From positions 434,001 to 498,000 of the forward strand of contig NZ_FMIZ01000006.1 of assembly GCF_900095865.1 (NCBI RefSeq): DNA of 64,000 nt, read 5' to 3'. The notes beneath the pieces were generated by a model. That model did not search any database, had not been told where the DNA came from, and was given only the letters and a program-made list of their open reading frames with translations. The DNA is from Massilioclostridium coli. Its GTDB lineage: Bacteria; Bacillota; Clostridia; Oscillospirales; Ruminococcaceae. The translations under genes were made by a program, and so were the position numbers. Numbering within the stretch: position 1 is the first letter of the stretch; each line of letters opens with the position of its first letter. Of the stretch, positions 1-64,000 are shown in pieces.

Positions 1-2
1 CC

Positions 3-941
3 CTTTATAAAGCGTTCCTGTTAGAACCAAAGGATATTTGCCAACAATGGATTTCTGCCTTTATTCCTGGTAAAGAACTGGCTACACAAAATCTATCTGA
101 ACCTCAAAACGGAGATTACAACTACCAATATAATTACCAAACAATAGACAATGAGTACTTGATTCTAGATACCCACAAACAGCAATACCGAAACCTCTCC
201 AGTAAGGTAACATCCATTTACGATGATAATAGTCAGCCTTATCATTATATTGCTTTTGCAGATGATATGGGAGAATTAACTTTAAGGGAACGTTTTCCTA
301 AACAAGAACTAGAAAACTTTCCTAAAGAATCCGCTATCCAACAGGTAAATGAAAAAATCCAAGCATTGGGGATATCCAATCTATCACAACCCCGTGTATA
401 CGCAATGGATGTGGATTCTGTAAATAACTGGGTGAATTCTATTAAAAATGACCCTGTTTTGAGTCAAACCGGTGTTCCAGCTAGCTGGGATCGTTCCCAA
501 GAATGTTATTATATTGTATACGACTGCTGTGTAGATGGTGTAAAAATAACCCATAACCAGATACAACCACCGATAGTCACCAATTCGTATGGTACAAAGC
601 TTACAGTCTTTATCAATCAAAATGGAATTATTTCTTTTGAAGCAACCGATTTTTACCAGGCAAATGCAACTCAACAAAATATTTCTATTATCAGCTTAGA
701 AAATGCTTTGAAGCAATTTTTAGAAAATTATAAAAACACTTTTGCTGAAGAATCCAAAACAGTTACCTATATTAGTCTACAATACGTCCCTAAAGAAACC
801 ACACTATCCAAAAATGAGTTTGAGCTACATCCTACCTGGATTATTGCTTGGCATAATACTTCAGATATGGATACGTCAAATGATATTGAACAATATGAAT
901 ATGTTGATGCCATCACAGGAAAATTAATGACCTTCCATTAA
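3..941 (+). CDS. Uncharacterised lipoprotein paralog, 5'-truncated by the window edge
   Basis: The reading frame is open from the first codon of the window (base 3), so only the C-terminal ~312 residues are present and the signal peptide lies outside. A TTG at 159 is internal, because similarity to the next gene (1211-2554) continues upstream of it: both proteins share an LYxA block, an FIPGK block, Y-N-Y-Q, SKxTSIYDD, an RFPK-E-L block, a VYA-D-SVN block and the ending EYVDAITGK. No catalytic motif is visible. The pattern resembles clostridial lipoproteins of the DUF6034 type as I remember them; this is unverified. Function unknown, probably on the outer face of the membrane like its paralog. 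Confidence 0.8.
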   Translation, partial: LYKAFLLEPKDICQQWISAFIPGKELATQNLSEPQNGDYNYQYNYQTIDNEYLILDTHKQQYRNLSSKVTSIYDDNSQPYHYIAFADDMGELTLRERFPKQELENFPKESAIQQVNEKIQALGISNLSQPRVYAMDVDSVNNWVNSIKNDPVLSQTGVPASWDRSQECYYIVYDCCVDGVKITHNQIQPPIVTNSYGTKLTVFINQNGIISFEATDFYQANATQQNISIISLENALKQFLENYKNTFAEESKTVTYISLQYVPKETTLSKNEFELHPTWIIAWHNTSDMDTSNDIEQYEYVDAITGKLMTFH

Positions 942-980
942 AATATAAAAAATTTTAAAAAATTAGAAAGCTTTTTTGTA

Positions 981-1005
981 AAAGAACAGCACCTGTTTTT
1001 CTTTT
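981..1005 (+). terminator. Weak intrinsic terminator after the first lipoprotein gene
   Basis: A short hairpin (GAACAG, loop CAC, CTGTTT) is followed by a T-rich run about 40 bp past the stop codon. The stem is only about 6 bp, so termination would be weak. Confidence 0.35.
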
Positions 1006-1210
1006 ATAATTTTTCACATACCAATTAGTGAATTTTTTACAAAAATAACCTATTGAATCATTATCAATTGATTTTTATACTAAATTTCGACAAATATTGA
1101 TATTTTATCTGCTTTTCTTATAGTTACGGTACGATATAAGTAGATAGTAAGTTCATTTTGCTTGATTAAGTTGTAACAAAAAGTAGAAAGATTGATGGAG
1201 GTGGATTTGT

Positions 1211-2554
1211 ATGTTAAAAAAAATAATCAGTATCCTACTAGCCGTTGGGCTGTTTTTACTCTGTTGTAGCGGATGCTCCAGATGCTCGAACAAAGGGGAA
1301 GACACAGACTCAGCCGCTTTAAACAATGGCTCTAGTAATAGCCCATCTGCTTCCCAATCAGCCAATAACAATAATACCGCAGAGGGAGATAACAATACAG
1401 ATGCCACAACGCCAAACGCAAGCAGACAACGTCCAGGTAGCCTAAAAGACATCAAAGGGGTAACCGACCTTTCAAAACTTCCGGACTATTTAAAAGGGTC
1501 ATTGGAACAATACCTTACCATAGAAGCTGATATTGAAGTATATCCAGAAGGTACGTATAACCTATATCAAGCTACCTTACAAGATACTGAAAAAGTATAT
1601 CAAAAATGGGTCGATACATTCATTCCTGGAAAGCAGTTTGCCTCGCAAAACCATATGCAGGATATGATGCTGAACGATGACACAATTCCAAACTATAATT
1701 ATCAAGATCAAACGATAGATGGAGAAAGTTTATTGATTAGCAATAATTTCCATATGTTCACAGATAATTCTAGTAAAATAACTTCAATCTATGATGACCT
1801 AAGTAATCCAGCTAAAATCCCCATCCTTAGTGTAGGGCAATCCGAATCAAAGGACATCGTATTGAGAAACCGCTTTCCAAAAGAGGAATTAGCTGGATTT
1901 AGTAAAGATTCTGCCCTTGCAATGGTGGAAGAAAAAATAAATGCCCTGGGAATTCAAAATTTAGGAAATCCTAATGTGTATGCCCTGGATATAGAATCCG
2001 TAAACAAATGGATTCAAAATGAAGTAAAACCGAATGCGGATAGTATCCAATATGCTTCTGGTGTCCCAACAGAATGGACCAATCAAAATCAAGAGTGCTA
2101 TTATATTACTTACAACATGATGTTAGGCGGTGTCAAATTTACAGACAGCAGCACCCCTAATCTGACTGGCAAAGTACTCAATGACCCCATCATGACCACC
2201 GGAAGCGGCCTACAGGCATTTGTCAACCAAAATGGCATTTTCTATTTTTATTTCGGAGATATCTATAATGTAAAAACAACACAAAAAAACCTGTCTTGCA
2301 TCAGCATGGAACAGGCAATCTCGGTATACGCCGAAAAATATAAAAACGCTTTTGAAGAAGAAGCGAGAAAAGCGGTTAAAATCCAATTATTATATGTTCC
2401 AAAATATGAAGAAGATTTTAACTTTGAATTACGCCCTGCCTGGGTAATATCCTCACAAACAAAAGTGAATCCAGAATTGCCGGAAGAAGAACAAAACTAT
2501 GTTACTAAGGATTATGTAGATGCGATTACTGGAGAAATGATGAACTACCGTTAA
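1211..2554 (+). CDS. Uncharacterised secreted lipoprotein (paralog of the preceding gene)
   Basis: 447 residues. The N-terminus is a lipoprotein signal: KK, then a hydrophobic ISILLAVGLFLL segment, then Cys-rich CCSGCSRC giving one or more lipobox-like cysteines near residues 19-25. A low-complexity Ser/Asn/Thr linker (about residues 30-75) follows, then a folded domain of about 370 residues homologous to the gene at 3-941. GGAGG lies 8-9 nt before the ATG. There are no recognisable enzyme motifs, so a structural or binding role at the cell surface is only a guess. The tandem arrangement indicates a local duplication. DUF6034-like is a tentative, memory-based family suggestion. Confidence 0.8.
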   Translation: MLKKIISILLAVGLFLLCCSGCSRCSNKGEDTDSAALNNGSSNSPSASQSANNNNTAEGDNNTDATTPNASRQRPGSLKDIKGVTDLSKLPDYLKGSLEQYLTIEADIEVYPEGTYNLYQATLQDTEKVYQKWVDTFIPGKQFASQNHMQDMMLNDDTIPNYNYQDQTIDGESLLISNNFHMFTDNSSKITSIYDDLSNPAKIPILSVGQSESKDIVLRNRFPKEELAGFSKDSALAMVEEKINALGIQNLGNPNVYALDIESVNKWIQNEVKPNADSIQYASGVPTEWTNQNQECYYITYNMMLGGVKFTDSSTPNLTGKVLNDPIMTTGSGLQAFVNQNGIFYFYFGDIYNVKTTQKNLSCISMEQAISVYAEKYKNAFEEEARKAVKIQLLYVPKYEEDFNFELRPAWVISSQTKVNPELPEEEQNYVTKDYVDAITGEMMNYR

Positions 2555-2713
2555 TCCAAAATCATCTATTAATACAATAACAGATCTTATTATATTTGTA
2601 TAAATTGAAATATAAATTACTATAAGTAAAATAAAACTTGTATACTATATTTCTAATAAAAAATAATTTCAAATCCTATTACAACTTTTTTTGCTTGAAT
2701 TTCATATATGAGT

Positions 2714-2748
2714 AAAAAAGTAGCCTCTAAAATTAGAGGCTACTTTTT
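2714..2748. terminator. Bidirectional intrinsic terminator between lipoprotein and rnr
   Basis: A near-perfect palindrome (arms AAAAAGTAGCCTCTAA and complement, 2-nt loop) with A-run and T-run flanks. It can stop the lipoprotein transcript on + and the convergent rnr transcript on -. It lies 8 bp beyond the rnr stop codon. Confidence 0.9.
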
Positions 2749-2755
2749 GGATATT

Positions 2756-4873
2756 CTATTTTTCTGGTTCGACCAGTTCAAAATCAATATTTCCCGCATT
2801 CACATCCGCAGCAACACATTGCACCATAACATGCTGCCCTACTTGATAGGATTTTCCTGTCACAGAATTATTCAAACGGATAAATCCATCATATTCATAA
2901 GGTCCATCCAAACTTTCTATTTTGATATATCCCTCCACTGTATTAGGAAGTTCTACATAGAATCCCCTCCCCAATACCGAAATAATAATCCCTTCAAATA
3001 TTTCACCAATATGGTGGGTCATATATTCCGCTTTATAACAGTCCTCACAATCACGTTCAATCTGCATAGCAAGCATTTCAGTTTCACTGGAATGACGAGC
3101 AGCTTGTACCACAAATTTCTGGTAACGTTTTTGAATGGCATCCATACTATCATGATAACACAGCAGGTCACTTAAAATGCGATGGATCGTTAAATCAGGA
3201 TAACGGCGAATTGGAGAAGTAAAATGAGAATAATTTTCCAATGCCAAACCATAATGTCCAATGGGGAATTCGCTGTATTTTGCTTTGGACATGGTGCGCA
3301 AAACCTGTGTATTTACAATGGGGAACAATTCTGTATCTCTGGATTTTTCCAATATCTTGGACATCACCCCAGGCTTCATTTTAGGTTCTACCTTGTTGGA
3401 TGGTAACCCTAACCGGTCTAAAATTTGTTTCAAGCTGGAAACCTTTTCAGGGGATGGTCGTTCATGAACACGGTAAACAAATGGAATATCCTGTTTTCTG
3501 GCAAGAGTAGCGGCTGCCTCATTTGCCAATAACATAAATTCTTCAATAATCCCTTCTGATATTCCCTGCGTCCTTGGCTGGATATCTACAATCTGTTCCC
3601 GGTCATCAATTAAAATCTTACTTTCGGTTGTTTCAATTTGTGGGGCACCTCGTTTGATCTTATTTTTCAACAGGATTTGGTATAGTTCATACATCAATTG
3701 GATTTCTGGCTTTACAATCTCATATTTTTGCTTGATTTCTTCTGTAGCAGTATCATCCAAAATGCTGTTAATTTCTTTATAAATTCCTTTGATTCGGGAA
3801 CGGATAATCGTCTTTTTAAAGGTAAAATTGGTTAATTTCCCATCAAATCCAACATTTAACAGTGCGGAAAATGCCAAACGTTCCTCATCTGGATTTAAAG
3901 AGCAAATTCCATTGGAAAGTTCCTTTGGTAACATAGGAACTACTTTGTTAGCATAATAAATACTAGTTCCCCGTTCAAATGCTTCCAAGTCCAATGGTGA
4001 ACGGTATTTTACATAGTGGGAGACATCCGCAATATGCACCCCAACATAATAGCAATGTTCCCCTTTTTCAATCGAGATGGCATCATCTAAGTCTTTGGAT
4101 TCCGCGCTATCAATTGTAAAAATGGGTAAGTCCGTCAAATCCAAACGGTGGCGGCGTTCCACATCAGAAATCCCTTTCTGTGCAATTCTAGCCGCATTAT
4201 CTTGTACTTCAGAAGGAAATTCTGTGCTAATTCCGTTTGCCTCTAAAATAGCTGCCGCACATGCCGAAGCAGTTTCAGCGCTGCCATGACTGCTTACCAG
4301 TTCGCACCTGTGTTCACTGTGGCGGTTTCCACGGGAAATTGCCTTAGCTATCACTTTATCTCCTATAGCAGCTTCTATCCCTTCTGGTATCGTAACAGGG
4401 ATTAGGTCTTTGGAAAGGGAATCCGGCATAACAAAATAACGCTTTCCTTGTTTTTGTAAGATACCAGTAAAGGTAGATGGGCCATATTGGGTAATCGAAA
4501 CCACAACGCCTTCTTCACTCTCACCAAGTTGTTTTTGTGGCTTTACCAGAACAAAGTCATCCTGCATTGCCCCTTGGCTATGTTTGCCAGGAATAAAAAT
4601 CTGGGCATCATCCGATAAACGCTGTGCAAAACAAAACGTCCGATTATTGCGGACAATTTTTGCAGGATAAATCCCCAATGCCTTTGGTGTATAATACCGA
4701 TTTTTCAAATATACGGTTTTTCCATTGGCACAAAGGCGCTGAATCGAATTCCGCACCATATCCAGCGTAATATTTTTTCCTCTTGCCACTTTCTTTAATT
4801 CCCCAAATAAGAGCCCTTTTTTGCCTGATCTTACAATTGCCGCCAATAATTTATCATCAATATTTTTTTTCAT
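2756..4873 (-). CDS. rnr: Ribonuclease R (RNB-family 3'-5' exoribonuclease)
   Basis: Hydrolytic 3'-5' exoribonuclease that degrades structured RNA and takes part in RNA quality control. The start is the ATG at 4873 (MKKNIDDK, 705 aa), behind a good AAGGAGAG site; the frame extends 17 codons upstream, but that part lies over a hairpin and is unlikely to be translated. Domains in order: N-terminal winged-helix region (~1-70), cold-shock-type OB folds (~75-220), RNB catalytic domain (~250-580) with the Asp cluster DSAESKDLDDA near 254-264, and a C-terminal S1 domain (~620-700). It is co-directional with secG and 71 bp downstream of it, the usual clostridial secG-rnr pairing. No smpB or ssrA follows here. 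Confidence 0.95.
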   Translation of the reverse strand: MKKNIDDKLLAAIVRSGKKGLLFGELKKVARGKNITLDMVRNSIQRLCANGKTVYLKNRYYTPKALGIYPAKIVRNNRTFCFAQRLSDDAQIFIPGKHSQGAMQDDFVLVKPQKQLGESEEGVVVSITQYGPSTFTGILQKQGKRYFVMPDSLSKDLIPVTIPEGIEAAIGDKVIAKAISRGNRHSEHRCELVSSHGSAETASACAAAILEANGISTEFPSEVQDNAARIAQKGISDVERRHRLDLTDLPIFTIDSAESKDLDDAISIEKGEHCYYVGVHIADVSHYVKYRSPLDLEAFERGTSIYYANKVVPMLPKELSNGICSLNPDEERLAFSALLNVGFDGKLTNFTFKKTIIRSRIKGIYKEINSILDDTATEEIKQKYEIVKPEIQLMYELYQILLKNKIKRGAPQIETTESKILIDDREQIVDIQPRTQGISEGIIEEFMLLANEAAATLARKQDIPFVYRVHERPSPEKVSSLKQILDRLGLPSNKVEPKMKPGVMSKILEKSRDTELFPIVNTQVLRTMSKAKYSEFPIGHYGLALENYSHFTSPIRRYPDLTIHRILSDLLCYHDSMDAIQKRYQKFVVQAARHSSETEMLAMQIERDCEDCYKAEYMTHHIGEIFEGIIISVLGRGFYVELPNTVEGYIKIESLDGPYEYDGFIRLNNSVTGKSYQVGQHVMVQCVAADVNAGNIDFELVEPEK

Positions 4874-4897
4874 GAGTCTCTCCTTGTAACTAGTAAA

Positions 4898-4924
4898 ATG
4901 CCCTGCGCAGAAAACGCAGGGCAT
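4898..4924 (-). terminator. Intercistronic hairpin between secG and rnr
   Basis: 10-bp perfect stem (ATGCCCTGCG / CGCAGGGCAT, 7-nt loop) followed on the minus strand by only four T residues. It probably acts as a partial terminator or mRNA-stabilising hairpin that lowers rnr relative to secG. Confidence 0.6.
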
Positions 4925-4943
4925 TTATGAGTTTCATGTGCTC

Positions 4944-5195
4944 TTATTTTACAAAAACCGCAACAACGTTGATAGCAATGCATAATACAAAAAATGCGAT
5001 TGCAACGAATTTTGTAAATCTAGAAAGCTGTGCATCTCTTGTTCTGTTACCATTGGTATCTAAATAAGATTCTGTACTGCCACCTGTCAGACCAGACAAA
5101 CCTCTGTCTTTGCTTTCTTGCAGCATAACCAAAACGATAATTATAATACTAGCCAGTAACAGCAGAGCCCCGCCGACAATTTGTAATACGCTCAT
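4944..5195 (-). CDS. secG: Preprotein translocase subunit SecG
   Basis: Small membrane subunit of the SecYEG channel. 83 residues from the ATG at 5195 (MSVLQIVGG), chosen because GGAGG lies 8 nt upstream; two ATGs at 5210 and 5213 have no ribosome site. Two transmembrane segments (~4-24 and ~60-80) flank a cytoplasmic loop with the SecG-typical pattern QESKDRGLSGLTGG. Length and topology are normal for Firmicutes. It is first in the secG-rnr unit, with a good promoter 46-74 bp upstream. Confidence 0.93.
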   Translation of the reverse strand: MSVLQIVGGALLLLASIIIIVLVMLQESKDRGLSGLTGGSTESYLDTNGNRTRDAQLSRFTKFVAIAFFVLCIAINVVAVFVK

Positions 5196-5240
5196 GAATG
5201 TAACCTCCATCATAATCTAAAAAAATTATGTGCATTTCAT

Positions 5241-5269
5241 ATGATAACATACAAACCATAAAAATGCAA
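5241..5269 (-). promoter_or_regulatory. Sigma-A-type promoter of secG-rnr
   Basis: On the minus strand TTGCAT (5264-5269), a 17-bp spacer, then TATCAT (5241-5246), followed about 30 nt later by the secG ribosome site. Confidence 0.65.
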
Positions 5270-5705
5270 GTATTTTGTTTACACAATGGAACAATTTTCT
5301 AAGAATATATTAAAATTTTTTGTTGATACTAAAAGTACATCACAACAAAAAAGAAATCAGCATGTTAGAAAGTAATTTTATTTTATAATAAAATTTGTTT
5401 TTTAATCTGCTAAAAATTGCGTTTGCTTTTCTAAATTGTGATGTTACCGCCAGAAAACTGGCGGTATTTTTATGTGAAGCAAAAAACTAACTGAAGTGAA
5501 TCAACTACAGATCCAGGGCACATATCAAATCAGATGTTAAAAATTGATATTTTCCCACACAATTATTTTGTTATGAGTAAAAGAAAAAATTTTACATAGG
5601 CACACCATGAGTATATCTTGTAAAAATGTTTACTATTAGTATGCCACAAAATTGTAGGATAAGAGTAACCCCAGTTTGAAAAAATTTTTAATTTTTACAT
5701 TGTGG
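5270..5705. other. Intergenic region without a supported gene; one hairpin
   Basis: AT-rich, no convincing ORF and no tmRNA or SRP signature. The only clear structure is an inverted repeat at 5445-5466 (TACCGCCAG, AAAA loop, CTGGCGGTA) followed by TTTTTA on the + strand. That is a good + strand terminator, but no + strand gene lies upstream. The same 9-bp arms recur at 29818-29841. Confidence 0.5.
5445..5472 (+). terminator. Orphan intrinsic terminator (CCGCCAG hairpin)
   Basis: 9-bp GC-rich stem with AAAA loop and a T-run on the + strand. No annotated + strand gene precedes it, so it either ends an unseen short transcript or is a dispersed hairpin element. Confidence 0.5.
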
Positions 5706-7940
5706 TTAGGAAAGTTTTAACTGTTCCCCTTTATCTTCTTCCCGCAAAACAGCCCCTCTGGCGGGTACCGATTTGGTACGGAAACGATGGGCATTTTCCA
5801 GCATATCCTCCTGATAAGGCTTTACCTGCTCCAGCAAGCAGTTCTTATTTAAGGTCATCACCGCAACCCCTTGATTGTCACGGGTCGTTTTGGATTGAAT
5901 CATACCAGAATGGAACAATAAATACCGCTGGTTATTGGAAACCATCAAATATTCTTGATCTTCCTGCTGGCAGAAACAAGTCACCAAAGGAGCCTTCGTT
6001 CCGTAAGCTTTTGCTAATTTTTTACGGTTGGTTTTGGTTGCGTAGGAACTTAATGGTACCTTTGAGACTTTGCCATTATCAAAGAAAAATAACATGGTTT
6101 CAGAATAATCTTTGGTATACGCCATCCCCACAATTCTTTCTTCCTCATCAAAGTTTAATTTTGCAGGTACATAATCCCCCATTACGCTGGCTTTGGTATC
6201 TGCAAACTGGCTTAAATTGGTTTTGTACACCTGTGCTTGATTGGTAAAAAACAATAAATCGGTATTATTGGTTGTTTCAATGTGGGTGATGATTTGGTCA
6301 TCTTCTTTTAGTTTATGTTCCCCACTCATGCGCAAAGATTGGGGAGTGATTTTTTTCAAATATCCCTCCGCTGTCAGGAACAAGTTTACTGGATAATCTG
6401 GAACTGTTTCTTCCTCCAGATCTTCCAAGTCTTCCTCTGGATAAATAAAGAGCGTCTTTCTTGGTTGGGAATATTTTTTGATAACATCCTTCAGTTCTTT
6501 GATAATAATCTGTTTGATTTTGCGTTTTTCTGCCAGAATCTCTTCCATCTCCTGGATATCCTGTTTTAACTGTTCGATTTCCTGGGTGCGCTTTAACAAG
6601 TATTCCTTATTTAGGTTACGCAGCTTGATTTCTGCAATAAATTCCGCCTGGATTTCATCAATCCCAAAACCGATCATTAAGTTTGCCACAACTTCGCTGT
6701 CTTCTTCGGTTTCCCGGATAATCCGGATGGCTTTATCAATATCCAGAATAATTTTCTGCAAACCAGTCAACAGATGGAGCTTGTCCTTTTTCTTATTCAG
6801 CTCAAAACATACTCGGCGGCGGATACATTCCATACGGAACGCAGACCATTCTTCCAGAATGCCCCGGACACCTAATACCTGTGGCGTCCCCCCAACCAGT
6901 ACATTGAAGTTACAAGAATAAGAATCCTCCAACGGCGTCATTTTAAACAAACGGCGCATCAATTTGTCCGGATCTGTCCCACGCTTTAAGTCCAATGTCA
7001 GTTTTAAGCCGGAAAGGTCGGTTTCATCCCTTAAATCGGAAATCTCACGGATTTTATTGGATTTAATCAAATCAATAATTTTATCCATAATCGCTTCTAC
7101 GGTAGTGGTTGGCGGAATTTCCGTAATATCAATGCAATTCTGGGATTTATCATAAGCATACCGGCAACGGACTTTAGCGGAACCTCTACCCGTCCGGTAA
7201 ATTTTTTCCAGTTCTTCCTGGTTTTGCACCAAAAAGCCGCCGCCTGGGAAATCAGGCCCTTTTAAAGTTTCGGAAATCTCACAATCCGGATTTTTTAAAT
7301 AGGCAATGGCGGTTTCGCACACTTCCTGCAAATTAAATGGACAAATCGAGCTTGCCATGGATACCGCAATCCCCACGTTGGCATTGACCAAAATCGAAGG
7401 GAAGGTAGTAGGCAACAACAATGGTTCTGTTGTGGTATTATCGTAGTTTGGAACAAAATCCACAGTATCCTTGTCAATATCTCGGAAAAGCTCCCCACAA
7501 ATTGGGTCAAGCTTTACCTCGGTATAACGGGAAGCAGCATATGCCATATCCCTGGAATAGGCACGGCCAAAGTTCCCCTTACTGTCTACATAAGGGTGCA
7601 ATAACGCCTGATAGCCACGGGAGAGCCTCACCATGGTTTCATAAATCGTGGCGTCCCCGTGGGGATTCAGTTTCATCGTCTGTCCCACCACGTTGGCGGA
7701 TTTGGTTTTTTGCCCTGTTAGCAGCCCCATTTTATACATTGTATATAATAATTTCCGGTGGGATGGTTTAAACCCATCAATTTCCGGCAAAGCACGGGAA
7801 AGGATAACACTCATGGCATAGGGCATGTAGTTTTTCTCCAAGGTTTCAGTAATTGCTTGTTCTTCTACAATCCCTGCCCCTTCAATATAAGCTTCATGGT
7901 TTACCTTTTTTGGTGTTGTGTCAGATTTTTTTCGAGCCAT
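5706..7940 (-). CDS. parC: Type IIA topoisomerase subunit A, ParC-like
   Basis: DNA-cleaving subunit of a topoisomerase IV/gyrase-type enzyme, 744 aa. The catalytic tyrosine is Y139 in AASRYTEV. The winged-helix region carries NPHGDATIYE (92-101), the equivalent of GyrA HPHGDSAVYD, so the position of GyrA Ser83 is Ala97 and that of Asp87 is Glu101. A coiled-coil region lies at ~430-500 and a short beta-pinwheel C-terminus follows. I see no GyrA-box (QRRGGKG-type), which argues for decatenation rather than supercoiling. AAGGAGG lies just upstream of the ATG, 15 bp after the partner subunit, so the two are one operon. It looks like the extra topoisomerase clade of clostridia rather than housekeeping GyrA. 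Confidence 0.88.
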   Translation of the reverse strand: MARKKSDTTPKKVNHEAYIEGAGIVEEQAITETLEKNYMPYAMSVILSRALPEIDGFKPSHRKLLYTMYKMGLLTGQKTKSANVVGQTMKLNPHGDATIYETMVRLSRGYQALLHPYVDSKGNFGRAYSRDMAYAASRYTEVKLDPICGELFRDIDKDTVDFVPNYDNTTTEPLLLPTTFPSILVNANVGIAVSMASSICPFNLQEVCETAIAYLKNPDCEISETLKGPDFPGGGFLVQNQEELEKIYRTGRGSAKVRCRYAYDKSQNCIDITEIPPTTTVEAIMDKIIDLIKSNKIREISDLRDETDLSGLKLTLDLKRGTDPDKLMRRLFKMTPLEDSYSCNFNVLVGGTPQVLGVRGILEEWSAFRMECIRRRVCFELNKKKDKLHLLTGLQKIILDIDKAIRIIRETEEDSEVVANLMIGFGIDEIQAEFIAEIKLRNLNKEYLLKRTQEIEQLKQDIQEMEEILAEKRKIKQIIIKELKDVIKKYSQPRKTLFIYPEEDLEDLEEETVPDYPVNLFLTAEGYLKKITPQSLRMSGEHKLKEDDQIITHIETTNNTDLLFFTNQAQVYKTNLSQFADTKASVMGDYVPAKLNFDEEERIVGMAYTKDYSETMLFFFDNGKVSKVPLSSYATKTNRKKLAKAYGTKAPLVTCFCQQEDQEYLMVSNNQRYLLFHSGMIQSKTTRDNQGVAVMTLNKNCLLEQVKPYQEDMLENAHRFRTKSVPARGAVLREEDKGEQLKLS

Positions 7941-7954
7941 TTGGTCCTCCTTCC

Positions 7955-9940
7955 TTAAGAAACATCTGCTTGGTCGATATAATCGGCGCCAAATTCAGCA
8001 ATATAATCTTTTCTTCCCTGTAAGTTGTCCCCCAACATCAGGTCAAACATTTCAGAGGTCGCCTGGGCATCGGTTGGAGTTACTTTAATCAACCGCCTAG
8101 TATCCGGGCACATGGTGGTCAGCCACATCATATCTGGCTCGTTTTCCCCCAGTCCTTTGGAACGCTGTAAAGTGAATTTCTGCCCTTTCAGCTCCGAAAG
8201 GATTTTGGTCTTTTCGGATTCACTATAGGCAAAATAGGTTTTTTGTTTGGTATTGATCTCAAATAAAGGGGACTGCGCGATATACACATAGCCTTCCTCA
8301 ATTAAAGTAGGCATCAAACGGTAAATCATAGTTAAAATCAAAGTACGGATTTGGAACCCATCCACATCCGCATCGGTACAGATAACTACCTTATTCCAAC
8401 GCAAGCCATTCAAATCAAACATGGATAAATCCTTGTTCGCCTTGCTTTTGACCTCTACGCCACAGCCCAACACTTTGACAATATCACTGATGATATCATT
8501 TTTAAAGATTTTATCATAATCTGCTTTTAAACAGTTGAGGATTTTCCCCCGCACTGGAATAATTGCCTGGAAATTGGCGTCACGCCCCAATTTACAAGCG
8601 CCCAAAGCGGAATCCCCTTCCACAATGTACAGTTCCCGGATGGAGATATCCTTGCTGCGGCAATCCACAAATTTCTGTACACGGTTAGCAATATCCATAT
8701 TTCCGGATAAGGTCTTTTTCAAGTTCAACCTTGTCTTTTCTGCCTTTTCGCGGCTGCGTTTGTTGATTAATACCTGTTCCGCGATTTTGCCCGCTTCCAT
8801 TGGGTTTTCAATAAAGTAGATTTCCAATTGATGTTTCAGGAAATCCGTCATTGCCTCGTAAATAAATTTATTGGTAATCGACTTTTTGGTCTGGTTTTCG
8901 TAGGAAGTCTGGGTGGAAAAAGAAGAGGAAATCAAAACCAAGCAGTCTTCTACATCAGAAAACGAAATCTTGCTTTCGTTTTTCAGATATTTCCCGTTCT
9001 GTTTGAGGTAGGCGTCAATTTGGGAAACAGTTGCTTGTTTTGCCGCCCGTTCTGGAGAACCCCCATGTTCCAGCCAGCTGGAGTTATGGTAATATTCTGT
9101 GCATTTTACCCGGTTGGAAAAAGTCAACGCCACGGATAATTTTACCTTATATTCCGGCTTATCCGGCCTATCCCGTCCTACCCGCTCAGTGGACCAGTAC
9201 TGTACTGAGGTCAGCGCCGTATCCCCAGCAATCTCTTTCACATAATCCTCAATTCCATTTTCATAGAGGAATTCTTCGGTTTCAAATCCCTTGTCCGTCT
9301 GGTTGCGGAACACAAAAAGCAGCCCATTATTGACAATCGCCTGCCGTTTTAAAATATCCCGGTAATAATCCGCTGGAATGTCGATGTCGGTAAACACCTG
9401 AATATCCGGTTTCCAACGGATACGGGTCCCACTCTGTTTGCGGGAACTCTCGGATTTTTTCAATCCTCCTATATTTTCGCCATGCTCAAATTCCAGCTCA
9501 TAGCATAATCCGTCACGGTGGATTTCCACCTGCATATATTCCGAAGAATATTGGGTAGCGCACAGACCAAGCCCATTCAGCCCTAAAGAGAACTCATAAC
9601 TCTCCGCTGAATTGGTATTGTACTTACCACCAGCGTATAATTCACAGAATACCAGCTCCCAGTTATATCGTTGCTCATTGTTATTGTAGTCCACTGGGAT
9701 ACCCCGTCCAAAGTCCTCTACTTCTACCGAATGGTCTTGATACCGGGTAATCACGATCTTATGCCCAAACCCTTCCCGGGCTTCGTCAATTGAGTTGGAT
9801 AAAATTTCAAATACAGAATGTTCACAGCCTTCCAGGCCATCGGAACCAAAAATAACCCCTGGGCGCTTCCGGACCCTGTCCGCACCCTTTAAGGAGGAAA
9901 TACTATCATTATCGTATGTGTTTTTTGATTTTTTTACCAT
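7955..9940 (-). CDS. parE: Type IIA topoisomerase subunit B, ParE-like
   Basis: ATPase subunit partner of the ParC-like protein. 661 aa from the ATG at 9940 (MVKKSKN): GGAGA lies 6 nt upstream, whereas the GTG two codons earlier abuts the ribosome site. GHKL ATP-binding motifs: EILSNSIDEA (Mg-binding Asn ~49), EDFGRGIPVD and GLNGLG. The TOPRIM domain shows VEGDSALG and DADVDG, and the C-terminus has the usual RSKGLGE-type motif. The N-terminal GVIFGSDGLEG differs from the common GMYIGS form, consistent with a divergent clade. Translation of parC probably follows directly. Confidence 0.88.
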   Translation of the reverse strand: MVKKSKNTYDNDSISSLKGADRVRKRPGVIFGSDGLEGCEHSVFEILSNSIDEAREGFGHKIVITRYQDHSVEVEDFGRGIPVDYNNNEQRYNWELVFCELYAGGKYNTNSAESYEFSLGLNGLGLCATQYSSEYMQVEIHRDGLCYELEFEHGENIGGLKKSESSRKQSGTRIRWKPDIQVFTDIDIPADYYRDILKRQAIVNNGLLFVFRNQTDKGFETEEFLYENGIEDYVKEIAGDTALTSVQYWSTERVGRDRPDKPEYKVKLSVALTFSNRVKCTEYYHNSSWLEHGGSPERAAKQATVSQIDAYLKQNGKYLKNESKISFSDVEDCLVLISSSFSTQTSYENQTKKSITNKFIYEAMTDFLKHQLEIYFIENPMEAGKIAEQVLINKRSREKAEKTRLNLKKTLSGNMDIANRVQKFVDCRSKDISIRELYIVEGDSALGACKLGRDANFQAIIPVRGKILNCLKADYDKIFKNDIISDIVKVLGCGVEVKSKANKDLSMFDLNGLRWNKVVICTDADVDGFQIRTLILTMIYRLMPTLIEEGYVYIAQSPLFEINTKQKTYFAYSESEKTKILSELKGQKFTLQRSKGLGENEPDMMWLTTMCPDTRRLIKVTPTDAQATSEMFDLMLGDNLQGRKDYIAEFGADYIDQADVS

Positions 9941-10271
9941 TTGCACTCTCCTGCTTTTCCTTGTCCATACAAATGCTTGTTCTATTCTTTCATCCTAAAA
10001 ATTAAGCTCTAAATTCTTATTTTAACTGGAAAAATCCCGAAAGTCAACTTTTAACCTGTCGAATCCCCTGCATTTCGTTGCTTGTATCGTAGTTTATATG
10101 ATATACTAAAATAAAAAAACCGTATTGGTTTTTAATTGTATTCCAAAATATAAGCTATAAAAGTGTACCATAAACGGAGGCTATCTGATTTGATTTAGAA
10201 TATCAACTTTGTATCCGATTGATATACACCGATGGTGCAATGAAAAATTCTCGAGCAATTGAGGGATTCAT
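9941..10271. other. Divergent promoter region between parE and the helicase gene
   Basis: 331 bp. On + a candidate promoter is TTGCTT (10078-10083), 18-bp spacer, TATACT (10102-10107). On - a weaker TTGACT (10043-10048), 17-bp spacer, TAAAAA is visible. No ORF or stable structured RNA seen. Confidence 0.4.
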
Positions 10272-12836
10272 ATGACATTTGAACAACAATATCAACAGCT
10301 CAACCAACAGCAAAAACGGGTTGTGGATGGGCTGGACCAAAATATTCTATTGTTGGCGGCCGCAGGAACGGGAAAAACCAATACATTGGCACTGCGGATT
10401 GCCAATATCCTGCGGCAAGGGCTAGCGGAAGGAAATCAGATTTTATGCCTTACCTTTACCAACCGCGCCTGTAAAGAGATGAAAGAGCGGATTTCTTCTA
10501 TGGAATCCGCAAAGGATATTACGGTACGCACTTTCCACAGCTTTTGTTTTGAAGTTGTGCGTGGTTATGCCAAACAAAGCGATATTTCAACTGATTTGAT
10601 GATTAGCGATGAGGATGATTGCCTTGACCTGCTCAAAGAGCTGGATTTATCTGCCATGGGCTGCGATAATTTACAGCCAGTACAGCAGTTTATCAACCAC
10701 ATCAAAGAACAAAAAATGATTTTTCCCACCCTAAATTTTCAACAGATTATTCAATACTGTTACCAACATGACAGGATGAAGTTGGAACAGGTATGCAGTA
10801 TCCGTGGAAATTTAAACCAAGTACAATATCGGTTTCTCTTAAAATACGGCGCTGGATTGGTCAAACGGTATAATCGGTTGTTGGAAGAACGGCATAGTGT
10901 AGATTTTAACGATATTTTAGCAAAAGGGATGGAAGCGTTAAGTGATGAAACCTATTGCGACAGGATAAAACAGCAATACCATTTTATCCACATTGACGAA
11001 GTACAGGATACCAGCCTAATTGAATACCAAATTGTAGAAAAAATATTTGGCAACGCAAAGATAATGCTCTGCGGCGATTATTTTCAAACCATCTACCAAT
11101 GGAGGGGGTCCAAACCAAGGGATATCTTCGGCAGGTTTACCAAGGAATATCACCCTACCCGCATTGTATTCGACCAAAACTACCGTTCTACCCAACTGTT
11201 GTTAAACGCCTCCTATGACTTTTTAAAAACATCCTTTCCCCAACAAGTACAGGATATTTATGGGGAACAGATGCAGGCAAAAGCCACTGACCCCGGAAAT
11301 CCAATTTTACTCCATTGCGCTGACCATCCTGCGGATGAAGCTGCATGGATCCATCAACAAATCCAACAGTTAGGAGATGTGGACCTATCCCGGGTTGCGG
11401 TACTATGCCGGAATAACATCCATGCCTATCGCTTGAGTGAAGATCTATTAAAAATCAATCTGGAAGGTGGTAAATGGATTGATTTCCTGTTGGCGGACCA
11501 ATATAAGTTTTTCCGGACAAAGGAAATCAAAGATATTCTGGCTTTCTTGCGCCTCGCTGTTAATCGGTACGATGATACCAGTTTAGCCAGAATTATGTTG
11601 GGATATGTACGTGGGGTGGGGATAAAAACCCTCCAAAAGCTGGAAAGCAAAGATTATCGTACTCTTGGAATCCGCCTAAACGACTGGCTCCGCCCTGGTA
11701 TCCAGACTGGAAACCCGTATGATCCACTGCAAAAAGCACTGTTAAACGAAAATGTAGTTGTTTTTGATGTAGAAAGCACCGGGACAGACACCTCCAGCGA
11801 TGAAATTATTCAAATTGCCGCTGTCAGGATTGATGCGGAAGGTAGAGTATTGGAACAATTTGAGCAGCTTTTAATTCCCTCCAAACCTGTGGGTAGCTCT
11901 GAAGCAGTCCATCATTTCAGTGATTCCTATTTACAAAAACATGGAAGAGATGCCAAACAGGTTTTACAGGAATTCAACCAGTTTTTATATGGGCGTGTTG
12001 TGGTTGGCCACAATGTAAGCTATGATTTAACAATACTCTCCAGCCAATTGGCACGTCTCGGCTTGCCACAGGCCGGTTACATCGATGATTTTGACACGTT
12101 GGATTTGGCAAGGCGTTTTTATCCAGAACTTCCAAACCATAAGTTGGAAACACTAAGCCAGTTATTGGATACCCAGGTAAAATCCAGCCATGACGCAATG
12201 GATGATATTCTGGCAACCAAGGATGTCCTGATCCATTTGGTGACAAAAAAATTGCCGGAATTTGCCTTGCAGCGTCAACCAATTTATCTGGCATACCAGC
12301 CAAAATTCGCTAAATTGGCACAGATGTTACAGCAATTACAAAAAGATGCCAAAACAACCCCGCTACAGGAATTAGTAGAACAGGTGATACAATCCGCTCA
12401 TATTGAACAGCTTAACAATACACAGCAGCAACAAAATCATATCCAGGAAATCCGTTACCTGGTACGGGAATTATCCCAACCCGAAAAAAGTTGTTGGGAC
12501 AATATCCACGCCCTGTTGGAGGTTTCCAGCTTATCCGCTACTAGCCTGGACCGTATGCTGGCACTAAAACCAAGGGTTCCGATTATCACCGTACATCAGG
12601 CAAAAGGAGCGGAGTTTGACTACGTATTTCTCGCTGGATTACAGGATGATATGTTTCCTTCTTATTTTTCTCAAAAAGAGGGCAATTTGGCAGAAGAAAG
12701 GCGAACTTTTTATGTGGCCATGACCCGGGCAAAAAAGCAGCTCTATTTTAGCTGTTCTCTCTCTATTGACGGAAGGCCGAAAAAAATCAGCCGGTTTATT
12801 GGGGAGATTCCAAAAAAATATCTTCATGTAATTTAA
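10272..12836 (+). CDS. UvrD/PcrA-type SF1 helicase with an inserted DEDDh 3'-5' exonuclease domain
   Basis: 854 aa. Predicted ATP-driven 3'-5' DNA helicase combined with a DnaQ-type exonuclease. Helicase motifs: Walker A AAAGTGKT (29-36), motif II IDEVQD (D242, E243), motif III GDYFQTIYQWRG (~261-272), motif IV QNYRST (302-307), motif V TVHQAKGAEFD (from 773), motif VI YVAMTRAKKQ (814-823). Between IV and V lies an exonuclease domain (~495-660) with all five residues: D499 and E501 in FDVEST, D585 in HNVSYD, H640 and D645 in HDAMDD. The exonuclease is therefore inserted inside the second RecA half, not appended at an end. Single gene, GAGG-type ribosome site. Likely role: DNA repair or replication-fork processing; the exact pathway is not known. 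Confidence 0.88.
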   Translation: MTFEQQYQQLNQQQKRVVDGLDQNILLLAAAGTGKTNTLALRIANILRQGLAEGNQILCLTFTNRACKEMKERISSMESAKDITVRTFHSFCFEVVRGYAKQSDISTDLMISDEDDCLDLLKELDLSAMGCDNLQPVQQFINHIKEQKMIFPTLNFQQIIQYCYQHDRMKLEQVCSIRGNLNQVQYRFLLKYGAGLVKRYNRLLEERHSVDFNDILAKGMEALSDETYCDRIKQQYHFIHIDEVQDTSLIEYQIVEKIFGNAKIMLCGDYFQTIYQWRGSKPRDIFGRFTKEYHPTRIVFDQNYRSTQLLLNASYDFLKTSFPQQVQDIYGEQMQAKATDPGNPILLHCADHPADEAAWIHQQIQQLGDVDLSRVAVLCRNNIHAYRLSEDLLKINLEGGKWIDFLLADQYKFFRTKEIKDILAFLRLAVNRYDDTSLARIMLGYVRGVGIKTLQKLESKDYRTLGIRLNDWLRPGIQTGNPYDPLQKALLNENVVVFDVESTGTDTSSDEIIQIAAVRIDAEGRVLEQFEQLLIPSKPVGSSEAVHHFSDSYLQKHGRDAKQVLQEFNQFLYGRVVVGHNVSYDLTILSSQLARLGLPQAGYIDDFDTLDLARRFYPELPNHKLETLSQLLDTQVKSSHDAMDDILATKDVLIHLVTKKLPEFALQRQPIYLAYQPKFAKLAQMLQQLQKDAKTTPLQELVEQVIQSAHIEQLNNTQQQQNHIQEIRYLVRELSQPEKSCWDNIHALLEVSSLSATSLDRMLALKPRVPIITVHQAKGAEFDYVFLAGLQDDMFPSYFSQKEGNLAEERRTFYVAMTRAKKQLYFSCSLSIDGRPKKISRFIGEIPKKYLHVI

Positions 12837-13317
12837 ACTTTCCACTTTTCCACATTTGTTTGTTAAAATAAGATGGATAATATTCAATCCAGTATTCAGC
12901 AACCCGTTAAACACGTATTAAACGGAAAAATTGAAGAGGATAAATTAAGTTTTCTCCATCGCAAATTGTTGCGATACAGCGGAAAACGATATATTATATG
13001 AAATAATGTAAAAGCCAGTATTAGCAAACGAAAACATAGTCCAGAGCGAAATAAATGCAGTAAACATACCAGTAGAATGGATAAACGAATCACAATAGTG
13101 GGAAGAGAGAATAAAACTCCTATCACAAACATCGCTACTTCGATAGGACTAAAAAGCCACCATTATCAAAATCAATTGTTGCAAAGATCGGGAATTTTGT
13201 GCTATTGCGAGGATAGCAATAACAGAGTAATCACTTTGGTTTTCCGTAAAAAATAATTTCTTCTCTTTTTCCTTTCATTTTTTATAAAATAATAAGCAAC
13301 TTTTTTTCAAAAACCTA
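12837..13317. other. Intergenic region with an interrupted reading frame
   Basis: Nothing firmly supported. On + one frame runs from an ATG at 12873 through a single TGA (12999-13001) to TAA at 13254-13256, about 127 codons, Lys/Arg-rich, without a ribosome site. On - a hydrophobic 78-codon frame (12896-13132) overlaps it. One is probably the mirror image of the other; either could be a decayed gene or chance. Confidence 0.3.
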
Positions 13318-13346
13318 TTGACAAATCTCAAACTATCATGTAGAAT
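13318..13346 (+). promoter_or_regulatory. Promoter of tRNA-Leu
   Basis: TTGACA (13318-13323), 17-bp spacer, TAGAAT (13341-13346), 19 bp before the mature tRNA 5' end. Confidence 0.8.
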
Positions 13347-13365
13347 AATATAGGTTAATTCATTA

Positions 13366-13453
13366 GCCGCTGTGGCGGAATAGGCAGACGCAAGGGACTT
13401 AAAATCCCTCGGTAGATAATACCGTACCGGTTCAAGTCCGGTCAGCGGCACCA
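13366..13453 (+). tRNA. tRNA-Leu(UAA)
   Basis: 88 nt including an encoded CCA. Acceptor arms GCCGCTG / CAGCGGC with discriminator A. Anticodon stem AGGGA / TCCCT encloses the loop CTTAAAA with anticodon TAA at 13400-13402. A long variable arm (CGGTAGATAATACCG) marks a class II leucine tRNA, and the T-loop is GGTTCAAGTCC. Confidence 0.96.
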
Positions 13454-13454
13454 A

Positions 13455-13493
13455 AAGAGTCTGAACGCAAATTGTGTTCAGACTCTTTTTTTG
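13455..13493 (+). terminator. Intrinsic terminator of tRNA-Leu
   Basis: AGAGTCTGAAC pairs with GTTCAGACTCT, followed by seven T residues; it starts 2 bp after the CCA end. Confidence 0.9.
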
Positions 13494-13549
13494 CCCAAAA
13501 TAAGATACCTACACTGAAAGCTAAGTATTTTTATAACACTAAAATTTTA

Positions 13550-13590
13550 AAATAGTGGGTTTTTATTAATTCCACTATCTTTTTTATTTT
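13550..13590. terminator. Bidirectional hairpin terminator
   Basis: ATAGTGG / CCACTAT stem with T-rich flanks on both strands. It lies ~90 bp after the stop of the minus-strand membrane protein gene and can terminate that operon. Confidence 0.55.
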
Positions 13591-13676
13591 CATGGAATAA
13601 TTCCGCCTTAAATGATAAAACTTTACCAGCTTTATACCATTTTTCCAAAAATATCCTAATCACTTTTTTCTTTGGG

Positions 13677-14363
13677 TTAATTTTGAACCGGAGTAATCTT
13701 AATTGTAAGCTCCGAAAATATTTTTCTTATCGTTTGATAAGCCCATTCTGCTTCCCTCATTGAAATATAAAAATCTTCCCAATCCTTCTCGTTTATCTCT
13801 TGTTTCAAATGAAAACGAATCACCACTGTATCTGCAGATTCATTTTCCTTGTGGGAAAACAAATTTCCTTCAAATTCGACAAAATTTAAATGAGCAAATT
13901 GAATAAAGCTACAGCCACCATATTCATCACAATAGACACAAAAAGGATCCCCAAATAATAATTTAGGTTTTAATAATTTATTTTTTCCACATTTTAATGG
14001 AATCACCTCAAAGGAACTAGATTGTAATTCATCTGAAAATAACTGTTGTTCAGATTCGGTCAAATTTTTTTCCACTTGTTGTATGTATCGTTGTTGAAAT
14101 TTTTTTATTCCTTTCGTGCTGGCTGAACCAATAAAAACCACCACTGTCATACAAAGAGCAAGGATAATTCCAATTATCCCAAAAATGAAAAACACCCTTT
14201 GCGTGGGTCCCTTCCGTGCTAGCCCAAATAAAATTGGGATTAATATTCCCACAACAATACAAACTGGTATTACCTTTTTTCGCTGTTCCCTGCAATCTTT
14301 TTGGTGTGTCTGTACCACTTCTTCTACTTGCTGATTTACCCATTCTTGTAACTGAACTATCAT
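13677..14363 (-). CDS. Unknown two-TM membrane protein with a cytoplasmic beta-rich domain
   Basis: 228 aa, not recognised. A charged N-terminal helix (~1-28) precedes two transmembrane segments (~31-48 and ~58-80), then a soluble domain with a possible coiled stretch (~88-105) and a Cys pair (FCVYCDEYGGC, ~140-150). Third gene of the esterase-GT2 operon, 30 bp after the glycosyltransferase stop, with GGGCGG just upstream of the ATG. The context suggests an envelope-related role, but nothing in the sequence fixes one. Overall shape recalls bacterial PH or YcxB-like membrane proteins without a clear motif match. Confidence 0.7.
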   Translation of the reverse strand: MIVQLQEWVNQQVEEVVQTHQKDCREQRKKVIPVCIVVGILIPILFGLARKGPTQRVFFIFGIIGIILALCMTVVVFIGSASTKGIKKFQQRYIQQVEKNLTESEQQLFSDELQSSSFEVIPLKCGKNKLLKPKLLFGDPFCVYCDEYGGCSFIQFAHLNFVEFEGNLFSHKENESADTVVIRFHLKQEINEKDWEDFYISMREAEWAYQTIRKIFSELTIKITPVQN

Positions 14364-14393
14364 ATCCGCCCTTTTGCTCCTTGTATTCCTTTT

Positions 14394-15362
14394 TTATTGA
14401 TGTCCTTGTTTGTGTTCTTCCTCTAAAAAACTTTCAACGATAAACCGAGGCCGCTCCTTGGTCTCCAAATAGATTTTTCCAATATATTCTCCTACTACAC
14501 CAATGGATAACAGCAAAAGTCCTCCGATAGCCCATACCGAAACCGCTACGCTAGCCCATCCAACGACAGTGGCTCCCATAAAGAAACGAACTAAAATATA
14601 AATAAGCATGGCAATACTAACAAAAAACACCATAAACCCTAATCCTGTGATCAAACGGATTGGTTTAATACTCAATGAAGTAATACCCTCCAATGCCAAT
14701 GCCAACATCTTTTTTAACGGATATTTGCTTTCTCCAGCAAACCGTTCTTTTCTCTCATAAGTGACAATATCAGAAGGATACCCTATCATAGGCACTATTC
14801 CCCTCAGAAATAGATTTACCTCTTTAAATTGAGCTAACCCTTCCAATGCCCGTTTGCTCATTAGGCGATAATCAGCATGATTAAACACTGTATTTGCCCC
14901 TAAGTGGTTCATAATCCGATAAAAAGCTTCAGCTGTAAACCGTTTAAAAAAGCTGTCGGTTTTCCGCTTGCTTCTCACACCATATACAATATCACAGCCT
15001 GCTAAATATTTATCCACCATCTGATCTATTGCATTGATATCATCCTGTAAATCCGCATCCATGGAAATTACCATATCCGCATATTCCTTTACGGTCATTA
15101 ATCCAGCTAGCAACGCATTTTGATGCCCACGATTTTTGCTTAGGTTAATCCCACTAAAAAGAGGGTTATCTTGATGCAATTTACAAATCATCTGCCATGT
15201 ATTATCTTTGGAACCATCATTGATGAATACAACCCTGCTTAAATCAGAAATTTTTTTCTGGCGAATCAGTTGTTCCATTTTATCTTTCATCTGTTTTGCT
15301 GTTTCTGGTAAAACTTCCTGCTCATTATAGCAGGGAATTACAACATACAATGTATTTTTCAA
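14394..15362 (-). CDS. GT2 glycosyltransferase, polyprenyl-phosphate sugar transferase type
   Basis: 322 aa. GT-A fold domain (1-~230) with VVIPCYNE (8-15), INDGSKD (47-53), the divalent-metal motif MDADLQDD (101-108), RSKRKTD and a GESKYPL segment, followed by two C-terminal transmembrane helices (~235-258 and ~270-295). This layout is that of DPM1/GtrB/CsbB-like enzymes that move a sugar from a nucleotide donor to undecaprenyl phosphate at the inner membrane face for cell-surface modification. It lies 28 bp after the esterase gene. GGGGAG is 15 nt upstream of the ATG, rather far; an in-frame TGA immediately before excludes an earlier start. Confidence 0.87.
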   Translation of the reverse strand: MKNTLYVVIPCYNEQEVLPETAKQMKDKMEQLIRQKKISDLSRVVFINDGSKDNTWQMICKLHQDNPLFSGINLSKNRGHQNALLAGLMTVKEYADMVISMDADLQDDINAIDQMVDKYLAGCDIVYGVRSKRKTDSFFKRFTAEAFYRIMNHLGANTVFNHADYRLMSKRALEGLAQFKEVNLFLRGIVPMIGYPSDIVTYERKERFAGESKYPLKKMLALALEGITSLSIKPIRLITGLGFMVFFVSIAMLIYILVRFFMGATVVGWASVAVSVWAIGGLLLLSIGVVGEYIGKIYLETKERPRFIVESFLEEEHKQGHQ

Positions 15363-15390
15363 AGCTGGTTCTCCCCTTTCGTATTCGCTG

Positions 15391-16386
15391 TTATGTAATT
15401 GGTAAATTTGGCTCAGAATGTTTTTGAATAAATTGTTGGATCAATTCCATAGATTCTTTCACTTGCTGAAATTTTAGCGGCAATGAAATAAAACCATGTA
15501 GCGCATCTGAAATCCGGATAATTTCCACTTGGTTTCCTGCCTGCCGCAGTTTCTCACCATAGGCTTCCCCTTCATCCCGTAGAGGATCATATTCTGCGGT
15601 AAGGATTAGCGTATCTGGTTGACGGGAAAAATCCTTGGCCAACAATGGTGCAAAATAGGGGTTTTCCCAATCATTCTGGTTTCCCATATACAGTTCCATA
15701 TAATCCTGCAACATCTTAGAAGTTAGTAGATAATCACTCCCGTTTTCCTGAATGGAAGCAAAAGGGGAAGTATCACCATGATCATTATACGTAGCCGGAT
15801 AAATTAGCACCTGCCGTTTAGGCTCAAAATCCCCACGATCCCGAGCCATCAGGGAAACTGACGCTGCCAAGTTTCCTCCAGCACTATCCCCGATTAAGGT
15901 GATATATTCCGGTTTAGAGTGGAGTAAATCTGTCTTTTGAAAAATTTCTTTCGCTACTGCATAACAATCTTCCAATCCTGCTGGAAAAGGGTGTTCCGGT
16001 GCCAAACGGTAATCCACTGAAACAACCAAATGTTTGGTTTTGGTAGCCAGGTTTAAACAGACCCGATTGTAGCTGTCAATATTTCCAGCAACCCATCCCC
16101 CACCATGGAAAAATAAAAGGATTGGGTATTCCTTGGTATTATTCCAATTGTGTTCATCCACAATCTCCTCAGATGGATTCTTGCCCAAAACGGGAGAAAA
16201 AATACGCACTGGTATTTTATGATCCTGATAAAAAACACTGTGGTCCCATACATTATAGCTGGGTTTAATTGGATGGTATCCTTTTACGTTCATAAAAGTA
16301 CGTTCCAGCTTATAATTCTTCTTTAGGTTGATATCCGGATAAGAAAGCGCTTTTAATGCGGCTTTCATCAATTTATTAATTGCCAT
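15391..16386 (-). CDS. Alpha/beta hydrolase, HSL-family carboxylesterase
   Basis: 331 aa, no signal peptide, so cytoplasmic. Hormone-sensitive-lipase-type motifs: oxyanion-hole HGGGW (94-98), nucleophile elbow GDSAG (Ser168), acid Asp267 in AEYDPLRDEG and His297 in ALHGF, a complete catalytic triad. Likely hydrolyses short-chain acyl or acetyl esters; substrate unknown. First gene of a three-gene operon with a GT2 glycosyltransferase and a membrane protein, which suggests removal of acyl groups from a glycan or lipid-linked intermediate (inference). AGGAG precedes the ATG. A structured RNA with a terminator lies 120 bp upstream. Confidence 0.9.
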   Translation of the reverse strand: MAINKLMKAALKALSYPDINLKKNYKLERTFMNVKGYHPIKPSYNVWDHSVFYQDHKIPVRIFSPVLGKNPSEEIVDEHNWNNTKEYPILLFFHGGGWVAGNIDSYNRVCLNLATKTKHLVVSVDYRLAPEHPFPAGLEDCYAVAKEIFQKTDLLHSKPEYITLIGDSAGGNLAASVSLMARDRGDFEPKRQVLIYPATYNDHGDTSPFASIQENGSDYLLTSKMLQDYMELYMGNQNDWENPYFAPLLAKDFSRQPDTLILTAEYDPLRDEGEAYGEKLRQAGNQVEIIRISDALHGFISLPLKFQQVKESMELIQQFIQKHSEPNLPIT

Positions 16387-16504
16387 AAAAGCTCCTGTTC
16401 TGGAATTTTCAATTTACATGTTTTCCAATCGTATGGTAGTAACATGTTTATATTGTGAATTTACGTTTTATTATACATGTTTTTGGATGAGTTGACAAGA
16501 AAAA

Positions 16505-16800
16505 CAAAAAAGAGAAAAGCCTACTTTTGGGCATAAAGTAGGCTTTTCTCTTTCACGTTTTAAATTTGGAGAGGAAAAAATCGAAATCTGCAGTGAAACT
16601 ATAAGGATTAAAAGGGGAACCTACCACGTACGTAGGCGGAGCGATGTGGGCGCATGCTCCAAAAATCCATTTTCCTGCGATTTCTGAGAAGAAGAAAAAG
16701 TGTTGAAATCAACTAAAATCGCAACATAAAGTGTAACGTTAAACTATTTTTCTCCTGTTTTTGGGGTACTTGGCAGTTGGGCTGCTGCCTTAGTAATATT
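16505..16800 (-). ncRNA. Candidate structured RNA ending in a strong terminator (6S-like or leader RNA)
   Basis: No ORF fits here, yet the minus strand has layered pairing: AGGAGAAAAAT (~16748-16758) can pair with ATTTTTTCCTCTCC (~16569-16582), closing ~190 nt. Inside are GCGATTT / AAATCGC, GGAGC / GCTCC and a CCTAC / GTAGG arm pair. After the closing stem comes a 17-bp hairpin (16511-16553) and a long T-run on the minus strand. A possible promoter (TTTTGA, 17 bp, TAATAT) lies near 16800. Closing stem plus bubble plus terminal hairpin recalls 6S RNA; alternatively it is a cis-acting leader of the esterase operon. Strand is inferred from the terminator. Confidence 0.5.
16508..16553 (-). terminator. 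Strong intrinsic terminator
   Basis: AGAGAAAAGCCTACTTT pairs with its complement; on the minus strand it is followed by a run of six T, G and five more T. It is 120 bp upstream of the esterase start and ends the RNA candidate at 16505-16800. Confidence 0.85.
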
Positions 16801-17170
16801 ATTTGATATATTTTAAAATCAAAATCGAGAAAAATATCTTGTTACCAACCATTCTGCGTTTCCACCAAGGAGGATGTGGAATAAAACCGATACGGTGCAG
16901 ACTGTTTTTTCAATTTAATTTATTCTATACATATCAGGTACTGTATAAAACAAATAATCAAATCGAAAAGAACTTTATGTTGATTCAGATCTTGATTGAT
17001 TACAACTTTAGTATACTCATATAATCGACAAATGTCAACGGTATTTTAGTAAAATCAGCATTTGGCACAACAATACATATATTAACGCACTATTTTGGTT
17101 AATATGCTGCGTAATTCGACGTTTAGTTAAAAATACAACCTTAAAACTTGGCGAATTTTACGAAAATTTT
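16801..17170. other. AT-rich intergenic stretch, nothing supported
   Basis: Upstream of the structured RNA and downstream of the PH-domain gene on the minus strand. A possible + frame at 16803-17024 lacks a ribosome site and family features. No hairpin with a T-run seen. Confidence 0.4.
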
Positions 17171-17644
17171 TTAACTTTTTGATTCCACAGTTAGTCCACT
17201 TCCTGGACAATTTGTGTCAATTTTTGGGTTCTTTTTTTGTAATTGTCGAATAAATTCCTCTTTGTTTTTTGGTGAAATTAGCAGAGTCTGTTTTCCATGT
17301 TCTGGTGTTAAACACACCAGCTCCAATCGGTCATAAGAAAGCGCAAAAGAGAAAAAAGCCTTTGTGGTAGGTGCCACTTTTAAAATACACTCATACGGAA
17401 TTTCAGCTTGCTTTAAAAAGCCCAAACGCAATACTAAAGTATCCTTCTTTATCTCACTATAAGACAATACATAAAAAGGCAATACAAGCAAAATGCTCAA
17501 AATCCATCCCACTGCAGTACCAAGTCCTACCCATAAATTAGAAGTATCCTGTGTTATTAAAAACCAGGTAAATACAATTGTCTGGTAGCAAATACAGAGA
17601 CATGCAACATGTACCCATATATCTATTTTGGTATAAAAACGCAA
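17171..17644 (-). CDS. Short bacterial PH-domain membrane protein (YyaB-like, bPH_4 type)
   Basis: 158 aa from a TTG start at 17644, chosen because GGGGGG lies 6 nt before it; the frame runs further upstream to 17716 but without a ribosome site. Two transmembrane segments (~10-30 and ~38-58) are followed by a small PH-like domain with the pattern of the family: a LRLGFLK turn, IPYECILKV, SFALSYDRLEL and the diagnostic ending ISPKNKEEFIRQLQKKNP. Such proteins are common in Firmicutes and of unknown function. Monocistronic in appearance. Confidence 0.8.
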   Translation of the reverse strand: MRFYTKIDIWVHVACLCICYQTIVFTWFLITQDTSNLWVGLGTAVGWILSILLVLPFYVLSYSEIKKDTLVLRLGFLKQAEIPYECILKVAPTTKAFFSFALSYDRLELVCLTPEHGKQTLLISPKNKEEFIRQLQKKNPKIDTNCPGSGLTVESKS

Positions 17645-17982
17645 CTGTATCCCCCCTAATTTATATCGATTTATTAAGTATAACAAATAATTGTGAAAAA
17701 ACTTTTGGCATTTCACATAAAATCCATGAATACCTATTGATGTAAGGTTCGTATAGGCAAAAAAGCAAACTCACACAAAAGTTTCCTTTTAAGCACAAAA
17801 ATGATTGCATTGATATCAACATAATTTGTAATACAATTCCTATGTTATCACAAACTTTATTTTGCATTGTATGATAAAAAGCTGCCTTTTCAAACAATTT
17901 ACTTCCATTCAATTGGATCAACATCCAAAAGAATTTTTTATCCTCGTTTTATAGGGCAGTCCTCTTATTCATTTTTATTTTT
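17645..17982. other. Intergenic region between MATE transporter and PH-domain gene
   Basis: 338 bp, strongly AT-rich. An 87-codon frame (17661-17924, minus) overlaps the next gene's leader and has no ribosome site or domain; I see no gene or clear terminator here. Confidence 0.4.
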
Positions 17983-19311
17983 CTAGAAAATATGATATTG
18001 TGTTTTTAATTTTCTCGCACATATTATTACAACAAATATAGTCACCAACTCCGCAAACGGTACTGCGAACCATAACCCATCCATCCCCCAAATATAAGAC
18101 ATCCCTACTATTCCAATAACGGTAAAGCCCAATGTTCTGGAAAAGGAAATTCCTGCGGAAATAAGTCCATTTCCCAAAGCGGTAAACATTGCCGACCCAA
18201 AGATATTAATCCCTGCGAACAGGAACGAAACACCAAATAAACGCAGCCCATGCGCGGCTAAGGAGTATGCTTCTGTACCTGATGTAAAGAATACTTTTGC
18301 CACAAAATCCGCCCCCAATAGAGAAAGCAACCACATCGCTACTGAACAAACTAAAATAAACTGGACGCACCATTTTAATACTTTTCTTAAAAAAGTCTGA
18401 TTTTGTGCCCCATAATGGTAAGAAATGACCGGTGCTACACCAATGGAAAAGCCAATAAAAATAGAGGTCATTAAAAATTGGCAGTACAACACAGTTGTAA
18501 TCGAAGCCACACCGTTTGCACCGGCGAATTGCAACATATAAAAATTAAACAATGCCGTTGTAATACTGGTAGAAAGGTTGGTGACCATCTCGGAGGAGCC
18601 GTTGGCACAGCTCTTCAAAATCATTTTGATAGGAAATGCTGGTTTTGTAAATTTCAACCCTTTCTTATGGAACAGGAAAAACAGGATTCCCCCAATTGCT
18701 GAAACAAAATATCCTCCCACGGTAGCATAGGCGGCACCTTGAACACCCATATGGAATACCGCAATTAACAAATAGTCAAATACCATATTGAATATACCAG
18801 AACCAATGGAAAGCCCTAATCCCAGATGAGGACGGCTTGCCACTACCAGAAAATCCTGGAACATCAACTGTAACGTGGAAACAGGGGAGTATAGCATCAT
18901 AATCCACAAATAATCTTTACAATATTGCTTTAACTCCCCTTCAGCCCCCAGCCACTCAATCAAACGGTCCATATTGCACAATACTAAAACCGCAATAATT
19001 ACTGATAAGACAAAAGCAACAATCACCAACCCAGTAAAATACCGTTTCGCCTGATGTTCCTTGCCCTGTCCCATTGTCCAGGCAACAACCGCGCTTCCCC
19101 CTGTTGCAAACATAACGCCAACTGCAATATTGATACTAATCAAAGGATATACAATATTTACTGCTGACAAAGCTTCTGCCCCAACAAAACGGGAAACAAA
19201 AAAACCATCCACAATAGTGTATAATGACATAAAAATCATCATAATCATGGTTGGAAAAGCAAACTCCAACAGTTCTTTAAAGGTAAATTCTTTTTCAATG
19301 TGATGCTTCAA
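17983..19311 (-). CDS. MATE-family efflux transporter
   Basis: 442 aa with 12 predicted transmembrane helices in two six-helix halves. Multidrug/toxic-compound exporter type, driven by a Na+ or H+ gradient at the cytoplasmic membrane. Family features: FPTMIMMIFMSLYTIVDGFFV in helix 1, GADALSAVN-like GAEALSAVNIVYP, and the second-half repeat with IGVAPVISYHYGA. TTG start at 19311, with GGAGG 6 nt before. It follows the EamA gene by 38 bp, so the two are probably co-transcribed. Substrate cannot be told from sequence. Confidence 0.9.
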   Translation of the reverse strand: MKHHIEKEFTFKELLEFAFPTMIMMIFMSLYTIVDGFFVSRFVGAEALSAVNIVYPLISINIAVGVMFATGGSAVVAWTMGQGKEHQAKRYFTGLVIVAFVLSVIIAVLVLCNMDRLIEWLGAEGELKQYCKDYLWIMMLYSPVSTLQLMFQDFLVVASRPHLGLGLSIGSGIFNMVFDYLLIAVFHMGVQGAAYATVGGYFVSAIGGILFFLFHKKGLKFTKPAFPIKMILKSCANGSSEMVTNLSTSITTALFNFYMLQFAGANGVASITTVLYCQFLMTSIFIGFSIGVAPVISYHYGAQNQTFLRKVLKWCVQFILVCSVAMWLLSLLGADFVAKVFFTSGTEAYSLAAHGLRLFGVSFLFAGINIFGSAMFTALGNGLISAGISFSRTLGFTVIGIVGMSYIWGMDGLWFAVPFAELVTIFVVIICARKLKTQYHIF

Positions 19312-19349
19312 TGATAACCTCCATATCGTCTCTTTTTATCACGATTCAA

Positions 19350-20285
19350 TTATTCTGTTTTGGATTGAAAACGGTTTACAATAAATATTCCCAGACTTAC
19401 CAAAACCAAAGCGAAAATATTTTTAAGACTAAATGCCTGTTCCCCTTCGCCTAGCAATATAGCTGATAATAAAACCCCGATAACCGGATTCATGAAGCCA
19501 TAAATGGTCACTTTGGATACTGGATTATATTTTAACAAAATTCCCCATAGAGAATAAGCAACTGCGGACAAAAATGCAAGATAAATGAGCATGAGGCTGG
19601 AATCCCAATGAAAATTTGTAATACGCCCACCCATACATAGACCAGTTCCGGTTAAAATAATTCCACCTAACAGGAATTGGTATCCGCTAAGCATTACTGG
19701 ATCTTCATCCTTCGAATATTTTTTCAAATAAACAGAAGAAAAAGCATAGGAAATAGCCGAGATAAAAACAAATCCCTCCCCTTGAAAGCTCAAATCAAAA
19801 TCAATTCCACCACTACTCAAATTTGCTAGTATTACTCCAATCAATCCTACCATACACCCTATCAATTTTGGCAAAGTTAATTTCTCCTGCCGGAATAGCA
19901 AGCTGGCAATTAAAATTGCCAACAGGCTGTTCGTACCTACAATGATAGCCCCTTTTACTCCGCTGGTATGGGCCAATCCCATGTAAAAAAACAGATACTG
20001 GATGACCGTCTGTAACAAAGAAAGATGAAATATTTTGCCAGCTGCTTGTTTTCGAGGCAATAACAGCTTTCTTTGCAATATACTGCCCAATAAAATAGTT
20101 AAAACTCCTGCCAACGCAAATCGATAGCCTGCAAATACAATTTGATCCCCCACAGCGTCAGAAGGAATCTCTAATAATTGATAGCCAATTTTAATGCAAG
20201 GGAAGGCACTCCCCCATAACCCACAACAAATAAGTGCTAATATTCCCACTATAATAGGCTTTTGTAATAATTTTTGTGGCTTCAC
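19350..20285 (-). CDS. EamA/DMT-superfamily transporter
   Basis: 311 aa, ten predicted transmembrane helices made of two EamA repeats (~15-145 and ~165-305). Typical signatures are WGSAFPCIKIGYQ in helix 1, LLQTVIQYLFFYMGL, and the repeat end FMNPVIGVLLSAILLGE. Probable metabolite or amino-acid exporter. GTG start at 20285, preceded by AAGGAG. First of a two-gene unit with the MATE transporter. Confidence 0.9.
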   Translation of the reverse strand: MKPQKLLQKPIIVGILALICCGLWGSAFPCIKIGYQLLEIPSDAVGDQIVFAGYRFALAGVLTILLGSILQRKLLLPRKQAAGKIFHLSLLQTVIQYLFFYMGLAHTSGVKGAIIVGTNSLLAILIASLLFRQEKLTLPKLIGCMVGLIGVILANLSSGGIDFDLSFQGEGFVFISAISYAFSSVYLKKYSKDEDPVMLSGYQFLLGGIILTGTGLCMGGRITNFHWDSSLMLIYLAFLSAVAYSLWGILLKYNPVSKVTIYGFMNPVIGVLLSAILLGEGEQAFSLKNIFALVLVSLGIFIVNRFQSKTE

Positions 20286-20595
20286 TCAAATACTCCTTTT
20301 TAATAAGTTATTTTATTATGATGTAACAATATCTTAATGGAATAAGATCATTACTGTTCTATTGAATCTAATGTTATATCATAATGTCAATATACACAAG
20401 TAAAATAACACTGATTTGTATAAGCTTCATTGTAAGGTAGAAAAATGGAGATTCACTTACATTATGCTAGATTTTTACTTCAAATACTATTTTTTTATAT
20501 CATTCAATTTTATCATATTAAAACTTCTCTTACAACCGAAATCTGATTATCCTATTGTGTTACAATCAAAATATTTTCAATTTACACCAATATAC
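20286..20595. other. EamA upstream region
   Basis: On the minus strand TTGACA (20385-20390) with an 18-bp spacer to TTCAAT is the best promoter for EamA-MATE, with a weak -10. The rest is AT-rich with no supported gene. Confidence 0.35.
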
Positions 20596-20629
20596 AAAAA
20601 GGCTTATGGAACTTTCCATAAGCCTTTTT
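20596..20629. terminator. Bidirectional terminator after the acetyltransferase gene
   Basis: AAAAAGGCTTATGGAA pairs with TTCCATAAGCCTTTTT around a 2-nt loop, an almost perfect palindrome. It ends the minus-strand acetyltransferase transcript about 105 bp past its stop. Confidence 0.85.
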
Positions 20630-20734
20630 GCTAACTATTTCTCACCAATTACCATAAGTAATTTCAATATCTTTAAATATAGACTATCCATCTCACAGCC
20701 AAGATTTTTCCTTATTGTTGCATCGACAATTCTA

Positions 20735-21364
20735 TCATCTCAATTGTTTGATGTCGCCGGATTGTATTGCAGAAAGATTGTTTGTAATTTTTTCTTTTGG
20801 CCAATCCCACCACTTGATTTTCAACAAAGAAACAATCGTATCCTCTGAAAACCGTTTTTTAATTGGTTTTGCAGGAACACCGCCAACAATAGTATATGGT
20901 GGAACATCTTTTGTTACCACTGCACGAGTTCCTATAATTGCGCCATCCCCAACGGTAACACCGGATAAAATAACTGCTTCATAACCAATCCAAACGTCAT
21001 TTCCAATTATAATATCGCCCTTATTATCCCAGGAATTAACAACATCTTGCTGTTTCAAATCCCATTCCTCATAAAAAAGAGGAAATGTATAGGTGGATAA
21101 AGAAGATAGGGTATGATTTGCGCTATTAAACAAAAATCGTACTCCACAAGCAATGGAACAAAATTTTCCAATAATCAGTTTGTCTTTGTTGATTGGATAG
21201 TGATATAGTACATTATTCTGCTCAAACATAACTGGATCATGGACAAAATCATTGTAAATCGTGTAATCTCCAACTATAATATTGGGGTTGGTAATTACAT
21301 TTTTCAAATAAATTGTTTGTTGGTCTCCTGTACGGGGATAAATTTGTTTATCTGGAATAGTCAT
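20735..21364 (-). CDS. Xenobiotic-type O-acetyltransferase (CatB/Vat-like, left-handed beta-helix)
   Basis: 209 aa. Acetyl-CoA-dependent O-acetyltransferase of the hexapeptide-repeat family that includes chloramphenicol (CatB) and streptogramin A (Vat) acetyltransferases. Seen: HDP...NVLYHY at 42-56, LIIGKFCSIACG (63-74), the catalytic-His region NSANH (His84), then hexapeptide repeats GDIIIGNDVWIG, GDGAIIGTRAVVTKDVPPYTIVGG and the C-terminal KRFS...WWDWP segment. All key family residues are present. Whether its natural substrate is an antibiotic or a cell metabolite cannot be decided; chromosomal housekeeping context without transposons favours an intrinsic gene. Confidence 0.87.
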   Translation of the reverse strand: MTIPDKQIYPRTGDQQTIYLKNVITNPNIIVGDYTIYNDFVHDPVMFEQNNVLYHYPINKDKLIIGKFCSIACGVRFLFNSANHTLSSLSTYTFPLFYEEWDLKQQDVVNSWDNKGDIIIGNDVWIGYEAVILSGVTVGDGAIIGTRAVVTKDVPPYTIVGGVPAKPIKKRFSEDTIVSLLKIKWWDWPKEKITNNLSAIQSGDIKQLR

Positions 21365-21447
21365 TTGATATCCTCCTAATTTTCAATTATTCGTTCCCTA
21401 TTCCAGATAATACAATGCAAATTTTCACCATTACCACTCCTATCTAA

Positions 21448-21885
21448 CTATTGATAAAATTGAAACGCTTTTTCATAAAGCTCTCTCGTTTGAGCTTCAT
21501 CGTCATAGGCTAAACAATCATCAGCATAGGATAACGTCCAAAATGGTTCTGTTTGAAAAATTTGTTCAGGAAATAGACGAGATAACTGAAAGGATTTCCT
21601 TCCAAATTCTTCAATACTGTTTATTCCACTATAATAAATATTTTCTAAAAGCTGAAACAATATCTTCCCAAACGCATTATATTGACAGCTTAATTGATTA
21701 TCATACATATACTGATAAATAAGCTGCAAATTTTCCTCACAATCATACGAATTCCATTCCAATTCCAACAATAACGGATCATTTTCATACTGAAGAAAAA
21801 GCCTATCTACTGCCTCATCGTATGATGCCTTTTGAATAAAATTTACTTTCCATAAAAGAGCATATGCCAAAATGGTTTCAATCAT
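21448..21885 (-). CDS. Unknown small helical protein
   Basis: 145 aa from the ATG at 21885 (MIETILAYALLWK), chosen because AGGAGA sits 9 nt upstream; the ATG ten codons earlier has no ribosome site. Acidic, rich in aromatic residues and predicted largely alpha-helical. No motif, signal peptide or transmembrane segment recognised. A 62-nt inverted repeat separates it from the upstream SRA-like gene, so co-expression is uncertain. Small Tyr/Glu-rich proteins of this kind are often immunity or accessory factors, but nothing here proves that. Confidence 0.65.
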   Translation of the reverse strand: MIETILAYALLWKVNFIQKASYDEAVDRLFLQYENDPLLLELEWNSYDCEENLQLIYQYMYDNQLSCQYNAFGKILFQLLENIYYSGINSIEEFGRKSFQLSRLFPEQIFQTEPFWTLSYADDCLAYDDEAQTRELYEKAFQFYQ

Positions 21886-21949
21886 TTTTTCTATTTCTCC
21901 TATCATTGGTTTCATTATATTGCTTTGATGTTTAAATGTAAAGAAAAAA

Positions 21950-22010
21950 TCTCGCTAGGTAATCAGAAGCAATTCATCTTATTGCCATTTACTGATTCGT
22001 CAGCGAGATT
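21950..22010 (-). terminator. Long inverted repeat after the SRA-like gene
   Basis: Arms AATCTCGCT...AATCAG and CTGATT...AGCGAGATT flank ~25 nt, with a 4-nt internal mismatch on each side. It lies directly after the stop of the SRA-like gene; the T-run is short, so it could be a terminator or an mRNA-end hairpin. Confidence 0.5.
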
Positions 22011-22018
22011 TATTAATT

Positions 22019-22462
22019 CTATAAATCTAATTTGATAAAATCTGAAACTTTTCTTAGATGAAACACAAAAACTCTACGCAAAAAATTATTATCGTCTGGT
22101 TGAACATTTTGATGTGTTTCTGTTAACTCATATTCTCCAACAAAATGATAATTTCCTTTTTTCTTTTCAAAAATTAGTAGCGGCGTATTTTGTTTTTTAT
22201 GCGACAAAACAGCAATATTTAAATCATACATTTTGTTGGATAAACTGTCTTGATGGCCCACTCTTCCTATGCCAGTATACATACAATAATCATGAGTACC
22301 TCTTGGATAGAAATAATCAGAATAAAGTTCTTCTTCATTTTTAAATAGAAGAATTGCTTTTCCTTTTGTCGCCAAGGTAATTCCACTTTGTGGATTTCCT
22401 CCCAACAGTTTACTGATTTCAGCTCTATTTGTAAATGTTTGTCCTTGTTCTAATTGTAACAT
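22019..22462 (-). CDS. Stand-alone SRA-like (ScoMcrA-type) DNA-reader domain protein
   Basis: 147 aa from the ATG at 22462, which lies just past the guaA stop; an upstream extension in frame would lie inside guaA and is not credible. The whole protein matches, from memory, the SRA-like domain found in ScoMcrA-type HNH restriction enzymes: GQTFTNRAEISKLLGG, a GIT..GKAILLF strand, Y..YTGIGRVGHQD, then LLIFEKKKGNYHFVGEY and RRVFVFHLRKV. In those enzymes the domain recognises modified (methylated or phosphorothioated) DNA. Here the HNH nuclease is absent, so it is a reader without a cutter. Its position 4 bp after guaA suggests read-through or coupled translation. Confidence 0.6.
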   Translation of the reverse strand: MLQLEQGQTFTNRAEISKLLGGNPQSGITLATKGKAILLFKNEEELYSDYFYPRGTHDYCMYTGIGRVGHQDSLSNKMYDLNIAVLSHKKQNTPLLIFEKKKGNYHFVGEYELTETHQNVQPDDNNFLRRVFVFHLRKVSDFIKLDL

Positions 22463-22466
22463 AACA

Positions 22467-23999
22467 TTATTCCCACTCAATTGTAGATGGTGGCTTCGTG
22501 GTGATATCATACACAACGCGGTTGATATTTTTTACTTCATTGACAATACGGCTGGAAATTGTGGCAAGAAGGTCATAAGGGATTCTTGCGAAATCAGCTG
22601 TCATAAAATCAGTAGTTGTAACGCCACGCAGGGCCAAGGTATAATCATAAGTTCTGCCATCCCCCATTACGCCAACAGAACGCATGGATGTCAGCACAGC
22701 GAAATATTGATGGATATCCCGGTCAAGACCTGCTTTTGCAATTTCCTCCCGGAAAATCCAGTCAGCATCCCGTAAAATATCCAGTTTTTCTTTGGTGATT
22801 TCTCCAATAACACGGATTGCAAGCCCTGGGCCTGGGAATGGCTGACGCCATACCAATACATCGGAAAGACCTAACTCTATCCCCAATTGGCGAACTTCAT
22901 CTTTAAACAGCAGACGCAATGGCTCGATAATTTCCTTAAAATCAACATAGTCCGGCAAACCGCCTACATTATGGTGGCTCTTGATGACAGCAGCATCCCC
23001 TGTACCGGATTCAATCACATCTGGGTAAATTGTTCCCTGTGCTAAGAAATCAACTGCACCAATTTTTTTGGCTTCTTCTTCAAATACACGGATAAATTCT
23101 TCTCCAATGGTTTTCCGTTTTGTTTCTGGGTCGCTCACGCCAGCCAGTTTGGAGAGAAAACGCTCTTCTGCATTGACACGGATAAAGTTCAAATCCCAAT
23201 CAGCAAAAGCCTGTTCTACTTCGTCCCCTTCGTTTTTCCGCATTAAACCATGGTCTACAAATACACAGGTCAGCTGATGGCCAATCGCTTTAGAAAGCAA
23301 TGCAGCCAAAACAGAGGAATCCACCCCTCCGGATAGTGCCAACAATACTTTCCCATCGCCAACTTTTGCACGGATATCCTCGATTGCGGTTTTCGCATAA
23401 TCCCCCATGGTCCAGTCACCAACACAACCACAAACGTGATACAAAAAGTTATGCAGCATTTTTGTGCCGTTTTCGGTGTGCATTACCTCTGGATGGAATT
23501 GTACTGCATACAGTTTCGCTTCCGGATTTTCCATCGCAGCCACAGGACATTCTTTGGTATGTGCCGAAGCACGGAACCCTTCTGGCAAGCCGGAAATATA
23601 GTCCGTATGGCTCATCCAGGTAATCATATTTTCGGATAATCCCTGGAACATTAACGAAGAAGTATCAAAGTTTGTTTCGGTTTTGCCGTATTCCCGCATG
23701 GTAGCGCTGGAAACAGTACCTCCCATCAAATGGGCCATCACCTGAGCACCATAACAAATCCCCAACACAGGGATTCCCAGTTCAAAAATTTCCTTATCAA
23801 TTTTAGGGGCGTTCTCCTCATAAACACTATTTGGACCGCCAGTAAAAATAATACCAACTGGTTTTTCTTGTTTTGCAACAGCAAGCCCTTTGGTATAGGG
23901 TTCCACTTCACAATACACACCGCATTCACGAACGCGCCGGGCAATCAGTTGGTTATACTGTCCACCAAAGTCAATGACCAATACTTTTTGATGTGCCAT
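22467..23999 (-). CDS. guaA: GMP synthase (glutamine-hydrolysing)
   Basis: Converts XMP, ATP and glutamine to GMP, the last step of guanine nucleotide synthesis. 510 aa from the ATG at 23999 ([17 protein letters not shown]); a TTG two codons earlier is the alternative. Class I glutamine amidotransferase domain (1-~190): GICYGAQ with Cys82 as nucleophile and QFHPEV with the His/Glu of the triad. ATP-pyrophosphatase domain: [12 protein letters not shown]-loop (~220-230), then the dimerisation domain ending KPPSTIEWE. Full length for the family. It has its own promoter; I see no purine riboswitch in the 5' region. Confidence 0.97.
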
Positions 24000-24081
24000 A
24001 TTCAATTACCTTTCTTCACTAAATTTTTGGGTGATTGAAAAAATAACAGGTTCCCTGCTATTTCCCATCCTATCATTTATT

Positions 24082-24110
24082 ATTGTACAAATAAATTTCA
24101 CAAATTTCAA
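24082..24110 (-). promoter_or_regulatory. Promoter of guaA
   Basis: On the minus strand TTGAAA (24105-24110), exactly 17 bp, TACAAT (24082-24087), about 80 nt upstream of the guaA start. Confidence 0.7.
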
Positions 24111-24215
24111 GCTATTTTTCGTTACCTCTGTATGAATCAGCAAATTGGGAAGAAAATAAAAAGGATTCCAGGAAAATTTGGATGGACAGACAAAAAACAA
24201 AGCAGGTGAAAACAT

Positions 24216-25820
24216 ATGCTAAAACGGGCAACCAAATTATTTATTATTTTTATTTTATTATGCTCTATCCTAGCTACAAGGATTGTTTACCTTGCAAGTT
24301 CTACCGATTTGACACAGGCAGCACAAAGGCAAAGTAGTTATACCCTAACCTTAAATAGCCAACGGGGAGGAATTTATGACCGAAATTTTAACAATATGGT
24401 AAATCAAACCACAAAATATGTTGCTGTTGTGTTCCCTGACCCTTCTTGCATTCAACAAGTATTAGACTTAAATCCGGAATTAAAACGAGAAGAAATCGCG
24501 GAACAAATTCAACAGGGCAAACCATTCTTAGTGGAATCCAAAAAGGCTTCCAGCAATCATTCCAGCATTCAGGTATTTCCTGTTTCAGAACGTTACCAGG
24601 ATAACGGTATTGCTCCTCATCTAATTGGATATTTAAACGGGGATGGTGAAGCGGTATGTGGGATTGAACAATCCTACAACGAATTATTGCAAAATTTCAC
24701 CTCCAACTATCAGATAACATTTCAGTTGGACGGGACGGGAAATTTAATCAAAGGAAAAGAAATGGAACAGACCATCCAGGGAAATTCCGATGGCGGCGTT
24801 GTACTCACGTTGGATCGTGGCATCCAGGAATTAGCGCAAAAAATAGGGAGACAATCCATTCCAAAAGGAGCAATTACCGTATTTGATGTAAAAACGTCCC
24901 AAATCGTTGCCTGCGCCAGCTTTCCAACCTATTCCCAAAATGACGTAGCAGCCAGTATCAACGATGAGAATAAACCCTTAATTAACCGCAGCCTGTACAC
25001 CTACAATGTTGGTTCTACCTTTAAAATCGCCACCGCTGCCACCGCATTGGAACAGGGAATCTCTCCAAACTATTCCTTTTTTTGCCCAGGTAAAATTGAC
25101 GTAAAAGGTCAAGTATTCAAATGCCACCACCTAGCTGGACACGGATCTTTAAATATGCAACAAGCTTTAGAGAAATCCTGTAATCCTTACTATATCAATC
25201 TAGCACTACAAACAGGTGGAAATGCCATCTTACAAACCGCATCCGATATGGGGTTTGGAAAAGAATTAGAACTGGCAAGTGGGATTGTTGCTGCCAAAGG
25301 GACTCTCCCCTCTACGGATGACTTAAAAAACCCAGCAGAATTGGCAAACTTTGGATTTGGGCAAGGAAAACTCACCGCAAATTCTTTTCAGGTAAGCGGA
25401 CTGCTTTTAAGTGTACTCAACCAGGGAAAACTAGTTCAACCCAGCCTAATTTTAGGGACTACAGAAAATGGAACAGATTTAACAGAACCTACACAGGCGC
25501 AACCTCCTACCTATGTAATGAGTGAAGAAACCGCATCGATTTTAAAAGAAGATTTAATCCTAGCATTAAAGGGGCAGGATACCGAGGAACTAAAACCAAA
25601 ATTGACAACAGCTGGAGGAAAATCCGCAACAGCACAGACTGGAACCTATGATGAAAACGGGGTAGAAATCTGCCAAACTTGGTATACCGGATTTTTTCCA
25701 GCAGAAGACCCCAAATATGTGATAACAGTTTTGGTAGAAGAAGGGGCCTCTGGAAACGATACTGCTGGTCCAATTTTCGCAAAACTAGCGGATGCGATTA
25801 CCCTATATGAGCAAAAATAA
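24216..25820 (+). CDS. Class B penicillin-binding protein (PBP2/FtsI/PbpA-like transpeptidase)
   Basis: 534 aa, one N-terminal membrane anchor (~7-28), extracytoplasmic. Peptidoglycan DD-transpeptidase type. N-terminal dimerisation domain with RGGIYDRNF, then the transpeptidase domain: active-site S267-T-F-K270, second motif S321-C-N323, and a third motif that reads K469-S-A-T in place of the usual K-T/S-G-T (GGKSATAQTG). FGFGQGKLTAN before it is typical of the family. Divergent from guaA and single. The KSA variant is in the beta-3 strand that lines the active site and could alter beta-lactam fit; a related KTATAQTG form occurs, as I recall, in clostridial homologs. Confidence 0.88.
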   Translation: MLKRATKLFIIFILLCSILATRIVYLASSTDLTQAAQRQSSYTLTLNSQRGGIYDRNFNNMVNQTTKYVAVVFPDPSCIQQVLDLNPELKREEIAEQIQQGKPFLVESKKASSNHSSIQVFPVSERYQDNGIAPHLIGYLNGDGEAVCGIEQSYNELLQNFTSNYQITFQLDGTGNLIKGKEMEQTIQGNSDGGVVLTLDRGIQELAQKIGRQSIPKGAITVFDVKTSQIVACASFPTYSQNDVAASINDENKPLINRSLYTYNVGSTFKIATAATALEQGISPNYSFFCPGKIDVKGQVFKCHHLAGHGSLNMQQALEKSCNPYYINLALQTGGNAILQTASDMGFGKELELASGIVAAKGTLPSTDDLKNPAELANFGFGQGKLTANSFQVSGLLLSVLNQGKLVQPSLILGTTENGTDLTEPTQAQPPTYVMSEETASILKEDLILALKGQDTEELKPKLTTAGGKSATAQTGTYDENGVEICQTWYTGFFPAEDPKYVITVLVEEGASGNDTAGPIFAKLADAITLYEQK

Positions 25821-26283
25821 TGCTTTAACCTATTAGAAATGATATTGAAACAATTGTAAAAAATATCAAAATTACGCATTAATTAGTAATTTGTACAATT
25901 CATAGACATAGCACAATTTTACTTCTTATCAGAATAAACGATACAATAAATCTGGAGTTTACATTGGGCTTTTCACATAAAACCCCGCTTTTTTGGTACA
26001 CTGGCGTAAAAGTTTTCTATCTATTTTTAGATAGAAAACTTTGTCATACAAAGCCAATATAACATGGTTATGCGTTAGCATAAAGCAAATCGTTTCACCA
26101 AATATCATTTTGTTTCGTATACTTTGGTTGTTTATTTTCGATTAAAAGGATCAAATCATTCGTTTACAAAACAGATATGGCCTTATTTGATACAAGTACA
26201 GCTTCATCTAACCATAATAGTGGAAAAGATAAATTCTATATTTGTTTTTTCCCCAATCTTCTCTAATTTTCTACATCATCATA
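25821..26283. other. Intergenic region with a palindromic hairpin
   Basis: No gene supported. A perfect inverted repeat at 26008-26042 (AAAGTTTTCTATCTA and complement, TTTTT loop) lacks a following T-run on either strand. It could be a protein-binding palindrome or a weak terminator about 190 bp after the PBP gene. Confidence 0.4.
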
Positions 26284-26326
26284 AAACGCCTTCCATTGCA
26301 ACTTTATATTACAATGGAAGGCGTTA
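26284..26326 (-). terminator. Terminator of the first AraC gene
   Basis: AACGCCTTCCATTG / CAATGGAAGGCGTT stem with TTTTATG following on the minus strand; 9 bp past the AraC stop. Confidence 0.75.
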
Positions 26327-26334
26327 TTTATCTA

Positions 26335-27456
26335 TTATGAAAAAAATTCTTTCCGGTACTGAGCCGGAGTAACTTGGAAATATTTTTTAAAAGCGTAGTC
26401 AAATGCTCGACGTTCTGAGTAGCCAATTTGCTGGGAAATCAAATCAATTGGTAAATGGCTTTTTGACAGCAGTTCCGACGCATGCTGCATTTGAATTTCC
26501 AGACGCCATTCTGAAAAAGACTTTCCTGTTTTGCGGGAAATTAATCGGGAAATATATTCGGAAGAATAATTAAAAAAAGTGGCAGTAGATTTTAAAGTAG
26601 CGGCAGCGTAGTTATCATTGAGGTAACTAATGACCTGTTCTATGGTCAATTCCCTAGAAATTTTCTCTGGCTGCTGGTCAACAACTTGAGCATATTGCCG
26701 GCTGAGCTCCATCAATAAAGAACAAAGGGAAAACAACATGATTTGTTGGGAATACATATCATCTTTTACAAATTCCTGAGTCAATTTATAAAGACAGTAC
26801 TGGCCAGAGCTTTCCTGTGGCACCTCAAATTGTAAGCAGCTGGGCCCTTCTTTAAAATTATAAATTGATTCTAAAAAGAAATCCAAAAACATCTTATTTT
26901 CTTTCAACATAGGTACAACAGTTTGTTCAAAGATTGTTTTTCGAATTAAGATATTAATTAGGTTCGTATCCCGCCCTACAATGCACATTCCATGTTTGAT
27001 TTGGGAATTATAAATCCAAAATTGTCCGGCTTTCATTCGGTATTCATTTCCAGCCATATAACAATAACAAGTACCAGAGTAAAGATAGGTTAGCTCAAAA
27101 AACTCATGGTAATGGGTCGGATGGTAAAATATATCTTTTGAATTTAAAAACCGCTGGCTTTCCGATGTAATCGCTAGCCCTTCCCATCTAGAAACACAAT
27201 CCAACACCACACCTATGTTTTGGTTCGGCAAAAAATATTTTTGTTCGGATAAAAAACGCCGTTTGGTTGGAATCGGATTCCACTTTCTTTCTTTGCAAAA
27301 CTCTTGTATATCCTCTGGTGGAACTTCAAACTGGCTAAGGTCTAAATCGATCTTTTTTCGGTCACTAATCCGGTTGGTACGATGCTCACAAATATCTGGC
27401 GATTGCCGCATTTCTTCCAACAGTTCCCCAAACTTTTTATGCAAAGAAGTTTCCAT
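26335..27456 (-). CDS. AraC-family regulator with N-terminal cupin (copy 1)
   Basis: 373 aa. A cupin-type sensor region (~110-200) with YHEFFELTYLYSGTCYCYMAG, a helical linker, then a C-terminal double-HTH AraC DNA-binding domain (~270-373): SSEYISRLISRKTGKSF in the first HTH and IGYSERRAFDYAFKKYFQVTPAQYRKEF in the second. GGGGAGAGG precedes the ATG. It is divergent from the secreted GH106-like gene 225 bp away and is the likely regulator of it. It belongs to the same subfamily as the AraC genes at 32663 and 58231, sharing a NLINILIRKTxFE..V..ML..N-MF--FFLESIY block. Confidence 0.9.
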   Translation of the reverse strand: METSLHKKFGELLEEMRQSPDICEHRTNRISDRKKIDLDLSQFEVPPEDIQEFCKERKWNPIPTKRRFLSEQKYFLPNQNIGVVLDCVSRWEGLAITSESQRFLNSKDIFYHPTHYHEFFELTYLYSGTCYCYMAGNEYRMKAGQFWIYNSQIKHGMCIVGRDTNLINILIRKTIFEQTVVPMLKENKMFLDFFLESIYNFKEGPSCLQFEVPQESSGQYCLYKLTQEFVKDDMYSQQIMLFSLCSLLMELSRQYAQVVDQQPEKISRELTIEQVISYLNDNYAAATLKSTATFFNYSSEYISRLISRKTGKSFSEWRLEIQMQHASELLSKSHLPIDLISQQIGYSERRAFDYAFKKYFQVTPAQYRKEFFS

Positions 27457-27554
27457 CTAGCCTCTCCCCTTTCTTTTATACCTCATTATAAATTCTATTT
27501 TTCCCTATGTCAACGATTTATTTAGTTATTTTGCACAATTAACAATCTATTGTA

Positions 27555-27583
27555 TTGACATGGTATATCATAAAAAATGTACT
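27555..27583 (+). promoter_or_regulatory. Possible promoter of the GH106-like gene
   Basis: TTGACA (27555-27560), 17-bp spacer, TGTACT (27578-27583). The weak -10 would suit an activator-dependent promoter between a divergent AraC gene and its target. Confidence 0.4.
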
Positions 27584-27681
27584 GATTGAATCATAAATTA
27601 TGCTATATTCCTCTAGTTCCTTGTGGTATCCTGTAAGAGGATTTAAATTCCAACTAAATTTGTTGCAAAGGAGAAAGCACA

Positions 27682-28650
27682 ATGAGGAAAAGTAAAAGTA
27701 CTTTAAAGCGGATTATCGCGGCTTCTATTTGTTTATCCATGTTAGCTGCCGCAACTGTTTCTTCCACTGGAATTGTTTCAGCTGTAGAAACAGATGAATT
27801 CGCTCAGAAAATGGAAAACCGGTTTGAAAATCCGGAAATGACCCACAAATTATATGCTCGTTGGTGGATGGCAGAAGGTAGTCACACTGACCAGACGATT
27901 ATTGAATCTGTCCACGAGTTATATGACGCTGGATTTGGGGGAATTGAATTTGTCACTTTGGATGAGTCCAAATATTTAGACAATGAACGATACGCATGGG
28001 GTTCTGAAGAATGGATCCATGACTCCCATCTAGTAGCCAAAACCTGTGCAGAACTGGGGATGGGCTTTAGTATGACAGGTGGTACCCATTGGGCTACTTC
28101 TAACCTAGTTAATATCACTCCAGATGAAGATAAAGCTTCTCAGGAGCTGGGCTATAAAACAATTGATTTGGCAGCAGGCGAATCTTTTAACGGTGCATTA
28201 CCAACCTGTGAATTGCCAGGAGAAACAACCAAACAAACTTTAGTAAAAGTAATCTCCGCGAAAAAAGTGGGCACAAGGCAAATGCAGGTTGGGAACTGTG
28301 TGGATGACGCCATTACATTGGATGAAAATTCCTTAACCGATTTAACGGACCAGGTTTCATTCGATGAAAATGGAAACCCATGCTTAAACTATACCGCAAC
28401 GGATGACGGTACTGTAATCTTCGCATTCTGGAAATACGGTACTAGTGAATCTTATAAACCGGCAACTACCGGAAAATCTTATATGATATCTTTCGATCTA
28501 GAAAAGCTTCCTAGCTTTCGTGAGGGAAAAAAGAATAGTACAACAATCATAATAGCGAGTTTTATACGAGCCGAAAAGGGAAATATTGTACGAAAAATAA
28601 CGAATAAAAATAGGCTCATTTACAAGTGTACGTGTGATGCAACAATATAA
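27682..28650 (+). pseudogene. Truncated secreted GH106-like (alpha-L-rhamnosidase-type) protein
   Basis: Opens normally: AAAGGAG ribosome site, signal peptide (residues 1-~34, cleavage near VSA-VE), then a region resembling the N-terminal TIM-barrel part of GH106 and related hydrolases: ARWWMAEGSHTD, AGFGGIEF, WGSEEWIHDSHLVAKTCAELGMGFSMTGG. After about residue 270 (YMISFDLEK) the sequence turns into a Lys/Ile/Asn-rich tail unlike protein and stops at 322 aa. Intact family members are several times longer, so the C-terminal two thirds are missing. The break at ~28500 suggests a deletion or recombination. Probably non-functional as an enzyme. Confidence 0.7.
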
Positions 28651-28795
28651 TTTAGTATCCCTTATAGAGGCTGTGCAATCCACTGATCGAACTGGTGGTC
28701 TTGACTGCTTTTAATGAAATAATATTAATTTACAGAGAAAATATAAAATTAGACTACTGTTTGACTGGAAATGATACTTGGAATAACAGTTGTTT

Positions 28796-29326
28796 TCAAC
28801 GGCGTTCGTAAATGAGACCTGTAATGCCGTTACTGGTTTGGGTTTTGATTAATTTGAGCGGAAGTGCCTGTTCCATTTGTCCAAAAAGAGGGACTCCTTT
28901 TCCCAGAAGGATGGGAATAACCGAGATATAAAATTGGTCAATTAAATTTTCACGAATCAACTGTTGTGCCAGGTTTGCACCACCACAAATCCAGATATTT
29001 TTCCCTCTTTGCTGTTTTAACCTGGTGACTAACTCACAGGGATTTTCGTTGACAAACTGGATTTCACTGGTAGATATTAATTTTTTATGGGTTACAACAA
29101 AACTAGATATTCCATTATAGACCCATTGATTAGGAGAAAGTTCTGTTACAATTTGATGATAAGTATTCCAACCTAACACAACGGTATCAATAGTTTTCAT
29201 AAATTCATCATAGTTACTATCCGGTATGGAAGTGGGGTCTTGCCCATTTAACCAATCGACTTGTCCGTTACCATCGGCAATATATCCATCTAAACTAATT
29301 GCGATAAATAAAATTACTTTTTTCAT
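28796..29326 (-). CDS. RibD C-terminal / dihydrofolate-reductase-like protein
   Basis: 176 aa. DHFR-fold, NAD(P)H-dependent reductase family related to the RibD reductase domain. Seen: start KKVILFIAISLDGYIADGNGQVDWL, DTVVLGWNTYHQI, a Rossmann-like WICGGANLAQQL and the end ISVIPILLGKGVPLF. It lies apart from any riboflavin or folate gene, so its substrate is unknown. GAGG 7 nt before the ATG. Single gene. Confidence 0.87.
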   Translation of the reverse strand: MKKVILFIAISLDGYIADGNGQVDWLNGQDPTSIPDSNYDEFMKTIDTVVLGWNTYHQIVTELSPNQWVYNGISSFVVTHKKLISTSEIQFVNENPCELVTRLKQQRGKNIWICGGANLAQQLIRENLIDQFYISVIPILLGKGVPLFGQMEQALPLKLIKTQTSNGITGLIYERR

Positions 29327-30103
29327 AGTGCTACCTCAAATCCATCTACAAGGGAAAATTGCTATTTTACCTAGCATGTCTGGTTATTGCGATGTATATT
29401 GCGTTTTGGGCAAAAAAATTCGGCAGAGATTTTTCAATCCCTGCCAGAAATAAAAAAAGAGAAAAAGAGAAAAAGAAAAGAAGATAAGACAAATCAATTA
29501 ATTGATTTGTTGACTATATCATACCATCTTTTTTTGGTTTATGCAATGTTTCAATTTGACATATTTCTGGTAATATTGTGACATTTCATGACCTGTTTGC
29601 GATATTTTCTTTTAAAAAGGGAATATATAGAAATTTATACTATCCATTCTGTAACTATTTTTTCGATATTATTTTTCAATTTGTAAGAACATACAGAATT
29701 TTTGCTGTTAACCATTTAGTAATCCGTTTAATAAGAAATAATTTCTACTTTTTCCACAAAATCAGCAATAAAAACAAATTTTAGTTTATCGAATTTATTT
29801 TTGTTTTATTCACAACATACCGCCAGTATCTTCTGGCGGTATGTTTATTCTAGTTTATTTGGAAAAGAACAGGTTGATAGCCTTTTTTATAGTCCATGTT
29901 GATTTTATGCGGATAAAAAGGTATTGTTTGTCTGTTCGTACCAAACCTGTAGATTCGTTATGAAGGAGCATTTGTTTTTCCGATTAACGAGACTCTTGGA
30001 TGCGATTGATTCATTTGTTGGAAAATTTTTGGATTAGATCAGGATAATTTAAATCATAGGTATCAATCGTAATTGAAGGAGTCTGTATGGAAACGGTCTT
30101 TGT
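29327..30103. other. Long intergenic region, no supported gene
   Basis: 777 bp, very AT-rich. Contains a purine-rich GA tract (~29455-29490) and the hairpin at 29816-29843. Small + frames at 29387-29581 and 29578-29784 lack ribosome sites and domain features. A 19-codon + frame from 30087 has a good GAAGGAG but runs into the next gene's 3' end. Confidence 0.45.
29816..29843. repeat. CCGCCAG hairpin, second copy
   Basis: 11-bp arms CATACCGCCAG / CTGGCGGTATG with a 6-nt loop. The inner nine base pairs equal those of the hairpin at 5445-5466. Flanking T-run is weak here. Confidence 0.5.
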
Positions 30104-31771
30104 TTACGGATTTTCCTGGGAAAATGTTGTATTTACCAGACGATAAGTTTTATATCCGCCGCTCAGGTTATAAACATCAAAGCCATGTTGCAGCAAAATT
30201 CTGGTTGCGATATTCCCCCGCAGACCTACACGGCAGGTGACATAAATTTTTTTATTTGGATCCAGTTCACTGAGACGTTCCCGGAGTTCATCCAGTGGAA
30301 TATTGATTGCATTTGGGATTGTCCCCATCAAAACTTCTGGTGGAGTGCTTACATCTACAAAAATAGAATTTTCCTGATCAATTTGTGGGATCTGTTCTGC
30401 ATAGAATACCGGCATTTCCCCTTTTAAAATATTAGCTGCGGTGAATCCCAGCATATTTACAGGGCTTTTAGCGGAGTTAAATGGTGGTGCATAACAAAGT
30501 TCTAGTTCCTCCAAATCGTATACGGTTCCCCCAAACTTCATCACAGTGGCGATGACGTCAATCTGTTTTTCCACATTTTCAGCCCCAACAGCTTGTGCCC
30601 CAAGGATTTTGCCATCTGGAGCAAACAGCATTTTCATGCTGATCTGGGTTGCACCGGGATAATATGTTGCGTGGGAAAATGGATGCACATAGGTTTTAAG
30701 ATAGTTCTGATTGGATATAGCCAACTGCTTTTCATTCAAACCAACAGAAGCTGCAATTAGGTCGAATACTTTTACTACAGAACTGCCGTAGGCGATTTTT
30801 CCGTTGGTTTGGTGCTGGCCCAATACATTGGCGGCAACACTTCTGCCCTGTCGGTTTGCCGGTCCCGCCAAAGAGATCAACGCCTCTTTCCCACTGACAC
30901 CATGAGTAACCGCAATGGCATCCCCAACCGCATAAATATCCGGATTGGATGTTTGGAAAAACTCATTTACTTGGATGCTATTGCCCACAGAGAGCTTTAA
31001 TCCAGCTTGTTGGGCTAAACCGTTTTCTGGTGTTACCCCCATAGCCAGAACTACCATACCGCAATGGATTTGCGACTGATCGGTAAGAGAAACTATCAAA
31101 CTATGATCGGATTGGGATTCTAATTTGCTGACGCCGGTACCCAATTTTAAATTTACTCCTTTTGAGATGATCTCCTGATGGAGGATATTTGCCATTTCCC
31201 GATCCAGTGGTGCCATAATCTGGTTGGTAAATTCCACCAATGTAACCTCCATCCCACGTAAACGGAGATTTTCCGCCATTTCTACCCCGATGAATCCTCC
31301 ACCTGCCACAACGCAGGAATTTACTTGATTTTTTTGGATATATTCATCAATTTCTAGAGTGTTCCGTACATTGCGTACAGTAAAAATACCTGGTAAGTCA
31401 ATCCCTTCAATAGAGAATTTTTTAGGGGACGCCCCTGGGGATAGAATCAGCTTATCATAGGTTTCGGTATAACTTTCGCCAGTTAGATGGTTCCTTATCT
31501 GGATTACCTTTTCTTGTGGATGGATTTGGGTTACCTCGCTCGATATGCGTACGTCAATGTGGAAACGCTTCCGCAACAGCGCGGGAGGAGTAACAAATAC
31601 CGCCTTTTTTTTTTTAATTCCCCCGCCAATATAGTATGGCAACCCACAGTTTGCGTAAGAAATATCTTCCCCTTTTTCAAATAAAATAATCTCCGCCTGC
31701 TCATCCAAACGGCGTAATTTGGTAGCTGCCCCAGCTCCCCCTGCAACGCCGCCAACAATACATATTTTCAT
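30104..31771 (-). CDS. CoA-disulfide reductase with C-terminal rhodanese domain
   Basis: 555 aa. FAD- and NAD(P)H-dependent disulfide or polysulfide reductase of the CoADR family. N-terminal FAD motif VGGVAGGAGAA (6-16), active cysteine Cys42 in SYANCGLPYY, NAD(P)H-binding VVAGGGFIGVEMAE (~154-167), FAD motif NPDIYAVGDA, dimerisation domain with AQAVGAENVEKQID. The C-terminal rhodanese domain (~455-550) carries its cysteine Cys513 in VTCRVGLRG. Such fusions reduce CoA persulfide or polysulfide in anaerobes and help control thiols and peroxide. Monocistronic, AAGGTAG ribosome site. Confidence 0.92.
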   Translation of the reverse strand: MKICIVGGVAGGAGAATKLRRLDEQAEIILFEKGEDISYANCGLPYYIGGGIKKKKAVFVTPPALLRKRFHIDVRISSEVTQIHPQEKVIQIRNHLTGESYTETYDKLILSPGASPKKFSIEGIDLPGIFTVRNVRNTLEIDEYIQKNQVNSCVVAGGGFIGVEMAENLRLRGMEVTLVEFTNQIMAPLDREMANILHQEIISKGVNLKLGTGVSKLESQSDHSLIVSLTDQSQIHCGMVVLAMGVTPENGLAQQAGLKLSVGNSIQVNEFFQTSNPDIYAVGDAIAVTHGVSGKEALISLAGPANRQGRSVAANVLGQHQTNGKIAYGSSVVKVFDLIAASVGLNEKQLAISNQNYLKTYVHPFSHATYYPGATQISMKMLFAPDGKILGAQAVGAENVEKQIDVIATVMKFGGTVYDLEELELCYAPPFNSAKSPVNMLGFTAANILKGEMPVFYAEQIPQIDQENSIFVDVSTPPEVLMGTIPNAINIPLDELRERLSELDPNKKIYVTCRVGLRGNIATRILLQHGFDVYNLSGGYKTYRLVNTTFSQENP

Positions 31772-32284
31772 ATTTTTCTACCTTGCCCTTTCTATAGGTT
31801 GTTGTACTAATTATATTCTATTTTTCCTTTTTGCTCTGTAACTACGTCACATAGCTAAGGAATTATTGTGAGAATACATCATCTTTTTTAAAATTCGGCG
31901 TATTGGTAAGCGTCTACTATATAAAACATGAAAAACGAGACAATAGGTTTGCAGGAATTGTTTCTTATAAAATCACTAAATTTTTTATTAAAATTTATCG
32001 GTGATAAGGCTGGTATGTTAAAATAAACGAGGCACAAAACATGTAGTACTGGAAATGGATATTTTTAAAAATGTCCAAATCCTATGCAACCGGATTCCTT
32101 AAAAACAACAGTTAAAATTGGAACAAAAATAACAATAACGGATATTTTCAATTGTAAAACAATTTAGGGGAAAGTTTTCGATATTCAAACAAGGTTATGA
32201 TAAATTATTTTTATCATAATTTGAAGTAAAATAGTGTGCATACGCACTTTTTATTAAATAAATGATAGAAAGCAGATGTTTCAT
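31772..32284. other. Intergenic region between CoADR and the XRE pseudogene
   Basis: 513 bp, AT-rich. A short ATGATAAA...TTTATCAT inverted repeat and a small GTGC/GCAC hairpin with a T-run near 32236-32250 are the only structures; no gene supported. Confidence 0.4.
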
Positions 32285-32596
32285 ATGCTTGATAAGAGAG
32301 TTGGAAAACGAATGAAAGAACGCAGGCAAGAACTTGGATTAACATAGGAGCAGTTTGCTGAAAAAGTCGATTTATCCATAAACTATATATCAACGGAGGA
32401 ACGGGACGTATCCTTTCCACGATGTGAAAGCCTGATTAAAATCATCAATGGACTAAAAACTTCTGCTGATTCCATTGTCTTAGATGTTATCTTATATTCC
32501 CGTAACGGCCAGCCATTACAGTTCCCCGAAAAATTTTATATCCTGCCCTTAGCCAAACAAAGAATTATTTTGAATATAATAGATAAAGCAATATAA
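32285..32596 (+). pseudogene. XRE-family HTH regulator with an in-frame amber codon
   Basis: Frame of 103 codons that aligns end to end with the intact regulator at 42945-43265: MLDKRVGKRMKERRQELGLT then TAG, then EQFAEKVDLSINYIST, SFPRCESLIKIINGLKTSAD and PLAKQRIILNII. The stop is at codon 21 (32345-32347), where the intact copy has Gln; a single C-to-T change of CAG explains it. Later substitutions (GAS to DVS) show relaxed selection. No partner gene remains beside it. Confidence 0.85.
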
Positions 32597-32662
32597 AGAA
32601 AAATAAAAAATTGTCTGTATTCCGCTATTTGTGCTATAATAGATTTTACCAAGGGGAAAACA

Positions 32663-33715
32663 ATGGTAAAACCATATTTCGGGCAAGGTTGGATGAGGAG
32701 AATTTATAAAACCATGATTACTGCTGAGATGTTAATTGATTTATTGGAACAAAAAAGGGCGCAGTCTCCACGGGCAAAGGAGGCTTTTCACATGAAACCT
32801 TCCATCGAACATGGGGTACAGATATTTACCGAGGCAAATCATTTTCGCGATGGAAGCAATGTAGAGATCACTGTACACCGTACCCCAAAGGATTTACCAC
32901 AGAATGTACCACCAAACATGCTGCCCCACAAACATGACTTTTATGAGATAGCATATGTGTACCAGGGGGAATTTATCAACGAATTTCCAGATGGCAACAA
33001 GCTAGTTGCTACAGACGGTCATTTGATTTTGATGAATCCATATGCGGCACATCTTCCCTACACGGTACATCGTGAGGATATTGTATTTAATATTTTATTG
33101 CGGAAATCCTATGTGGAACAGATTTTAGTTAATTTACTTTCTGGTAATAAGTTATTTTTAAATTTCTTTTTGGATAGTATTTATGGACACCATCAAGAAA
33201 ATAATTATATGATTTTCGCCAATAACCTGGAAATCCAAGATTTGCTATTTAGTTTGATTTTAGAGAACTGTGAGCAAAAATTGTATTATGAACAGGTTGT
33301 AGATTCCTATTTTGTGGCGTTATTCGCGATTTTATCCCGGCTGCACCAAACGGAGATTGAACATAACATCCAAAAGTACGTACAAAATAGAACATTAACC
33401 GATGTAATTTCTTATATTAAATTAAACTATTCGGATGTAACTCTGGACAAAGTAGCGGAAGCGTTCCATTATTCTACTGGATACCTTTCTCGGTGGATCA
33501 AACGGAAGACAGGCTCCAGCTTTTCTGACTTGGTGTCCCAGTATCGCCTAGAGGTGGCAAAACGTTATTTGCAAAACTCTATGCTTCCCATTGAAAAAAT
33601 TACTGAAATAATTGGATATAGCGACACCAGCTATTTTTATAAATTTTTTAAAAAGCAGTTGGGTATCTCACCTCAGGAATATCGGAAACAGACAGTGGAA
33701 AACCAATATCATTAA
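32663..33715 (+). CDS. AraC-family regulator with N-terminal cupin (copy 2)
   Basis: 350 aa. Cupin-like sensor (~90-170) with PHKHDFYEIAYVYQGEFINEF, then an AraC DNA-binding domain (~245-345): TLDKVAEAFHYSTGYLSRWIKRKTGSSFSDL and IIGYSDTSYFYKFFKKQLGISPQEYRK. ATG at 32663 has AAGGGG 6 nt upstream; a second ATG at 32714 behind GAGGAGA is an alternative. It lies upstream of, and on the same strand as, the large secreted repeat protein, separated by a terminator and a strong promoter, and is the likely regulator of it. Confidence 0.9.
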   Translation: MVKPYFGQGWMRRIYKTMITAEMLIDLLEQKRAQSPRAKEAFHMKPSIEHGVQIFTEANHFRDGSNVEITVHRTPKDLPQNVPPNMLPHKHDFYEIAYVYQGEFINEFPDGNKLVATDGHLILMNPYAAHLPYTVHREDIVFNILLRKSYVEQILVNLLSGNKLFLNFFLDSIYGHHQENNYMIFANNLEIQDLLFSLILENCEQKLYYEQVVDSYFVALFAILSRLHQTEIEHNIQKYVQNRTLTDVISYIKLNYSDVTLDKVAEAFHYSTGYLSRWIKRKTGSSFSDLVSQYRLEVAKRYLQNSMLPIEKITEIIGYSDTSYFYKFFKKQLGISPQEYRKQTVENQYH

Positions 33716-33717
33716 TT

Positions 33718-33763
33718 ACAAGGGCTTATTTTCCAAAGATGGGGAAGATAAGCCCTTGTTTTG
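33718..33763 (+). terminator. Terminator of the second AraC gene
   Basis: ACAAGGGCTTAT pairs with ATAAGCCCTTGT and TTTT follows on +; starts 3 bp after the stop codon. Confidence 0.8.
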
Positions 33764-33774
33764 GAAAATATTAC

Positions 33775-33803
33775 TTGACAAACTGACTCCAGTTTGCTAT
33801 ACT
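33775..33803 (+). promoter_or_regulatory. Strong promoter of the large secreted repeat protein
   Basis: Perfect TTGACA (33775-33780), 17-bp spacer, TATACT (33798-33803). Two GTTAGT-type inverted repeats lie just downstream, so the promoter is probably repressor-controlled. Confidence 0.85.
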
Positions 33804-33811
33804 GCTATATT

Positions 33812-33827
33812 GTTAGTTGAAACTAAC
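33812..33827. promoter_or_regulatory. Operator-like inverted repeat 1
   Basis: GTTAGTTGAAACTAAC, a perfect 6-4-6 palindrome placed 8 bp past the -10 box where a bound repressor would block initiation. A near-identical site follows 38 bp downstream. The pattern resembles MarR-type operators (inference). Confidence 0.6.
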
Positions 33828-33865
33828 TAACAGGCGTTTGACAACGCTTTGTTTTTCTCACAAAA

Positions 33866-33881
33866 GTTAGTTAAACCTAAC
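33866..33881. promoter_or_regulatory. Operator-like inverted repeat 2
   Basis: GTTAGTTAAACCTAAC, the same 6-4-6 palindrome with one mismatch, in the untranslated leader. Centre-to-centre distance to the first site is 54 bp, about five helical turns. Confidence 0.55.
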
Positions 33882-33918
33882 TTAATTAATTTCTTTGTGG
33901 TTTATGGAAGGAGGAGCT

Positions 33919-36900
33919 ATGAACCAGAAAACTTTAAAAAACAGCGCTAGGGTGCTTAGCTTTTTGTTGGCGTGCATTTTAGCACTGTGTGCAATCCCAT
34001 TCACTACTGCTTTCGCCGCCGATGCGGATAAAGAATATATTATCAATGATAGCAGTTTTGACATGGACGATTATTTAGCAGGCGCAGGGGATGCCAATAT
34101 CATCAAAATCAGCGCTAACTTAACAGGCTTAGGGGAAACTGTAATTCAACAGCCAGTCACCCAACTGTTAGGCTGGACCAAAAACTTTTTTGAGGATGTC
34201 CCCTCTGTACGCACCATTAAAGACAAACAGGATGGAACACTCCGTTTTGCCGAAGGCGTTGATGTGTTGGTAAGGGATTTGATATTTGATACCGCACAGC
34301 CAGTGGTAGTAGAAAAAGGCGCAAATGTTACCTTTGAAAACTGTACTTTTGTACAAACACCGGTGAACAACGGCACAATCATCTGCGAAGATTGTACTTT
34401 TGAAACTGGTAAAATTGAAAACAATGGTTCCGCTTCTTATACCGGTACAACAGAGGAACCGGAAAATATCGCGCAGCCATCCCATACCCCATTGGATATA
34501 GAGGTTGCTCCGGATACATTGCCTTACGCAATGGTAGGATCTGCTTATAACCAGCAGCTGGCTGTTACACTATCCGGTACAAACAAAGACAACGCCACTG
34601 TACAGGCGCAAATCACGCCAGAAGGTTCTGGTTTGACAGCGAATGTGGCAGGTAACACCGTTGCAATCTCCGGCACACCGGAACAATCCGGCGAATACAC
34701 TGTTACCATTACCGCGACTGCAGAGGGGGACTCCCCGGTTTCTAAAACAATAGCATTGCAGGCGATTGCGGAAACCGAATATATCATTGACGACAACAGC
34801 TATGATTTTAGCGATTATCTGGCTTGGGCTGGCACAGCAACAACCGTTAAAGTCAGCGCTGATTTAACCAGCTTAGGAGAAGCAGTAATTCAGCAGCCAG
34901 TATCAAAATTACTTGGCTGGGAAAAGAACTTTTTTGCGGATCAGGCCAAACTGCGTACCATCAAGGATAGCAGTGATGGGACACTCCGTTTTGCTTCCGG
35001 CGTCAATGTATTGGTAAAAGACCTGATTTTTAATACAACACAGCCAGTTGTAATAGAGCAAGGGGCAAATGTTACCTTTGAAAACTGTACCTTTGTACAA
35101 ACACCGGTGAACAATGGCACAATCATCTGCAAAGATTGTACTTTTGAAACTGGTAAAATTGAAAACAATGGTTCCGCAGTATATACAGGAACTACAGTAG
35201 AACCTGAAAATATTGGGACAGAACAGCCTTCACACATTGCTTTGGGAATGAACCTGGCCCCAGAAACACTACAAAACGCCATTGTTGGGACAGAATATAA
35301 CCAAACACTAAATGTGGAACTGTATGGTACCAATAAAGACAATGCCACTGTACAAGCCAGTGTCACACCAGAAGGTTCTGGCATTACCGCGGCTGTTCAG
35401 GACAACCAGGTGGTTGTAAGCGGGAAAGCGGGAAAGCCAGGCAGTTATACTGTTTCTGTTATCGCAACCGCGGATGGCGACCAGCCTGTAACCAAAACGG
35501 TTTCTTTTGAAGCAAAACAGAACATTTCTGTTTCTTTGGAAGGAACATTGGATGCTGTTACAGTGGGGCAAAGTGGTTATCAAAACTATCTGGATGTTTT
35601 TGTAACAGATGAAAACGGTGATCAAGTCAACTACTACGATTACAGCCAGGCTAATCCAAATGCGAAAATCTCAGTATCCCTTTCTCCAGAAGGAAGCGGT
35701 ATGCGTGCCAGCTATCTGTTTGACAGTGTTGTGGTAAGCGGCACACCAGAAAAACAGGGAATATACCAGGTTTCTGTAACAGTGACCAATGATGTTCAGA
35801 TAGCAACCAGTAATACCGTTGATTTGAGAATCTACCAAGATGATAAAACTTTACAGGAACGCTTTGATGCCCTGAATCCATCCATCACTTCCTGGGATAT
35901 TGAACCTTATGAAATTTCCCAAAGCGGCAATGCTGTTGTTCCGATAAATTTAAAGGAAATTTACGGCTCCCATGAATCCGGTTTATACGCCACTTTAGGG
36001 AATAATCAGGGTTACGCAACCGATACCCTGACCATTCCAGCAGGATGTGACGTGGTATTTGAAAACATAAAATTCTATAGCAGTATTCAGATCATTGTAG
36101 AAAAAGGCGGTTCCTTAACCCTGAAAGATTCTGTGGCTTATGGTGGTGTAGTGGTGAATGGGGGTACTTTCTCAATGTCCAACTACGCTGCATTGGTTGA
36201 CAGTTTGACCTTAAATGATGGCAGTGTACTGAAAAACGCTACAGTAAATTCCCATGGCCGTTACCTGACCGATGGTTCTGATAAACCGGATGCTCCGGCA
36301 GTTGTAATTGTAAATGGGACTGTTACCGCTTTAGGCAATAATACGATTACAGGGGAACCTGGTGATTCTGTCCTGGCTGGACAGGATGCATTGGTTGTAA
36401 ACGGTGAACTGGTAATCCCAGAAGGTTCTGTGTTGACAGCACAGGGCGGCGGAGATTACGCTCCAGCACGTGTTGGCGGAAATGGTGTTGTATTGAATAA
36501 TGGGGAAGTTTCTGGACAAGGCAAATTGGTTGCTTTGGGCGGCCATGGCTATGAAGGAGATGGCGGAGATGGTATTACCGGTGTAGGCACTATTTCTGTA
36601 GCGCATCTGGAAAGTATCGGCGGTGATGCAAAATCCCTCTTTAATGATCCAAAACAGGGTGGCGATGCCATTGGTTCCAAAGTAATCGTGACTACCGAGG
36701 ATTATGTTTTAAAAGGTGGTGCTGGGAATCCAGCGGGTTCCGCTGAAATCACACCAGTTACTGCAAATAAATCTATTTTGAATCAAGTCATTGAATATGC
36801 TGAAGCGCAAAAAGCTTCTCCAGAGTTTAACAAGGTAATTGCAGACGTTCAAAAAACCTTTAACGCAGCATTGGAACAAGCCAAAGCAGTGGCGGATAAC

Positions 36901-37566
36901 AATGCTGCAACCCAAAAGGAAGTAGATACAGCCTGGCAAGCGTTGTTAAACGAAATCCACAAACTGGGCTTTGTCAAAGGGGATGTTACCTCTTTAGAAA
37001 AACTGGTTGAAACCGCAAAAGGGTTTGACTTAAGCAAATACGTAGAAGCAGGCCAGGCGGAATTAAAAGAAGCATTGGCTGCGGCGAAAGATTTGCTTGC
37101 GGATAAGGACAACGCGATGGAACAGGAAATCCAACCAGTGGAGGAGAACCTGTTAAATGCAATGTTAAATTTAAGGTTAAAGGCGGACAAATCCATTTTG
37201 GAATCTACGGTATCACAGGCAAACAATATAGAGGCAAACCTCTATACCCAGGAAAGCTATCAGGCATTAAAAACAGCTGTTGCAGCAGCAAACGCGGTGC
37301 TGGCGGATGACAGCGCAACACAGAAACAGGTGGATGCGGCTGTTGATGCGGTAAAAGCAGCGATGAATGGTTTGGTAGCGGTTGATAATGGAGAATCCAC
37401 CAAACAGAATAATGCTGTGCAGGGAACCCAGACCGGTCAAGTAACAACCAGCAACAATGCTGTAAAATCAGTAAAAACTGGTGATGTAGTACCAGCTGTG
37501 GGTATCGCAGTATTAGCATTGGCATCTGCGGCAGTAGTAGCTCTCCGCAAAAAGGAAACCAACTAA
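33919..37566 (+). CDS. Large secreted, repeat-containing surface protein with FIVAR repeats and KTGD anchor
   Basis: 1215 aa from the ATG at 33919 (AAGGAGG 5 nt upstream; an upstream in-frame ATG at 33904 lacks a site). Signal peptide 1-33 (AFA-AD). Two near-identical 248-aa units (~39-286 and ~287-535), each a beta-helix-like segment (ANVTFENCTFVQTPVNNGTI) plus an Ig-like domain (GTNKDNATVQA...SGTPEQSGEYTVTI). More Ig-like modules (~535-640) and a beta-helix region (~650-940) follow, then FIVAR-type three-helix repeats (~950-1155), a Thr/Asn linker, K1186-T-G-D, a hydrophobic helix and RKK. Probably a cell-surface adhesin or glycan-binding protein; no catalytic motif seen. The C-terminal module is shared with the rhamnosidase at 59539. 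Confidence 0.85.
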   Translation: MNQKTLKNSARVLSFLLACILALCAIPFTTAFAADADKEYIINDSSFDMDDYLAGAGDANIIKISANLTGLGETVIQQPVTQLLGWTKNFFEDVPSVRTIKDKQDGTLRFAEGVDVLVRDLIFDTAQPVVVEKGANVTFENCTFVQTPVNNGTIICEDCTFETGKIENNGSASYTGTTEEPENIAQPSHTPLDIEVAPDTLPYAMVGSAYNQQLAVTLSGTNKDNATVQAQITPEGSGLTANVAGNTVAISGTPEQSGEYTVTITATAEGDSPVSKTIALQAIAETEYIIDDNSYDFSDYLAWAGTATTVKVSADLTSLGEAVIQQPVSKLLGWEKNFFADQAKLRTIKDSSDGTLRFASGVNVLVKDLIFNTTQPVVIEQGANVTFENCTFVQTPVNNGTIICKDCTFETGKIENNGSAVYTGTTVEPENIGTEQPSHIALGMNLAPETLQNAIVGTEYNQTLNVELYGTNKDNATVQASVTPEGSGITAAVQDNQVVVSGKAGKPGSYTVSVIATADGDQPVTKTVSFEAKQNISVSLEGTLDAVTVGQSGYQNYLDVFVTDENGDQVNYYDYSQANPNAKISVSLSPEGSGMRASYLFDSVVVSGTPEKQGIYQVSVTVTNDVQIATSNTVDLRIYQDDKTLQERFDALNPSITSWDIEPYEISQSGNAVVPINLKEIYGSHESGLYATLGNNQGYATDTLTIPAGCDVVFENIKFYSSIQIIVEKGGSLTLKDSVAYGGVVVNGGTFSMSNYAALVDSLTLNDGSVLKNATVNSHGRYLTDGSDKPDAPAVVIVNGTVTALGNNTITGEPGDSVLAGQDALVVNGELVIPEGSVLTAQGGGDYAPARVGGNGVVLNNGEVSGQGKLVALGGHGYEGDGGDGITGVGTISVAHLESIGGDAKSLFNDPKQGGDAIGSKVIVTTEDYVLKGGAGNPAGSAEITPVTANKSILNQVIEYAEAQKASPEFNKVIADVQKTFNAALEQAKAVADNNAATQKEVDTAWQALLNEIHKLGFVKGDVTSLEKLVETAKGFDLSKYVEAGQAELKEALAAAKDLLADKDNAMEQEIQPVEENLLNAMLNLRLKADKSILESTVSQANNIEANLYTQESYQALKTAVAAANAVLADDSATQKQVDAAVDAVKAAMNGLVAVDNGESTKQNNAVQGTQTGQVTTSNNAVKSVKTGDVVPAVGIAVLALASAAVVALRKKETN
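34033..35520 (+). repeat. In-gene tandem duplication, 744-bp period
   Basis: The segment starting GAATATAT at 34033 recurs at 34777, exactly 744 bp (248 codons) later, with high nucleotide identity over the FENCTFVQTPVNNGTIIC part, indicating recent duplication or gene conversion. A third, partial Ig-like unit follows from ~35225. Confidence 0.85.
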
Positions 37567-37596
37567 TTTGATATCCTCAATACCAATATCCTTTGG

Positions 37597-37642
37597 TCAG
37601 AACCCTCTGCAGTTGCGGGGGGTTCTGATATTTTTCTTTTTC
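37597..37642 (+). terminator. Terminator of the secreted repeat protein gene
   Basis: TCAGAACCC pairs with GGGTTCTGA around a G-rich loop, followed by a T-rich run; 31 bp after the stop. Confidence 0.8.
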
Positions 37643-37677
37643 TATTAGGATAAAACAGCTTTATCGCGGATAATAAG

Positions 37678-37706
37678 TTGACAAAGGGGAGATATTCCGA
37701 TATAAT
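37678..37706 (+). promoter_or_regulatory. Consensus promoter of the alaS T-box transcript
   Basis: Exact TTGACA (37678-37683), 17-bp spacer, exact TATAAT (37701-37706). Confidence 0.9.
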
Positions 37707-37713
37707 AAGGTAA

Positions 37714-38045
37714 GAAAAGTATCGTAATAAAACGAAGTGAAATATCGGATGATATTTTTGCTGCGTTGCGAAGTACATTGTACCAAAAAGGGCGGAGCCC
37801 AATAAAAAAACTGGCTGAGATGAGAAAAACCAACATGCCAATCCCAATAGAGAGGGGCCGTTGCTGGAAGTGCCCTGGTGATTGTAGTTGGAGGCCAACT
37901 CGGAGCCTATACGTCAAAAAAACGTATCGTATTCCCTGCGTTAAAGGAGAATCAAAGTGGCTGTACAAGGATGTGCAGCAATTTGGGTGGTACCACGGAA
38001 ACAGCAAGTTCTCGTCCCATAGGCGGCGAGAGCTTTTTTTATTTG
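37714..38045 (+). promoter_or_regulatory. T-box leader of alaS
   Basis: About 330 nt between promoter and gene. The T-box sequence TTTGGGTGGTACCACGG (37982-37998) forms the antiterminator whose TGGT bulge would pair with the ACCA end of uncharged tRNA-Ala. The competing terminator is GTTCTCGTC / GGCGAGAGC plus seven T (38008-38042). Stem I with a GCN specifier must lie in the first ~150 nt; GCT near 37759 is one candidate, not proven. Uncharged tRNA-Ala would permit read-through into alaS. An apparent 118-codon frame inside the leader is not a gene. Confidence 0.88.
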
Positions 38046-38099
38046 TTTTTGGTACGGCCTTTGTAGTAAAAACAGAAATAGATAGGAGGAACAAATCCA

Positions 38100-40733
38100 A
38101 TGAAATGGATGGGTTTAAATGAATTAAGGGAAAAATACCTGAGCTTTTTTGAGAAAAAAGGCCACTTAAGGTTAAAAAGCTTCCCTCTGGTACCACAAGG
38201 GGATAACAGTTTGCTATTGATTAACTCCGGCATGGCGCCAATGAAAAAATGGTTTTTAGGGCAGGAAACCCCGCCAAAAAATCGTGTAACAACCTGCCAA
38301 AAATGTATCCGTACCCCGGATATTGAAAATGTAGGGAAAACTGCCCGTCACGGTACCTTTTTTGAAATGTTGGGCAACTTCTCTTTTGGCGATTACTTTA
38401 AAGAAGAAGCAACCGAGTGGGCGTGGGAATTTGTTACCAAAGAACTGGAACTCCCCATTGACCGCATCTGGGTTTCTATTTATGAGGACGATGATGAAGC
38501 GTTTGAAATTTGGACAAAACACCGTGGTGTAAACCCTGATCATATTGTACGCTTTGGGAAAGAGGATAATTTCTGGGAAATTGGTTCCGGTCCATGCGGT
38601 CCATGTTCTGAATTGTACTTTGACCGTGGTGTGGAAAAAGGATGTGGCAAACCAGACTGTAAAGTTGGCTGTGAATGCGACCGATTTGTAGAATTCTGGA
38701 ACCTGGTATTCTCCCAGTTCAACAGCGATGGGGAAGGCAATTATGAACCAATGGAACATCCAAACATTGATACTGGTATGGGGCTGGAACGTCTAGCTTG
38801 CATTATGCAGGAAGTAGACAACCTGTTTGAAGTAGATACTGTTCAGAATATCATGAAACATATCAGCCAGATTGCTGGCGTAACCTATAAGGAAAATCCA
38901 CAGACGGATGTTTCCCTCCGTGTTATTACTGACCATATCCGTAGCACTACCTTTATGATTGCGGATGGGGTAATCCCTTCCAATGAAGGTCGTGGCTACG
39001 TACTTCGCCGTTTGCTCCGTCGTGCTGCCCGTAATGGTAAAATGATTGGAATCCAAAAACCATTCCTGTATCAGGTAGTTGACACTGTTATTAAAGAAAA
39101 CCAGCCAGCTTATCCAGAACTGTTGGAAAATGCGGATTATATCAAAAAGATTGTAAAAGCAGAAGAAGAAAACTTTGCTTCTACTATTAATAAAGGTTTG
39201 AATTTATTGTATGATATGATTGATAATATTGATTCTTCCATGGAACAGAGGATGCTTTCCGGGGATCAGGCGTTTAAATTGTATGATACGTATGGTTTCC
39301 CTCTGGATTTAATCAAAGAAGTAATTGAAGAACAAAATATCGCTATTGATGAAGAACGGTTTATGGAACTGATGAACGCCCAAAAAGAAGCTGCTAGAAA
39401 GAACGCAACGGCAAATGATGTGGCATGGGATGAAAATGAACTGGTGTTCACCGATGATGCTACTGAATTTTTAGGATATAGCATGTACGAATGTGACGCT
39501 ACCCTAAAACACATTGTTGTGGATGGTAAAGAAGTGGAAACTGCGTCCGAAGGGCAGCAAGTAACACTGGTATTTGACGTGACTCCATTCTATGCGGAAA
39601 GTGGTGGACAGGTTGGCGACCGTGGCGTATTTGTGTATGGCGATAATATTGTGAATGTCACCGACTGTAAAAAAGCGAAATCCGGGCATTTTCTCCATTC
39701 TGGTGTTGTGATGGCTGGAAGCATCTCCCATGGGATGAACGGCCATCTGGCAATTGACGAAAAACGCCGTCAGGCGATTGCCCGCAACCATACTGCGGCA
39801 CACTTGCTGCAAAAGGCTTTACGTGATGTTTTAGGCAGTCATGTCCATCAAGCTGGCCAGCTAGTAGACGACCAGCGGGTTCGATTTGACTTTAACCACT
39901 TTGAGCCAATGACCCCACAGGAAATCGCTGATGTAGAAGCAGCAGTAAACGAACAGATCTTGAATGCATTGGATGTCAATGTACAGGAAATGAAAATTGA
40001 AGAAGCAAAACAACTGGGCGCAATGGCGCTGTTCGGCGAAAAATACGGCGATGTTGTGCGTGTTGTGGACGCTTCCGGCTATTCGATTGAGTTCTGTGGT
40101 GGTACCCATGTGGATAATACTTCTAAATTAGGGCTGTTTAAAATTATCAGTGAAAGCTCTGCCGCTGCTGGTATCCGCCGTATTGAGGCTACTACTGGTA
40201 CCGGTGTATTGAATATGATTCACGAAAATCACTTAATGATTGCTACTACCTGTTCTGTGTTAAAACTGACCAACCCTCATGAATTGCCATCCAGATGTAA
40301 AAACTTGATGGACGAGCTAAAGGAAAAAGACCATAAAATTGATGAGATGACACAAAAACTGGCTTCTTATCGGTTTGAGGAAGTATTGGATTCCGCCTTG
40401 GAAGTAAACGGAATACAGGTAATCTCCGCAAGCTTTAACGGGTTAAATACCCAGTCCCTCCGTGCTCTGGGGGACCGTGTGAAAGAACGGACCAATGTAG
40501 TGGCTGTCTTTGCTAGCATTGCGGAAGGAAAAGGAACAATGCTTGCTGTATGTGGAAAAGAAGCGGTAGAACGTGGCGCCCATGCCGGAAACATTGTCCG
40601 TGAGGTTTCTGCCCTAGCTGGCGGGAAAGGTGGCGGACGACCAGATAGTGCGATGGCTGGCGTCAATGAAATATTTAAAATTGATGAAGCTTTGGCTCAG
40701 CTTCCTTCTGTTGTGCAGAAGTTTGTGAAATAG
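38100..40733 (+). CDS. alaS: Alanyl-tRNA synthetase
   Basis: 877 aa, full length. Class II synthetase charging tRNA-Ala. Catalytic core: LRLKSFPLVPQGDNSLLLINSGMAPMKKWFLG (motif 1), RHGTFFEMLGNFSFGDYFK (motif 2), GMGLERL (motif 3). Editing domain with the zinc ligands RNHTAAHLL (HxxxH) and FCGGTHVDNT (CxxxH), and the DHHA1 C-terminus with GGKGGGRPD. AGGAGG is 10 nt before the ATG. Controlled by the T-box upstream. It is followed 10 bp later by a HIT-family gene, likely in the same transcript. Confidence 0.98.
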   Translation: MKWMGLNELREKYLSFFEKKGHLRLKSFPLVPQGDNSLLLINSGMAPMKKWFLGQETPPKNRVTTCQKCIRTPDIENVGKTARHGTFFEMLGNFSFGDYFKEEATEWAWEFVTKELELPIDRIWVSIYEDDDEAFEIWTKHRGVNPDHIVRFGKEDNFWEIGSGPCGPCSELYFDRGVEKGCGKPDCKVGCECDRFVEFWNLVFSQFNSDGEGNYEPMEHPNIDTGMGLERLACIMQEVDNLFEVDTVQNIMKHISQIAGVTYKENPQTDVSLRVITDHIRSTTFMIADGVIPSNEGRGYVLRRLLRRAARNGKMIGIQKPFLYQVVDTVIKENQPAYPELLENADYIKKIVKAEEENFASTINKGLNLLYDMIDNIDSSMEQRMLSGDQAFKLYDTYGFPLDLIKEVIEEQNIAIDEERFMELMNAQKEAARKNATANDVAWDENELVFTDDATEFLGYSMYECDATLKHIVVDGKEVETASEGQQVTLVFDVTPFYAESGGQVGDRGVFVYGDNIVNVTDCKKAKSGHFLHSGVVMAGSISHGMNGHLAIDEKRRQAIARNHTAAHLLQKALRDVLGSHVHQAGQLVDDQRVRFDFNHFEPMTPQEIADVEAAVNEQILNALDVNVQEMKIEEAKQLGAMALFGEKYGDVVRVVDASGYSIEFCGGTHVDNTSKLGLFKIISESSAAAGIRRIEATTGTGVLNMIHENHLMIATTCSVLKLTNPHELPSRCKNLMDELKEKDHKIDEMTQKLASYRFEEVLDSALEVNGIQVISASFNGLNTQSLRALGDRVKERTNVVAVFASIAEGKGTMLAVCGKEAVERGAHAGNIVREVSALAGGKGGGRPDSAMAGVNEIFKIDEALAQLPSVVQKFVK

Positions 40734-40743
40734 GAGGCGTCTT

Positions 40744-41082
40744 ATGGATTGTTTATTCTGTAAAATTGTTGCAGGTGAAATTCCATCCAAAAAGCTGTAT
40801 GAGGATGACCAGGTGTTGGCGTTTTATGATGTTGACCCCCAGGCTCCAGTTCATTTTTTGGTGATTCCAAAAGAACATATTGCTTGTGCAAGTGAAATTA
40901 CACCGGAAAATTCCCAGATTATCGCCCATATTTTTGAGGTGATCGCGAATCTAGTGAGCACGTTAAAACTGGCGGATGGCTACCGCATTGTCAACAACTG
41001 TGGCGTACAGGGCGGCCAGTCTGTTCCACATCTGCATTTCCATGTTCTTGGTGGCAGGGATATGTCTTGGCCTCCAGGCTGA
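40744..41082 (+). CDS. HIT-family nucleotide hydrolase (HinT-like)
   Basis: 112 aa, full length. Histidine-triad purine nucleoside phosphoramidase type, active on adenylated amines. N-terminal Cys pair CLFC (3-6), IPKEHI (41-46) and the triad HLHFHVLGG (H96, H98, H100). HinT can hydrolyse aminoacyl-adenylates released by tRNA synthetases, which fits its place directly after alaS. AGGAGG is 7 nt upstream. Confidence 0.93.
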   Translation: MDCLFCKIVAGEIPSKKLYEDDQVLAFYDVDPQAPVHFLVIPKEHIACASEITPENSQIIAHIFEVIANLVSTLKLADGYRIVNNCGVQGGQSVPHLHFHVLGGRDMSWPPG

Positions 41083-41101
41083 TTGGCATAAGAATAAGTT
41101 T

Positions 41102-41137
41102 GAATTCCCGACAAGTAGCATTATTTGTCGGGATTCC
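41102..41137 (+). other. Intercistronic hairpin
   Basis: GAAT-CCCGACAA pairs with TTGTCGGG-ATTC between the HIT and phosphoribosyltransferase genes. There is no T-run after it, so an mRNA-processing or stability element is more likely than a terminator. Confidence 0.5.
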
Positions 41138-41157
41138 ATTGAATTGGAGGATTTTAT

Positions 41158-41718
41158 ATGGCAAACGAGTATTATTCTTTAACGGTAGCGGGCTTACAGC
41201 GTCAGCTCCCTATTTGCCCGTTAAATGATAAATTGTCCATTGCAGGGTTTATTATGTTCTCTGATGTGGAACTGACAATAGCCTGTGCGGAAGAATTATT
41301 GAAAAAATGTCCGGAAGCAGATTACATTGTGACTGCGGAATCCAAAGGAATCCCACTGGCATATGAAATGTCCCGCCAGTCCGGCATCCCTTATTTGCTT
41401 GCCCGTAAATCGGTGAAACTATATATGCGGGCGCCCATTCATGAAACGGTAAAATCCATTACAACGGCGAATGAACAGACTTTGTACTTAGATGGACAGG
41501 ATGCCGAAAAGATGAAGGGTAAACGGGTTTTGATTGTGGACGACGTGATTAGTACTGGAGAATCTTTGCGGACACTAGAACACTTGGTGAACTCCGCAGA
41601 AGGGAAAATTGTAGGAAGAGCCACCGTGTTGGCGGAAGGGGATTCCGCTGACCGTGACGATATTATTTTCCTGGAAAAGCTCCCATTGTTTACAAGCGAT
41701 GGTACACCAATTGAATAA
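41158..41718 (+). CDS. Phosphoribosyltransferase, adenine-PRTase-like
   Basis: 186 aa. Type I PRTase fold; transfers or releases 5-phosphoribose on a purine base. The PRPP loop VLIVDDVISTGESL lies at ~126-139 and IVTAESKGIPLAYEMS with LLARKS earlier matches Apt-type enzymes. The N-terminal hood (ICPLNDKLSIAGF) differs from standard Apt, so substrate specificity is open (adenine, xanthine or a regulator). Good GGAGG site; third gene in the alaS transcript. Confidence 0.83.
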   Translation: MANEYYSLTVAGLQRQLPICPLNDKLSIAGFIMFSDVELTIACAEELLKKCPEADYIVTAESKGIPLAYEMSRQSGIPYLLARKSVKLYMRAPIHETVKSITTANEQTLYLDGQDAEKMKGKRVLIVDDVISTGESLRTLEHLVNSAEGKIVGRATVLAEGDSADRDDIIFLEKLPLFTSDGTPIE

Positions 41719-41731
41719 AACATTCAGTATA

Positions 41732-41777
41732 AAAAATAAGGCTTGAACCAGATTGCTCTGATTCAAGCCTTATTTTT
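41732..41777 (+). terminator. Terminator of the alaS-HIT-PRTase operon
   Basis: AATAAGGCTTGAA / TTCAAGCCTTATT with an inner CAGA/TCTG stem, flanked by A- and T-runs; 13 bp after the stop. Confidence 0.9.
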
Positions 41778-41993
41778 TATCATTGATTAGTTGGGAAAGC
41801 AGCCAATGAAGTAAATCCTTATCAAAGGGAATCGTAGAAGCGAAATATAAAAGGAAATATTGTGTATTTATAGATAACACAACAAAGTGATACAGAAATA
41901 TTCCACGTACCCGTCAATTATAGAGCCCTATAGAATCTATTCAAGCTATTAACTTACATGATTATCCTAGATTTTCAGATTTCAAAGCGCCAT

Positions 41994-42356
41994 CTAAAAG
42001 GATGGTTTGTTATTATTTCTGAATTCTGTCCGATCAGAAATCTTTCCTAACCTTACTAACCTCGCCGCTATTGCGCCATTTGTCCGTTTGAAATAGTCGC
42101 AAATTTCTTTTGTTGTTCGGTTTTGGTCGAACATATCGCAAAGTAGTTGCTCTTCTTCTTCTGACCATGGAGCACCATCATTTTCTGGTTTTTCACGATG
42201 CTGTTTTCCACGGGATAATTCCATTAAAACCATATAAATTGCCCGTATTATTTCTGGTTGGTTGCATATGTGGTCCTCTGGTAATACTTCGCCAGTTAGG
42301 GGGTCCACACCATCCGCTAAGCTTTTTAAAATCCCTTTTGCGCCATTTAGATCCAT
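41994..42356 (-). CDS. Small Myb/SANT-like HTH protein
   Basis: 120 aa. N-terminal half has the block LADGVDPLTGEVLPEDHICNQPEIIRAIY, which I recall as a recurrent unannotated bacterial family; the C-terminal half (~60-108) is a Myb/SANT-like helix-turn-helix: PWSEEEEQLLCDMFDQ, TTKEICDYFKRTNGAIAARLVRLGKI. Probable DNA-binding regulator. AAGGAG 8 nt before the ATG. It is 80 bp downstream of the SLOG gene on the same strand. Confidence 0.75.
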   Translation of the reverse strand: MDLNGAKGILKSLADGVDPLTGEVLPEDHICNQPEIIRAIYMVLMELSRGKQHREKPENDGAPWSEEEEQLLCDMFDQNRTTKEICDYFKRTNGAIAARLVRLGKISDRTEFRNNNKPSF

Positions 42357-42436
42357 TTTTTCATCTCCTTGGAATAGTTTAGTAGATATTTACATTATAA
42401 ACCAATTCAGAAATGAATTCAACAAATTTTGACAAA

Positions 42437-42943
42437 TTAATCGTAAAAAAGGGTGAGCCACACCCGTTTATTTTGTTGTTTGGCATACTGGATGGTTTTT
42501 TCTGTCCCTCCTGGGGTGCCATTCCAGATTGCTAGGATGATGTCAGCGTGGTCAACCATATACTGGTTTCTTTTTAGCATGCAATTGGAGGTGTAGTATT
42601 TTTGCAACACAGTTTGTGTATCGCATTGGGATAAAATCATTTCATACCGATTTTGCAATGATTTTGACCAGCGTTTCGATTGGGATTCACAGGGGATGGC
42701 ACACTCCAGTTGAATGTGAGGGTAGTTTTGTTTTAGTTGCAGCACAATTTCAGCGGCAAACAAATCCACCCCCAATGCCATTCCAGTAATAAAGTATGTT
42801 ACGTTTTGTTGGGTAATCAAATATTCAATGCGTTCTCGCAATATCTTTTTTAGGTTCTTACATCTATCATCTTGTTCGTTAAAACCAAACGAAAATTTTT
42901 GTGGTCGATGCCCGGTAAAACAACATGTAAGGATTTGTTCCAT
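42437..42943 (-). CDS. YpsA/DUF1273-like SLOG-family protein
   Basis: 168 aa. Rossmann-like SLOG fold, nucleotide-sugar or nucleotide ligand binding. Family features: CCFTGHRPQKF at the N-terminus, ITGMALGVDLFAAEIVLQLK, AIPCESQSKRW and the end WNGTPGGTEKTIQYAKQQNKRVW with the PGGT motif. Bacillus YpsA is linked to cell division, and other SLOG proteins act in defence or second-messenger sensing. It begins 1 bp after the XRE regulator stop, with its ribosome site inside that gene, so the two are translationally coupled. Confidence 0.82.
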   Translation of the reverse strand: MEQILTCCFTGHRPQKFSFGFNEQDDRCKNLKKILRERIEYLITQQNVTYFITGMALGVDLFAAEIVLQLKQNYPHIQLECAIPCESQSKRWSKSLQNRYEMILSQCDTQTVLQKYYTSNCMLKRNQYMVDHADIILAIWNGTPGGTEKTIQYAKQQNKRVWLTLFYD

Positions 42944-42944
42944 G

Positions 42945-43265
42945 TCAATCCCCTTTTATCATCAGTTCTACAAGGTTTAAAATGCGTTTTTGTTCTTCTA
43001 TTGGTAGAGTATGTAATTCTTCAGAAAGTTTAGAGGATTGATAGTTATTGGAATATAGAAGGACATCAGAAAAAATAGCGTCAGCAGAGGTTTCCAGTCC
43101 ATTTAGAATTTTAATCAGGTTTTCACATCGTGGAAAGGATGCGCCCCGTTCCACCGTGGAAATATAGTTTGTAGTTAAACCCACCTTTTCCGCAAACTGT
43201 TCTTGCGTTAATCCAAGTTGTTCCCTGCGCTCTTTGATGCGCTTGCCAATCCGTTTATCAATCAT
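42945..43265 (-). CDS. XRE-family HTH transcriptional regulator
   Basis: 106 aa. Cro/C1-type HTH (~5-60): IGKRIKERREQLGLTQEQFAEKVGLTTNYISTVERGASFPRCENLIKIL. The C-terminus is a short helical segment, perhaps for dimerisation. Coupled to the SLOG gene downstream and probably controlling this unit. An amber-inactivated paralog lies at 32285-32596. Confidence 0.9.
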   Translation of the reverse strand: MIDKRIGKRIKERREQLGLTQEQFAEKVGLTTNYISTVERGASFPRCENLIKILNGLETSADAIFSDVLLYSNNYQSSKLSEELHTLPIEEQKRILNLVELMIKGD

Positions 43266-43410
43266 ATTGCCTAACCCTTATCTATTGATTCTCATTCGCT
43301 TATCACTAGTATAAACAAAATCTGGGTTGCAATACAGATACGCTCCTGCAAAGAATCGGTATTAGCGTATGGGTAAAAGGATATTTTTTCTAATTTTTTT
43401 GGGCAAAAAA

Positions 43411-43437
43411 AGAAAACGCCTGCTGTCCACAGGCGTT
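43411..43437 (-). terminator. Terminator of the membrane protein gene
   Basis: AACGCCTG / CAGGCGTT stem that begins at the stop codon and is followed on the minus strand by a TTCTTTTTTT tract. Confidence 0.75.
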
Positions 43438-44122
43438 ATTTTTCAGGTTGTCCCATCTGAATGTTGGATAAACTGCTTTCATATTCCCTTTGTAAGGCAA
43501 TATATTTTTGATATTCTTGTTTGTATTTTATTTTGGTTTTCCGATAGGGAAAAATCAGTATCAGGATTAAAATGCTTCCAATCACGCCATCAACAATGAA
43601 GATTTGCTTCATAATAGAGGAAATTTCATTTTGTTTTTTTTCTAATTGAAAGATAGTAGTGTTTCCTTTTTGTATTTTATTCCAATATTTTGTCCGAAAT
43701 ATTCCGCGTTTTTGATATTCAACTTTGATCGTTGAACCAGGAGTAATCTCTTTTAAAAACATTTCACGGGTAATATTTTTTGGACTTTCACTCATATAAA
43801 AGTCGTTTTCTGTAATAATATTATAGGTTGTAGTCCAGCCAATGCGAGAAAATATATAGGGTTCTTTTACAGTAATAGTGTCTGTCTGGTAAGGGGAAAA
43901 ATAGATTGAATTGGATAGAACAAAGCAACACCATACAATGATAACGATGATTCCGATTAATTCAATTCGTTTGATAAAACGCAGTGTAGAAAAAAGGCTA
44001 TCGCATTTCTTTTTCTGGTCGTGTACTGGGCGCAACGCCTGGTAGTTCTGTTTTTGCTTTAACTTTTTCTCTCTTATTTTTTTGGACGCCATTTTCTTCT
44101 TTCTCTTTCTATTGTTTTTCAT
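43436..44122 (-). CDS. Unknown two-TM membrane protein
   Basis: About 228 aa from the ATG at 44122; the frame starts at a TTG (44137), and a third option is the ATG at 44092. No good ribosome site marks any of them. Very basic N-terminus (KNNRKRKKKMASKKIREKKLKQ), a transmembrane helix (~55-75), an extracytoplasmic domain of ~100 residues, a second helix (~180-200) and a cytoplasmic tail. Not recognised. It borders the duplicated small-RNA locus, whose + strand promoter overlaps its 5' end. Confidence 0.65.
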   Translation of the reverse strand: MKNNRKRKKKMASKKIREKKLKQKQNYQALRPVHDQKKKCDSLFSTLRFIKRIELIGIIVIIVWCCFVLSNSIYFSPYQTDTITVKEPYIFSRIGWTTTYNIITENDFYMSESPKNITREMFLKEITPGSTIKVEYQKRGIFRTKYWNKIQKGNTTIFQLEKKQNEISSIMKQIFIVDGVIGSILILILIFPYRKTKIKYKQEYQKYIALQREYESSLSNIQMGQPEK

Positions 44123-44130
44123 ACAAATAA

Positions 44131-44159
44131 TTGACAACTGCCAATAAACTGGTTATAAT
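44131..44159 (+). promoter_or_regulatory. Perfect consensus promoter with no protein gene downstream
   Basis: TTGACA (44131-44136), 17 bp, TATAAT (44154-44159). The next + strand protein gene is 7.6 kb away; a terminator at 44216-44255 defines a ~90-nt transcript. Confidence 0.85.
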
Positions 44160-44165
44160 AAAGTT

Positions 44166-44255
44166 AGAAAAGGCATTACCGGATAGACGGTTTGCCCCAG
44201 TATTTTTAAGTTAAAAAGATAATCGCTGGGGAATGTGGGCGGTTATCTTTTTTTA
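44166..44255 (+). ncRNA. Candidate small RNA (~90 nt)
   Basis: Runs from the predicted start of the consensus promoter to an 11-bp terminator hairpin (AAGATAATCGC / GCGGTTATCTT, 44216-44249) with seven T. A CCCCAG (44195-44200) can pair with CTGGGG (44226-44231), a fold that excludes the terminator stem, so the RNA could be an attenuator-like switch. No ORF. Confidence 0.6.
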
Positions 44256-44384
44256 TTGCTATGTAGAATACGATCAATCAGCAATAACAATATTGCGAAC
44301 ATAACCAGATATTCTATGGGCAACACCCCATTTCTGGGGCAAGATTCAACCGCCTACCGTTTTACAGGTAATGTCTTACGACAA
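44211..44384 (-). ncRNA. Candidate small transcript A with a hydrophobic mini-ORF
   Basis: Starts downstream of the minus-strand promoter at 44385-44413 and ends at the terminator shared with the + strand RNA (44216-44249). It contains a possible 27-codon ORF with a GTG start, reading LPIEYL, VMFAILLLLIDRILHS and NKKR: one hydrophobic segment with a basic tail, as in type I toxins. A hairpin CCCC AGAAAT GGGG lies just before it. The related unit B is at 44500-44655. Confidence 0.45.
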
Positions 44385-44413
44385 ATTATAACAAATTTTT
44401 ACTGCCAATGCAA
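44385..44413 (-). promoter_or_regulatory. Promoter of small transcript A
   Basis: TTGCAT (44408-44413), 17 bp, TATAAT (44385-44390) on the minus strand. Confidence 0.7.
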
Positions 44414-44499
44414 TACAGGAAACAGATTGATTCCAAAGGAACACAGTTGGTCTGTTTGTGTGGGGCATGATTGGATAGGCGATTGATCCCATTGTTGAT

Positions 44500-44655
44500 C
44501 GGTGAAAAAGATAGCCGCTACATCTGAACTGTAGCGGCGTCTTTTTTGCTACATAGAATAGGATGAGTTGAGGATACTGCCAGATATTCTACGGGCAAGT
44601 TCATTTCTAAAGCAAGCTCAAACTTGCCCGCTGTTTGTAAGAATATCTTATAATA
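44500..44655 (-). ncRNA. Candidate small transcript B, duplicate of A
   Basis: Downstream of a TATAAG -10-like box. The RNA folds into a long hairpin: AAGATATTCT pairs with GAATATCT and inside it GGGCAAGTT pairs with AACTTGCCC, which masks an ATG. That ATG opens a 28-codon frame (MNLPVEYLAV, SSTHPILCSKKD, AATVQM). Compared with A it conserves LP-I/V-EYL and IL-S-KK with an 18-nt in-frame deletion. It ends at the terminator at 44506-44547 (GCCGCTACA / TGTAGCGGC). Confidence 0.45.
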
Positions 44656-44777
44656 AACCAATAAAATACCACATAATTCTCATACCATACTATATTATTT
44701 TGAAATTTTCTGTGTTTGTTTTATATTTCCCTACATGATCCATTTTATTGTTTATAGAACCAAAGTTATTTTTATTG

Positions 44778-44811
44778 CAAAAAGGCCTGATGCATGCATC
44801 AGGCCTTTTTG
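44778..44811. terminator. Terminator of the pst-pho operon
   Basis: A perfect 34-bp palindrome (CAAAAAGGCCTGATGCA and complement) with A- and T-run flanks, 65 bp after the phoR stop. Confidence 0.88.
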
Positions 44812-44875
44812 TGGAAAATAGTTAGAGAATTGAAACAATGAAATATAAAAATAAAGGTTGATTGTAATATAAATA

Positions 44876-46534
44876 TTATATATGAGTCCATATCAGGGTA
44901 AATGTGGTTCCTTTTCCCATTGTACTGGTCACCTTAACATCCGCGCCCAAATAGGCGGCGCCGTGTTTTACAATGGACAAGCCCAATCCCGTTCCCCCAA
45001 TTTCTTTGGAATGGCTTTTATCCACACGGTAAAACCGTTCAAAAATACGCTGCTGGTCGGATACCGGAATTCCAATACCAGTATCCTTTACCGCAATACT
45101 TGTTATCTCATCTGTTTGTTGAATGATAACCTGTACAGATCCACCCCGATTATTATATTTAATAGCGTTGTCGCAAAGGTTATAAATTACTTCTTCAAAA
45201 ATTGGCTTTACAATCTCTAATGTAGCGGAACTTTGTTCGATACAGAGCCGTACATCCATTTTTTCTGCCGCTGGAGTAAGACGGTCTAAAATTTCTTTTG
45301 CTGTTTTGTAAAGGTCCACCGTTTCTTTTTCGTATGGTAGAACACTTTCATCCAACTGAGAAATTTTTATAATATCACTTACCAATGTGATTAAACGTTG
45401 TGATTCTGTAAAAATCCGTTCTGCAAATTTTGGGATATCCTCTGGTAACACAAGGCCATTTTGAATGATTTCCGCAAACCCTGAAATAGAAGTCAGTGGT
45501 GTTTTTAATTCATGGGAAATATTTGCGGTAAACTCATTCCGCAGCTGTTCCCTCTGCATTTTCTCGGTAATATCAATTAGAAGAAGAACAGCCCCCTCTA
45601 TTTCGTCATGATGGAAAACAGGGTTCCCAGTCAACCGATAAAACAAATCGTTTATCTGCAAAACAGCTTCTGTCCGTTCCCCAGACAGTGCTTTGTTCAC
45701 CACTTGGCGGAACGGTTCACTGCGGTTTAAAATAAAGATGCTGCCCTGTGGTTTGGTTTCTTTTGCCCCTAGCAACTGCAACGCGCTGTTGTTATAAGAA
45801 AGGAGTTCTGTCTGTTTGTCAATTACCAGCAGCCCTTCTTCCATATGATTAGTAATCAAGGAGAATTCTTCCTGTTGACGTTTAGCTTTGGATAGTTGGC
45901 TGCGTATGGTTCGTTTTTGACGGCTGATTTTCGTTAACAATGGGGCAATTTCTTCATAGGGTTCATTGATGTCTGGATTATTCAAGTCCAGCTTATTTAA
46001 TGGTTCCACAATTTTTTTAGATGCACGGAAAGAGAAAATGGTTGCCAGTAATACAATCAAGGCGAATACCCATAAAATTGGTTGGATTAGATTGAGCAGC
46101 AAGGTAGCCACATTATATTGTGTGCTGGATACACGTAAAATCTGGCCGTTGGAGAGTTTTAAAGCATAATAGATATTTTTATGGCCTAAGGTATTGGATT
46201 GCCGAACAGCTTTTCCTGATCCATTTTCTCGTGCTTCTTGCACTTCTTCTCTGGTATTGTGGTTTTCCATGGTTGCTGGATTGGAAGAGGTATCATATAG
46301 TACGGTACCATCCGTATCTATAATTGTAATCCGCTCTTTCCCCTCTGGAAGGTCATCTAGAGCCGAAATCCCTTCATGTTCTACGGCAATGGAAAGATAA
46401 TAGGCCGAATTTTCTAGTTCCCGCATTAGTTGGTTGTCAAAATATTGATATAAAATTCCAATAACAAAGGCAAGGCCTACAAAACAGGAAGCAATGGAAA
46501 CCAATAAAATAGAGCGAAAAATCCGTTTTGTCAT
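44876..46534 (-). CDS. phoR: Phosphate-sensing histidine kinase PhoR
   Basis: 552 aa. Two transmembrane helices (~7-29 and ~147-167) flank an extracytoplasmic sensor domain; then a HAMP-like linker, a PAS domain (~225-325), the HisKA domain with ISHELKTPLTS (His341) and the HATPase domain with NLCDNAIKYN, KDTGIGI, FERFYR and GTGLGLSIVKHG. Autophosphorylates and passes phosphate to PhoB. Its start overlaps the phoB stop by 4 nt, so the two are coupled. Last gene of the phosphate operon. Confidence 0.93.
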   Translation of the reverse strand: MTKRIFRSILLVSIASCFVGLAFVIGILYQYFDNQLMRELENSAYYLSIAVEHEGISALDDLPEGKERITIIDTDGTVLYDTSSNPATMENHNTREEVQEARENGSGKAVRQSNTLGHKNIYYALKLSNGQILRVSSTQYNVATLLLNLIQPILWVFALIVLLATIFSFRASKKIVEPLNKLDLNNPDINEPYEEIAPLLTKISRQKRTIRSQLSKAKRQQEEFSLITNHMEEGLLVIDKQTELLSYNNSALQLLGAKETKPQGSIFILNRSEPFRQVVNKALSGERTEAVLQINDLFYRLTGNPVFHHDEIEGAVLLLIDITEKMQREQLRNEFTANISHELKTPLTSISGFAEIIQNGLVLPEDIPKFAERIFTESQRLITLVSDIIKISQLDESVLPYEKETVDLYKTAKEILDRLTPAAEKMDVRLCIEQSSATLEIVKPIFEEVIYNLCDNAIKYNNRGGSVQVIIQQTDEITSIAVKDTGIGIPVSDQQRIFERFYRVDKSHSKEIGGTGLGLSIVKHGAAYLGADVKVTSTMGKGTTFTLIWTHI

Positions 46535-47211
46535 TTGTCCACATCCTCTATTTTATAGCCTATCCCCCGCACTGTTTTAATCAGGCTACCAGCTTCGCCT
46601 AATTTTTGCCGTAACGTACGGATATGGACGTCAATCGTACGGCTCTCCCCGTCAAACTCATAACCCCAAATGCGATCCAACAGCTGGGATCGAGTAAGCA
46701 CTGTACCTCGTTCCGCCAATAACAGGCAAAGTAACTCAAACTCTTTTAGCGTTAATGTGATGTTATTTCCATCCACAGTCACAATATGGCGAGATGGGCA
46801 AACATATAAATTCTCAATTTGATATTCCTCTATGGCAGCCTCTTCATCGCCAGCGCGACGTAGGGTAGCGCGGATACGGGAAAGCAGTTCCATCATACGG
46901 AATGGCTTTGGAATATAGTCATCCGCACCACTATCTAATCCACGGACAGTATCATATTCGCTTCCCTTCGCGGTAAGCATAATAACCGGAAGCCGTTTTG
47001 TCATAGATGAAGTGCGTATTTTTTTTAGGATGCTAAACCCATCTTCCTCTGGCAACATAATATCCAGCAAGACTAAATCTGGAACACTTTTCTGCATCGC
47101 CTCCCAAAATTCACTGGGTTTGGAAAACCCTTGGGCTTCTAGGCCCTGAGTATTTAAGGTATAGGTAACTAGTTCGCGGATGCTTTCATCGTCTTCTAAA
47201 CAGTAAATCAA
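46531..47211 (-). CDS. phoB: Phosphate response regulator PhoB/PhoP
   Basis: 226 aa. Receiver domain with acidic ED(6-8), phospho-acceptor Asp50 in LVLLDIMLPEEDG and LTAKG, then an OmpR-type winged helix (~130-225) with LTLKEFELLCLL and RTIDVHIRTLRQKLG. Expected to bind TTTACA-type direct repeats; five such half-sites lie upstream of pstS. TTG start at 47211 behind AGAGGCG. Confidence 0.93.
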   Translation of the reverse strand: MIYCLEDDESIRELVTYTLNTQGLEAQGFSKPSEFWEAMQKSVPDLVLLDIMLPEEDGFSILKKIRTSSMTKRLPVIMLTAKGSEYDTVRGLDSGADDYIPKPFRMMELLSRIRATLRRAGDEEAAIEEYQIENLYVCPSRHIVTVDGNNITLTLKEFELLCLLLAERGTVLTRSQLLDRIWGYEFDGESRTIDVHIRTLRQKLGEAGSLIKTVRGIGYKIEDVDK

Positions 47212-47250
47212 TTGTTATCGCCTCTTTTCCGCCTTTTATTGTAACATAAA

Positions 47251-47892
47251 TTACTTTTTATGAAAACCCAAGACAGAGTATTCTACACACTCAGCTAAAT
47301 TTACTGCATGGTCACCAATACGTTCAAAGTATTTTGCTACCATTAAAAGGTCCAATGCAACCCCTGCGTCTACTGTATCCTGACGGATTAAACCAATCAG
47401 TTCTTCTTTTACACTATCAAACATTTGGTCTACTTTATCATCATTTTTTTCTACCTGATGAGCCAAATCCAAATCCTGCTTTACAAAAGCTTCTACACTA
47501 TCGGTCACCATAGATACAGTAGCTACAGCCATTTCTCCAATATGGACTTTACTTTGCACCATATTATCCGCAATATACGGAGCCAGTTCGGAAATATCAG
47601 CAGCTTGGTCGCCAATACGTTCCATATCCGATATCATTTTTAACGCTGCGGATACCGAGCGTAAATCCCTTGCTACTGGCTGCTGTTGTAAAATCATTCT
47701 CATACAGAGGGATTCAATATCCCGTTCCATATGGTCGATTTCACGTTCCAAAGAGCAAACCTTTTGTTTTTGCTCCTCATCATTATTTTGAAGCAGTTTT
47801 GCGGAGATGGAAATAGCCTCCTCACACAAACTACCCATTGTAATTAGTTTTACATGTAATTCTTCTAATTGGCTATCAAACTTTGACCGCAT
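47251..47892 (-). CDS. phoU: Phosphate-signalling regulator PhoU
   Basis: 213 aa of two three-helix-bundle repeats. Seen: FDSQLEELHVKLITMGSLCEEAI, the metal-binding region RMILQQQPVARDLRSVSAALKMISDMERIGDQA and its second copy KYFERIGDHAVNLAE. Links Pst transporter activity to PhoR. It starts 2 bp after the pstB stop, with GGGAGG inside the end of pstB. Confidence 0.95.
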   Translation of the reverse strand: MRSKFDSQLEELHVKLITMGSLCEEAISISAKLLQNNDEEQKQKVCSLEREIDHMERDIESLCMRMILQQQPVARDLRSVSAALKMISDMERIGDQAADISELAPYIADNMVQSKVHIGEMAVATVSMVTDSVEAFVKQDLDLAHQVEKNDDKVDQMFDSVKEELIGLIRQDTVDAGVALDLLMVAKYFERIGDHAVNLAECVEYSVLGFHKK

Positions 47893-47894
47893 GA

Positions 47895-48659
47895 TTATCC
47901 AAACCTCCCTGTAATATAGTCTTCTGTGCGTTTATCCTGTGGCATAGAGAACATCTGCTCAGTATCATTGTATTCTACCATTTCACCTACCAAGAAAAAT
48001 GCTGTATAATCAGAAATACGGGTTGCTTGCTGCATATTGTGGGTAACAATAGCTACTGTATATTTCTCTTTTAAGCTGCCCATTAACTCTTCAATCTTGG
48101 AGGTAGAGATTGGATCCAATGCTGAGGTAGGTTCATCCATTAATAAAACTTCTGGTTCTACAGCCAGCGCTCTAGCAATACAGAGGCGCTGTTGTTGCCC
48201 ACCAGAAAGCCCCAACGCGGATTTTTTTAGCCGATCCTTGACTTCATCAAAAATTGCGGCATCCCGTAAACTTTTTTCTACGATTTCATCTAGCTTAACT
48301 CGAGAACGAATTCCATGGATTCTCGGTCCATATGCAATATTATCGTAAACGCTCATGGGAAAAGGATTTGGCTGCTGGAAAACCATCCCAACCTTTTTTC
48401 TCAACAAGGTAGTGTCTACTTTTGGGGAATAAATATCTTCCCCATCCAGCAACACTTTTCCCTCTATTTTTACGTTTGGAACCAAATCATTCATTCTATT
48501 TAACGTTTTTAAAAAAGTGGATTTCCCACATCCAGATGGTCCGATAAAAGCGGTAATCTTATTTTTAAAAATATCCATATTTACATTTTTTAACGCATGG
48601 TTTGTTCCATAATATAAATTTAAATTTTCCACATGGATTGTAACTTGTTGTTTTTCCAT
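47895..48659 (-). CDS. pstB: Phosphate ABC transporter ATP-binding protein PstB
   Basis: 254 aa from the ATG at 48659, with GGAGG 5 nt upstream; the frame opens 4 codons earlier at a TTG within that site. Walker [11 protein letters not shown]-loop [13 protein letters not shown], signature LSGGQQQR, Walker [15 protein letters not shown]-loop VTHNM. ATPase that powers phosphate import with PstA and PstC. Confidence 0.97.
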
Positions 48660-48675
48660 ACTGTCCTCCAACTTG

Positions 48676-49545
48676 TTATTTTTCTTTATTTACATCAAGT
48701 TTACGGCTTAAAACTTTTGTCAATAGATTAATGGCTAGAACGATAATAATCAGTACAAACGCAATGCCAAATGCATCATCATATTTTGCCTTTGTCATGC
48801 TCAAATACATTTGGATCGTTAAAGTGCCACCAGGTGAAAGAGGATGTGTAAGCCAATTATGTACCATTAAATAACCGCTTCCCGCTGTAAACAAAAGGGC
48901 TGCGGATTCCCCTACAATTCTACCAATAGACAAAATAACCCCGGTTATAATACCTGGAATCGCACTGGGGAGGATAATAGTGCGAATCATATACCATTTT
49001 GTCGCCCCAATCCCCAAAGCACCACTACGATAGCTTTCTGGAACGGTTTTTAAGGCTTCCTGTGTTGTTCTTGTAATAATTGGTAATATCATAATAGTCA
49101 ATGTCAAGGCGCCGCACAAAATAGAAAAACCGAGCCCTAACACGTTCCCGAAAAACACCATACCGAATAAACCAAAAATAATGGAGGGAATCCCAGATAA
49201 TGTCTCTGTCGTAAATTCAATTAGTCTTACTAACTTTCCGCCCTTTGCATATTCGTTTAAATAAATGGCAGAGCCAATACCAATTGGTGTTGCAATGACT
49301 AAGGTAATTACTATAATATATATCGTATTAATAATATTAGGCAATATACCAAATGTACCTTCTAATGCACTTTGTGCCTTAGAAATAAAATCCCAATTTA
49401 TTGATGGAAGCCCACGGTATATCACATAACCAATAATCCCAACCAATAATAATACTGCTAAAAATGCACAGGCGTAGATTAAAACAAGTAAAATAATATC
49501 ACCTGGACGCCGTTTTTTATCATAAATACTTACGCTAGTTGTCAT
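48676..49545 (-). CDS. pstA: Phosphate ABC transporter permease PstA
   Basis: 289 aa, six transmembrane helices. The permease EAA-like loop is [37 protein letters not shown]. Overlaps the pstC stop, with its GGGAGG inside pstC, so translation is coupled. Confidence 0.95.
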
Positions 49546-50488
49546 CTTTACTGCCTCCCTTTTTCAGGATAGCACTCAGTATAATATTAATTATCATAAT
49601 AAATGCAAATAATACCAAACCGATTGTAAACAATACTTCACGGTGCAAACCACCAGCATAACCCATCTCAGAGACAATGGCGGTTGTTAATGTTCGAACT
49701 GAATTAAATGGTAATGGAAGATTTACTGAGTTTCCACATACCAGAACAATTGCCATTGCTTCCCCAAGAGCTCGTCCAATACCGAGAACAACACCGGTAA
49801 TAATACCGGATTTTGCTGCTGGTACTGTTACTTTAAAAATAGTTTGAATTTTACTTGCACCTAGCGCTAAAGAAGAATTTCTGTATTGTTGTGGTACTGC
49901 GCGTAATGAGCTTTCGCTAATATTGATAACAGTAGGCAAAATCATAATAGCTAACACAATTACAGCTGATAATAAATTAGCTCCACCTGTAAATTGATGG
50001 TCTGGATCATTTTTAAAAATAAATTGTTCCAATTTATATATAACGGGGTTTACCATTAAAATACCCAATAAGCCATACACAACAGAAGGAATGCCCGCCA
50101 ATAGCTCAACTGCTGGCTTTACAATATGCGCTAATTTTTTATTTGAAATCTCTGATAAGAATATAGCTGTCATTAACGCAATTGGTACACCAATTAAAAT
50201 AGCTAATGTAGTAGCTATAATAGAGGTTAAAATAATATACAATATACCAAACTTAGGATCTGTAGCTGTAGGAGCCCATTCTGTTCCAAATAAAATATCT
50301 AAAATCCCAACTTTAAATAATGCAGGAGCCCCTGAATAAATCATATAAACTGTAATTGCAAGAACCGCAAGAATCGCAACAACTGCACATATAAAAAAGA
50401 TAACATTAGCTGTAAGCTCAATGGCGGACTTTGTTTTGTGGCTTCCAATAATGGAAATAGGTTTTTTTACTCCACCATGGGGTTTCAT
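49535..50488 (-). CDS. pstC: Phosphate ABC transporter permease PstC
   Basis: 317 aa from the ATG at 50488 (MKPHGGVKKP); GGAGG lies 11 nt upstream and is itself inside the longer open frame, so the 10-codon extension is unlikely. Six transmembrane helices and the EAA-like loop SLRAVPQQYRNSSLALGASKIQTIFKVTVPAAKSGI. Partner of PstA. Confidence 0.95.
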   Translation of the reverse strand: MKPHGGVKKPISIIGSHKTKSAIELTANVIFFICAVVAILAVLAITVYMIYSGAPALFKVGILDILFGTEWAPTATDPKFGILYIILTSIIATTLAILIGVPIALMTAIFLSEISNKKLAHIVKPAVELLAGIPSVVYGLLGILMVNPVIYKLEQFIFKNDPDHQFTGGANLLSAVIVLAIMILPTVINISESSLRAVPQQYRNSSLALGASKIQTIFKVTVPAAKSGIITGVVLGIGRALGEAMAIVLVCGNSVNLPLPFNSVRTLTTAIVSEMGYAGGLHREVLFTIGLVLFAFIMIINIILSAILKKGGSKDDN

Positions 50489-50532
50489 GATATTACACGC
50501 CTCCTTTTTCTTGACCACACATAAATTTCATG

Positions 50533-50570
50533 ACGATATCCCCAAGAATTTTAAAATCTTGAGGATATCG
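50533..50570 (-). other. Hairpin between pstS and pstC
   Basis: CGATATCCTCAAGA-type arms pair over ~15 bp with an A/T loop and no T-run. In ABC operons such a hairpin after the binding-protein gene usually protects the upstream mRNA or limits read-through, giving more PstS than PstC. Confidence 0.65.
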
Positions 50571-50595
50571 AATAGTATGTAAGATTTTTTCTTTT

Positions 50596-51477
50596 TTATT
50601 GTTTATCTGGAACAACCAATCCAACTTTTTGAATGATTTCCTGACCTTTGTCAGATTCAATATATTTAAACAGTTCTTGAACAGCTTCGCTTTGTTCAGA
50701 AATTTCACCTTTTGTTGCCAATACAAATGGACGGCTTAAGAAATAATCACCGGATTTAATATTTTCTTCTGTTGCTTCTACACCTTCCAAATTTACACAG
50801 GTTACGGTATCGTCCAAAACGTCTAAAGAAACATAACCAATTGCGCCTGGAGTAGAAGCTACTTTTGCCATAACACCACCAGTGGAATCAACTTCTTGTG
50901 CATATTTGCATGCGTCTTCAATTTCAAGCAATTCTTCAAATGCGCTACGGGTACCAGAGCCGGATTCACGTCCAATTACAACAATCGCTTGGTCATTTCC
51001 GCCTAATTCACTCCAGTTCGTAACATCACCTTTATAAATACTAATCAATTGGTCTTTTGTTAAATTTGTTACTGTGTTCGCAGTATCAACTACTACTGCA
51101 ATGCCATCAATCGCTACAATATTTTCAACAATTCCTGCAGATTTTTCATCGTCTTTTAATGCTCTGGAAGCGTTACCGATATCAACGGTACCATTGGTTA
51201 CTGCTTCGATACCAGCGCCGGAACCTGTATACTCAGCGGTTGCGGCTGCGTTGCAATCTGCGTTGAAAGATTCGGTTAATGCGGAACAGAATTTTTCCAT
51301 AGAAGTAGAACCGGACATTGTAATTTTAGCTCCACCTAAATCAACATTACCAGAAGTTGATGTAGAAGATCCTGTAGATGCATTAGAACTACTATTTCCA
51401 TTGCCTCCACATGCGGTTAAACTTACTGCCATAACGCCAGCTAATAAAGCGGCAAGAATTTTCTTTATTGTTTTCAT
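50596..51477 (-). CDS. pstS: Phosphate-binding lipoprotein PstS
   Basis: 293 aa from the ATG at 51477 (AAGGAG 9 nt upstream). Lipoprotein signal with lipobox LTAC (Cys ~21), a Gly/Ser/Asn linker, then a type II periplasmic-binding fold: phosphate-contact motifs MSGSTSMEKF, TGSGAGIEAV and GRESGSGTRSAF. Captures phosphate outside the membrane for PstCAB. First gene of the operon, preceded by phased TTTACA sites. Confidence 0.96.
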   Translation of the reverse strand: MKTIKKILAALLAGVMAVSLTACGGNGNSSSNASTGSSTSTSGNVDLGGAKITMSGSTSMEKFCSALTESFNADCNAAATAEYTGSGAGIEAVTNGTVDIGNASRALKDDEKSAGIVENIVAIDGIAVVVDTANTVTNLTKDQLISIYKGDVTNWSELGGNDQAIVVIGRESGSGTRSAFEELLEIEDACKYAQEVDSTGGVMAKVASTPGAIGYVSLDVLDDTVTCVNLEGVEATEENIKSGDYFLSRPFVLATKGEISEQSEAVQELFKYIESDKGQEIIQKVGLVVPDKQ

Positions 51478-51512
51478 TGTTTGTTTCTCCTTTATCATTA
51501 GATTACGTTTTA

Positions 51513-51589
51513 CAGTATATAAAAGCTATGTAAAGTGTAAAATCACAGTTATGTAAAATATAAGTAAAACAGAAAAAACCCAAATGTAA
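51513..51589 (-). promoter_or_regulatory. PhoB/PhoP-type operator and promoter of the pst operon
   Basis: On the minus strand the -10 is TATACT (51513-51518) and no proper -35 is present. Instead there are TTTACA-like half-sites at 51584-51589, 51562-51567 (TTTACT), 51551-51556, 51535-51540 and 51528-51533. The upstream three are spaced by 11 or 22 bp, i.e. on one helix face, as expected for PhoB/PhoP direct repeats. Confidence 0.75.
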
Positions 51590-51595
51590 AATGAT

Positions 51596-51633
51596 AAACT
51601 AGTTCTTGTTTGCTTTTTCATACAAGAACTAGT
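51596..51633. other. Palindrome between divergent pstS and corA
   Basis: Perfect 13-bp arms (AACTAGTTCTTGT and complement) around 12 nt. There is no T-run after it; a transcript-end hairpin or operator are both possible. Confidence 0.45.
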
Positions 51634-51761
51634 TGTAAATTGTTTCCGAAATCCATCTATTTTGACTATTTTTTGTAAAATATATGAAATCTGGAGATTT
51701 TTCTTAAAATCTATGTTATAATGGTAAAAAATGGAGTGTTTGATAGAAAAGGAGGGCTTAT

Positions 51762-52730
51762 ATGTATTTTAGAATTACAAAAGGAGAAAAAGGGCTTAAC
51801 ATTAAAACATATCCTTCTAATACCGATAAAATGGTTACTTGGACAGGGATACCAGCTACCTGTACTCCTACTTACCCAGAACTGGATAAACTGTTTTGGA
51901 AATTGCAGGATAGCCGAAAAATTGTTAAATTTTGCAAAGCAGAGGTGTACCCAGAAATCATTATTGGAACCTTGGGTATTCCAGTAAAAATGTATCAGGA
52001 TCACTATAACTCAGCTTCTTTTTGTATTCAAAAAGATCAGATTATTATTTTAGACCACACAAATTTTATAGATCATCTGATATTACAAATTCCACTAACA
52101 CATTATGGACGTCCCATTAAGATGGGAAAATTCCTATATGACCTGTTAAATTTGTTAATTGATAGAGACTTAATCTTTATGGAACAACTTGAAACAAAAC
52201 TTTTACAGCAGGAAGAAGAAATCGAAGAAGAGGAAGGGGAAAAAGCAGGTGATATTCCATATTCGGTACAGATACGAAAAAAAGCGTTTTGTCTTTACCG
52301 ATATTACAAACAACTGGCTGATGTAGGAAGAAAATTAGCGGAAGATGAAAATGAGTATTTTGAGGAACAGGACCGATATATTTTTCAATTATTTGTGGAG
52401 CGTGTAGAGCGTCTAGCTAGTGAAGCAAAGATGCTGCAGGAATATTCTATGGAACTATGGCAGTTACACCAGGCTAAACAGAACGAAAAACAAAACCGTA
52501 CCATGTTGGTATTGACCATTATATCGGCTATTTTTATGCCATTGAGTTTAGTTGTTGGATGGTATGGAATGAATTTTATAAATATGCCAGAATTACATTG
52601 GAAATATGGTTATGCATTAATTGCGGCACTTTGTGGGTTATTTCTTTTTATTAGTTTAGGTTATTTAAGCTACAAAAACTTTTTTATGCACCCCAAAAAA
52701 GAGAAACAGAAAGACGAGCAAAATAAATAG
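51762..52730 (+). CDS. CorA-family divalent metal transporter
   Basis: 322 aa. Large cytoplasmic funnel domain with an acidic coiled coil (QQEEEIEEEEGEK, ~148-160), then two C-terminal transmembrane helices. The pore signature is Y268-G-M-N271 in VVGWYGMNFINMPE. Mg2+ or another divalent cation channel. AAGGAGG before the ATG; single gene divergent from pstS. Confidence 0.92.
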   Translation: MYFRITKGEKGLNIKTYPSNTDKMVTWTGIPATCTPTYPELDKLFWKLQDSRKIVKFCKAEVYPEIIIGTLGIPVKMYQDHYNSASFCIQKDQIIILDHTNFIDHLILQIPLTHYGRPIKMGKFLYDLLNLLIDRDLIFMEQLETKLLQQEEEIEEEEGEKAGDIPYSVQIRKKAFCLYRYYKQLADVGRKLAEDENEYFEEQDRYIFQLFVERVERLASEAKMLQEYSMELWQLHQAKQNEKQNRTMLVLTIISAIFMPLSLVVGWYGMNFINMPELHWKYGYALIAALCGLFLFISLGYLSYKNFFMHPKKEKQKDEQNK

Positions 52731-52763
52731 GAGGCTTCTTACAAGGAAGCCCCCTATTTATTT
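52727..52763 (+). terminator. Terminator of the corA-like gene
   Basis: ATAGGAGGCTTC / GAAGCCCCCTAT stem overlapping the stop codon, followed by TTTATTTTAT. Confidence 0.8.
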
Positions 52764-52923
52764 TATGGTTCCTGTTTATAGGGCAAAATAAACCGTTTTG
52801 CCTAGGGTAGATAGAAAAACCATAATAACCAATTCATCTATTCAATAAAAACAGATTTCATTTATCCGGGTTCTAGATAAGCTAACATACACCTGTACTA
52901 CGTTAATCACTATAGTTTACAAA

Positions 52924-54021
52924 CTATATCAGTGTTGCAAGGATACTGTTGGATACCAAAAAACCTGTTGGAGTAAAATGAATACGGGAATCCTCCTGTA
53001 CGATAAAACCTGCTTTTTGGAATGGCTCTATCTTTTTAGCTAGTTGGCTGGATTCAACTGGATATTTCTCTTTTGCCTGTACCAAGTCAATCCCTTTTTT
53101 TAGGCGCATTCCCAACATAATATAATCTTCCCAATCCCCACCGGGTTGGGAAAATTCCCGTTCTTGAATCCCCAGTTTCAAATAAGACTGGATATCCCTA
53201 CTATGTCCATAGCGGATTCTCTGATAAAAGGAATGGGCGGCAGGACCAAATCCGATGTATTCCCCACATTCCCAGTATTTCAGATTATGCCGGCTTTGCT
53301 TGCCTGGTTTCGCAAAGTTGGAAATCTCATATTGTTCAAATCCCATATTAAAGAGACTTTCCACTGTTTTCAAGTAAATATCCGCTGTTTGGTCCTCATC
53401 TGGACAAAACTTTAAACATTCTGCGCCAAAATAACGAGTTCCTGGCTCGATTTTCAACAAATAAGCAGAAACATGTTGAATGTTTAACTGATTGATAAAA
53501 TCGAATGACTGTTCTATGCTGGAAACCGTTTGGTATGGAACTCCCAACATCAAATCAACCGAGATATTTTCAAATCCTGCCTGTTTTGCTATCTTCACCG
53601 CCCGCTTCACCTGTTCTGGAGAATGTTTCCGGCCCAAAGCTTCCAATTCCCTCGGTACTGCGGATTGCATCCCAAATGAAATCCGGTTGAACCCGCCTTT
53701 TCTCAATTGCGTTAATTGGGACAAAGAAACAGTATTCGGATTCGCTTCCAAAGTAATTTCACTGGAATCCTCCAATTGATAAAAGCGTTTCGCCTGTACC
53801 ACAATCTGCACCAGTTGTTCCGGATACAGTAATGTTGGGGTTCCCCCACCAAAATACAAGGTATCCGCCTGCTTGGTATGGTCCGCCTGTTCCAGTTCGG
53901 TCAAAATGGCTTGGACATATTCCTGCTTTAACGTTTCAGAGGCTGCCATGGAATAAAAATCGCAGTAAGGGCATTTTCCATTGCAAAACGGTACATGTAC
54001 ATATAAGCCAATCTTATTCAT
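52924..54021 (-). CDS. hemW: Radical-SAM haem chaperone HemW-like protein
   Basis: 365 aa. 4Fe-4S radical-SAM motif C13-x3-C17-x2-C20 in [15 protein letters not shown], then [27 protein letters not shown] and the HemW-like C-terminal domain ending SILATLI. Related to coproporphyrinogen III oxidase HemN but lacking the HemN N-terminal extension, hence HemW (haem chaperone). It overlaps the lepA stop by 8 nt, the conserved lepA-hemW pair of Firmicutes. Confidence 0.92.
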
Positions 54022-55822
54022 CTAATTTGAGCACTGCCATAAATGCTTCCTGTGGGACTTCTACGCTGCCCAACTGGCGCATACGTTTTTTGCCTTCTTT
54101 TTGTTTCTCCAGCAGTTTCCGTTTACGGGTAATATCCCCGCCATAACATTTTGCCAGTACGTCTTTTCGCATCGCTTTTACGGTTTCCCGGGCAATAATT
54201 TTTCCGCCTACCGCTGCCTGGATTGGCACCTCAAACAATTGGCGTGGAATTTGTTCCTTTAATTTTTCCGCAATTCTGCGTGCCCTTGGATAGGCTTTAT
54301 CCTTATGCACAATAAAGGAAAGGGCATCCACAATGTCTCCATTTAATAGGATATCCAGTTTTACCAACTGGGATGGGGCGTAACCCATCATCTCATAGTC
54401 AAAAGAAGCGTAACCTCTGGTTCTGGATTTCAGCGCGTCAAAAAAGTCGTAAACAATCTCATTCAATGGCAGTTCATAATGCAATTCCGCACGGGTTTCC
54501 TCTAAATATTTCATATCCTTAAAGACGCCACGGCGATCCTGACACAATTCCATTACATTGCCCACAAAATCGGTTGGTGTTAAAATAGAAGCCTTCACCA
54601 TTGGTTCTTCTGCCAATGAAATAATTCCTGGGTCAGGGTAATTGGTTGGGTTGTCAATGTACTGTACTTCCCCATTGGTCAAAGTAATTCGATAAATTAC
54701 GGATGGGGCCGTAGTAATGATATCCAAATTATATTCCCGTTCAATCCGTTCCTGAATAATTTCCATGTGCAGCAAGCCAAGGAAGCCGCAACGGAACCCG
54801 AACCCCAGCGCAATTGAAGTTTCCGGTTCAAACGTCAAAGAAGCATCGTTTAATTGGAGTTTTTCCAGTGCTTCCCGCAAATCCTCATATTTTGCACCAT
54901 CCACAGGATAAATCCCAGAGAACACCATGGAATTTACCTGGCGGTAGCCCGGCAATGGTTCAGTAGCAGGGTTGTCCACCGTGGTGACGGTATCCCCCAC
55001 CTTGGTATCCCGGATGCTTTTAATCGAAGCGGCAATATATCCAACTTCCCCGGCAACCAACCCTTCGGTTGGAACAAGGTTTACAGCGCCCATATAACCC
55101 ACTTCTACTACGGTGAATTCCGCGCCGGTTGCCATCATTCGGATGGTCTGCCCCGGTTTTACCGTCCCTTCCTTGATTCTGACATAAACAATAACACCAC
55201 GGTAGCTATCATAATAAGAGTCAAAAATCAACGCCTGTAGTGGTTTTGTTTCATCTCCGGTTGGCGCTGGGATATCGGTTACAATACGTTCCAGCACTTC
55301 CTCAATATTAATGCCGTTTTTGGCGGAAATACGTGGTGCGTCCAGCGCTGGGATTCCAATAATATCCTCCACCTCGTGACAGACACGGTCTGGGTCAGCG
55401 GATGGAAGGTCAATTTTATTGATGACTGGCAAAATTTCCAGGTCATGGTCAATCGCCAAATAGGTATTTGCCAATGTTTGCGCTTCAATCCCTTGTGAAG
55501 CGTCCACCACCAATACAGCGCCTTCACATGCCGCTAAGGAACGGGATACCTCATAATTAAAGTCCACATGTCCCGGTGTGTCAATTAGGTTAAATTCATA
55601 GGTTTGTCCGTCTTTTGCCTGGTAGTTTAGCTTTACCGCGCGCGCTTTGATGGTAATTCCACGTTCTCGTTCAATTTCCATGTTATCCAATAGCTGAGAT
55701 TCCATATCCCGCAACGCTACTGCGCTGGTTTTTTCCAGAATACGGTCCGCCAGGGTGGATTTTCCATGGTCAATATGTGCAATAATCGAAAAGTTACGAA
55801 TGTTCTCACGTTTGGTTGACAA
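54014..55822 (-). CDS. lepA: Translation factor LepA (EF-4)
   Basis: 602 aa from a TTG at 55822 ([23 protein letters not shown]), preceded by AAGGAAG; an ATG nine codons earlier is the alternative, but length and the family start favour the TTG. GTPase with G1 AHIDHGKST, switch [10 protein letters not shown]3 DTPGHVDF, G4 NKID, then EF-G-like domains and the LepA-specific C-terminus [18 protein letters not shown]. Remodels stalled ribosomes and aids 30S biogenesis. Confidence 0.96.
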
Positions 55823-56107
55823 ATTAACACTTCCTTCTAAATGGTTCAAAATTTTATCAGGTTGTTTCTATTATAGTAGCTTTATCGGCGTAAACACACC
55901 ATCCCAATCAAAAACGCATAGAATAATAGAAATCTGGTTATACTGAATATACAATCATTTTTATAGTAAGGATATTATACCACAACCACAAACAGGATGA
56001 CAATAAGAATCCCTGCTGTGAAACCGCAGAATTTTGGGATAAAATTGGGGTAAAATAACCATAAAACAGGAAGAAAAAATTTTTTTGAATTTTTTTCGAA
56101 AAAAGTG
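55823..56107. other. Region upstream of lepA
   Basis: About 285 bp between lepA and the tRNA-Lys promoter, AT-rich. No gene supported; a purine-rich stretch at ~56070-56105 precedes the tRNA promoter. The lepA promoter is not clear-cut. Confidence 0.35.
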
Positions 56108-56136
56108 TTGACAAAACGTTGTAGGGCTGTTATAAT
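56108..56136 (+). promoter_or_regulatory. Consensus promoter of tRNA-Lys
   Basis: TTGACA (56108-56113), 17-bp spacer, TATAAT (56131-56136), both perfect. Confidence 0.9.
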
Positions 56137-56140
56137 AAAT

Positions 56141-56185
56141 AAGCACTTTGATGAGAGACAACTTCAAACACCAAGTGCTTTTTAT
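56141..56185 (+). terminator. Terminator-like hairpin in the tRNA-Lys leader
   Basis: AAGCACTT pairs with AAGTGCTT around a 25-nt loop and TTTTAT follows, between the promoter and the tRNA. It could act as an attenuator, or only mark a processed leader. Confidence 0.55.
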
Positions 56186-56193
56186 AAGAGTGA

Positions 56194-56269
56194 GAGCCAC
56201 TAGCTCAGTTGGCAGAGCATTTGACTTTTAATCAAAGGGTCCGGAGTTCGAATCTCCGGTGGCTCACCA
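56194..56269 (+). tRNA. tRNA-Lys(UUU)
   Basis: 76 nt with encoded CCA. Acceptor arms GAGCCAC / GTGGCTC, D-loop AGCTCAGTTGGCAGAGCA, anticodon stem TTTGA / TCAAA with loop CTTTTAA (anticodon TTT), T-arm CCGGAGTTCGAATCTCCGG. Confidence 0.97.
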
Positions 56270-56275
56270 TAACAA

Positions 56276-56380
56276 ACGGTCTATTAAATTTTATCTGAAT
56301 GACTTAATATCACAATGACGCAATTGCTCGGAGTGGTGTTAAGAGGCGTTGGGGCGTCAGGTGTAAATTTAATAGACCGT
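56276..56380. repeat. 105-bp element with perfect 16-bp terminal inverted repeats
   Basis: Ends ACGGTCTATTAAATTT (56276-56291) and its exact complement (56365-56380) enclose 73 bp that has its own GACGC / GCGTC pairing. It begins 6 bp after tRNA-Lys and T-rich sequence follows, so it may be the tRNA transcript's terminator, a structured small RNA or a MITE. Confidence 0.6.
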
Positions 56381-56391
56381 TTCATTTTATC

Positions 56392-56430
56392 CAAAACCAG
56401 ACGGATGTTGCGATCTTATTCTGGTTTTTC
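56392..56430 (+). terminator. Second terminator after tRNA-Lys
   Basis: AAAACCAGA pairs with TCTGGTTTTT (about 18-nt loop), followed by C and a T-rich stretch on +. Confidence 0.65.
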
Positions 56431-56595
56431 ATACTTTTTCATTCATAAGGAAACAGACAAAAAAAGACCCATATCGGGTCATAATTAATATTCAACAGCA
56501 TATTAAAGCTAAGCTTGAAAAAGTATACATATCCTAATGCTTTATTAAAAAATTGGACATTTACTTTATCCGTTTATAAAAGACAGGAAATGAAG

Positions 56596-58146
56596 ATGAA
56601 AAAAGGAATACAGCTGAATCCGGTTTTGGACCGGATTACATTAAAACAGGTCAATCGGATTTTATCCGTTATTTTTATTATTTCTTTAGCGCCATTGTTG
56701 ATACTGGCATTTTTTGACCATCCAGCAATTGACGATTTTGTGTTTGGGGCACAAATCCATCATACAATCCAGGCAGGAGGCTCTATATTTGATACAGTAA
56801 GAGTTGCGGTAGAACAGACAGCCCAAGTTTATCAGGAATGGCAGGGGAGCTTTGCCGCAGTGTTTCTATTTTCTTTCCAGCCTGCTGTATGGGGTGAATC
56901 TTTTTATTGGATCACTCCGTATATTATGCTGGGTATTTATGTGATAAGTACTTTTTTCTTTGGAAAGGTTTTGTGTGTGGATCTGTTAAAGGCATCTAAA
57001 GCACAGTGGTGTTTGTTGTCAGTCTTGATTATGGGGATTTCGATTCAGACAATGCCTTCACCGGTTCAAGGAATTTACTGGTATAACGGTGCGGTTTATT
57101 ATACCTTCTTTTATTCTTTGGGTTTATTGTTATGGGGCTGGATTTTACAGGAACACTTGAAACATCCTTCTTTCTTGCGAAAGGGTATCATCCTTGTCTT
57201 TTGCGTTTTGATTGGAGGAGGAAATTATATAACAGCTTTGTTAAGTGTATTGTTGTTATTTATATGGCTTGCGGTTCATATCTATCGCAAATTACCTGGG
57301 CGCTGGTTTATTTTTGTTGCGCTTGTAGTGTTAGCAGGGGCTTTTGTCGTTAGCATCATTGCTCCAGGGAATCTCGTACGTGCTCAAAGCTATGAGAAAC
57401 AATCCATTTTAATGACGATTTTGGACTCCTTTTATTATGGTAGTTATTTTATTCGGGAATGGAGTGAGCCCCTCTTTTGGGGAGTTTCCATTGCAATGGC
57501 ACTGGTGTTTTGGAAGATGGCTGGAAAAACGACCTACCATTTTCGTTATCCGTTGCTGGTTAGTGTAGGAATTTTTTGTCTGTATTGCGCGCAATTTTCT
57601 CCAGCACTATACGGTATGGGAAGCTATGGGGAAGGGCGTATCCTCAATATTATCTATTTTTCGTTTTGGTTATTATGGGCTGCGCAATTGTTTTATTGGT
57701 GTGGATGGCTCCGCAGAAAAATAAACCACTATTGCGCAACACATAGGGAAAACCAATGTGGAATGAGAAAGGGTTTTCGAAAATCCAAACCTTATATGAT
57801 TGCTTTCTGCACCTTAATAGTAGTTGCTGGATGCGGCATCCGTATGGCGAAAGATGACCCTGCGGATTTTCATGGGCTGATCAGCTTGGAAGCGACCTAT
57901 TCTCTGGTAAGTGGGGAAGCGGCCAGCTATGACCAGGAATATCAAAATAGGTTAGAATTGTTAGAGGACCCCGCTATCCGACAGGCAAAACTTACCCCCT
58001 ATACTAAACGCCCCTATTTGCTTTATTATGGAGATTTAACACAGAAGATTGATTATCCATGGTCCAATCGAGCGATGGCAAGATATTACAAAAAAGAATC
58101 TGTCTGGGCTGACTGGAAAACCTATCATCAAATATTTCCAGATTAA
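56596..58146 (+). CDS. DUF6056-like polytopic membrane protein
   Basis: 516 aa from the ATG at 56596 (MKKGIQLNP), chosen for AGGA 8 nt upstream; the open frame starts 27 codons earlier without a site. About 11-12 transmembrane helices. The first luminal loop carries HPAIDDFVFG and later QEWQGSFAAVFLFS and GIYWYNGAVYYT, the pattern I recall for DUF6056 proteins, distantly like GT-C glycosyltransferases with an acidic pair in the first loop. The C-terminal ~90 residues are soluble. Possible cell-envelope glycosyl transfer; unproven. Confidence 0.75.
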   Translation: MKKGIQLNPVLDRITLKQVNRILSVIFIISLAPLLILAFFDHPAIDDFVFGAQIHHTIQAGGSIFDTVRVAVEQTAQVYQEWQGSFAAVFLFSFQPAVWGESFYWITPYIMLGIYVISTFFFGKVLCVDLLKASKAQWCLLSVLIMGISIQTMPSPVQGIYWYNGAVYYTFFYSLGLLLWGWILQEHLKHPSFLRKGIILVFCVLIGGGNYITALLSVLLLFIWLAVHIYRKLPGRWFIFVALVVLAGAFVVSIIAPGNLVRAQSYEKQSILMTILDSFYYGSYFIREWSEPLFWGVSIAMALVFWKMAGKTTYHFRYPLLVSVGIFCLYCAQFSPALYGMGSYGEGRILNIIYFSFWLLWAAQLFYWCGWLRRKINHYCATHRENQCGMRKGFRKSKPYMIAFCTLIVVAGCGIRMAKDDPADFHGLISLEATYSLVSGEAASYDQEYQNRLELLEDPAIRQAKLTPYTKRPYLLYYGDLTQKIDYPWSNRAMARYYKKESVWADWKTYHQIFPD

Positions 58147-58199
58147 AACTGCAATCCAGCTATTACTAACTAGGAATTTTAGCACAATAGAAAAATGAA

Positions 58200-58234
58200 A
58201 AATAGGAGACATAAATATGTCTCCTATTTTTTAA
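58200..58234. terminator. Bidirectional terminator between DUF6056-like and AraC genes
   Basis: AATAGGAGACATA pairs with TATGTCTCCTATT and six T follow on +; A-run upstream serves the minus-strand AraC gene. Confidence 0.85.
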
Positions 58235-59331
58235 GGTAAAGATATTTTTCCATTTTCTTGTTTCATAGATGGAATAGCCATATTATCTTTTTTCCAAGAA
58301 GCATATTGCTTTGGGGTAATTTGAAAAGCTTTTTTAAATGCTTTTTCAAAGCCATTTCGGTCGCTGTATCCCAGGTTGGCGGCAATGGTTTCGATATCCA
58401 AATCACTGTTGCAAAGAAGTTCTTGCGCTTTCCTCAATTTTAAATGGTTGACGGTTTCACTAAATTTTTTTCCAGTCTGTTTTAAAATAAATTGTGAAAT
58501 ATAATTTTGGGAATAATGGAACTGTTCCGACAATTCTTTTAAGGTAACTGTTAAAAAATGGCTGTTGATATATGCTAGTACATCAAAAATTTGTAGGCTT
58601 TCCTTTTGTTTTGCGGATTTAAGCTGTTTTTCATATTGGCGGGATAGTTCTACCATAATGGAACAAAGCATATAACACATCATGGATTGGTTCAGCCTTT
58701 GTTTTTCCATATATTCCTGTAATAGGCGCAATAAATAAAACTCAATGTGGCTGTTATTTGTTACGTCAAACTTGATAAAATCAGGGATAGGACTGGGATC
58801 ATATAAGGAGCGGGTAAAAAACTGGTAAAACATATCGTTGCTATCCAACATGGATAAGATTTTATCGGTAAAAGTAGAGCGTTTTACTAAAATATTAATT
58901 AAATTAGTGGTTTCATCCACCAATAGAACGCTATGGGATTGCTGAGTATTTAAAACACAGATGGAGCCAGGCTTTAGACGGTACTCTTTCTGATTGATGA
59001 AGCAACAGCATTCTCCGGAATAAACATAGTACAGCTCAAAAAAATTGTGCTGATGCAGAAATTTTTTTGCAAGTTGATACCGATTTTCAAACGAATCCCC
59101 CTCTTTGGATGGAAAAATAGGGGAGATAAAATCAAGATAAACGGTAATTTCCTCATTTTCATCAAAAAAAGCCCGTTCATCAAATCCAAACTGGGCTGGA
59201 GGAGCAAGTTCTCCAGCTTGGATTTTTTCCCTTAACCGCTGCATACGATGGATCATATTTGTCATATGTACTGGATGTTCCCGTATATTTTGAATAATAG
59301 CATCAATCTGTTGACGGATTGTTTTTTCCAT
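58231..59331 (-). CDS. AraC-family regulator with N-terminal cupin (copy 3)
   Basis: 366 aa from the ATG at 59331 (MEKTIRQQ), with GGGAGAAG just upstream; the open frame extends 19 codons further without a site. Cupin-like sensor with HNFFELYYVYSGECCCFINQ, the NLINILVKRSTFTDKILSMLDSND block shared with the copy at 26335, and a C-terminal AraC domain: LKELSEQFHYSQNYISQFILKQTGKKFSE and LGYSDRNGFEKAFKKAFQITPKQY. Divergent from the GH78 rhamnosidase 207 bp away, its probable target. Confidence 0.9.
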   Translation of the reverse strand: MEKTIRQQIDAIIQNIREHPVHMTNMIHRMQRLREKIQAGELAPPAQFGFDERAFFDENEEITVYLDFISPIFPSKEGDSFENRYQLAKKFLHQHNFFELYYVYSGECCCFINQKEYRLKPGSICVLNTQQSHSVLLVDETTNLINILVKRSTFTDKILSMLDSNDMFYQFFTRSLYDPSPIPDFIKFDVTNNSHIEFYLLRLLQEYMEKQRLNQSMMCYMLCSIMVELSRQYEKQLKSAKQKESLQIFDVLAYINSHFLTVTLKELSEQFHYSQNYISQFILKQTGKKFSETVNHLKLRKAQELLCNSDLDIETIAANLGYSDRNGFEKAFKKAFQITPKQYASWKKDNMAIPSMKQENGKISLP

Positions 59332-59538
59332 ATACTCTTCTCCCTTTCTTGGTAATTTTATCATAACAAGTTGGTTCTGATTTGTCAATCTTGCTAATAA
59401 ATATTTTAAAGTGATAGAAATTTTACGAAAAACAGCCTGTTTGTAGAGAAAATGAACCTGTATTTTCCACTTTTATATATGGTAAACTAGAGGTGTTGTG
59501 AAACGGAAATCACAAAAAATAAAAATGGAGGGAAATTT

Positions 59539-62500
59539 ATGAAGAAAACAAAAATGAAAATTGCTGCTTTTGTGGTAGCGGCAGCGATGGCAACAACTAT
59601 GGTTCCAGCAACCTTATTTGCTTCTGCTGCACCTGATGTATCAACCACAATTGTAAACATGAAAACCGATGGTTTGGTTAACCCATTGGGGATTGATGAT
59701 ACTGTGCCAGAATTCAGCTGGCAGATGGATTCTAATGTAATTGGGGCAAAACAGGAATCCTATCATATTGTAGTAAAAGATAAAAAAGGTGCTGTAGTTT
59801 GGGATTCTGGTATTGTAAAAGATTCGAAATCCACCTTTATCAAATATGCTGGTGATGCTCTGGATGCAAAATCTACGTATACCTGGACGGTAACTGTAAC
59901 AGATGAAAACGGAAAAACCTATACATCTGATCCTGCCATTTTTGAAACAGGGCTGATGAGCACTTCCCAGGATGCATGGGGAGGAGCAGAGTGGATTGGT
60001 GCAGATGAATTGACATTTGATGCAACTTCTGCCTGTTATTTTGATTTAGGTACTACCATTACCATTCCAGAAGGAAATACCAAAGCATCCTTAATTTTAG
60101 GCGCAAATGATTTTCGTCTAAATAATGAATATTTTAATATCTGGCGGGATGGTGGAGAAAACTACTTTAAATATGAAATTGATATCACTGATCCAAACGC
60201 AGCCAAATTAAATATTTATGTGGTTGGCATGCCAGCAATGCTTCCTGTATTTGACGAAAATGGAGACCCTGTCATGGAAGATGGCTGGGGTGGTCCAACA
60301 CAGAAGATGGAAGCTCAGGAAGTAGAAAATGATCCTTCTGTCCCCGATATTACAATTGATATCAGTAAAGTAATCAATGCGGAGAACGCACACCAACCAA
60401 TCACAATTTCTGTGGATACTGCTTCTCAGGAAAGCAGTAAGGTAACCTGTACGATTAATGGTACTGTAGTGGATAATGGACGTCAACTTAACCCATTAGG
60501 AGCAGGCGGGAACTACAACAGTTTCCCAAATGTAAATTCTGTTGGCTTTGCGGTTCCAGCTGGTGAAACCGCTACTTACAGTAATTTTGAAATCCGTAAT
60601 CCAGGTCCATATAGCACTGGTATGCTGTTTGACGCTACAACAGGTGCAACCTATGATATCTTTAAAGGGTTGGATGGCGTTACGGTTAACGATGACAACA
60701 CCATTACTGTTGGAAAAAAGGATGCGGATGTTCTAGCATACGCTGACCCATCCTATGGTTCCGCCCCAATGTTGCGTACAGAATTTAACGCAGACAAAGA
60801 AATTGCTTCTGCCAAAATGTATGTTACCGCAGCTGGTATTTATGAAATGTATATCAATGGCGAAAGAATGGGCGATGACTGGTTTAATCCAGGAAACACC
60901 GAATACCGAGAAGAAATGGCTTACCATACCTATGATGTAACCGATATGCTCAAACAGGGCGAAAATGCAATCGGAGCAAAATTAGGGGAAGGCTGGTGGA
61001 GTGGTTATATGTCCTTTACTGCCAGCAATTACAACTACTATGGCGATAAACAAGCTTTGATGGCAAAACTGGAAGTAACCTATGCGGATGGTTCCACTGA
61101 GACCATTGTAACTGATGATGCAACTTGGGATTATTATGGGGATGGTCCAGTAGAATATGGTTCCTTCTTCCAAGGGGAACGCTATGACGCTACCAAAGAA
61201 GCCGCCATTGAAGGATGGGATGAAGCTGGCTATGACGATTCTCAGTGGAGAGATGCTGAAGTGATTCCATTCCGTGCGCAATTCGATGATTTTGATATGG
61301 TTACCCGTTATGACGAACCAGCAGGTATTGTAAACGAAATCCCTGTGCAGGAAGCTTTAGGGGAGTCCCGTCCAGGTTCAGGTTCCTACATCTATGATAT
61401 GGGTGAAAACGTAATTGGTGTTCCACAAATTACAATTCCAGAAGGATATGTAGAAGAAGGACAGGAAGTAACTATCCGTTACGCGGAAATCCTTTATCCA
61501 GATAACTTAGAAGAATATACAAGCGCGGATATTGACGGCTTACTGATGACAGAAAACTACCGTGCTGCAATGTCTACTGATTTCTACACTGCAAAAGCTG
61601 GCGAAAATGTAATTGAACCTCATTTTACCTTCCATGGGTACCGCTATCTAGAAATTACAGGGTTAAAGAAAGAGTTACCAGCAGACTGCATTAAAACGTT
61701 AATCATCTCCTCTGTAGATACCACTGCCACTTATGATAGCTCCAATGCTTTGAGCAATAGGTTGTTTAAAAACGTTCAAAACTCCCAGACAAGTAACTTC
61801 TTATCTCTACCAACCGACTGTCCACAGAGAAATGAAAGAATGGGATGGACTGGCGACGCTCAGGTATTCTCCCGTGCGGCAAGCTATAATGCAGATGTAT
61901 ACAACTTCTATCGTCAATGGTTAAATTCTTTACGTGCAGAACAGGGCGAGGCTGGTGACCTGCCAGTATATGCTCCAGCATTTGGTTCCTATGACTTAGA
62001 AGATACTTCCAGTGAAGTTGGTACAGGAAATCCAGGTGGCTTTAATGGTGTTTCCTGGGATGCGGCTTTAACATTGGTTCCATGGCAAATGTATCGTCAA
62101 TATGGAAATCCATCCATTATTGAAGATAATATTGATGCAATCTACAAATATTTGAATTATCTTGACAATAATGATATGACATACACCAATGAGGATGGCG
62201 AACAAGTAACAGAACCATCCTTAACCAGCAAAACTGGTTTCTTGGCAGACTGGCTCTCCCGTGTATCCACAGATGCTGCGTTAATTAATAACGGCGTATA
62301 CATTTATTTAATGGATGTTGCTTCCCAAATGGCGGAAGTTGTTGGAAGAACCGATATGGCTGTCGAACTGCGTACTCGTTACGATACAGCAAAAGAGGCT
62401 TGGAACAGAATTTATGTTGATCCAGAAACCGGTAAAACAAAAACTCCAAATGGAAAAATTCAGGATACAGAAGCTTCCTATGCAACCGCACTGGTTTACA

Positions 62501-64000
62501 ATGTATTTAATGAAGCAAATAAAGAAAAAGCGGCCGAAAACTATCTTAATACTGTTAAAAATCCGGACCAATCTTTTGTAGATGATAATGGAAATATCAA
62601 GCCTTATACAATTACCTCTGGATTCTCTGGTACTCCAAATTTAGTTCCAGCATTAACCCAAAATGGTTATATTGATGATGCTTATAAATTGTTTGAATCC
62701 ACCGATTATGCTTCCTGGTTGTATCCAGTAACCCAGGGCGCAACCTCTGTATGGGAACGCTGGAACTCCTATACCGTAGAAAACGGTTTTGGTGGAAACA
62801 ACTCAATGAACTCCTTTAACCATTTCTCCTTAGGCGCAATCTCCGAATGGATGATGGGTTACCAATTGGGGATTACAGGTGATGACGCAAATCCAGGTTA
62901 TCAGGAATTCATTTTACAACCAACAGTAGGTGGAAGCTTTACATATGCAAACGGTTCCTTTGAATCCAACTATGGTGAAATTTACAGTGGATGGACAGCG
63001 GATAATGGTACAATGACTTCTTATGAAGCAGTAGTACCAGCAAATACAACAGCAACCTTATATTTACCAGTAAGTGAAGAGGCGGTTGCAGAATTTGAAA
63101 ATATTGCAGGCGTTACCTATGAAGGTATGACAATTAACAACGAAACCACTGTAGCGAAATTTACAGTAGAAGCGGGCGGCTACAACTTTGCACTGCAAGA
63201 TGGTAAATTGGTAGCAAGCATTGCGGATGGCTATGTAGCAGATGAAACAGAAACAGCAGATAAAGGCATCTTAAATTCTGTTATCGAATACGCAGATGCA
63301 GCAAAAGCAAGTAGTGAATATGATAATGCCATCGAAAGTGTACAAAAATCCTTTGATGAAGCGTTGACAAATGCAAAAGCAGTAGCAGAAAATGATGCAG
63401 CAACCCAGGAAGAAGTGGATGCAGCATGGAAAACCTTGCTAAACGAAATCCATAAGTTGGGATTTGTAGCAGGCGATAAAAAAGAATTAGCAAGCTTAAT
63501 TGCAGCAGCAGAAGAAATCGACCTGAGCAAGTATGTAGAAGCAGGTCAAGCGGAATTTACCACAGCATTGGAAGCAGCTCAGAGCGTATACAAAGACGGA
63601 GACGCAATGCAGACGGAAATCAATGAAGTAGCAGATAAGCTGTTAAACGCAATGTTGAACCTGAGATACAAAGCAGATAAATCTATTCTGGAAGAAGTAG
63701 TAGCAAAAGCAAATCAGATAGATGCGAATGTATACACAGCAGAAAGCTACGCAGTACTGGAAGCGGCATTAAAAGATGCGAATGCAGTATTAGCAAATGA
63801 AAACGCAACTCAGGAAGAAGTAGACACAGCAGTAGAAAATGTACAGAGTGCAATGGACGGTTTAGTAGCAGCAGAAGGAACAGAAACTGAAACACCAACT
63901 ACCGACAACAATGCTACCCAAACTGGACAGGAAAGCACAACAACAAAAGCGAACGCAGCAAAAACAGGGGACATTGCCCCAATCGCAGGTATGGCAGTAT
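59539..64000 (+). CDS. Secreted alpha-L-rhamnosidase (GH78) with FIVAR repeats, 3' end beyond window
   Basis: At least 1487 residues, no stop before the window end. GGAGGG precedes the ATG. Signal peptide 1-~32 (FASA-AP). Order: fibronectin-like domain (~35-140), an inserted beta-sandwich (~165-380), rhamnosidase N-domain (MYVTAAGIYEMYINGERMGDDWFNPG, ~430-460), beta domain, then the (alpha/alpha)6 catalytic domain with DCPQRNERMGWTGDAQ: E766 and D773 match the conserved acids of GH78. FIVAR-type repeats start ~1242, then a Thr/Asn linker and K1475-T-G-D with the start of a hydrophobic anchor. Cleaves terminal L-rhamnose from plant or mucosal glycans at the cell surface. Divergent AraC gene upstream. 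Confidence 0.92.
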   Translation, partial: MKKTKMKIAAFVVAAAMATTMVPATLFASAAPDVSTTIVNMKTDGLVNPLGIDDTVPEFSWQMDSNVIGAKQESYHIVVKDKKGAVVWDSGIVKDSKSTFIKYAGDALDAKSTYTWTVTVTDENGKTYTSDPAIFETGLMSTSQDAWGGAEWIGADELTFDATSACYFDLGTTITIPEGNTKASLILGANDFRLNNEYFNIWRDGGENYFKYEIDITDPNAAKLNIYVVGMPAMLPVFDENGDPVMEDGWGGPTQKMEAQEVENDPSVPDITIDISKVINAENAHQPITISVDTASQESSKVTCTINGTVVDNGRQLNPLGAGGNYNSFPNVNSVGFAVPAGETATYSNFEIRNPGPYSTGMLFDATTGATYDIFKGLDGVTVNDDNTITVGKKDADVLAYADPSYGSAPMLRTEFNADKEIASAKMYVTAAGIYEMYINGERMGDDWFNPGNTEYREEMAYHTYDVTDMLKQGENAIGAKLGEGWWSGYMSFTASNYNYYGDKQALMAKLEVTYADGSTETIVTDDATWDYYGDGPVEYGSFFQGERYDATKEAAIEGWDEAGYDDSQWRDAEVIPFRAQFDDFDMVTRYDEPAGIVNEIPVQEALGESRPGSGSYIYDMGENVIGVPQITIPEGYVEEGQEVTIRYAEILYPDNLEEYTSADIDGLLMTENYRAAMSTDFYTAKAGENVIEPHFTFHGYRYLEITGLKKELPADCIKTLIISSVDTTATYDSSNALSNRLFKNVQNSQTSNFLSLPTDCPQRNERMGWTGDAQVFSRAASYNADVYNFYRQWLNSLRAEQGEAGDLPVYAPAFGSYDLEDTSSEVGTGNPGGFNGVSWDAALTLVPWQMYRQYGNPSIIEDNIDAIYKYLNYLDNNDMTYTNEDGEQVTEPSLTSKTGFLADWLSRVSTDAALINNGVYIYLMDVASQMAEVVGRTDMAVELRTRYDTAKEAWNRIYVDPETGKTKTPNGKIQDTEASYATALVYNVFNEANKEKAAENYLNTVKNPDQSFVDDNGNIKPYTITSGFSGTPNLVPALTQNGYIDDAYKLFESTDYASWLYPVTQGATSVWERWNSYTVENGFGGNNSMNSFNHFSLGAISEWMMGYQLGITGDDANPGYQEFILQPTVGGSFTYANGSFESNYGEIYSGWTADNGTMTSYEAVVPANTTATLYLPVSEEAVAEFENIAGVTYEGMTINNETTVAKFTVEAGGYNFALQDGKLVASIADGYVADETETADKGILNSVIEYADAAKASSEYDNAIESVQKSFDEALTNAKAVAENDAATQEEVDAAWKTLLNEIHKLGFVAGDKKELASLIAAAEEIDLSKYVEAGQAEFTTALEAAQSVYKDGDAMQTEINEVADKLLNAMLNLRYKADKSILEEVVAKANQIDANVYTAESYAVLEAALKDANAVLANENATQEEVDTAVENVQSAMDGLVAAEGTETETPTTDNNATQTGQESTTTKANAAKTGDIAPIAGMAV
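63262..64000 (+). repeat. FIVAR plus KTGD module shared with the gene at 33919
   Basis: The protein segment ILNSVIEYADAAK to KTGD corresponds residue by residue to 36775-37490 of the other surface protein (LLNEIHKLGFV, LSKYVEAGQAE, LLNAMLNLR-KADKSILE and QEEVD/QKQVD blocks). A transferable anchoring module used by two unrelated ectodomains. Confidence 0.85.

What the first reader, a model, noticed from the sequence alone, without database searches (positions are those of the whole stretch)
44131..44675. Tandemly duplicated small-RNA / mini-ORF locus between a membrane protein gene and the pho operon
About 550 bp without a normal gene hold a perfect consensus + promoter with a ~90-nt transcript, a good minus promoter (TTGCAT-17-TATAAT), two terminator hairpins that work on both strands, and two copies of a unit with the same element order. 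Each minus transcript has a possible 27-28-codon ORF starting LP(I/V)EYL; the copies differ by an in-frame 18-nt deletion. Copy A is hydrophobic with a basic tail; in copy B the start codon is buried in a long hairpin. Converging transcripts over one terminator plus a hydrophobic peptide recall type I toxin-antitoxin loci, but this pattern matches none that I know.
Basis: partly seen in the sequence, partly recalled or inferred. Interest (0 to 1): 0.72.

Follow-up and report, generated by a model that had tools for sequence, protein, structure and literature searches.

The report
Half-dead bacterial toxin–antidote RNA pair
A short stretch of a gut bacterium's DNA holds a worn-out copy of a toxin–antidote pair (a tiny membrane peptide apparently kept silent by a small RNA) that belongs to a family common in Clostridia and also found on phages.

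Summary
The locus is real and the type I toxin-antitoxin reading is largely right. Copy A has convergent promoters, a shared terminator, a predicted ~88-nt plus-strand RNA and a minus-strand frame for a hydrophobic peptide with a basic tail. The same-genus genome has three related stretches, two in tandem; the frame is strongly conserved. A covariance model of the RNA matches 70 of 198 family genomes and 77 of 246 class genomes, the looser cut-off admitting some chance hits. Units also lie on phage contigs. Of 88 relatives' peptides scanned, 16 match Hol_Tox and 7 PepG1 (type I toxin) weakly to clearly; the window's own peptide matches neither, and no Rfam family reaches its cut-off here.

The antitoxin's 5' end repeats the toxin leader's own anti-Shine-Dalgarno arm, and the two change together among relatives. 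Likely mechanism: the RNA covers the toxin's ribosome site in trans and pairs at the terminator.

In the window the system seems to be decaying. Copy B is a relic. The antitoxin looks intact, as expected if the toxin is lost first. Transcription and toxicity are untested.

The parts
44131..44159 (+). promoter of the antitoxin RNA, TTGACA-17-TATAAT
   Evidence: 12 of 12 consensus; in 116 of 133 relatives' units the antitoxin promoter scores at least 11 of 12
44167..44254 (+). predicted antitoxin RNA, copy A (start taken as 7 nt after the -10)
   Evidence: model R1: 73.2 bits, E 4.7e-15, all 88 positions (the sequence was one of the 71 used to build R1); fold z -4.24
44193..44200 (+). TGCCCCAG in the antitoxin: copy of the toxin leader's anti-Shine-Dalgarno arm
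   Evidence: identical 8-mer in leader and antitoxin
44385..44413 (-). toxin promoter A, TTGCAT-17-TATAAT
   Evidence: coordinates read
44349..44359 (-). conserved toxin-leader element CGGTAGGCGGT
   Evidence: shared with relatives
44324..44341 (-). potential hairpin that pairs CCCC with the Shine-Dalgarno GGGG
   Evidence: stem of 5 or more pairs in 110 of 112 leaders against 64.2 in shuffles; not the minimum-energy fold of this leader when folded alone
   Evidence: 10 synonymous against 3-4 non-synonymous codon changes to the two same-genus copies; 0 of 20000 random placements keep as many residues
44213..44252 (.). shared terminator hairpin A; holds the toxin stop codon and the antitoxin 3' end
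   Evidence: inverted repeat; across relatives 4 of 10 predicted stem pairs have compensatory changes
44459..44547 (+). relic of antitoxin B
   Evidence: 18.1 bits, E 0.287 with R1
44518..44598 (-). relic of toxin frame B (LPVEYL...), net 15 nt shorter in the core
   Evidence: coordinates read
44505..44547 (.). terminator hairpin B

Best explanation
The locus is a chromosomal type I toxin-antitoxin unit (A) with a decayed tandem duplicate (B). Shown by sequence: a minus-strand frame for a short hydrophobic peptide with a basic tail is conserved in relatives; a plus-strand promoter drives a predicted ~88-nt RNA towards it; both end in one hairpin; the antitoxin 5' end is a same-sense copy of the toxin leader, including the arm that can pair with the toxin's Shine-Dalgarno sequence, and the two co-vary across relatives. 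Inferred: both RNAs are made; the toxin leader hides its own ribosome site in a hairpin; the antitoxin carries the same arm and blocks that site in trans, while the complementary terminators start or hold the duplex; free peptide would harm the membrane. Inferred for this window: the toxin is silent or nearly so, because the conserved start position reads ATA and the upstream TTG is too close to the Shine-Dalgarno sequence; the antitoxin is still made. A toxin can be lost safely before its antitoxin, not the other way round, so this is an expected first step of decay.
For: Same-genus relatives at E 7e-31, 1.3e-17 and 9.5e-10, with ATG-started peptides MEYLIMMAILLLLIDRILHNNKKR, MEYLIMMAILLLLIDRILQYNKKR and MEYLVLLTIILLLIERILNNGTKKK. 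Selection on the frame. 134 units in 112 loci. Antitoxin alignment of 71 units with 11 invariant columns; terminator covariation. Prevalence with R1: 70 of 198 genomes of the family at E <= 1e-4, 77 of 246 of the class at E <= 1e-3. Of 88 peptides scanned, 16 match Hol_Tox (best 1.6e-7), 7 PepG1 (best 2.6e-5) and 7 ComI (best 5.6e-5), all at E <= 0.1. Co-variation of antitoxin and Shine-Dalgarno sequence: duplex energy of cognate pairs -16.5 against -15.1 kcal/mol, 0 of 20000 permutations as good, 64 representatives; shared run 5.18 against 3.88 nt, 0 of 20000, 109 units; sister pairs with different Shine-Dalgarno arms: own partner better in 25, swapped better in 4, tied in 22 of 51, p 5e-5. 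Tandem arrays in 16 of 112 loci, spacing mostly 289-472 nt.
Against: The window peptide itself matched no family, and tblastn with a 24-aa relative found nothing in phage or plasmid records, though so short a query is insensitive. The toxin leaders of the window and of G001 do not fold better than shuffles (z -0.30 and -0.35), and the minimum-energy fold of the window leader is not the expected Shine-Dalgarno hairpin. Specificity is partial: on average 39% of non-cognate antitoxins were predicted to bind a given Shine-Dalgarno window better than the cognate one. Translation from ATA at a low level cannot be excluded. The ATA could be an assembly error; no reads or second strain were available.
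Confidence: 0.76

Rival explanations
1. Copy A is still a working toxin gene whose ATA (or TTG) start keeps translation very low, so the unit is attenuated rather than dead.
For: The frame has no stop and is strongly conserved against the same-genus copies; both promoters, the antitoxin and the terminator look intact.
Against: Of the 134 extracted units only 4 lacked an accepted start within 14 nt of a Shine-Dalgarno-like motif; of these 2 (L093, L176) have TTG at the place, L113 has TTT and the window ATA (by reading). The conservation may simply predate the change.
Confidence: 0.2
2. The plus RNA has become, or always was, a regulatory RNA with its own targets, and the peptide frame is irrelevant.
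For: Perfect promoter and stable fold beside a toxin without a standard start. Among the 14 hits outside the class that I read, 5 kept an antitoxin-like stretch without a recognisable toxin frame.
Against: Across relatives the RNA co-varies with the Shine-Dalgarno sequence of the adjacent toxin, so the toxin mRNA is its usual target. No search for other targets was made.
Confidence: 0.08
3. Chance: promoter-like and hairpin-like sequence in an AT-rich intergenic region plus a chance frame.
For: Promoter-like sites in the region number 8 against 5.3 (sd 2.5) in shuffles, not unusual as a count.
Against: Same-genus homologues at E 7e-31 and the covariance-model hit are far outside chance, and so is the codon pattern.
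Confidence: 0.01

Closest known systems
BsrG/SR4 of Bacillus subtilis (toxin mRNA in Rfam RF01412; type I)
   Same: The Rfam model aligns, below its cut-off, over leader, Shine-Dalgarno hairpin and the CC-rich stretch after the stop on the toxin strand of several members.
   Different: 16-26 bits against a cut-off of 55; unrelated microRNA models reached similar or higher scores in the same scans. The window's peptide does not match Hol_Tox. That SR4 pairs mainly over the 3' overlap is recalled, not tested.
Fst / par of plasmid pAD1 (type I)
   Same: Convergent promoters, bidirectional terminator, a second contact over the ribosome site, a leader stem hiding the Shine-Dalgarno sequence (PMC7472228, passages seen).
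   Different: In par the second contact comes from direct repeats read in opposite directions; here the 5' ends are inverted repeats, same sense in both RNAs (I1), so the contact comes from a copy of the anti-Shine-Dalgarno arm. No Fst model among the Pfam and NCBIfam matches at E <= 0.1; the window peptide lacks the PXXXG motif (by reading).
SprA1/SprA1AS and SprA2/SprA2AS of Staphylococcus aureus (type I)
   Same: Genes overlap at 3' ends but the antitoxin acts with its non-overlapping 5' domain on the ribosome site (PMC6393315, abstract and passages seen).
   Different: The source describes partial pairing of the 5' regions; I saw nothing there on an antitoxin arm copied from the toxin leader. 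Sequence relation to the RNAs was not tested.
SprG1/SprF1 (PepG1 toxin), ComI and Hol_Tox peptides
   Same: Peptides on the same RNA scaffold match PepG1 (7 of 88), ComI (7 of 88) and Hol_Tox (16 of 88) at E <= 0.1.
   Different: MEYL-type peptides like the window's matched none of these.
Clostridioides difficile type I systems (CD2517.1-RCd8 and others)
   Same: Convergent overlapping toxin and antitoxin genes, hydrophobic toxin with charged tail, phage association (PMC6563280, abstract and passages seen).
   Different: Toxins of 34-59 aa and, according to that review, no sequence homology to other known type I toxins; not compared here by sequence.

Membership tests
Type I toxin-antitoxin system | short hydrophobic peptide with a conserved coding frame | tested here: met
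   frame conservation for copy A and same-genus relatives; the start codon at the conserved place is absent in the window
Type I toxin-antitoxin system | convergent antisense RNA that overlaps the toxin mRNA | tested here: inconclusive
   promoters, terminator and model hit support it; no transcript data
Type I toxin-antitoxin system | antitoxin complementary to the toxin ribosome site or mRNA, and co-varying with it | tested here: met
   for the family; 8-nt identity of arm and antitoxin in the window
Type I toxin-antitoxin system | over-expressed peptide is toxic and the RNA relieves it | not testable with these tools
   needs the bench
Hol_Tox (PF16935) | peptide reaches the curated Pfam score | tested here: not met
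   window and MEYL peptides: no match; other peptides on the scaffold do reach it, e.g. 44.5 bits against 23.3
BsrG RNA (RF01412) | Rfam gathering score 55 bits | tested here: not met
   16.2 bits on the window locus; best seen in relatives 26.3
Fst/par | Fst-type peptide | tested here: not met
   no Fst model among matches at E <= 0.1 for 88 relatives or for the window peptide
Fst/par | direct repeats at the toxin ribosome site and the antitoxin 5' end | tested here: not met
   the 5' ends are inverted repeats, 22 nt, 77% (I1)
Fst/par | convergent promoters and bidirectional terminator | tested here: met
   (sequence only)

The most novel reading that the evidence does not exclude
The antitoxin is kept although its own toxin is silent because it works as an anti-addiction or immunity RNA: it would neutralise toxins of the same code that arrive on phages or other mobile elements. 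Phage contigs do carry members of the window's own peptide subfamily (MEYLVILVIVLVLIERILDNKKK on L216 and L217). More generally, the Shine-Dalgarno arm would act as a recognition code, drifting in step in toxin and antitoxin and separating neighbouring units of tandem arrays (in L182, one unit uses CCCCC in both RNAs and the next two CCTCC in both).
Probability: 0.12. Interest if true: 0.75.

Novelty: new variant of a known kind. Interest (0 to 1): 0.5.

Why it matters
It exposes a large family of small toxin-antidote loci in gut Clostridia that no Rfam family covered in these scans and that, by the crude rules used, gene callers would easily miss because the peptides are 20-35 residues long. 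The way the antitoxin copies the toxin leader's own anti-Shine-Dalgarno arm gives a simple, testable recognition code, and tandem arrays offer natural tests of cross-talk. The window shows a likely intermediate of how such addiction loci die: toxin first, antidote later.

Tried and rejected
Rejected: the LP start (Shine-Dalgarno spacing). Rejected: a second unit in the same genome. The R1 hit at C1:1113439 (28.4 bits, E 7.8e-4) is the terminator after a long surface-protein-like gene, without a toxin frame; so E near 1e-3 admits chance hits. In the class search 56 of 246 genomes have a best E <= 1e-5 by my count of the listing. Pattern-only searches (35 of 247 genomes) include clear chance matches, and the backward control pattern also matched, so I do not use that figure for prevalence. 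Same-place comparison with the other genome of the genus gave nothing: its best match to the window's PhoR-like kinase is 30% identical and far from its units. A degenerate DNA pattern for the window's own peptide found nothing in viral contigs. tblastn of a 24-aa relative found nothing in phages or plasmids. The 14 out-of-class hits (all 14 such genomes, one locus each), by reading: 5 with a complete toxin frame (L231, L232, L233, L237, L238), 2 with the frame shifted near its end (L236, L244), 5 antitoxin-like without a recognisable toxin (L234, L235, L239, L240, L243), 2 terminator only (L241, L242). Of the 30 best loci of the family search a rule found a toxin frame in 24, the window's own among them without a Shine-Dalgarno sequence; the 6 misses were not examined. 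Rows dropped before counts: L169 and a duplicate call of L107 among 136 units; L094 at 7806 for lack of sequence; leaders outside 25-48 nt (112 of 133 kept). The 88 peptides were a hand-made non-redundant choice from 129 distinct ones, of which one search printed the first 120. Literature: no listed paper announces this family in its title or in the start of its abstract; those searches cover only open PMC papers, and I opened six of the papers, passages only (for one, PMC11264685, the search for passages found none).

Full report
What is there. The 545-bp stretch between a small membrane-protein gene (43436-44098, no Pfam match at cut-off) and the PhoR-like kinase gene holds two head-to-tail units. 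Unit A has a perfect sigma-70 promoter on the plus strand and a good one on the minus strand, facing each other across an inverted repeat with T-runs on both sides. The predicted plus RNA, 44167-44254, folds at z = -4.24. The minus frame reads ...IEYLVMFAILLLLIDRILHSNKKR and its stop lies inside the terminator stem.

Homologues. blastn in 61 genomes found three stretches in the one other genome of the genus held, two of them in tandem. Each encodes, in the same place, a peptide that starts with ATG: MEYLIMMAILLLLIDRILHNNKKR, MEYLIMMAILLLLIDRILQYNKKR, MEYLVLLTIILLLIERILNNGTKKK. Between copy A and the two tandem copies there are 10 synonymous and 3 or 4 non-synonymous codon changes; dN is 0.12 and 0.16 and dS could not be computed (saturated); 0 of 20000 random placements of the same changes keep as many residues. 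The frame was therefore under selection as a peptide. Weaker hits in other genera have the same layout: leader CGGTAGGCGGT, hairpin with the Shine-Dalgarno sequence, short hydrophobic frame ending in lysines and arginines, TAACCGCC, shared terminator, convergent RNA with a strong promoter.

The family. From all loci held I extracted 136 units, 134 after removing one doubtful and one double row, in 112 loci; 16 loci hold two or more units within 800 bp, mostly 289-472 apart. The L066 unit of the window's family is letter for letter that of Massiliimalia timonensis (L110), so the family lies near that genus (inference). The antitoxin alignment (71 units) has 11 invariant columns; its terminator stem shows compensatory change in 4 of 10 pairs. 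The model R1 built from it matches 70 of 198 genomes of the family at E <= 1e-4, with 22 matches in the richest (all that were scored), 77 of 246 of the class at E <= 1e-3 (56 at E <= 1e-5, my count) and 20 of 249 of the phylum at E <= 1e-4, 14 of them outside the class. In the window's own genome only copy A matches well; a second hit at E 7.8e-4 was looked at and rejected. A viral collection holds 24 stretches with the pattern; two of them (L216, L217) encode MEYLVILVIVLVLIERILDNKKK, close to the window's peptide, and L217 also holds portal, terminase and capsid genes.

Peptide kinship. Of 88 non-redundant peptides from these units, 16 match Hol_Tox (best E 1.6e-7), 7 PepG1 and 7 ComI, at E <= 0.1. 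The MEYL subfamily, the window's included, matches none of these. The link of the window to known toxins thus runs through the shared RNA scaffold, not through its own peptide. The BsrG toxin mRNA model aligns over leader, Shine-Dalgarno hairpin and stop region of L001, L028, L034, L078, L139 and L176, but at 16-26 bits against a cut-off of 55, a level that unrelated models also reach in the same scans.

Mechanism. In 110 of 112 leaders of suitable length the Shine-Dalgarno sequence can pair with an upstream arm over 5 or more pairs; shuffled leaders give 64.2 on average, 71 at most. The antitoxin 5' end repeats the toxin leader in the same sense: at the DNA level the two RNA starts are inverted repeats (I1), and the antitoxin carries its own copy of the anti-Shine-Dalgarno arm (8 identical letters, TGCCCCAG, in the window). 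This copy tracks the toxin: shared runs of 5.18 against 3.88 nt in non-cognate pairs and duplex energies of -16.5 against -15.1 kcal/mol, with 0 of 20000 permutations as good in either test. In a test that controls for kinship, 51 disjoint pairs of similar units with different Shine-Dalgarno arms, the own partner fits better in 25, the swapped one in 4, with 22 ties (p 5e-5). Against a strict code: on average 39% of non-cognate antitoxins are predicted to bind as well or better than chance would need, that is better than the cognate one; and the leaders of the window and of the relative fold no better than shuffles, the window's without the expected hairpin in its best fold. My reading: the antitoxin occupies the toxin's ribosome site with the same arm that the leader uses on itself, while the complementary terminators join the RNAs at their 3' ends. 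This works like par/Fst (PMC7472228, passages) and SprA1/SprA2 (PMC6393315, abstract and passages), but with a leader-copy instead of direct repeats.

State of the window locus. By a crude rule 130 of 134 units have an accepted start within 14 nt of a Shine-Dalgarno-like motif; of the 4 exceptions two have TTG in place, L113 has TTT and the window ATA (by reading; the extraction favours units with a start). Copy B has lost, by reading, the antitoxin -10, the Shine-Dalgarno sequence, start and stop, and 15 nt of the core; its RNA scores 18.1 bits. The antitoxin of A is intact to the model (73.2 bits; it was one of the training sequences). Outside the class, 5 of 14 hits read were antitoxin-like without a recognisable toxin and 2 had shifted frames; weak hits are enriched for decay, so this is no rate. 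Since losing the antitoxin first should be harmful, an intact antitoxin beside a disabled toxin is the expected intermediate. An anti-addiction role of the surviving RNA is the boldest reading that the data leave open.

Novelty. No Rfam family reached its cut-off at this locus. Eight literature searches in open PMC papers listed no paper that announces such a family in title or abstract start; I read passages only, and subscription papers are not covered. I therefore file it as a new variant of a known kind, type I toxin-antitoxin.

Noticed in passing
window 42437-43265 (-): A gene for a YpsA-type SLOG protein (Pfam E 6.4e-33) next to a helix-turn-helix regulator gene (HTH_3, E 5.1e-13), just beyond the membrane-protein gene.
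   Followed up: no
window 27485-27513 (-), 37678-37706 (+), 56108-56136 (+): Three further perfect TTGACA-17-TATAAT promoters; the last lies just upstream of the tRNA-Lys gene at 56194.
   Followed up: no
L029 370-490: At the third locus of the same-genus genome a second antitoxin-like promoter and 5' end sit directly upstream of the intact antitoxin, as if half a unit had been duplicated.
   Followed up: no
L182 772-1393 (oriented coordinates): Three tandem units with nearly the same peptide but two Shine-Dalgarno codes, each matched by its own antitoxin.
   Followed up: partly
L074 and L135: Arrays of four units (L074 with one on the other strand) with different peptide subfamilies but one antitoxin arm type, CTCCC.
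   Followed up: no
L188 3199 (oriented coordinates): A unit whose extracted peptide departs from that of its near-identical relative L172 at the start, probably a frameshifted toxin beside an intact-looking antitoxin.
   Followed up: no
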